Assembly: GCA_029978465.1 (NCBI GenBank)
Contig: JAPOJK010000003.1
Coordinates: 1 to 37,043, forward strand
Origin: Actinomycetota bacterium
Lineage (GTDB): Bacteria; Actinomycetota; Actinomycetes; Nanopelagicales; Nanopelagicaceae
DNA length: 37,043 nt
Reading direction: 5' to 3'
Shown: in pieces, positions 1 to 37,043 of the stretch
Numbering within the stretch: the first letter of the stretch is position 1
How the letters are laid out: each line of letters starts with the position of its first letter
The notes under the pieces: model-generated
What the model was told of the DNA's origin: nothing
Database searches by the model: none
What the model saw: only the letters and a program-made list of their open reading frames with translations
Translations under genes and position numbers: made by a program

Positions 1-789
1 CTGTTGCATTTAGGAACCACAGCCGATGCCGATGAAATCAAGGACACCGCAAACGCTCAACCTTTGATTGTTGCAACCTCTCTATTAGGTGCACATGCAC
101 TTGGTCTCACAAACTTTGCCGTAACTTCGGGACACTCCGTTGGCGAGTTAGCAGCTGCAGCGCTTTCAGGAGCAATCAGTAGCAGTGATGCTCTTTCCTT
201 AGTGCGCTCACGTGGCGTAGAGATGGCCAAGGCCGCTGCCGCATCACCTGCTGGAATGTCAGCTGTTCTTGGCGGAGATCGTAATGAAGTTTTAGCTGCG
301 ATCGCTGCGTTGAACCTTGTCGCTGCAAATGACAATGGTGCTGGACAGATCGTTGCCGCCGGAGATTTAAGCGCACTTGCTCAACTATCTGAAAATCCAC
401 CAGCCTCTGCGCGAGTTCGTGCACTTGCTGTTGCTGGTGCATTTCACACCTCTTATATGCAACCTGCTGTTGAACCATTGCGCGCACAAGCGGCAAAGAT
501 TGCAACTCACCCAGTTCAGATTAATGTGATTTCAAATAAGGATGGCGAAGTTGTTTCAGATGGCGCTGAAGTCTTATCACGCATCGTTAATCAAATTGCA
601 AACCCTGTGCGTTGGGATCTATGCATGGAGACAATGAAATCACTTGGCGTTACGGGTGTCATTGAGCTTCCACCCGCCGGAACTCTGGTTGGCTTACTCA
701 AGCGCGCTGCAAGTGAGATAGAAACCTTTGCATTAAAGAGTGCAGATGATTTACCGGCGGCGCGAGAGTTTGCAGAGAGGCACTTATGA
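1..789 (+). CDS. fabD: Malonyl-CoA:ACP transacylase (FabD), 5' end truncated by window start
   Basis: Open frame continues from base 1; GHSVGE nucleophile-elbow motif, AFHTSYM motif; first gene of a fabD-fabH-acpP-fabF order. Confidence 0.93.
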   Translation: MLHLGTTADADEIKDTANAQPLIVATSLLGAHALGLTNFAVTSGHSVGELAAAALSGAISSSDALSLVRSRGVEMAKAAAASPAGMSAVLGGDRNEVLAAIAALNLVAANDNGAGQIVAAGDLSALAQLSENPPASARVRALAVAGAFHTSYMQPAVEPLRAQAAKIATHPVQINVISNKDGEVVSDGAEVLSRIVNQIANPVRWDLCMETMKSLGVTGVIELPPAGTLVGLLKRAASEIETFALKSADDLPAAREFAERHL

Positions 790-1805
790 GTATCAAAGTT
801 GCACCAGTAGGTAACAGTCGCATTCTGTCGGTCGGTTCATACCGTCCCAAGCGATTAGTACCCAACTCTGAAATTGTGGATCGCATTGATTCAACTGATG
901 AGTGGATACAGCAGCGCACCGGAATTGAAACTCGTCGCTTTGCCGGAGATGATGAAACTGTTATTTCAATGGCTAAGGCCGCCTGCGAGATAGCGCTCAA
1001 GCGCGCAAAGTTAACAATTGCCGATATCGATACAGTGATTCTTTCTACTATTTCATACCCATTTCAGGCACCCAGTGCTGCCACAGAGTTAATCAATGAG
1101 TTAGGAAATCCAAAGGCTGCAGCATTTGATATCAGCGCAGCATGTGCCGGTTTTTGTTACGGCGTAGGCATGGGTAGCGATTTAGTTCGATCTGGTACAT
1201 CAAAAAATGTATTAGTAATCGGTGTTGAAAAGTTATCTGACTACACCGATCCTGATGACCGAGCGACAGCTTTTATTTTTGCAGATGGTGCAGGCGCGGT
1301 CGTTATTGGCCAAAGCGATCAACCGCGAATTGCTCAAACTATTTGGGGATCAGATGCTGATTCTCGTGATGCCATCACTTTGACGCCATCATTTTTGGAT
1401 TACAAGAAGAATCCCACTAAAGGTGTTGCAGATTTAGGATGGCCAAATATTTCACAGCAAGGTCAAACAGTGTTTCGATGGGCTGTGTACCAAATGAGCA
1501 AAGCTGGAATCAAAGCACTCGAAGCGGCGGGAATTACCGTCGATGAACTTGGTGCTTTCATTCCACATCAAGCAAATATCCGTATTATCGAAACTATGGC
1601 GAAGGAGATGAAAATTCCTGATTCCGTGTTAATCGCCGATGACATTAGAACAAATGGAAATACTTCAGCAGCGTCGATTCCCCTTGCGATGGATCGAATT
1701 TTAGAAGAGCATCCAGAATTGCATGGAAAATTAGCTTTGCTGATTGGTTACGGTGCAGGACTTGTGTACGCCGCTCAAGTAGTAGAGCTACCACCTCGAC
1801 CATAA
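786..1805 (+). CDS. fabH: 3-oxoacyl-ACP synthase III (FabH)
   Basis: 339 aa; DEWIQQRTGIETRR, DISAACAGFCYG (Cys active site), FIPHQANIRI, NTSAASIP motifs; ATGA overlap with fabD stop. Confidence 0.96.
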   Translation: MSIKVAPVGNSRILSVGSYRPKRLVPNSEIVDRIDSTDEWIQQRTGIETRRFAGDDETVISMAKAACEIALKRAKLTIADIDTVILSTISYPFQAPSAATELINELGNPKAAAFDISAACAGFCYGVGMGSDLVRSGTSKNVLVIGVEKLSDYTDPDDRATAFIFADGAGAVVIGQSDQPRIAQTIWGSDADSRDAITLTPSFLDYKKNPTKGVADLGWPNISQQGQTVFRWAVYQMSKAGIKALEAAGITVDELGAFIPHQANIRIIETMAKEMKIPDSVLIADDIRTNGNTSAASIPLAMDRILEEHPELHGKLALLIGYGAGLVYAAQVVELPPRP

Positions 1806-1927
1806 TGTACGCGTGAGCCTTGAGATTTATGCCACTTACGGCGTGCAATACTCGTAAGTAAGCCAGAAGTTGATACACAATAAACACCTTGCACAGCCCG
1901 ATCGAGATAGAAGAGGATGAAATCACC

Positions 1928-2176
1928 ATGGCACTTGCACAAGCAGATGTACTTGCAGGATTAAAGGAAATTGTTGAAGAAGTAGCTGGTATTCCTGCTG
2001 CAACAGTTGAAATGGATAAGAACTTCACAGATGATCTAGATGTTGATTCACTCAGCATGGTTGAGGTTGTTGTCGCTGCTGAAGAGCGCTTCGGAGTAAA
2101 GATTCCTGATGACAGCGTTACAGATCTAGTAACAGTCGGAGATGCAGTTAATTTCATCGTCAACGCATCAAAGTAA
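1928..2176 (+). CDS. acpP: Acyl carrier protein
   Basis: DDLDVDSLSMVEVV phosphopantetheine site; start re-assigned from ORF-track 1889 to ATG 1928 (MALAQADV...), with GAGGAT upstream. Confidence 0.95.
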   Translation: MALAQADVLAGLKEIVEEVAGIPAATVEMDKNFTDDLDVDSLSMVEVVVAAEERFGVKIPDDSVTDLVTVGDAVNFIVNASK

Positions 2177-2188
2177 GTTTCTAAGTAA

Positions 2189-3424
2189 ATGACCCGTCGT
2201 CGCGTTGTAGTCACTGGACTCGGTGCAACCACTCCTTTGGGTGGAGATGTCTCATCTACATGGGCAGGCCTTTTGGCAGGCACAAGTGGAGTGCGTTCTC
2301 TGACTGAGGATTGGGCACAGACAATTCCAGTGACCTTCGCAGCGAGGGTCGCAGTTGAACCAAGCGAGCAGATGGAGCGAGTAGAGCTACGTCGCCTTGA
2401 TCGCTCGGAACAGTTTGGATTAATCGCATCTCGCGAAGCATGGAAAGATGCCGGCTCACCTGAGGTTGATAAAGAACGCCTTGGAGTTGTCGTTGCATCA
2501 GGCATTGGTGGAGTTACAACACTTCTTGAGCAGTATGACATTTTGAACAGCAAGGGCTCTCGTTTAGTAAGTCCTCATACAGTTCCGATGTTGATGCCTA
2601 ATGGCCCTGCAGCAAATATCGGTCTAGAACTTCAGGCGCAAGCAGGAGTTCACACACCGGTGAGCGCATGTGCATCTGGTGCAGAAGCAATTGGTTATGC
2701 ATTCGACATGATTCGCAATAACCGCGCAGATATTGTTGTTAGCGGTGGCGTTGAAGCTGCATGTCACGCACTTCCAATGGCAGCTTTTGCTGCGATGAAG
2801 GCACTTTCTACCCGCAATGATGAGCCAGCACGCGCATCTCGTCCTTATGATCTCGATCGTGATGGATTTGTTTTGGGTGAAGGCGGCGGAATCTTAGTTT
2901 TAGAAGAATATGAGCATGCAAAGGCACGTGGCGCCAAGATTTACTGCGAGATCGCGGGACAAGGTTTGTCATCTGATGGGTATCACATCGCAGCACCAGA
3001 TCCATCTGGAGCTGGAGTTCAGCGCGCTGTTAAGTTTGCGCTACGAGATGCTGAGTTAACTACGGCAGATATCGTGCACTTAAATGCCCATGCAACATCA
3101 ACTCCCGCAGGAGATGTTGCTGAAGCTAACGCTTTGCGCGCTGCCTTGGGCAAGGATGCTGATCACGTCGCCGTATCTGCGACAAAATCAATGACCGGCC
3201 ACCTTTTAGGTGGAGCGGGCGCGATTGAATCTGTATTTATCGTTAAGACCTTGCAGGATCGCATGGCTCCCCCAACAATTAATATTGAAAATCTCGATCC
3301 TGCTGTCACGGTAGATGTTGTACGGGATAAGCCACGCGCACTTCCTGCCGGAGATATCGCAGCGCTTAATGATTCATTTGGTTTTGGTGGACACAACGTT
3401 GTATTGGTCTTTAAGAACATATAA
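2189..3424 (+). CDS. fabF: 3-oxoacyl-ACP synthase II (FabF)
   Basis: 411 aa; VVVTGLGATTPLG start, VSACASGAEAIG (Cys), NAHATSTPAGD, ATKSMTGHLLGGAGA, NDSFGFGGHN motifs. Confidence 0.96.
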   Translation: MTRRRVVVTGLGATTPLGGDVSSTWAGLLAGTSGVRSLTEDWAQTIPVTFAARVAVEPSEQMERVELRRLDRSEQFGLIASREAWKDAGSPEVDKERLGVVVASGIGGVTTLLEQYDILNSKGSRLVSPHTVPMLMPNGPAANIGLELQAQAGVHTPVSACASGAEAIGYAFDMIRNNRADIVVSGGVEAACHALPMAAFAAMKALSTRNDEPARASRPYDLDRDGFVLGEGGGILVLEEYEHAKARGAKIYCEIAGQGLSSDGYHIAAPDPSGAGVQRAVKFALRDAELTTADIVHLNAHATSTPAGDVAEANALRAALGKDADHVAVSATKSMTGHLLGGAGAIESVFIVKTLQDRMAPPTINIENLDPAVTVDVVRDKPRALPAGDIAALNDSFGFGGHNVVLVFKNI

Positions 3425-4816
3425 ATGTCTCCCACCTCGCATGACCCACGCGATCCAATTGCACGAATTGAACGCCTGGTTGATGATGGAAAGTTTGAGT
3501 TCTTAGTCCCTCGTACTGAATGCGGAATGCTTGCTGTGACCGGCAGCGTTAAGAGTTGCAAGGTTGTCATCTTTGCATCTGATGCAACGATCAAAAGCGG
3601 TGCACTAGGCATCGATGGCTCAAAGGTAATTGTCACCGCATACAAGGCAGCAATGGGTGCGCAGCTTCCGATTATTGGAATCTGGCACTCAGGTGGTGCC
3701 CGTTTATCTGATGGTGTTGCATCCCTAGATGCCTTTGGTGAAGTTTTTCAATCAATGATTTCAGCAAGCGGTCGTATTCCGCAGTTGTCATTGGTGTTAG
3801 GCCCAACAGCAGGTGGTGGTGCATATGGACCTGCATTAACCGATGTTGTTGTACTTGCACCTGAAGGTCGAATATTTGTAACTGGACCTGATGTTGTAAA
3901 GAGCGTTACTGGTGAAGATATTGATATGGCATTACTTGGCGGGCCTGAGGCGCATAAGAAAAATAGCGGTCTGGCACATGTAATCGCCGCAAGTGAGGAA
4001 GAGGCTTTCGAGGATATTCGAGATCTCACCGCGCTTTTTGCTAACCAAGGCTTCATGAATCCAGATGTTGATGATGTAGATCTTGCGCAGTTTGTTCCAC
4101 CATCAAAGGTGCGCACATACGAGGTGCATCCCCTTGTTGATGCAATTTTAGATAAGGATGCAGAACACATTGAACTTCTTTCAATGTGGGCTCCTAATAT
4201 GACCACGATCGTTGGTCGCTTAGGTGGTGCAACCGTTGGAGTGCTTGCAAACAACCCAGCGCATTTAGCTGGTGTTCTCGATGCAGCAGCTGGAGAAAAA
4301 GCTGCTCGCTTTGTTCGCACCTGTGATGCCTTTGGAATTCCGCTCATTGTTATTGCAGATGTGCAGGGCTTCTTGCCAGGTGCAGGACAAGAATGGGAAG
4401 GTGCTGTTCGCCGCGGTGCAAAGTTGTTGCACGCCTTTGGCGAAGCAGTTGTCCCACGAGTAACACTGATTACACGTCGTGCCTATGGCGGTGCCTACGT
4501 TGCGATGAACTCGAAATCATTAGGTGCCACACGAGTCTTTGCTTGGCCTGATGCTGAAGTTTCAGTAATGGGCGCAGTTGCTGCGGTAAGAGTGCTACAC
4601 CGTCGAATTTTGGCTGATATTCCTGTTGAGCAACGTGAAGCTATGGAGCTTGAATTAGCGGCAGAGCATGAAAAGGTTTCGGGTGGAGTTGCAAAGGCAA
4701 TTGAAATCGGTGCGGTCGATGAAATGATTACACCTGCACAAACACGAAGTGCGCTAGCAAAGTCGATTGCTAACGCACCTCATCGCCGTGGATCACACGG
4801 CAACATCCCTCTTTAG
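3425..4816 (+). CDS. accD: Acyl-CoA/acetyl-CoA carboxylase carboxyltransferase (beta-type) subunit
   Basis: 463 aa carboxyltransferase; GGARLSDGV, GPTAGGGAYGPALTD, FLPGAGQEWEGAVRRGAKLLHA, RRAYGGAYVAM motifs; starts directly after the fabF stop. Confidence 0.9.
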   Translation: MSPTSHDPRDPIARIERLVDDGKFEFLVPRTECGMLAVTGSVKSCKVVIFASDATIKSGALGIDGSKVIVTAYKAAMGAQLPIIGIWHSGGARLSDGVASLDAFGEVFQSMISASGRIPQLSLVLGPTAGGGAYGPALTDVVVLAPEGRIFVTGPDVVKSVTGEDIDMALLGGPEAHKKNSGLAHVIAASEEEAFEDIRDLTALFANQGFMNPDVDDVDLAQFVPPSKVRTYEVHPLVDAILDKDAEHIELLSMWAPNMTTIVGRLGGATVGVLANNPAHLAGVLDAAAGEKAARFVRTCDAFGIPLIVIADVQGFLPGAGQEWEGAVRRGAKLLHAFGEAVVPRVTLITRRAYGGAYVAMNSKSLGATRVFAWPDAEVSVMGAVAAVRVLHRRILADIPVEQREAMELELAAEHEKVSGGVAKAIEIGAVDEMITPAQTRSALAKSIANAPHRRGSHGNIPL

Positions 4817-5571
4817 CTTTTGAAAGTTACCGAAACGGTAGCTGTTACTGTCTTTTCAATAGTTGATGTGTCATAGGCACCGTAATCAGCTGTCATTGTT
4901 GAATCAGGTGTCGTGATCTGAATTGGGCCAGCCTTTACATTGACAAGTGATCCAATATTTCCGCCAACAGCCTTTGTAAGTGCTTCTGCGCGAACCTTTG
5001 CATCCTTCATCGCCTCTGCCATTAACTGCGGGCGAAGCTCTGGAAGGTTTGAGATGTAGTACTGAGGTCCGTAGTTGTTGGCATTAATTCCTGTTGCAAG
5101 CAATGTACCGATTCCTTGGCTCAGCTTTGATACAAGCTGCACATCCTTTGAACGAACAGTTACTTCACGAGTTGCTCGGTAGGAAAGAATTCTTCCTGTT
5201 GCATTGCCGTTGATGTACTCCTCATTTGCAAAGGTTGCCACCGCACCAAGTGTTAATCCCTCTGCAGCAATTCCACCTTCAGTTAAGTACTGAGATAGCG
5301 CTGCAACATCTGCATCTACCTTTTTAACAGCGGTTGCAACTGTTGGCGATGAAAGACTGACGTTGAGAACCCAGACCGCGTTATCTGCTGTCGCTGTAGT
5401 TTTTGCAGAACCGGTTACAGTGATTCCATCGCTGCTTCGCGAAGCAAATCCTGAACCGACCTTCATCAATCCGCCACCAATAGCTAGTGACATGATGACA
5501 GCTGCAATAATAATTGTTACAGCTTTGCGACGTTCTACGGTGATAATTGGGCTTTCATTAAGTTGAGTCAT
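4813..5571 (-). CDS. SIMPL-domain (DUF541) periplasmic/secreted protein
   Basis: 252 aa with N-terminal TM helix, ITVTGSAKTTATADNAVWVLNVS and AEAMKDAKVRAEALTKAVG pattern typical of the SIMPL family. Confidence 0.85.
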   Translation of the reverse strand: MTQLNESPIITVERRKAVTIIIAAVIMSLAIGGGLMKVGSGFASRSSDGITVTGSAKTTATADNAVWVLNVSLSSPTVATAVKKVDADVAALSQYLTEGGIAAEGLTLGAVATFANEEYINGNATGRILSYRATREVTVRSKDVQLVSKLSQGIGTLLATGINANNYGPQYYISNLPELRPQLMAEAMKDAKVRAEALTKAVGGNIGSLVNVKAGPIQITTPDSTMTADYGAYDTSTIEKTVTATVSVTFKS

Positions 5572-5587
5572 ATTTATATCTTACTCA

Positions 5588-6097
5588 CTAAATCGCGCGC
5601 AGCTGTGCAATTTCTTGAAGGTCAACACTCCTGAAGCGATCGAGCTCTAACTCCCATGGGTTTCCCAGAAGTGAAGAAATTGCTTCGCGAATACTTTCTT
5701 CATCAAAGGCGTTTTTTAATACCGCGCTCAGTTGATTTTCAGTAAGAATGACCGCACCTGTCTGATCAACGATTGCGCGATGTATCCCTAACTCTGGAGT
5801 GCATCTAAATAATTCGCCACCATTGTCGCTGTTTTCAATAACCTCAAAGTTTAGGTAGTGCCAACTACGAAGTGAGCTTGCAAGTTCGGCAGCCGCTCCT
5901 GCACGATCACGAAACTCAATTTGTGTGCGATAAGAGCCAGGAATTAAAGGTTGTGGACTCCACGAAGGTTTTACCCAAGTTCCAAGAACAGCTTGAACCG
6001 CCCAATCAATATGGTGGCGCAAAGCAGATGGCGTTGAGTGAATAGTTAAGAAGCCCCGAACCTGCTGACGGTTTGAAGGCGTGGTTAAACGTTCCAT
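5588..6097 (-). CDS. DUF3145-family protein
   Basis: MERLTTPSNRQQVRGFLTIHSTPSALRHHIDWA..., resembles actinobacterial DUF3145 proteins; start moved to 6097 (AAGGAGAA upstream) from ORF-track 6154. Confidence 0.75.
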   Translation of the reverse strand: MERLTTPSNRQQVRGFLTIHSTPSALRHHIDWAVQAVLGTWVKPSWSPQPLIPGSYRTQIEFRDRAGAAAELASSLRSWHYLNFEVIENSDNGGELFRCTPELGIHRAIVDQTGAVILTENQLSAVLKNAFDEESIREAISSLLGNPWELELDRFRSVDLQEIAQLRAI

Positions 6098-6284
6098 GGT
6101 TCTCCTTGCAAGGTTGCCCAAATGCGACCTTCCCCAGCAGCATTTTCGGCTCAAACTTGCTAAGCGAACACCTCAATTAGACACCAATGAGCCTGAAACT
6201 GTCTACTCCCCCTTTAGGCATACGGAGCGGTAGGCGGTACAGTTGGGCTCAGTCGGACGCTTAATCAGTACCCGTTTCATGTTT

Positions 6285-6290
6285 TGCATA
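6285..6290 (+). promoter_or_regulatory. Candidate -10 element (CATAAT) for the cold-shock gene
   Basis: TTTTGCATAATCGG about 80 nt upstream of ATG 6370; the implied 5' UTR contains the perfect hairpin CCGAG-gattt-CTCGG (6325-6339). Confidence 0.4.
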
Positions 6291-6369
6291 ATCGGTATCG
6301 CTGGAGCAAGAGGAAGACCGTGAACCGAGGATTTCTCGGATCACCCACATATCGAAGGAAAATAAATAC

Positions 6370-6573
6370 ATGGCAACAGGCACAGTTAAGTGGTTCAACT
6401 CTGAAAAGGGTTTCGGTTTCATTGCAGTTGATGGTGGCGGACAAGATGTATTCGTTCACTACTCAGCTATTCAAGGAAACGGTTACAAGTCCCTTGAAGA
6501 GGGTCAGGCAGTTTCATTTGAGGTCGTACAGGGTCCAAAGGGTCCTCAGGCTGATGCAGTAAACCCTGCCTAA
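6370..6573 (+). CDS. cspA: Cold-shock domain protein
   Basis: 67 aa [35 protein letters not shown]..., canonical RNP1/RNP2; GAAGGAAAA upstream. Confidence 0.97.
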
Positions 6574-6588
6574 TCAACACTAACTATT

Positions 6589-6622
6589 AAAAAACCCCGC
6601 CGGGTAACTGGCGGGGTTTTTT
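6589..6622. terminator. Bidirectional intrinsic terminator between csp (+) and M23 peptidase (-)
   Basis: AAAAAACCCCGCC-gggtaact-GGCGGGGTTTTTT, perfect 13-bp arms with T-tracts on both strands. Confidence 0.93.
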
Positions 6623-6625
6623 TAT

Positions 6626-7216
6626 TTACTTCTTTGGTTCTGGTGGAAGCTCTCCCACCTTTAATTTGCGAGCATTAACTTCTTTAACTGGAGATAAATC
6701 CTTTCCAGCTTTCCATGCATCTAGATACTTCCACGGCAATACTTCACCGCGACGAACCCACCAAATATTTGCAGCTGTTGGCCAGGAAATTCCAAAGTGA
6801 AGATGCGGTGCGGTGCCACGAGCACTTCCGGTTGAACCGACTGCACCTAACAGGCGACCTGCCTTTACAGATACTCCTGGTTGAATGCTTGCTGGAATTG
6901 AACGCAGATGTGAACCGTAATAGCGAACTCCATCAACGCCGATAATCGATACATACAAACCACCGCGATCGATACCTAGATTTGTCTTACCCTTCCAAAG
7001 ATCTGTTCGATTAACCTCATCTACAACACCATCTATTGGCGCAACAAACTTGCACCCTGCTTTTGTCAAAATATCTGTCGCAGCATAATCATGGTGTGCG
7101 CGTGCATAGTTGGCTTCGCAATCTGCAATTGGAAATAAATAGACCGGAGCGGCCTGTGCTGGAGTCAATGTCGTTGCCACAATAAAGGCAGCAATCACAC
7201 TTGTTTTTAACTTCAT
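6626..7216 (-). CDS. Secreted M23-family metallopeptidase
   Basis: Signal peptide; HHDYAATD and APHLHFG motifs of LytM/M23 enzymes. Confidence 0.87.
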   Translation of the reverse strand: MKLKTSVIAAFIVATTLTPAQAAPVYLFPIADCEANYARAHHDYAATDILTKAGCKFVAPIDGVVDEVNRTDLWKGKTNLGIDRGGLYVSIIGVDGVRYYGSHLRSIPASIQPGVSVKAGRLLGAVGSTGSARGTAPHLHFGISWPTAANIWWVRRGEVLPWKYLDAWKAGKDLSPVKEVNARKLKVGELPPEPKK

Positions 7217-7220
7217 GTGC

Positions 7221-8168
7221 TCAGGCTAGTGCTGCACGATCCAATTTAGCGGTAACTACCATGTGAGGCACAGTGAGCGCCCACACAACTACTAACGCCA
7301 TCCAGAAAAACTCATCGGAAAAACTCTGTCCACTTAACGCTAAGGCTGCTGCAACTACAAAGGTTCCAACCAGAGCAGGTAATCCTGGAATAACGGCGCT
7401 GGAAAAGGCTTTTCCATTCAAGCCTAGATTCAAACTCTCAAGACATTTTGGCAGTGAAAGGGTCAAGCGAGCTGTGTGCCGCATTGCATGCCAACATCCA
7501 AAGTAGACCGCAAAAGCAATTAGTGGAGGTGCAAGATGGGCCAACAGTAGAAGCAAAGATAGATCCACGCCTTCTCGTTTTCTCTTTCCCACAAACATCA
7601 CAGCAATGGAAAGTACGGCAAAGGCAGAGACAAGAATCAAGATTTCAGAATCAAACCCCTGGTGCCAATTGATCAAGGCAGGGTTCACAGATGCCAGCGC
7701 TTCGGTGCTTGCAGAGTTCACTAAAGGTATAAACACAGGAGTAAATCCCGCCGATGGAATATAGAACCAGCGATTTAATTTTCTCTCAGGATGGGTGCGC
7801 TTATCTATCTCGCTAATAAAGGCGGCATCACCAATTCCAAAGTGGATTGCGCTCATAAACAACACAAGAATAAATCCAATAGTGTTGAACTTCAGAATTC
7901 CGACAACAGCTATAACTGCGACGGCAACATAAATAACAATAAAGATCGCCATCTTTGTTGGCTGCGATTTTGGAAGAGTTACTAAGTGATCTAAAGCCCC
8001 ATGTGGGATACCTATTGCTAAAGCAATAACTGCGACAACAACCTGCCACCCCATAGAGCTTGTTTGAAGTAACCCAGAGAAAATTAAGGAAAGCAGGATT
8101 CCGATCGCTGCAGCCACCGATGAAAAGAGCCGTACCTGTTTAAAGAGCGCAACCACGTTTTCCTGCAT
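7221..8168 (-). CDS. blh: Brp/Blh-family beta-carotene 15,15'-dioxygenase (retinal-forming)
   Basis: Polytopic 315 aa protein with conserved His motifs GIPHGALDH, SAIHFGIGD, CWHAMRH, PHMVV characteristic of Brp/Blh. Confidence 0.9.
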   Translation of the reverse strand: MQENVVALFKQVRLFSSVAAAIGILLSLIFSGLLQTSSMGWQVVVAVIALAIGIPHGALDHLVTLPKSQPTKMAIFIVIYVAVAVIAVVGILKFNTIGFILVLFMSAIHFGIGDAAFISEIDKRTHPERKLNRWFYIPSAGFTPVFIPLVNSASTEALASVNPALINWHQGFDSEILILVSAFAVLSIAVMFVGKRKREGVDLSLLLLLAHLAPPLIAFAVYFGCWHAMRHTARLTLSLPKCLESLNLGLNGKAFSSAVIPGLPALVGTFVVAAALALSGQSFSDEFFWMALVVVWALTVPHMVVTAKLDRAALA

Positions 8169-8180
8169 GTCTGCCCCCTT

Positions 8181-8198
8181 TTTGATAACCCTATCAAA
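8181..8198. promoter_or_regulatory. Inverted repeat in blh/crtYc divergent intergenic region (candidate operator)
   Basis: TTTGATA-ACCC-TATCAAA, perfect 7-bp arms, 4-nt centre, 13 bp from the blh ATG; contains a TAGGGT -10-like element for blh on the minus strand. Confidence 0.55.
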
Positions 8199-8220
8199 GG
8201 TGGATGTGAGAAGATCTGAC

Positions 8221-8568
8221 GTGGAAAAATTCGGTTATATGGCGATGCTCGCCTTCACCGTTTGTGGCTCTTTTTGGTTAGAGATCGTTTTGAAGACCAG
8301 CGTCCTTCGTCGTTGGAAGCGCGCACTCTTGAGCATTCTTCCGATCAGCACTCTCTTCTTAATTTGGGATGCCTATGCAATCGCCCAAGGTCATTGGTTC
8401 TTTAATCGCGATCGCATGCTCGGTATTTATGGACCTTTTGATATTCCACTCGAAGAGTTTCTCTTTTTCATCATTGTGCCAATGGCAGCGATCTTGACCA
8501 TTGAAGGAGTTACAACAGTTAAACCTCATCTGCGCGAAAAAGAGTTCGGAAAGGATGAGGAGAAATGA
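8221..8568 (+). CDS. crtYc: Lycopene cyclase domain subunit (CrtYc-like)
   Basis: FWLEIVLKTSVLRRWKR...WDAYAIAQGHWFF...IPLEEFLFFIIVP motif; GTG 8221 preferred (GAGAAG upstream) over ORF-track ATG 8167, which overlaps the blh start codon. Confidence 0.82.
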   Translation: MEKFGYMAMLAFTVCGSFWLEIVLKTSVLRRWKRALLSILPISTLFLIWDAYAIAQGHWFFNRDRMLGIYGPFDIPLEEFLFFIIVPMAAILTIEGVTTVKPHLREKEFGKDEEK

Positions 8569-8897
8569 GTTATAGCGATATCGCGGTAGCGGCGGTATTT
8601 GTCGCTGTTGTTGTTGATCTCTTTCTTTTCAAGAACTCTTTGCTTACGCGCCTAGCCTTTTGGCTTTCCTACATGATCATTCTTCCCTTCCAGTTATTAA
8701 CCAACTGGTGGCTTACTCATCTACGCGGTGATGGAAAAGCGATTGTTATGTATAACCCAGATTCAATTACTGGATACCGAATTGCAGCAGCGCCTATAGA
8801 GGATCTGCTCTTTGGTTTTGCGCTTGTTCTCTCCGTTATGGGGCTGTGGGAGTTCTGGGGTCGCAGAGGATTCCAACGCGAGAAAAAATCAAGGTAA
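8565..8897 (+). CDS. crtYd: Lycopene cyclase domain subunit (CrtYd-like)
   Basis: 110 aa; LPFQLLTNWWLT and PIEDLLFGFALV motif; ATGA overlap with the upstream crtYc-like gene. Confidence 0.82.
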   Translation: MSYSDIAVAAVFVAVVVDLFLFKNSLLTRLAFWLSYMIILPFQLLTNWWLTHLRGDGKAIVMYNPDSITGYRIAAAPIEDLLFGFALVLSVMGLWEFWGRRGFQREKKSR

Positions 8898-8912
8898 AGT
8901 TCACACTCGTTA

Positions 8913-8986
8913 GGGGCGGTAGCTCAGTTGGTTAGAGCCCGGAACTCATAATTCCGTCGTCGTCGGTTCGAGCCCGACCCGCCCCA
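8913..8986 (+). tRNA. tRNA-Met (anticodon CAT; elongator-type, tRNA-Ile2 not excluded)
   Basis: 74-nt cloverleaf: acceptor GGGGCGG/CCGCCCC, anticodon arm CGGAA-CTCATAA-TTCCG, T arm GTCGG-TTCGAGC-CCGAC; paired 1-72 argues against initiator. Confidence 0.95.
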
Positions 8987-9001
8987 CTTCATTTAAGAAA
9001 A

Positions 9002-11164
<2,163 letters not shown>

Positions 11165-11240
11165 CTATGAATACAGTGAAGTGGCCTAAGTATGGGTTGC
11201 GTTGTGTTTGCCCGCAAATTATGAGAGATAGGCTTTGATC

Positions 11241-12089
11241 ATGACTAGAACAGTGAAAAAGTGGAGCGCAAGAGATGCCGCGAAGTGCATTATCACCCCA
11301 TCAGATTTAGACCATAAATACAGTCGCGGAGTGTTAGGTCTGATCACAGGTTCTGCGCAGTTTCCAGGAGCTGCCGTCTTAACAACAGCTGCAGCATCTG
11401 CAACCGGTGTTGGCATGGTGCGTTTTCATAGTTCATCAGGTTTAGCCCATCTTGTTTTGCATACAACTCCATCTGCAGTTGTTCAACCAGGAAAGGTTGC
11501 AGCTTGGTTGGTAGGAAGCGGAATTGATGCCAAGAAGTACTCAGATTTCACAACCTGGTTGCGTCATCGCTGGTTCAAATTAATTCGTTTGCAATCTGTT
11601 CCGACAATTTTGGATGCTGGAGCATTGTCATTAGCTGGATCATTGGAACAGCCAACGGTAATTACTCCTCATAGCGGCGAACTTGCGAGATTGCTTTCAG
11701 CACGTGGTATACAGGTAACGGCAGAAGCAATTGAAGGAGATCCTAAGAAATGGGTGCAGAATGCAGCCGATACTTTGGGAGTAACAGTTTTACTCAAGGG
11801 TGCAACTACATATGTTGCCAATGACGAGCTTTTAATTCAGTTGCCTGTGGCAACACCATGGCTTGCAACTGCGGGTAGCGGTGATGTTTTGGCGGGAATC
11901 ATGGGAGCGTTGGTTGCAACTAATGCAATCGAGATTCTCAATGATTACAACCATCTTGCATACGTTGCTGCATCAGCGGCCTTCATTCACAATCAAGCAG
12001 CAGAAAAAGCATCCAGTGGCGGTCCAATAAATGCTGAAGCAATCATTGAGGCGATTCCTGAAACGGTAGCCAAACTTCTTAAGCGGTAA
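11241..12089 (+). CDS. nnrD: ADP-dependent NAD(P)H-hydrate dehydratase (CARKD family)
   Basis: GVLGLITGSAQFPGAAVLTTAAASATGVGMVR, TPHSGELARLL, LLKGATT, ATAGSGDVLAGIMGAL motifs; start ATG 11241 preferred. Confidence 0.87.
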   Translation: MTRTVKKWSARDAAKCIITPSDLDHKYSRGVLGLITGSAQFPGAAVLTTAAASATGVGMVRFHSSSGLAHLVLHTTPSAVVQPGKVAAWLVGSGIDAKKYSDFTTWLRHRWFKLIRLQSVPTILDAGALSLAGSLEQPTVITPHSGELARLLSARGIQVTAEAIEGDPKKWVQNAADTLGVTVLLKGATTYVANDELLIQLPVATPWLATAGSGDVLAGIMGALVATNAIEILNDYNHLAYVAASAAFIHNQAAEKASSGGPINAEAIIEAIPETVAKLLKR

Positions 12090-12178
12090 TGATGTAGGGG
12101 AAGCCCTACCTGGCGCTAACTCTCATAGTTAGTACTCCATGCTTCACTATCAAGATTACTCAGCGTAACTTTAGAGGT

Positions 12179-12844
12179 ATGAGTGATCGTGTTTTGGTGA
12201 TCATTGATGATCCCTTTGAGTTATCTAGTGTCGGGGCGGCGTTAAAGCTGTACAGCGTTGATGTTGTTGGCGAGGCACGAAAAAAGAGTGCAGCGATCAA
12301 TCTATTTAGAAGTATGCAACCTAATGTTTTACTCATAGATATGCATAAAACCAACGAAAGCTCTATTGATATCGCCATTGCGATTCGAAAAGAGGCACCA
12401 ACCATTGGTGTGGTGATCTTGGTGGCTTGTGCAGATGTCAGATTATTTGGAGAAGATGTATCGCATTTACCTAGTGGTTCATTGTTAGTTTTGAAAAGCA
12501 CAATAAATACGGTCAATGCTTTGTGTGATGCCATTTCAACTTCACGGTCATTTGAGCCAGATACTCCTGTTTCATGGGTCAATGGCGGTGTTACTTTGCA
12601 TGACAAGGAGTCTCGATCACTGATGTCAAAGCTTTCAGATCTTCAGATTGAAACCCTTCGCCATGTTGCTAATGGATTAACCAACGCCGAAATCGGACGT
12701 TTACGATTTGTGAGCGAAAAGGCGATTGAGCAGATCCTTTCTCGGATTGCTATTACTTTGAATATTCAGCCAGATCACAGAAAAAACATGAGGGTGCAAT
12801 TAATCAATGAGTATCTCAAGTGGATTGGCGCGCCGACACACTAA
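12179..12844 (+). CDS. Orphan response-regulator-like protein with LuxR-type C-terminal HTH
   Basis: N-terminal receiver-like fold (VLVIIDDPFE, LLIDMH, VLKS) and C-terminal LSDLQIETLRHVANGLTNAEIGRLRFVSEKAIEQILSRI. Confidence 0.75.
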   Translation: MSDRVLVIIDDPFELSSVGAALKLYSVDVVGEARKKSAAINLFRSMQPNVLLIDMHKTNESSIDIAIAIRKEAPTIGVVILVACADVRLFGEDVSHLPSGSLLVLKSTINTVNALCDAISTSRSFEPDTPVSWVNGGVTLHDKESRSLMSKLSDLQIETLRHVANGLTNAEIGRLRFVSEKAIEQILSRIAITLNIQPDHRKNMRVQLINEYLKWIGAPTH

Positions 12845-12884
12845 GAAAAGCATGTAATGGGGTTGAAAGGTAAAGTTCAGCCCT

Positions 12885-13142
12885 ATGGAGATAGAGCAAA
12901 TTCGCAGCCGCTGGAACGATGTTCTAGATAACCTCGAATCTCACAATCGCGTTGCATGGATCGCATACTTTGATGCGCGATTAATCTCATTCCAGGATGG
13001 GGTCATAACCCTAGATTTTTCCGACAGTCGTAAATTTGCAACATCTCATGAGTACTCCGAGACACGTCCCAATCTCAAGGCAGCGTTAATCGCTTCTGTC
13101 GATCAAGTCCTTGGTTTAAAGGTGGAGATCCGGGAACAATGA
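12885..13142 (+). CDS. Small standalone protein resembling the C-terminal domain of actinobacterial DnaX (tau/gamma)
   Basis: 85 aa: IRSRWNDVLDNLESHNRVAWIAYFDARLISFQDGVITLDFSDSRKFATSHEYSETRPNLKAALIASVDQVLGLKVEI; pattern W..VL..L....R.AW......-(x)-G.[LI]TL.F..-(x)-L..AL...LG....I. Similarity judged by eye. Confidence 0.5.
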   Translation: MEIEQIRSRWNDVLDNLESHNRVAWIAYFDARLISFQDGVITLDFSDSRKFATSHEYSETRPNLKAALIASVDQVLGLKVEIREQ

Positions 13143-14758
13143 AAATTAAGGTATTTCTACTGACGATAGCGCTGGTGCTTGGCGTTGCAGGTGCACCGCA
13201 ATCACTAGCTGTCTCGTCGACCTTGAGTATGCAGATCCGACAAACCCCCAGCGCATCTGAATCTCTACTAACGATGTATGGAAATTTAAAGCCCAACAAA
13301 TCAGGCACAACGGTAAAGATTCAAGTTGATATGGGTGGCAAGTGGACGACAACCCGGTTTACAACAAAGGTAACCAAGGTTGGAACCTGGAAAGTCACCG
13401 CACTTGCAACGGCACTTGATGCACAGGTTCGCTATCGCGCAGTTTCAGTAATTGCTGGAAAGAGTTTGTACTCCCCTATTCGGGCAATCACCGTTAAGCA
13501 GCAACCCGAAATTTCAAATGCAGACCCTGCTCAATTTATTGATTTGCTGGGACCAGGTGGTCGAATTCATGGCGCAGATGTCAGTAGATGGCAACATCCC
13601 AATGACAAGCCCATTGATTTTGTAAAAATGTATGAAGCGGGAATGCGCTTTGTTTTTATCAAAGCATCAGATACCCGTGAATCTGCCGATCTGCTGGCGG
13701 TTAAGTATGCAGCGATGGATCATCATGCTGCGCAAGCTGCAGGAATCTATACAGGTTTTTATCACTATGCGGTATTGCCAGATGTAACTGATCCTGAAGA
13801 TGTTAAGAAGGATGCTCTGGCACAAGCGCAAAAAGTGGTGTGGCGATTGGCTTCCATGGGTGGGTATTCGGAACGTGATTTACCCTATGCATTAGATCTT
13901 GAAAATAAGTGTGTTCGGTACTCATCTTCGGGTGCATGCCAAAAATATGCAACACGTAGCGCAGTAACTTTATGGGCAACAACTTTCTTGGCTTCGCTCA
14001 AGGAAAAAACGGGTCGCACTCCGATCCTTTATTCATATGCCAACTTTCTTGAGAGCTCGATGACTCGAACTCCCGAGTTAGCCCAATATCCACTGTGGCT
14101 TGCTCAATATGCGATTGACCCGGCAAATCCCATTAACCAACCAGGATTGAAAAATGGTGGGTGCTATGTTCATTCATGGACTGGTGCTAACTGTGATTCA
14201 CAGTGGACGGTGTGGCAATACTCATCGTGCGGTATCGCTCCTAAGTACGGTGTACCTGGCAATCGCTTAGATCTCAATGTATTCAGAGGAACTCCTACAT
14301 CTTTCCTAGAATTAGCAAAGGGAAGCTGGACACCTTCTCTAGTTGATTTAATGCCACAACAAGAGCCAACGGTATTAACTGTTGTGAATCAATCGGCAAC
14401 TACTACCAACAAATTAGTTACCTTTAAGGTCAATGTCGTACGCCCAAGCGGATCACCTGTTGTAACTGGAAATGTAAAGCTGGTTTTTGATAAGACCACA
14501 CAGCCATCTTCAAAACCAACTCAAACAATTTTGCGCGAAACAAGCGGTGTTTGGACCTTGGCTCTTAAGGGAGTTCCTGCTGGAAGTTATATCGGTAAGG
14601 TTTTATTCCAAGATATTTCGGGAACCCATGCAGAATCTACTTTTCCAGTTACCTTTGAAGTGCTTCAGGGACCAACACCAACTCCGAAGCCAACACCATT
14701 ACCTACTGCGACTAAGAAGCCAACAACCGATGGGTGCAGAGGACAGATTAAGAATTAG
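13139..14758 (+). CDS. Secreted GH25-family (lysozyme-like) protein with Ig-like segments and Pro/Thr-rich C-terminus
   Basis: Signal peptide; IHGADVSRWQHPNDKPIDFVKMYEAGMRFVFIKASDT...AGIYTGFYHYA...PYALDLEN...PLWLAQYA...WTVWQYSS of GH25. Confidence 0.88.
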   Translation: MKIKVFLLTIALVLGVAGAPQSLAVSSTLSMQIRQTPSASESLLTMYGNLKPNKSGTTVKIQVDMGGKWTTTRFTTKVTKVGTWKVTALATALDAQVRYRAVSVIAGKSLYSPIRAITVKQQPEISNADPAQFIDLLGPGGRIHGADVSRWQHPNDKPIDFVKMYEAGMRFVFIKASDTRESADLLAVKYAAMDHHAAQAAGIYTGFYHYAVLPDVTDPEDVKKDALAQAQKVVWRLASMGGYSERDLPYALDLENKCVRYSSSGACQKYATRSAVTLWATTFLASLKEKTGRTPILYSYANFLESSMTRTPELAQYPLWLAQYAIDPANPINQPGLKNGGCYVHSWTGANCDSQWTVWQYSSCGIAPKYGVPGNRLDLNVFRGTPTSFLELAKGSWTPSLVDLMPQQEPTVLTVVNQSATTTNKLVTFKVNVVRPSGSPVVTGNVKLVFDKTTQPSSKPTQTILRETSGVWTLALKGVPAGSYIGKVLFQDISGTHAESTFPVTFEVLQGPTPTPKPTPLPTATKKPTTDGCRGQIKN

Positions 14759-16409
14759 CCTCAAGTAGCTCATCTAACGCTGCTAGTTCTCGATCTACAA
14801 GCTCTTCATACGCTGCGATTGATTCTTTACGCTCTTTCGCACTCCATCCAAGAACGGGTGCAATAAGTGCGCCGACCTCATCTGCAAGATGTACGCCATG
14901 ACCTTCTGCTTCAAAAGCCAATCGTGTACGGCGAGAAATAACATCATCAACGGTGCGCGCACCTTCATGAGTTGCTGCGTAAACAATCTCGGCTTTGATG
15001 TATGGAAGATCTGCATCTAACTTCTTGGCAAGCTTTGGCTCTTGCGCAATGAGCTCAAGAATTTCGCTAATCAGCGAGCCATAGCGATTGAGAAGGTGGG
15101 TAACAGTCTCGACAGCTAGACCCGATTCCTGGGCGATGCGCTCTTTTTGTTGTTCCAAAGCAAAGTATCCATCTGCTCCAACGAGTGGAAGTTTTTCAGT
15201 AACAGAGTCTTGAGTAATACGGCGAAGTTCAATAACTGCGCGATCTACCGCATCCTTACCCATAACTCGATAGGTTGTGTACTTTCCTCCAGCGATGGAA
15301 ACAAAACCTGGTGCTGGACGATCAACTGTGTGCTCACGAGAAAGCTTTGTTGTTGTTGCACTCTTTATATTTGCTACCAATGGACGCAAGCCCGCGTACA
15401 CACCAATAATCTCTTCAGCCATTAACTTTGGCTCTAGAACGCGGTTTGCTTGATCAAGAATGTATTGAACATCTTCGCGTGAAGCGTATGGCTCTGCACG
15501 ATCCCCATCGTATGGAGTATCTGTTGTTCCAACGATCCACTTGTCTCCCCAAGGAATTAAGAACAGCACAGAAACCGCTGTCTTTAAGATGATTCCTGCA
15601 TCAGATTTAATCGCAGAACCTGGCAGCACAATGTGCACGCCTTTGCTCATAGTTACGCCATAGCCGGCTTTTAACTCAAACTTTTCATGAAGCTCATCGC
15701 TCCAGATACCTGCACACATAATTGTGGCTCCGGCTTTAATGGCAATCTTTTTTCCGGTTTCAAGGTCACGGGCGTTAACACCAACAACACGCTTGCCCTC
15801 ACGAATCAAAGACTCTGCAGCTACACGTGTAGCGATAATTGCACCGTGACGGGCAGCGGTGCGCGCAACTGACATTGTGTGCCTTGCATCATCAACTTGT
15901 GCATCAAAGTACTTAATCGCACCGGTGACAATGTCATGGCGCAGCGATGGTGCGATCTCATTAATCTGCTTTTGGCTTAAGTGTTTGTGCCATGGCAATG
16001 CACGTTGGAATCCGCGAAGAGCATCGTACAGAGCAAGACCTGCGCCAACATATGTGCGCTCTTTAAACTTTTCAGTTAAAGGAAATAGAAAACCAACCGG
16101 CTTTACAAGGTGAGGGCACAAGGTTGAAACCATGAGCTCGCGTTCATGCAACGCTTCGCGAACAAGCTTGAAGTCATACTGTTCTAGATAACGAAGACCG
16201 CCATGGATTAACTTGCTGGAGCGGCTCGATGTTCCAGATGCAATATCTTGAGAATCAATCAAGGCAACTTTCAGTCCTCGAGATGCTGCATCAAGGGCGG
16301 CACCAACACCGGTAACTCCCCCGCCAATGACCACAATGTCGAAATTTTCGGTGGCTAATTGTGAGATTGCAGAGTCACGCTGGTCTGGGCCAAGTTGCGA
16401 CAAGAACAT
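14748..16409 (-). CDS. glpD: Glycerol-3-phosphate dehydrogenase (FAD)
   Basis: 553 aa; VIGGGVTGVGAALDAASRGLKVALID, SGTSSRSSKLIHGGLRYLEQYDFKLVREAL, GGKYTTYR motifs. Confidence 0.95.
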   Translation of the reverse strand: MFLSQLGPDQRDSAISQLATENFDIVVIGGGVTGVGAALDAASRGLKVALIDSQDIASGTSSRSSKLIHGGLRYLEQYDFKLVREALHERELMVSTLCPHLVKPVGFLFPLTEKFKERTYVGAGLALYDALRGFQRALPWHKHLSQKQINEIAPSLRHDIVTGAIKYFDAQVDDARHTMSVARTAARHGAIIATRVAAESLIREGKRVVGVNARDLETGKKIAIKAGATIMCAGIWSDELHEKFELKAGYGVTMSKGVHIVLPGSAIKSDAGIILKTAVSVLFLIPWGDKWIVGTTDTPYDGDRAEPYASREDVQYILDQANRVLEPKLMAEEIIGVYAGLRPLVANIKSATTTKLSREHTVDRPAPGFVSIAGGKYTTYRVMGKDAVDRAVIELRRITQDSVTEKLPLVGADGYFALEQQKERIAQESGLAVETVTHLLNRYGSLISEILELIAQEPKLAKKLDADLPYIKAEIVYAATHEGARTVDDVISRRTRLAFEAEGHGVHLADEVGALIAPVLGWSAKERKESIAAYEELVDRELAALDELLEANS

Positions 16410-16475
16410 ATGCGTTGAATCTCCGTTACGACTGAGTACTCTAAGACTAACTTACAGCGAGAGGTTTTGTGCATC

Positions 16476-17963
16476 GTGGCTTATATCGGCAGCTTGGATC
16501 AAGGAACCAGTAGTACTCGTTTTATGATCTTTGATCACTCGGGTCAAGTGGTTGGACAACACCAACTAGAACATCGCCAGATACTGCCTCAGGCTGGTTG
16601 GGTGGAACATGATGCCGCTGAAATTTGGGAGCGGGTGCAAGAGGTCATTGCTGGAGCGTTAAAGCAAGCCAATATCTTGGGCTCAGATTTAGCGGCTATT
16701 GGTTTAACCAATCAACGTGAAACTACCGTTGTCTGGGATGTAACGACAGGCCAGCCCCTGAGCAATGCAATTGTGTGGCAGGACACTCGTACAACAGATT
16801 TCCTGTCAACTTTGACGCAAGAACAACAGAGCGCAATACGACACAAAACCGGTTTAACAATCGCGCCGTACTTTGCCGGAAGCAAGATGAACTGGTTTCT
16901 CTCCAATGTTCCAGCAGCAAAGGGTGAGAATGCCCGCTTCGGAACTATTGATTCCTGGTTGCTCTGGAATCTGTCTGGTGGAGTTCGCGGCGGAGTTCAT
17001 GCAACTGATGTCACTAACGCAAGTCGCACCCTTTTGATGAACCTAGAAACCCTTGATTGGGATCAAGAGTTGCTAACGATCTTTGGAGTTTCTCGTTCGG
17101 CGCTCCCTGATATCAAATCCTCGTCTGAAATTTATGCAATGACCGATCCCCATGGACCATTTGGAACATCAATTCCAATCGCCGGAATTTTGGGAGATCA
17201 GCAATCTGCAATGGTTGGCCAGGTCTGTTTTGAACGTGGTGAATCTAAGACCACATATGGCACCGGAAACTTTGCGCTGCTCAATACCGGAACAGAGATT
17301 GTTAGATCAAAAAATGGTTTATTAACAACGGTGTGTTTCAAGTTAGGTGATCAACCTGCACATTACGCCTTAGAAGGTTCGGTTGCTGTAACGGGCTCTG
17401 CGATTCAGTGGTTGCGCGATCAATTAGGAATCATCTCAAACGCAGCTGAAACTGAAGCGCTTGCTTCAACTGTGGCAGATACCGCTGGTGTCTACTTTGT
17501 TCCAGCCTTTTCTGGATTATTTGCACCCTACTGGCGAAGTGATGCACGTGGAGTAATTGTTGGTTTAACACGGGCTGCAACCAAGGCCCACCTTGCACGA
17601 GCAGCGTTAGAAGCGATCTGTTACCAAACCCGCGATGTTATGGATGCGATGGTTGCAGATAGTGGAGTGCCGATGAAGGAAATGCGTGTAGATGGTGGAA
17701 TTACCGCTAACTCTTTATGTATGCAGATGCAGGCCGATGTCATGGGAATTGATATCACCCGCCCATTAATTGGTGAAACAACAGCTCTTGGTGCTGCCTA
17801 TGCCGCAGGTCTTGCAGTTGGATTCTGGTCATCAACTGATGAGGTTAGAAAACAGTGGCAACAATCCAGACGTTGGAGCGCTACTAGTACTGAACAGCAA
17901 CGAACAGTTGGTTACGCCGGTTGGAAGAAAGCTGTCGAGCGTACGCTGAACTGGGTTGATTAA
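16476..17963 (+). CDS. glpK: Glycerol kinase
   Basis: [71 protein letters not shown] motifs; GTG 16476 (MAYIGSLDQ) preferred over TTG 16467. Confidence 0.95.
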
Positions 17964-20062
17964 GCTTTCGTAATCTCAATCAAGAAGGCGTTTGCTGGCG
18001 CAAGTATTGGTGCAGTTACACCAATAGATGCAAGTGCAGATCCTGAAAGAGTAATTCCGCTCATCCATTCAGGTGGAGTAATCAACATGAATCGTGGCTT
18101 GCCCGCAGGGAACACCGCTTTAACTGTGTAGCTTGCTGATTGATCTAAACCAGGAAACTTCAGTGGTGATGGATGAATCGCAACATTTGGTGTTAATTGA
18201 ACATAAGCAAAGATTGCACGTGATCGATCATGCGCTGTAACTCCATGTAGATAGGCATGTGCTTCAGGGTAATCAACACGAACCATCTTGCCGGAATGCA
18301 AGAGTCCTCTATTTTCCTTGTAGTACTTAGCCCAAGTTGCTAGATGTTTACGCTCTTGATCAGTTGCTTCGGTGATATTCCATTCAATACCGGCGTGACC
18401 AAATAGAGCAGTAGCAGCACGCATTGATAATTCAAGGGTGCGCCCCGTTTGATGTCCATGGGTTGGACCAATGTGGGTACCAAGTAGTTCTGGTGGAATT
18501 ACTTGTGCTGTCCAACGTTGAATTGTTTGGCGCTCAAGTGCATCGTTGTTATCGCTAGTCCAGAATCGATCTACTAAATCGATTACTCCAAGATCAATAC
18601 GAGCACCACCTGATGCGCAGGATTCAATCTCTAAACCGGCGTGACGCTTCTTTAATTCTGCAAACAAACGATAAATCGCTTGTGTTTGGCGATGAACTCC
18701 TGCTTGACCAAGATGGCCAGCATCGACAAGTACACGGTTGTGATCCCACTTAATGTAAGCGATGTTATGAGCTGAAAGCACGGCGGATGTTTGCTCCAAG
18801 ACATGATTGAAGGCGCCCTCATGTCCTAAATCCAAAACTAATTGATGTCTCCAAAGCGGAGGAACTCGATCTCCTTCTTGCAAAATCCATTCAGGATGAG
18901 CGCGGTAAAGATCTGAATCAGGATTAACCATCTCTCCTTCAAACCACAAACCAAACTCAATTCCTTTGTCATTGATGTACTTAATGATGGGTGACAAACC
19001 ATTAGGCCAAACAGCGGGATCGATGACCCAGTCACCAAGACCGGCTCGATCATCTCGGCGTGAGTGGAACCAACCATCATCCAGAACTACCCGTTCGATG
19101 CCAATTTCAGCTGCAACATCGATCAATGCTTTGATCTTTTCTTCATTGTGATCGAAGTACAGCGCCTCCCACATATTGAGGGTTAAAGGACGAGGGCGTT
19201 GTGGATGCATTGGACGTGCACGAAGATGTGAGTGATACGCAGCGCTAACGCCATCTAAACCTTCAGATGAGAAAACCGAAATAAGTGGAGGAGCTTCATA
19301 ACTTTCTCCTGCAGCAAGGGTTAATTCGCCAGGAAGTAACAACTCTCCTGCACCAATAGAGACTGAACCATCAAAGAGTTTTTCAACTAAGTAATGTGAA
19401 TTTCCGCTCCAAGCAATACTTGTCGCCCAAGCATTTCCGGATTGGAATGATGTTTGCGGAGTTAATGCAATATCTGCAATCGAGAAGTTGTGTCCGCTGC
19501 GTCCTTCACGAGATTCGCGAACCCAAGTACCAGTGGCGATTTCTTTTCTCTGCGGGTTTCGCTCATTTGACCAACGACCGGCAAAATCTAAGGTTTGTGT
19601 TGCTTCCTTTGGAAGTGGAAGCCAGTGGATGTATTCGTTGAGGGTGTAATCAGTTGAACCAATGTTCTTAACTGAACTCTTTTGGGTCAAGACTCCATGT
19701 GCATCGAGATCAAAGGTAATGACAACCTCTAATTCGGCATGAAAATCTCGCAAGGTAACTGCAACATGATTAGTGTTGTGATGAAAATCTGTTACCTCAA
19801 ACTTTGTTGACCACGCTTTTCCGTGGCGATGTCCTGACAAAGTTGGACGTCCTAAAAATCCCCGAGAGCTTTCACGCATAATTCCTGGAAATTGAGGAAC
19901 ATCCCACGAGCTGTTTGCAATTGATGGGCGAATCGCTGTTTGCACCGATGCGAGCTCTCCCTGCAGAGGCGCTCCCCAGTGTTGAATGATGAGCGCTCCA
20001 TCTACTACTTCAAGTAACAAGGCAGATGTAGGGGCGCTCAATAGCGCAGATTGCTTGCTCAC
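17960..20062 (-). CDS. GH36 alpha-galactosidase
   Basis: 700 aa; [29 protein letters not shown] (nucleophile), [28 protein letters not shown] motifs. Confidence 0.95.
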
Positions 20063-20067
20063 AAAGG

Positions 20068-20073
20068 TAGAGT
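20068..20073 (+). promoter_or_regulatory. Candidate -10 (TAGAGT) for galT, leaderless-type spacing
   Basis: TAGAGT followed by 9 nt then ATG 20083, inside the 20-bp melibiase/galT divergent gap. Confidence 0.45.
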
Positions 20074-20082
20074 AACGACACT

Positions 20083-21195
20083 ATGAGCGAGAGTAAAAAA
20101 CTTAACGCCGGCGTCACCAGAAATGATCGCCAGATGGCAGATGGCCGAACAATTCGTTATTACGACACCGCTGGCCAAGCGCGTACCGCTCTCGATGCTC
20201 GTCCTCAAGAGGAACAACCTGGAATTGGTGAACTACGCTTAGATCCATTGGTCAATGAGTGGATCGCAATGGCAGCTCATCGACAGGGGCGAATCTTTTT
20301 GCCGCCTAAAGAGTTGTGTCCTTTGTGCCCGACTACGGGTGAGCTTTTAACTGAGATTCCTGAATCAGATTTTGAGGTCGTTGTCTTTGATAACCGCTCC
20401 CCTTCATTGCGACCACCAGTTGGAGATTGGGCGCTTCCTGACATTGTTGGCCCAGATACCGATTTAGGAACTGCAGCTGGAAAGTGTGAAGTAATTTGTT
20501 TTACCGCAGAACATGGAAATGCATTTAAGGATTTATCTGCCCAGCGGGTTCGAGTTTTGCTAGAGGCGTGGATAGATAGAACCGCTGAGTTATCAAAGGA
20601 AAGCTTTATTCAGCACATCGCACCATTTGAAAATCGTGGTGAAGAAATCGGCGTAACCCTTTCTCATCCTCATGGACAGATTTATGCGTACTCGTACCTA
20701 CCTCCACGTGTAGAGAAAATGCTGGCAGCAGCAAGTAAGTACCACGAGGAAACCGGCAAGGTTCTCTTTGACGAAGTCGTTGCACGAGAGCTTTTGGATG
20801 AAGAAAGAATCGTTGCACGCAATGATCGCTGGGTTGCCTATGTTCCATACGCCGCCCGCTACCCATTTGAAATTCATGTCACACCTCTGAATCCGGTTGC
20901 AGATTTAACTGAACTTACCGATTTAGATCGGGATGCCTTCCCTGAAATCGCACTTGAAGTAACTCGACGTTTAGATGGTGTATTTGGAATTGAAATGGCG
21001 TATATCGCCGCTTGGCATCAAGCACCAGTTCGCGTCGGAAGAGATCTACTGCGCCTGCATTGGCAGATTACAAGTGTTCGCCGTGCACCAGGAAAGTTAA
21101 AGTACTTAGCAGGATCTGAGTCAGCAATGGGTGCTTTCATTATGGATATGCGCCCAGAGCAATCTGCTGCACAACTTCGCGAGGTGGTTTTGTAA
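20083..21195 (+). CDS. galT: Galactose-1-phosphate uridylyltransferase
   Basis: LSHPHGQIYAY active-site motif, FENRGEEIGVTLSHPHGQ, AAWHQAPVR. Confidence 0.95.
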   Translation: MSESKKLNAGVTRNDRQMADGRTIRYYDTAGQARTALDARPQEEQPGIGELRLDPLVNEWIAMAAHRQGRIFLPPKELCPLCPTTGELLTEIPESDFEVVVFDNRSPSLRPPVGDWALPDIVGPDTDLGTAAGKCEVICFTAEHGNAFKDLSAQRVRVLLEAWIDRTAELSKESFIQHIAPFENRGEEIGVTLSHPHGQIYAYSYLPPRVEKMLAAASKYHEETGKVLFDEVVARELLDEERIVARNDRWVAYVPYAARYPFEIHVTPLNPVADLTELTDLDRDAFPEIALEVTRRLDGVFGIEMAYIAAWHQAPVRVGRDLLRLHWQITSVRRAPGKLKYLAGSESAMGAFIMDMRPEQSAAQLREVVL

Positions 21196-22148
21196 TGCGA
21201 GTCTTAGTTACTGGCGGAACTGGCTATATCGGATCTACCGCTGTTGAGATTTTGCTGGGTCAAGGCTTTGAGATTTCAATTCTTGACGATTGCAGCATGG
21301 GTCATGCCGACACTGTGCCAGCGGGTGTGCGTTTCATACAAGGATCACTGCTCAATGCTGCTGAAGTTGCCGATGCCCTAGCTGGATGTGACGCGGTTAT
21401 GCACTTTGCCGGTAAATCCCTTGTTGGTGAATCTGTTGAAAAGCCGGATTTGTATCACTCGGTCAATGTTGACGGAACCCGAATTTTGCTAGATGAAATG
21501 CGCAAGCAATCAATTACAAAGATCGTCTTTTCATCATCTGCGGCAACTTACGGTGAACCCAAGGTTGTTCCAATCCTTGAAACCGCAGAAACCAACCCAA
21601 CAAACCCCTATGGTGCAACAAAGTTGGCCATTGATCACATGATTACTAAGGAAGCATCAGAGCACGGAATCTCTGCGGCCTCGTTGCGCTACTTCAATGT
21701 AGCTGGAGCTCTGAAAGCAGATCGTGGCTGGCTTGCCGAACGCCACAACCCCGAGACTCACTTGATTCCAAATGTTTTGTGCAGCACGCAAGCAAACCCA
21801 GTAAAGATTTTTGGTACTGATTGGCCCACAGCCGACGGCACCTGCATTCGAGATTATGTTCATGTAATTGATTTAATTGATGCTCATATAAAAGCGCTGA
21901 ACTCTTTAGGTGCCGCAGGACATGAGATTTATAACTTGGGCAGTGGTTCTGGTTACTCGGTTCGCGAGGTAGTAAAAGCTGCAAGCGATGCCATCGGTCA
22001 TCAGATTCCATTTGTTGATTCACCACGTCGAGCAGGAGATCCAGCGGTACTCATCGCAGATATTTCAAAGGCTAAGAGAATGCTTGCGTGGGAACCAACC
22101 CGAGATATGACAACAATGGTCGCCGATACCCTCAATTCAATGGCTTAA
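21195..22148 (+). CDS. galE: UDP-glucose 4-epimerase
   Basis: VLVTGGTGYIGSTAVEIL, SSSAATYGEP, NPYGATKLAID, RDYVHVIDL motifs; TAATG overlap with galT stop. Confidence 0.94.
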   Translation: MRVLVTGGTGYIGSTAVEILLGQGFEISILDDCSMGHADTVPAGVRFIQGSLLNAAEVADALAGCDAVMHFAGKSLVGESVEKPDLYHSVNVDGTRILLDEMRKQSITKIVFSSSAATYGEPKVVPILETAETNPTNPYGATKLAIDHMITKEASEHGISAASLRYFNVAGALKADRGWLAERHNPETHLIPNVLCSTQANPVKIFGTDWPTADGTCIRDYVHVIDLIDAHIKALNSLGAAGHEIYNLGSGSGYSVREVVKAASDAIGHQIPFVDSPRRAGDPAVLIADISKAKRMLAWEPTRDMTTMVADTLNSMA

Positions 22149-22150
22149 TC

Positions 22151-23287
22151 ATGAGCAGGATTGAAGAAAAGTTTTTAGAGACCTTTGGTGAAGAGCCTGA
22201 TTTAGTGGCCGCAGCACCTGGTCGAGTAAATCTGATTGGTGAACACATCGATTACAGCGATGGTTTTGTTCTGCCCTTTGCCATTAAAGATCGAACCCTA
22301 GTTGCCGCCAGAAAACGCAGTGACTCAACGGTTCGTATCGCATCTGCACAACGCAGAAACAAGGTGGTAACGGTTGATATCAATCAGGTTAAGCCTGGGC
22401 TCAAGGGTGAATGGGAGCGTTACGCCCTCGGTGTCTTGTGGTCTTTGGGTGTTAAAGATGGTGTGGATCTTATGATCGATGGCCATGTTCCCCTAGGTGC
22501 TGGCCTGTCATCATCTGCCGCCCTTGAATGTTCAGTTGCAACGGCGATGAATCACCTCTTTGATTTGGGATTTAATCTTGAAGAGTTAGCCCGTTTAACT
22601 CAAAAAGCTGAGAATCAATATGTAGGAGTTCCATGCGGAATCATGGATCAATCCGTTTCATTAATGGCTACACAAGGCTCAGCGTTACTTCTAGATTGCC
22701 GGGATCTTTCTACCAAGAACATTCCATTTGATGTTGCATCCAGCGGTTTAGAACTGTTAATCATTGATACCCAAGCCCATCACGCTCTGACTGATGGTGG
22801 ATATGCAGAACGTCGTGCATCTTGCGAATCAGCGGTTGCAAAGTTAGGTATTACCTCGCTGCGTGAATTAACTATAGAAAAGCTACAAGAATCTAGTGCT
22901 TTACTTACTGAAACAGAGTTCATTCGTGTTCGTCACGCTGTCACTGAAATGAAGCGGGTATTGGATTGCGTCGACGCGTTGAGTGCCTCTGATTTTGAAA
23001 AGGTAGGTCAGTTAATTAACCAATCGCACGCCTCTTTGCGTGATGATTACACCGTTTCTTGCCCCGAATTAGATACAGCGGTCGATGCAGCGCTTGCTGC
23101 AGGTGCGTTAGGTTCGCGAATGGTAGGCGGAGGATTTGGTGGAAGTGCAATCGCTTTAATTCAGGCCTCAAAAACTACTGAAACAATTAAAGCGATAGAA
23201 AAAGCATTTTCACAAAAAGGGTTTAAAGCTCCACGATTCTTTACCTCTTTGCCAAGTCAAGGCGCAGAGCTACTTTCTCGACGCTGA
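22151..23287 (+). CDS. galK: Galactokinase
   Basis: APGRVNLIGEHIDYSDGFVLPFAI, PLGAGLSSSAALE, GCIMDQ-like CGIMDQSVS, GSRMVGGGFGGSAIAL; start re-assigned to ATG 22151. Confidence 0.95.
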   Translation: MSRIEEKFLETFGEEPDLVAAAPGRVNLIGEHIDYSDGFVLPFAIKDRTLVAARKRSDSTVRIASAQRRNKVVTVDINQVKPGLKGEWERYALGVLWSLGVKDGVDLMIDGHVPLGAGLSSSAALECSVATAMNHLFDLGFNLEELARLTQKAENQYVGVPCGIMDQSVSLMATQGSALLLDCRDLSTKNIPFDVASSGLELLIIDTQAHHALTDGGYAERRASCESAVAKLGITSLRELTIEKLQESSALLTETEFIRVRHAVTEMKRVLDCVDALSASDFEKVGQLINQSHASLRDDYTVSCPELDTAVDAALAAGALGSRMVGGGFGGSAIALIQASKTTETIKAIEKAFSQKGFKAPRFFTSLPSQGAELLSRR

Positions 23288-23524
23288 TTACAAAGGGGTG
23301 ATTGAAAGTACTTCTACCCCACCGATTGCACCTAAAACATTGAGCAAATCGGTTGGATCGCTTCCTGGCACAGCAACAGTGATGTCATCGTAACCACGAC
23401 CATCTTCAGATTTCACAACCGCGAGCGCGCGAATATCTCCACCAGCTGCTCCAATTGCAGAAGCTAATAATCCAAGTGAACCCGGGCGATCTGGGATTGC
23501 TACGTTAAGTTGAAATAGTGCCAT
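23288..23524 (-). CDS. Small ACT-domain protein
   Basis: 78 aa FQLNVAIPDRPGSLGLLASAIGAAGGDIRAL..., ACT-domain pattern. Confidence 0.75.
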   Translation of the reverse strand: MALFQLNVAIPDRPGSLGLLASAIGAAGGDIRALAVVKSEDGRGYDDITVAVPGSDPTDLLNVLGAIGGVEVLSITPL

Positions 23525-23563
23525 GGCTCAACAATACCCTGACACTATTTCAGCCAAGTTACA

Positions 23564-24670
23564 TTAATTTGAAGGTGCGGTTCCAAGAGTCACTTTGAAG
23601 CTCTTAGAGCCACCCGTTGGCAGATCGACAGTTACCGTGATGGTGCTACCTGGAGCGTATGAGCGAATCTTCACAATCGCGCCTACCTGATCAGCGATCT
23701 TGACTCCATCGATAGAGGTGATGACAGAGCCAGCTGGAATTCCAGCCTTTTCTGCTCCCTCATTAGGACTTAAGCGACCGATCTTCGCACCAGTTCCTGT
23801 GTAACTAGTATCAAAGAAAACTCCCAGTACAGGACGAGTTGATTTACCGTTGGCGATTAACTCATCAATCACACGCTTAGCCTCATTGATTGGAATTGCA
23901 AACCCCAATCCGATGCTTCCGCTGGTTCCCCCAGAAGATAAGGTCGCAATCGCTGAGTTAACACCGATGATTCTTCCCTGAGAATCAAGAAGTGCTCCCC
24001 CTGAGTTTCCAGGATTAATTGCCGCATCGGTCTGAATCGCATTTACATAAGACTCTGCCCCAATAGTTCCTGTTGTCACAGGTCGGTTAAGAGCTGAAAT
24101 GATTCCACTTGTTACGGTACTGGCTAATCCCAATGGAGAACCAATTGCCACGACAGATTCGCCAACACTTATCTTTGATGAATCCCCTACAGAAACAACC
24201 GGGAGATTTCCACGATTAATCTTTAGGACCGCCAAATCGTAAGCAATATCTCGACCAACAATTTGGGCAGGGATTGTGTCGCCATTGAGAAGTTCTACAG
24301 TGATTGTGCCACTTACAGCTGCGGCCTCAATTACATGGTTATTAGTAATGATAAATGAATTGCTCTTATCGGATTTGTAGATGGATCCACTTCCGCTGCC
24401 ACTACCTGAGACAGTTACAACCTTTATGGAGACAACTGATGGATTTACGACAGCGGCAATACTCTTCACATCAATGGTTGGTGCACCTAGTGTCAGCGCG
24501 GTTCTCGTGGTTGAACAGCCATTTGAACCTGCAAGAAAGATTGCTTGGGTTTTCTTATCCACACACACTTTAACGCCAAGTGGTTCAGATGTAGCCGCTG
24601 TTGCAACTCCACCTGCAACTGATGCTCCTAAGAGAAAAGCTACGATGATCTTTACCGATGATTTCTTCAT
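23564..24670 (-). CDS. HtrA/DegP-like secreted serine protease with PDZ domain
   Basis: Signal peptide; catalytic triad motifs ITNNHVIE, DIAYDLAVLKI, INPGNSGGALLD; C-terminal PDZ-like GSVITSIDGVKI; AGAGG 6 nt before ATG 24670. Confidence 0.92.
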   Translation of the reverse strand: MKKSSVKIIVAFLLGASVAGGVATAATSEPLGVKVCVDKKTQAIFLAGSNGCSTTRTALTLGAPTIDVKSIAAVVNPSVVSIKVVTVSGSGSGSGSIYKSDKSNSFIITNNHVIEAAAVSGTITVELLNGDTIPAQIVGRDIAYDLAVLKINRGNLPVVSVGDSSKISVGESVVAIGSPLGLASTVTSGIISALNRPVTTGTIGAESYVNAIQTDAAINPGNSGGALLDSQGRIIGVNSAIATLSSGGTSGSIGLGFAIPINEAKRVIDELIANGKSTRPVLGVFFDTSYTGTGAKIGRLSPNEGAEKAGIPAGSVITSIDGVKIADQVGAIVKIRSYAPGSTITVTVDLPTGGSKSFKVTLGTAPSN

Positions 24671-24747
24671 GTCAACCTCTTTCGCCACGGCAAGTTTTCA
24701 TAGAGACCTGAGAGAAAGTTTAAAAAGGGCTTACTAATTGGTGCAAC

Positions 24748-25131
24748 TTATGCGAGTACTACCCAGCCGCTCTTCACCGCAACCTTCACTGTAGGCAAAG
24801 GATCTGTTGCTGGACCTGTCACAACTGCACCCTTTTTAAATGGATCAAAGCTTGCATTATGTACTGAGCAGACCAACAACTTTTTTGGGCTGAAGTATTT
24901 AGTTAATCCACCTTGGTGGGTACAAATAGTTTGATAGGCAAAGACGCCGGTCTTTGTTCGGAACAAAAGTGCTGGAGCTCCATTGGGTAATTGGAATTGA
25001 AATGTTCCGCCAACCTTGATTTTGGTGAGTCGGATGATTTGGGAGTTGGCGGCCTGTGCTCGACCTCCAACAAGGGAGGTGGCAATGGTGGCTAATGCCA
25101 TACGAAGAGCGGATCGGCGTGTGATTTTCAT
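24748..25131 (-). CDS. Tat-exported Rieske [2Fe-2S] domain protein
   Basis: MKITRRSALRMALATIA twin-arginine signal; CTHQGG...CSVHNASFD Rieske ligands; start trimmed to 25131 because the ORF-track start lies inside tRNA-Asn. Confidence 0.87.
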   Translation of the reverse strand: MKITRRSALRMALATIATSLVGGRAQAANSQIIRLTKIKVGGTFQFQLPNGAPALLFRTKTGVFAYQTICTHQGGLTKYFSPKKLLVCSVHNASFDPFKKGAVVTGPATDPLPTVKVAVKSGWVVLA

Positions 25132-25134
25132 ATG

Positions 25135-25206
25135 CTCCCTGACTTGGATTCGAACCAAGAACCTGTCGATTAACAGTCGACTGCTCTGCCGTTGAGCTAT
25201 CAGGGA
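25135..25206 (-). tRNA. tRNA-Asn (anticodon GTT)
   Basis: TCCCTGATAGCTCAACGGCAGAGCAGTCGACTGTTAATCGACAGGTTCTTGGTTCGAATCCAAGTCAGGGAG; anticodon loop CTGTTAA; 3' CCA not encoded. Confidence 0.96.
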
Positions 25207-25226
25207 TTACGTGTGCAGGCGCAAAC

Positions 25227-25254
25227 TCTAGCGCACGCACGCTGAAGGGCAAAA
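25227..25254 (-). promoter_or_regulatory. Candidate promoter for tRNA-Asn
   Basis: Minus strand TTGCCC-16 nt-TAGAGT just upstream of the tRNA. Confidence 0.45.
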
Positions 25255-25267
25255 ATTAGAGCGTTGT

Positions 25268-27118
25268 TTAAAGGCTTCCGAGCGCCAGATCATGCAGGGA
25301 GCGACGGGCACTTTCCAGGGCTACTAACTGGGCAAAGGCGGCGTTGTACTCAATCTCATTTTCTACAGGATTAAGGCGCTGTAGTGATGATTTGAGATCG
25401 GCGATAGAACGAGAGATTGCTACCTCACGCAGCCGGGCAACGATACTTGCAACATAGAGTTGAGTGGGCTTTCCATCGGCGCGAATTGGTTCGACAGTTA
25501 GTTCAGTAAACAGCGCTCGTAAGTTTTCATCGGTGATTACCTCTGGTGAAATCTTCTCATGTGCATCAATCGCAGTACGCATGGCGCTGTAAGCAGGATG
25601 TGTAAATGCGCCCGGCTCGATTGAACTCCACAGATCACCTTCAAAAAGTTGTGGCTCTTGCAAACGAGACTTAAGAACTTCACGTTCTAAAATCAATCGA
25701 GCCTCATTGGGATCTGGTCTGAAGTTTTGTTGTGCCGGTACTTCTTCAACTTGTTGGCGAGATTGTTGTGGAGCAGCTTTCGCACCTTGTGCAACTGCGC
25801 GAGTAACTATCTCAACCTCAACACCTAACCACCCTGCAAGTAAACGCGTGTATTCAGGTCGCAAAGATTTATCTCGAATTTGTGCGACCAATGGTGCTGC
25901 AGCATTTAATGCATTGACGCGACCTTCGGCGGTATCTAATTTGTGGTGTGCAAGCTCTGCACGAATTGCAAACTCAAAAAGTGGAACTCGACGAGCGATC
26001 AAATCGCGAAGTGCCAGATCACCTTTTTCTTGGCGTAGTTCACATGGATCTAAACCATCTGGTTCAACGGCAACAAAGGTTTGGGTTACAAACTTTTGAT
26101 CCTCGCTAAAAGCGCGAAGCGCAGCCTTTTGGCCTGCGGCATCACCATCAAAGGTAAAGATAACCTCGCCACGGAATGAATCATCATCCATTAAGAGACG
26201 ACGTAAAATTCTGATGTGGTCTGCACCAAAGGCGGTTCCACATGTGGCAACCGCGGTTGTAATTCCAGCAAGGTGCGCAGCCATGACATCGGTGTACCCC
26301 TCAACGATGACCGCCTGGCGCTTCTTGGCAATCTCTTTTTTAGCGACATCTAGGCCGTAAAGAACCTGGCTCTTCTTATAAATCGGGGTTTCCGAGGTAT
26401 TTAAATACTTTGGACCTTGATCCTCTTCATCACTTGCTAACTTTCGAGCACCAAATCCAACGATGTCACCGGAGATATCTTTAATCGGCCACATCAAACG
26501 ATTGCGGAACTTATCAATTGGTCCGCGTTGACCCATCTTGGATAATCCAGCCAGCTCTAACTCATCAATTGAATATCCCAAACCGCGCAGATGCTTTGTT
26601 AATCCATCCCATTCATCGGGTGAGTACCCAACACCAAACTGTTGGCAGGCGGATTTATCAAAGCCACGTTTAGTTAATAAATCCCGACCATGCGCTGCGT
26701 TGGGCGAGGTATTGAGCTGCTCTTGATAAAACTTTGCAGCCTCTGCATGGGCAGCGATTAAACGATTACGAGTACCTGATGTAACAACGGGACCTGATGA
26801 GGCGGAGTTTCCTTCTTCATATCGCAGGGTGTAGCCGATGCGATCTGCTAAACGTTCAATTGTTTCGGTGAAAGTTAAATGGTCAATTTTCATTAAGAAA
26901 GCGATGACATCGCCACCGGTTTGGCAACCGAAGCAGTGAAAGTATCCCTTGCTTGGCGTTACATGAAATGAGGGTGATTTTTCATCATGAAATGGACATA
27001 AACCCTTTTTCTGACCGCCGCCAGCATTTTTTAATTGAACGTAATCTGCAACAACCTCATCGATGGGAGCACGGTCGCGGATGTATGCAACATCCTCTTC
27101 CTTAATGCGACCACTCAT
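25268..27118 (-). CDS. dnaG: DNA primase
   Basis: CPFHDEKSPSFHVTPSKGYFHCFGCQTGGDVIAFLM zinc finger, VEGYTDVMAAHLAG toprim; 616 aa. Confidence 0.97.
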   Translation of the reverse strand: MSGRIKEEDVAYIRDRAPIDEVVADYVQLKNAGGGQKKGLCPFHDEKSPSFHVTPSKGYFHCFGCQTGGDVIAFLMKIDHLTFTETIERLADRIGYTLRYEEGNSASSGPVVTSGTRNRLIAAHAEAAKFYQEQLNTSPNAAHGRDLLTKRGFDKSACQQFGVGYSPDEWDGLTKHLRGLGYSIDELELAGLSKMGQRGPIDKFRNRLMWPIKDISGDIVGFGARKLASDEEDQGPKYLNTSETPIYKKSQVLYGLDVAKKEIAKKRQAVIVEGYTDVMAAHLAGITTAVATCGTAFGADHIRILRRLLMDDDSFRGEVIFTFDGDAAGQKAALRAFSEDQKFVTQTFVAVEPDGLDPCELRQEKGDLALRDLIARRVPLFEFAIRAELAHHKLDTAEGRVNALNAAAPLVAQIRDKSLRPEYTRLLAGWLGVEVEIVTRAVAQGAKAAPQQSRQQVEEVPAQQNFRPDPNEARLILEREVLKSRLQEPQLFEGDLWSSIEPGAFTHPAYSAMRTAIDAHEKISPEVITDENLRALFTELTVEPIRADGKPTQLYVASIVARLREVAISRSIADLKSSLQRLNPVENEIEYNAAFAQLVALESARRSLHDLALGSL

Positions 27119-27127
27119 ACCCTCACC

Positions 27128-28342
27128 TTACCGATTCGCTAGTAGACGTGCATGAAGGGCGTATGCGCCAGGGTCAGTTAGCGCGGCAACTTGATCGATA
27201 ATCACCCGCATTTTGGCGGTTTCATCGGAGGCTTCATTCCAAGGCTTTTGGAAAAAGGAGTCCATTTCGTGTGGGTGCTTGAGCAGCATCTCAACAAGCT
27301 CTTTGATGATGACATGTTGCTTTGCATAGCGATCTTGTGAGTGCGCAGCGTTAATTAAGTAATGCCCAGCAATCGCCTTGAGGAAATCTACTTCGATCTT
27401 TTGCTCACGTGGAATGACTAAATCAGCGCTGTAACGAGAAAGGGGTCCATCTCCATGAACCTTGCGTGTTTCAAGCTCGGCAGCCAAAACAAACCGTCCA
27501 ATTAACTGGCTGGTTGAATCCTTAAGTCGGGCAAGGCTTCTGTGGCTTCCATCGTAGTAATGCGGCCAAGCAGACAATGATGACAAACGAGCATGAGCAT
27601 CAATGGCCTCTTGCTCAGTTGCATCGCTCTTGTAATCCTTCGTCATTACTGAATACAACTGTGAAAAATCATTCCTGAAGTTCTTTACCGAAACCTGTCC
27701 TGCAAAGATTGCATCCTCTAGATCGTGAACAGAGTATGCACAATCATCAGACCAATCCATGATCTGAGCTTCAATACACTTCTTGCCAACTGGTGCACCT
27801 TTTCTCATCCATGTGAAGATCTCGACATCATCGTCATAAACACCAAATTTGCGAGGATTTTCAGATCTAGGCCATGGGTACTTGGTTGCTCCATCTAAAG
27901 ATGCCCGCGTTAAATTCAGGCCAACGCTCTTTCCATCAGCATCGACAGTCTTTGCTTCAAGTCGAACTAACAATCTAAAACTTTGCGCATTACCTTCAAA
28001 GCCACCAAAATCTTTAGCGATCTCGGCAAGTGCTTCTTCACCATTATGACCAAATGGTGGATGACCTAAGTCATGTGACAGACATGCTGTGTCTTGCAGA
28101 TCAGGATCTGCACCCAACGATTCTCCAAGTTCGCGACCGATTTGAGCGCACTCTAAAGAGTGTGAAAGTCGTGTGCGTTGAAAATCATTTTCCCAAGGGA
28201 CGGCAACCTGTGTTTTTGCAGCAAGACGTCGCAATGAAGCCGAGTGAATTACTCGCGCACGATCACGCATGAACTCGGTTCTACCTGCACGCTTGGCAGG
28301 TTCATCGAGAAACCGTTCTTGATCATGGTTGGTGTAGCTCAC
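27128..28342 (-). CDS. dgt: dGTP triphosphohydrolase-like HD protein
   Basis: RDRARVIHSASLRRLAAKTQV, RLSHSLECAQIGR, CLSHDLGHPPFGHNGE HD motifs. Confidence 0.92.
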   Translation of the reverse strand: MSYTNHDQERFLDEPAKRAGRTEFMRDRARVIHSASLRRLAAKTQVAVPWENDFQRTRLSHSLECAQIGRELGESLGADPDLQDTACLSHDLGHPPFGHNGEEALAEIAKDFGGFEGNAQSFRLLVRLEAKTVDADGKSVGLNLTRASLDGATKYPWPRSENPRKFGVYDDDVEIFTWMRKGAPVGKKCIEAQIMDWSDDCAYSVHDLEDAIFAGQVSVKNFRNDFSQLYSVMTKDYKSDATEQEAIDAHARLSSLSAWPHYYDGSHRSLARLKDSTSQLIGRFVLAAELETRKVHGDGPLSRYSADLVIPREQKIEVDFLKAIAGHYLINAAHSQDRYAKQHVIIKELVEMLLKHPHEMDSFFQKPWNEASDETAKMRVIIDQVAALTDPGAYALHARLLANR

Positions 28343-28992
28343 GGAAGTACCTTAGTAACAATGTCAGCACCTGGTAAGTGATCACTTACATGAATGCCTC
28401 GTCGTCCAACGGTGATGTAGGCCAAATACGCTGCCGCTTCACGAAGAAGATAGCGATATCCACTGTTATCAAGGGTATTTGGCCCTGTTTGAACAGGTGA
28501 ACAGGTTCCTAGAACTCCTTGATCATTAGCCATCTTTATTGCACGTGCGCAGTGAAAAGGATCGGTAACAATAATGACATCGCTGACGTAACGCTTTTTC
28601 ATCACAGCTGCATAAGCCTTTGTACTAGCTAAGGTGTCACGACCTTCTTCAACTGCAGTGATTTTCTTAGAAGGAACGCCGTTGTTACGTAGCCAATACT
28701 TTCCGGATGCCGCTTCAGTAGTGCGATCACCAGGTGCTCCTGCACCTACGGTAATAATTGATGGCGCATATCCAAGTTTGTAGATTCGTTGTGCTTCAAC
28801 TAAACGAGCTTCAAGCGCATCACCAGGTTTTCCATCGAGCTGCGCAGTTCCTAAAACAACAATCACATCTGCTTGTCGCACTACAGGGTTATTTGCAGCT
28901 CGCCATACCTGCGAAATTCCGTAGGCAGGACCAATTAAGGCAAGAATTACAATGACAGTAATTGTGCGACGAATCCATCTGAATAGAAACAT
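28339..28992 (-). CDS. DUF218/YdcF-SanA family membrane-anchored protein
   Basis: N-terminal TM helix; ADVIVVLGTAQLDGKPGDALEARLVEA... DUF218 pattern. Confidence 0.85.
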   Translation of the reverse strand: MFLFRWIRRTITVIVILALIGPAYGISQVWRAANNPVVRQADVIVVLGTAQLDGKPGDALEARLVEAQRIYKLGYAPSIITVGAGAPGDRTTEAASGKYWLRNNGVPSKKITAVEEGRDTLASTKAYAAVMKKRYVSDVIIVTDPFHCARAIKMANDQGVLGTCSPVQTGPNTLDNSGYRYLLREAAAYLAYITVGRRGIHVSDHLPGADIVTKVLP

Positions 28993-30159
28993 TTATCCGC
29001 CCGAAAATGCATCCTCTAGTTCAACATGAACTAGTTCATCGGGATCATTAAGCCAACCATCAGGCAATGTTGGTGGGCGACCATGACTTGTTCGTCCACG
29101 TGGTTTTTCTCCAACCTCAGTTGGGTATGGCTGATCCTCTAATTGATCCAGAAGATTACGCATCTCTTGCAGAGAAGAAACCATGCCTAAATCATGACGA
29201 ATCTCGCGTGGAACACGGAAACCCTTGAGGTACCAGGCCATGTGCTTTCGCATATCGCGCATTCCGCGATCTTCAGATTCTAAATACTCAACAATTAAAT
29301 TGGCGTGACGGAACATCACCTCGCGAACCTCGTGCAAGGTTGGCGTTATTTGCTTTCCTTCGCCCTTAAGCGCTGACACGAGATCGGTAAATAACCACGG
29401 ACGTCCTAAACAGCCACGACCAACTACAACTCCTGCACATCCGCTTTGCTCCACCATCGATACCGCATCGCTGCCAGACCAAATATCGCCATTGCCTAAA
29501 ACAGGTACTCCTGTTGGCTTTAAGTGCTCTACTAAACGTGCAATTGCAGACCAATCCGCTTTACCTTCATACATCTGCGCTGCTGTTCGGGCATGCAGCG
29601 CAACCCACGCAACCCCCAAATCAGCTGCAGATTGCGCCGCCTCTAGATAGGTCTCATGATCGCTGTCGATACCGATGCGCATCTTTACTGTTACTGGAAT
29701 TCCAAATGGTTTTGCAGCTTCAACAGCAGCACCCACGATATTTGTAAAGAGCTTGCGCTTAAATGGCAGCGCTGCTCCCCCACCCTTACGTGTCACCTTA
29801 GGTACAGGGCAACCAAAGTTCATATCGATATGGTCGGCAAGGTTTTCCTTACCAATCATTGTTACCGCAGCTCGCATCGTTGTTGGATCAACGCTGTACA
29901 ACTGAACTGAACGTGGCCACTCATCTTTACCAGGAACAATCATTCGCAATGTCTCTGGTCGTCTTTCAATTAACGCTCGTGCGGTAACCATTTCAGAAAC
30001 AAATAAACCTGCGCCTTGTTCGCGACAGAGCGTGCGAAATGGAGCATTGGTAATTCCGGCCATGGGTGCGAGAACAACCGGCGGATCAATGTAATGATCA
30101 CCGCTTGCTAGTGGAAGTAAGAGTGGCTTTAGCAACCTAGTAAACGAGGTGCTAACCAT
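28993..30159 (-). CDS. dusB: tRNA-dihydrouridine synthase (DusB-like)
   Basis: [63 protein letters not shown]; exact start uncertain (31-nt overlap with glyS if 30159). Confidence 0.9.
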
Positions 30160-31508
30160 GCCTCGACCTGATCCAGGCCGATGCGCTCTTGCGCCATTGT
30201 GTCGCGATCGCGAATAGTTACCGCATTATCTTCAAGTGTCTCGAAGTCAACGGTGATGCAATATGGAGTACCGATCTCATCTTGGCGACGGTAACGACGT
30301 CCGATTGCACCTGCATCATCAAAATCAATGTTCCAGTTCTTGCGAAGTTGTGTAGCAAGATCGCGTGCCTTTGGTGAAAGATCAGCATTACGTGACAAAG
30401 GCAAAACCGCAGCCTTAATTGGTGCCAAGCGATGATCAAGCTTGAGTACTGCACGCTTTTCCATCTCGCCCTTGCTATTTGGTGCTTCATCTTCAGTGAA
30501 CGCATCCATCAAGAAGGTCAGAGTGCAACGATCTACACCTGCTGCAGGCTCAATTACATAAGGTGTCCAACGCTCACCCTTTTCCTGATCAAAGTAAGAA
30601 AGATCCTTACCTGATGCAGCTGAGTGGGCTTTCAGATCGAAATCTGTACGGTTAGCAATACCTTCGAGCTCGCCCCATTCAGTTCCGGCAAATTCAAACT
30701 TGTATTCGATATCTGCTGTGCGCTTTGAATAATGCGACAGCTTCTCTTTTGGATGATCGTAGATACGTAAACGATCTGGGTTGATACCAAGATCTACATA
30801 CCAAGCAAGGCGTGTATCGATCCAGTACTGGTGCCATTCTTCATCGCTTCCAGGAACAACGAAGAATTCCATCTCCATCTGCTCAAACTCGCGTGTGCGG
30901 AAGATGAAGTTTCCAGGTGTAATTTCATTACGGAAAGACTTACCAATTTGACCAATACCAAATGGTGGCTTCTTGCGAGATGTCGTCATTACCTGATCAA
31001 AGTTAATAAAGATTCCTTGCGCTGTTTCTGGACGCAAATATGCAAGACCTGATTCATCTTCAACAGGTCCTAGAAAAGTTTTAAGCAATCCGCTGAACTG
31101 CTTTGGTGTTGTGAACTGACCTTTGTTTCCACATGCAGGACAGTTAATTTCAGTTAAGGATTCAGGCTTCTTCTTGTGCTTTGCCTCGTACGCCTCTTCT
31201 AGGTGATCTGCGCGGTATCGCTTGTGACAAGCGGTGCATTCAGTGAGTGGATCACTAAATGTTGCAACGTGTCCTGATGCTTCCCACACTTCCTTCGCCA
31301 AAATCACACATGAATCAAGACCGACAACATCTTCACGGCCCATAACCATGGACTTCCACCATTGGCGCTTTACATTGTTCTTGAGCTCGACTCCTAGTGG
31401 GCCGTAATCCCATGATGCGCGAAGTCCGCCATAAATTTCAGATGATGGGTAAACAAACCCGCGACGCTTTGCTAGTCCTACGATATTTTCTAAACGGTCC
31501 GTTGCCAT
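30129..31508 (-). CDS. glyS: Glycyl-tRNA synthetase
   Basis: [57 protein letters not shown] class II motifs. Confidence 0.96.
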
Positions 31509-31571
31509 AAATTGTCTCCATCCGGCTGGCTGTCGGCGAAAAGCAACGTGTGTTACTTCCGTAGCAGAATT

Positions 31572-31856
31572 TTACTCTGAGTATGGCCTTTCATATGCAC
31601 CTGGCTCATCGATAGCTTGTGCCAGCAGCGGGATCGCATTCATCTTTACATTGAGATTGCTGAGCGCTCTGCGATATGAACCCACATTTTCCCAATGGGT
31701 AACAAGTGACCACATCGTGGTGTCATCCAGGTTTTGCCCAAACTCACCGCTGACAAAACCTGCACATGCAGAAAAGGCATCGAGGGCTACCGATAACTGC
31801 GCCTCAAAATGCGAGGCGTTAGCCAAGGGTGTTGAAAAGCGGGCGATTGCAAGCAT
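31572..31856 (-). CDS. Antibiotic-biosynthesis-monooxygenase (ABM)-like small protein
   Basis: 94 aa, ABM-like ferredoxin fold pattern (MWSLVTHWENVGSYRRALSN). Confidence 0.6.
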   Translation of the reverse strand: MLAIARFSTPLANASHFEAQLSVALDAFSACAGFVSGEFGQNLDDTTMWSLVTHWENVGSYRRALSNLNVKMNAIPLLAQAIDEPGAYERPYSE

Positions 31857-31882
31857 GGGCTGAGCGTAGTGGGATCCAGATG

Positions 31883-31905
31883 GAAATGAAAATCATTTTC
31901 ATTTC
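31883..31905. promoter_or_regulatory. Zur-box-like palindrome upstream of ZIP transporter
   Basis: GAAATGAAAAT-C-ATTTTCATTTC, perfect 11-bp arms; core TGAAAATCATTTTCA matches the TGAAAATnATTTTCA type Zur box. Confidence 0.88.
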
Positions 31906-31908
31906 TGC

Positions 31909-31914
31909 TAGATT
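31909..31914 (+). promoter_or_regulatory. Candidate -10 (TAGATT) of ZIP gene, leaderless spacing
   Basis: TGCTAGATT ends 6 nt before ATG 31921; the Zur-box-like palindrome covers the spacer/-35 area. Confidence 0.5.
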
Positions 31915-31920
31915 CTTTCC

Positions 31921-32664
31921 ATGAATACAGCCATTGCTCTTGCCGCACTCACAGCCCTTGCCACCACGACGGGTGGATTTATCGCAATCAAGGTCAAGGA
32001 CCGTCTGCACTTGGTGCTTGGTTTATCGGCGGGACTTCTTCTGGGCCTTGTCGCATTTGATCTATTACCCGAAGTTTTCGAGATGAATACCTCAACCTTT
32101 GGCAATGTGCCGGTTGTATCGATTGCACTAGTTATTGGTTTTCTTTTATTGCACTTTGCGGAACAGCTTTTTGGCTCTCATGAACCTGTCCATAGCGATT
32201 ACGGCCATGATCATGAGCACTCTCTAAATATTGCCGGCGCTGTTGGTGCGCTCGCAATGGCTGGCCATGTATTTCTAGATGGACTTGCACTAGGTCTTGC
32301 CTTCAAAGTTAGCGATGCTTTGGGTTATGCCGTCTTTATCGCAATCTTGGCACACGCATTTAGCGATGGCCTCAACACTGTTTCTCTACTAATTAGAAGC
32401 GGTCACTGGACTAAAACATCCTTCATGTTGCTCGGAGTTGATGCTCTGATGCGAATTGGAGGAGCAGCTCTAGGTAGCTACATCGCATTCTCAGATCAAT
32501 CTATGGCTTTGTACTTGGCAGCCTTTTCAGGATTTGTTATCTACCTTGCTACATCTCACATCCTGCCCGAAGCTCATGCTCGACATCCCTCCAGATTGAC
32601 GATGGTTGCAACCATTACAGGAGTAATTGCTATGTGGCTGATTGTTGGAAACATCGGTGAGTAG
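31921..32664 (+). CDS. ZIP-family metal transporter
   Basis: TM-rich; His-rich loop HEPVHSDYGHDHEHS; HVFLDGLALGLAF and AHAFSDGLNTVSL metal-binding motifs. Confidence 0.92.
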   Translation: MNTAIALAALTALATTTGGFIAIKVKDRLHLVLGLSAGLLLGLVAFDLLPEVFEMNTSTFGNVPVVSIALVIGFLLLHFAEQLFGSHEPVHSDYGHDHEHSLNIAGAVGALAMAGHVFLDGLALGLAFKVSDALGYAVFIAILAHAFSDGLNTVSLLIRSGHWTKTSFMLLGVDALMRIGGAALGSYIAFSDQSMALYLAAFSGFVIYLATSHILPEAHARHPSRLTMVATITGVIAMWLIVGNIGE

Positions 32665-33022
32665 ATCTAATCCACGTGTCCTAAGCACTTTAGAACGTGC
32701 GGGTGGTTTTGCTAGTGCGCAAGAGGTGTACAAATTGATGCAGCGAGAAGGCGAAAAAATAGGTCTAACAACTGTTTACCGTTCTTTACAATCTTTGGTA
32801 AATGACAAGATTGTGGATCTTCTGCGCCGAGAAGATGGCGAGGCTATCTATCGTTTGTGCGGAGAACACCACCATCACCACTTAGTATGCAAGAGCTGTG
32901 GGGAAACCGTTGAAATTGAAGGCGGAGCTATTGAAAAGTGGGCCAAAAGCATGGCCGAGGAACATGGCTTTAGAGATGTTGGGCATACAGCGGAGATCTT
33001 CGGTATCTGTTCGAAGTGCTAG
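32657..33022 (+). CDS. zur: Fur-family regulator, probable Zur
   Basis: TTVYRSLQSL recognition helix, HHHHHLVCKSCGETVEIE, C-terminal CSKC; GTG 32657 overlaps the ZIP stop (GTGAGTAG). Confidence 0.9.
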   Translation: MSRSNPRVLSTLERAGGFASAQEVYKLMQREGEKIGLTTVYRSLQSLVNDKIVDLLRREDGEAIYRLCGEHHHHHLVCKSCGETVEIEGGAIEKWAKSMAEEHGFRDVGHTAEIFGICSKC

Positions 33023-33059
33023 TTTTACGCTTTTCCGCTAGCTCTTCAATTTGGAATCG

Positions 33060-33764
33060 CTACGCTTTTCCAAATCTTCTATCTCTTGATGAATATTCCT
33101 CGATCGCTTTCCATAAAGTTTTGCGTGTGACATCTGGCCACAGCACATCCATAAATACGAACTCGGCGTAAACACTTTGCCATGGCAGGAAGTTGCTAGT
33201 GCGCTGCTCCCCCGATGAACGCAGAAAAAGATCCACATCGCTCATTTGTGGGGAATCAAGGTACTTAGCAAATACCTTTTCAGTAATTGCATCGGCTTTG
33301 ATTTTGCCCCGCTTAACATCGCGAGCAAGTTCAGTTGCAGCATCAACGATTTCAGAACGTCCGCCGTAATTCACGCACATATTCAAAGTTAAAACTTTGT
33401 TCTTCTTGGTCAGCTCTTCTGCTTCTTCGAGCTCTTTAATCACGGTGCTCCATAAACGCTTTGGTCGACCTACCCAGCGAATGCGAACACCCATCTCATT
33501 CATCTGATCTCGGCGTCTGCGAATAACATCGCGATTAAAACCCATTAAGAACTTAACTTCATCGGGTGAGCGTCGCCAATTTTCAGTTGAAAATGCATAC
33601 GCACTAATCTCTTTAACACCGTATTCAATTGCGCCTTCAACAACATCAAATAGCGCTGCTTCGCCCGCTTCATGTCCTGAAGTTCGTGGTAAGCCTCGTT
33701 GCTGAGCCCAACGTCCATTGCCATCCATAACGATTGCAACGTGATGAGGAATCTTGATCGTCAT
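33060..33764 (-). CDS. uppS: Polyprenyl (undecaprenyl) diphosphate synthase
   Basis: [52 protein letters not shown]; start at 33764 (ATGA overlap with recO). Confidence 0.95.
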
Positions 33765-34492
33765 ACCCGCTCCACCATTGGTAGTGAACGCAAGCCGCGC
33801 TCTAGGTGCCATTGTAAATAAGCAGCAATCAAACCACTAGCCTCTCGGCGATGCTTTCCTTCGCTGGCCGATGCACTATCCCAGTCGCTACTCAAAAGCG
33901 CACCCATAAGTTCAAGGGTTTCAGGAGCTGGTGTTGCACATGCCGATGGTCGGCAATCTGCACACACTGATCCACCGCCTACTAAAGAAAAGTATCGATG
34001 CGGTCCAGGTTTTTCACATCGAGAACAGATCGTCATCGATGGCGCATACCCTGCAACAGCAAGTGACCGCAATAAAAATGCATCCAGAATCAACAATGGC
34101 TCGTAACGATTTTCCGCCAGAGCCTTCATTCCGCCCACAACTAATTGAAACTCTTGTAAGGCGGGTTCATTTTCTTGACTAGTAAATCGTTCGGCAGCTT
34201 CAAGGATTGCTGCAGCAATTGTCCAGCGCTGATAATCCTCTGTTAACGCTTCTCCGTAATTCATCAAAGCTTCGACTTGAGTAACGGTGTCAAAGGTTTT
34301 TCCGGTGTACAGCTGAATATCAACATGGCTGCCGGGTTCAAGTCGTGCACCAAACTTAGATTTTGTGCGACGCACACCTTTTGCAACACCACGGATTCGC
34401 CCATGATCACGGGTCAGCATGGTGATAATGCGATCGGCTTCACCTAATTTTTGGGTGCGCAGGACGATTGCCTCATCCCGGTACAAACTCAT
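33761..34492 (-). CDS. recO: DNA repair protein RecO
   Basis: [51 protein letters not shown]; zinc-binding CSRC...CADC. Confidence 0.94.
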
Positions 34493-34514
34493 ACAGGTAA
34501 AGGTAGTGTGTGAA

Positions 34515-36248
<1,734 letters not shown>

Positions 36249-36253
36249 TTAAT

Positions 36254-36324
36254 GGGCGGGCTTTGTCATGGGTGAACCGGTACGACAAACCCCGCGGCGA
36301 GGGGACCGGTTATTTGGCCCCGCC
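36254..36324 (-). promoter_or_regulatory. leuA leader RNA with alternative pairings (candidate attenuator)
   Basis: Arms ACCGGTT/AACCGGT (36305-36311 with 36275-36281) plus CCCC/GGGG inner helix (36290-36293 with 36301-36304); competing CCCGCC/GGCGGG pairing (36319-36324 with 36255-36260). Confidence 0.55.
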
Positions 36325-36357
36325 ACGGCAGCTAAGGAGGAGGCTGCGGTTGATCAT
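36310..36357 (-). CDS. Putative leuA leader peptide MINRSLLLSCRGGAK (not in ORF track)
   Basis: ATG ATC AAC CGC AGC CTC CTC CTT AGC TGC CGT GGC GGG GCC AAA TAA; three consecutive Leu codons, upstream of leuA on the same strand. Confidence 0.72.
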   Translation of the reverse strand: MINRSLLLSCRGGAK

Positions 36358-36363
36358 GGGTTA

Positions 36364-36393
36364 AGGGTAACGCGTGTATTAAAGGACTGGCAA
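36364..36393 (-). promoter_or_regulatory. Candidate leuA operon promoter
   Basis: Minus strand TTGCCA-18 nt-TACCCT, ending 6 nt before the leader peptide ATG; overlaps the glnA 3' end. Confidence 0.45.
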
Positions 36394-37043
36394 GTAACGA
36401 TCGAGTTCGAAAGCACTTACCTGACGACTGTAATCAAGCCACTCTGCACGCTTATTGCGCAATACATACTCAAATACATGCTCGCCCAAGGTTTCGCGAA
36501 CTAATTGGCTCTTCTCCATTTCAATGATCGCTTCATTGAGATTTGAAGGTAAAGCTACCGGATTCTTTGAATCCTCAAGAATGTACTTTTCTTCAACGCC
36601 CTTAAGTCCTGCAGCAAGCATCACCGCATATGCAAGGTATGGATTACACGCTGTATCGGGAGAACGGAACTCAATACGTGTTGAGTTTTCCTTTTTTGGC
36701 TTGTACATCGGAACGCGCACCAATGCGCCACGATCGCTTTGTCCCCAGTTAGCAAAAGCTGGAGCTTCTCCTCCACCATGCAAACGCTTATAAGAATTAA
36801 CCCACTGATTTGTGATCGCAGTAATTTCAGGTGCGTGCTTAATTAATCCTGCAATAAAGCTACGACCAACCGCTGAAAGATTGAACTCTGCTGTTGGATC
36901 ATAAAATGCGTTGTCCTCACCCTTAAATAACGAAACGTGGGTGTGCATTCCGCTACCTGGATGATCGGTAAATGGTTTTGGCATAAAGGAGGCATGGAAG
37001 CCTTGATCCATTGCAACCTCTTTAATGACATGACGGAAGGTCA
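36379..37043 (-). CDS. glnA: Glutamine synthetase, C-terminal part (N-terminus beyond window)
   Basis: FHASFMPKPFTDHPGSGMHTHVSL, NSYKRLHGGGEAP, RIEFRSPDTACNPYLAYAVMLAAGLKG; frame is open to the window end. Confidence 0.93.
   Translation of the reverse strand, partial: TFRHVIKEVAMDQGFHASFMPKPFTDHPGSGMHTHVSLFKGEDNAFYDPTAEFNLSAVGRSFIAGLIKHAPEITAITNQWVNSYKRLHGGGEAPAFANWGQSDRGALVRVPMYKPKKENSTRIEFRSPDTACNPYLAYAVMLAAGLKGVEEKYILEDSKNPVALPSNLNEAIIEMEKSQLVRETLGEHVFEYVLRNKRAEWLDYSRQVSAFELDRYLPVL

Follow-up and report, generated by a model that had tools for sequence, protein, structure and literature searches.

A leader element that precedes leuA in most Actinobacteria, the LEU element, was predicted in 2005 (Seliverstov et al. 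2005, PMC1262725), and the text of that study describes a leader with Leu codons, a pseudoknot, a base stem between the Leu codons and the Shine-Dalgarno sequence, and an alternative hairpin. It also cites codon mutations in the leuA leader of S. coelicolor, which had some effect, though not that expected of classical attenuation. The LEU element has since remained a prediction whose mechanism is open, and no model of it exists in Rfam 15. Related leaders have been reported individually: leuA of Streptomyces lividans has a leaderless leader, LeuL1 (MRFGLLLLSCRGEGL), which is known from RNA-seq and has no terminator (PMC8079986); a leader of Corynebacterium leuA is given as cg4015 in PMC4046766 and as MNRANLLLLRRGGSQA in PMC5784534; and short RNAs of 85, 65 and 45 nt have been found for the leuA leader of M. 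tuberculosis (PMC3526491). In the literature searched we found nothing on leaders of Nanopelagicales, which are not among the lineages covered in the text of the 2005 study.

We analyzed a leuA leader within a stretch of 37,043 nt (hereafter the window, meaning the whole stretch of DNA) from a Nanopelagicales-type (acI) actinobacterium. Its leuA (34515..36230, minus strand) encodes 2-isopropylmalate synthase, matching NF002991 with 889 bits and TIGR00970 with 830 bits, both above cut-off, and the protein, which groups with Candidatus Planktophila/Nanopelagicaceae records, is 100% identical to LeuA of an isolate deposited under the name Actinomycetia bacterium LanE43. The element upstream of this gene is real and conserved, and belongs to a known but little-studied kind. 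By the anatomy described for the LEU element (PMC1262725), we identify it as a putative LEU element with all of the published parts: it lies upstream of leuA in an actinobacterium, has a conserved Leu-run leader (MINRSLLLSCRGGAK*), can fold into a pseudoknot (helices S1 and P2-outer, with compensatory changes in both) and has a base stem between the Leu run and the Shine-Dalgarno sequence (CTCCTT:AAGGAG, though without covariation), as well as an alternative hairpin (P2-inner, CCCC:GGGG, which excludes S1). Neither the published element nor the one in the window has an obvious terminator. An earlier note on this DNA had stated that leucine-codon leaders for leuA are known in Actinobacteria; missing from it were the identity with the LEU element and the complementarity of the Leu run to the leuA Shine-Dalgarno sequence.

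LeuL1 of S. lividans and the Corynebacterium leaders are evident cousins of the SLLLSCRGGAK leader in the window. LeuL1 has LLLSCRG in common with it, is likewise leaderless and likewise lacks a terminator, but differs in its four consecutive Leu residues, its high-GC host and a start site taken from RNA-seq (PMC8079986). The Corynebacterium leader is also a short Leu-run leader before leuA, and by its description is a putative transcription attenuator (PMC4046766, PMC5784534). Like classical leu and trp attenuators of the E. coli type, the window element would combine a leader peptide that senses codons with RNA structures that exclude one another; unlike them, it has no intrinsic terminator, its leader is probably leaderless, and the target proposed to be sequestered is a Shine-Dalgarno sequence. 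Beyond what the cited papers describe, we add this lineage to those with the element, support the structure by covariation, argue for the base stem from codon bias, and report copies at leuC as well as the repeated replacement of the element by a leaderless leuA; the text of the 2005 study likewise does not extend to covariation counts, to a helix around the Leu codons (P0) or to a lineage-specific helix (P3).

The leader and its conserved RNA helices

The 15-codon leader with CTC-CTC-CTT that the earlier note had placed about 80 nt before leuA is present on the minus strand, where it runs from an ATG at 36357 to a TAA at 36310. As leuA starts at 36230, 79 nt lie between the leader stop and the gene. 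The Leu codon run CTCCTCCTT occupies 36334..36342, and CTCCTT within it is the complement of AAGGAG (36237..36242), the Shine-Dalgarno sequence of leuA, giving the helix that we call P1. Leu-run leaders were present in all element-bearing relatives and in the distant actinobacteria inspected. On the same strand glnA ends at 36379 and is followed by a −10 promoter hexamer, TACCCT (36364..36369), located 6 nt from the leader ATG. The suggestion that the leader message is itself leaderless gained support from relatives, as a TANNNT motif stands 6 or 9 nt 5′ of the start codon in 63/64 Nanopelagicales leaders, compared with about 4% of other positions. The same promoter is kept at loci where the leuA coding start replaces the leader, which further supports a start of transcription at the leader ATG. 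Judging from the promoter, we infer that transcription would begin at or adjoining this ATG and that the leader message is probably leaderless.

Alignment of related leuA upstream regions showed that the Leu codons are kept and that compensatory changes occur in S1 and P2. S1 is the core of the element, an 11-bp helix between CCGTGGCGGGG (36318..36328, the leader's Arg-Gly-Gly-Ala codons) and CCTCGCCGCGG (36292..36302), both, like all strands given below, on the minus strand. Across 66 sequences from the class, 98.5% of S1 cells were paired, 39 cells were changed on both sides compared with 13.1 in shuffles, all slid registers were worse than the actual one, and the inner pairs occurred as GC:47/AU:14, GC:33/GU:19/AU:11 and AU:34/GU:22/GC:10. 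Because the shuffles ignore the relatedness of the sequences, we regard the slid registers and the variety of pair types as the stronger evidence. The pairing of GGCGG with a hairpin loop, previously proposed as a pseudoknot or exclusive alternative, proved to be the core of S1.

The hairpin in question, noted as ACCGGTT/AACCGGT plus CCCC/GGGG, is present on the minus strand. Its outer part (P2-outer, ACCGGT at 36305..36310 with ACCGGT at 36276..36281) covaries, with AU, GC and GU pairs and compensatory changes, and S1 and P2-outer together are predicted to form an H-type pseudoknot. The leader and the RNA structure have bases in common, the stop codon ending on the first A of ACCGGT. The inner part (P2-inner, CCCC at 36301..36304 with GGGG at 36290..36293) was 86% paired and, having bases in common with S1, is its exclusive alternative. 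Around the Leu codons, GCAGC (36343..36347) and GCTGC (36328..36332) form P0, a hairpin with these codons in its loop; in Nanopelagicales it was 95% paired and showed compensatory changes, and we rejected it as a class-wide helix, with just 69% of cells paired at that level. A further helix of Nanopelagicales, P3, has moderate support: GACAAA (36262..36267) can pair with TTTGTC (36289-36284), which it does in the minimum-energy fold of the leader region, and P3 was better than shuffles (p<0.05) in 21/64 Nanopelagicales. In five loci (L026, L030, L031, L038 and L044) an extra hairpin of about 30 nt lies between the leader stop and P2, leaving the core undisturbed.

In P1, 93% of cells were paired in Nanopelagicales and 87% in the 66 class-wide sequences, where five of the six pairs were kept in 85–100% of sequences and the last was broken in 26/66. 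We looked for covariation of P1 in both sets and found none, with pairing kept; because P1 hardly varies, it shows constraint rather than covariation. The Arg-Gly-Gly-Ala codons had also been proposed to pair with GCCCGCC nearer leuA. This pairing was indeed seen in close relatives but was weak, beating shuffles (p<0.05) in just 15/64, and, confined as it is to close relatives, we rejected it as the main switch. The earlier observation that no classical terminator is visible held as well: we found no convincing intrinsic terminator before leuA, the one weak match having 5 bp, a broken T-tract (tail TTTGTCGTAC) and an expectation of 0.4 by chance. With no GC hairpin and U-tract beyond this chance-level match, a classical transcription attenuator was rejected.

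Leu codon choice and access to the Shine-Dalgarno sequence

The Leu codons of the leader run against the bias of their genomes. In GC-rich relatives, CTT makes up 3.5% of leuA Leu codons, yet 33/39 leaders have it as their final Leu codon, while CTG accounts for 59% of leuA Leu codons compared with 11/117 in leaders. In Nanopelagicales, CTC makes up 13% of leuA Leu codons and 62% (114/183) of those in leaders. AT-rich and GC-rich genomes thus reach CTCCTCCTT from opposite biases and each against its own, and this convergence is what pairing with AAGGAG demands. In GC-rich hosts the preference for CTT could be strengthened by the sensitivity of rare codons, and CTT could even be there as a codon responsive to tRNA shortage rather than for pairing; rarity cannot explain CTT in Nanopelagicales, because it is their commonest Leu codon (32%).

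We modeled access to the Shine-Dalgarno sequence with a pseudoknot-free model in which a ribosome-sized block was placed on the Leu codons, at the stop codon, or nowhere, and the RNA ended at the leuA start codon. When leuA coding sequence was included the effect was slight, which probably reflects pairing between AGGAG and the start region. In 56 Nanopelagicales elements, the unpaired fraction of the Shine-Dalgarno sequence averaged 0.68 for a block on the Leu codons, 0.37 for one at the stop codon and 0.26 in free RNA (p=1.8e-8, a value that overstates independence because the elements are related). In distant elements (n = 39) the corresponding values were 0.31, 0.17 and 0.10, and there CTG or TTG in place of the Leu codons abolished the difference between stalled and stop states; in Nanopelagicales a smaller difference persisted after such swaps. 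In the window, Leu:Shine-Dalgarno pairing was nearly absent (0.01) in this model and accessibility shifted little (0.57 free, 0.76 stalled, 0.67 at stop), probably because P0 competes. The models favor translational attenuation, in which a stall would open the Shine-Dalgarno sequence and run-through would close it. Because the effect in the window is small and the Nanopelagicales difference survives the codon swaps, this last step is one that we infer.

A model for leucine control and its rivals

We consider it probable that the LEU element is a cis-acting RNA coupling leucyl-tRNA supply to leuA translation, with translational attenuation as the most likely mechanism. Transcription would start at or beside the leader ATG, and the leader would be translated as a leaderless message. 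With leucine plentiful, the ribosome would reach the stop codon and leave the Leu codons free; the free run CUCCUCCUU, which reproduces the anti-Shine-Dalgarno sequence internally, could then pair with AAGGAG of leuA, while the pseudoknot of S1 and P2-outer would draw both ends together, switching leuA off. With leucine short, the ribosome would stall on the Leu codons and cover them, so that the Shine-Dalgarno sequence would stay open and leuA would be on. When the first Leu codon is in the A site, the end of the ribosome would lie just before S1, which could put the pseudoknot at the leading edge of the ribosome. The alignment yields a covariation-backed structure, a class-wide distribution and a testable idea, namely that the sensor codons are also the silencing strand. 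To the fuller reading, that the Leu run doubles as a sensor read by the ribosome and an internal anti-Shine-Dalgarno silencing leuA, within a covarying pseudoknot, a leaderless reading and a mobile module (a leuC copy, several losses), we give slightly less than an even chance; if true, this double role would explain why earlier Leu-codon mutants did not fit classical attenuation.

Stalling on the Leu codons might instead decide Rho-dependent or pausing-based termination within the leader, that is, transcription attenuation without an intrinsic terminator. The M. tuberculosis leader RNAs upstream of leuA (PMC3526491) could mean premature termination, which would speak against the coupling model; the mutually exclusive helices S1 and P2-inner also fit, and Rho has been suggested for similar cys leaders in the text of PMC1262725. 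As there is no terminator with a T-tract, and as this explanation does not account for the retained match between the Leu codons and the Shine-Dalgarno sequence, we think it unlikely. Alternatively, the pseudoknot could be the binding site of a regulatory protein, with the peptide secondary; orthologues of the ML1624 helicase have been proposed for such a role (PMC1262725), and a pseudoknot core conserved so strongly throughout the class would fit this published suggestion. We judge it very unlikely, given that almost all inspected elements retain a Leu reading frame whose register to S1 is fixed, and that its codons run against genome bias.

It is also conceivable that the Leu codons are only slow codons, that their pairing with the Shine-Dalgarno sequence is a by-product of being pyrimidine-rich, and that the switch lies between S1 and P2/P3 alone. 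The missing covariation in P1 and its often broken last pair agree with this, as do P3 pairings (of the GGGTTTGTC/GACAAACCC type) in many Nanopelagicales and the scarcity of P1 in the nested model of the window. Retention of the other five P1 pairs and the arrival of opposite codon biases at one run both speak against it, and we give it even less credence than the protein-binding site.

Distribution and probable loss of the element

The leader and element were kept in 64/76 related leuA upstream regions, in line with the conserved leucine leader that had been suspected. From 38 of the 64 we built a covariance model (R1) without protein input, which matched in 119/151 genomes of the order and 189/297 of the class. 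Together with a folding z-score of −2.8 for the window region, these counts place the element far beyond chance. Among 199 genomes drawn from across the phylum, most of them not of this class, R1 gave four matches, two of them outside the class and both before leuA (L179 in G598 and L180 in G519, from one family). Among 50 inspected matches outside the order, 46 lay immediately before leuA or one of its paralogues, three upstream of leuC, also a leucine gene, and one was unassigned; since R1 saw no protein, this linkage is an independent check. A search of the leader region against Rfam 15 (T-box, leu leader, riboswitches) gave no match at gathering score, and at E<=10 the sole match was Poribacteria-1, with 15.6 of 74.2 bits.

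The leuC copies have the same leader and pseudoknot (L161 301-434, plus strand; L166 301-433, plus strand; L175 about 701-830, minus strand) and occur in three genomes, all from a single actinobacterial family; two of the three also have the element at leuA. Three genomes have pairs of leuA paralogues, each with its own element (L167/L168 in G055, L171/L172 in G107, L173/L174 in G174). In G019, which already has an element at leuA, a second, lower-scoring match (L177, about 301-387, G019:C35) lacks a leader ORF, is not followed by a leu gene, and is perhaps a remnant.

At the 12/76 loci without the element (L006, L008-L012, L014, L023, L075-L077 and L079), TANNNT stands in its usual leader place and leuA itself starts about 6–9 nt after it, often with GTG and without a Shine-Dalgarno sequence. 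At L023, TANNNT and leuA are separated by a remnant ORF of five codons that overlaps the leuA start. Nine further loci from element-negative genomes (L182, L183, L185 and L187-L192) look alike. The leuA tree requires at least six changes between element and leaderless leuA, all forced by well-supported branches; with the element present throughout the class, loss is their simplest explanation, and recombination between alleles a possible alternative. Freshwater lineages with leaderless leuA in place of the element offer natural regulator knock-outs. Public metagenome-assembled genomes titled Bifidobacterium breve or Streptomycetaceae have Nanopelagicales-type leuA (L011, L049, L063, L064, L069; L027, L032, L055, L058), which sits inside the Nanopelagicales clade in the tree; their names look wrong.
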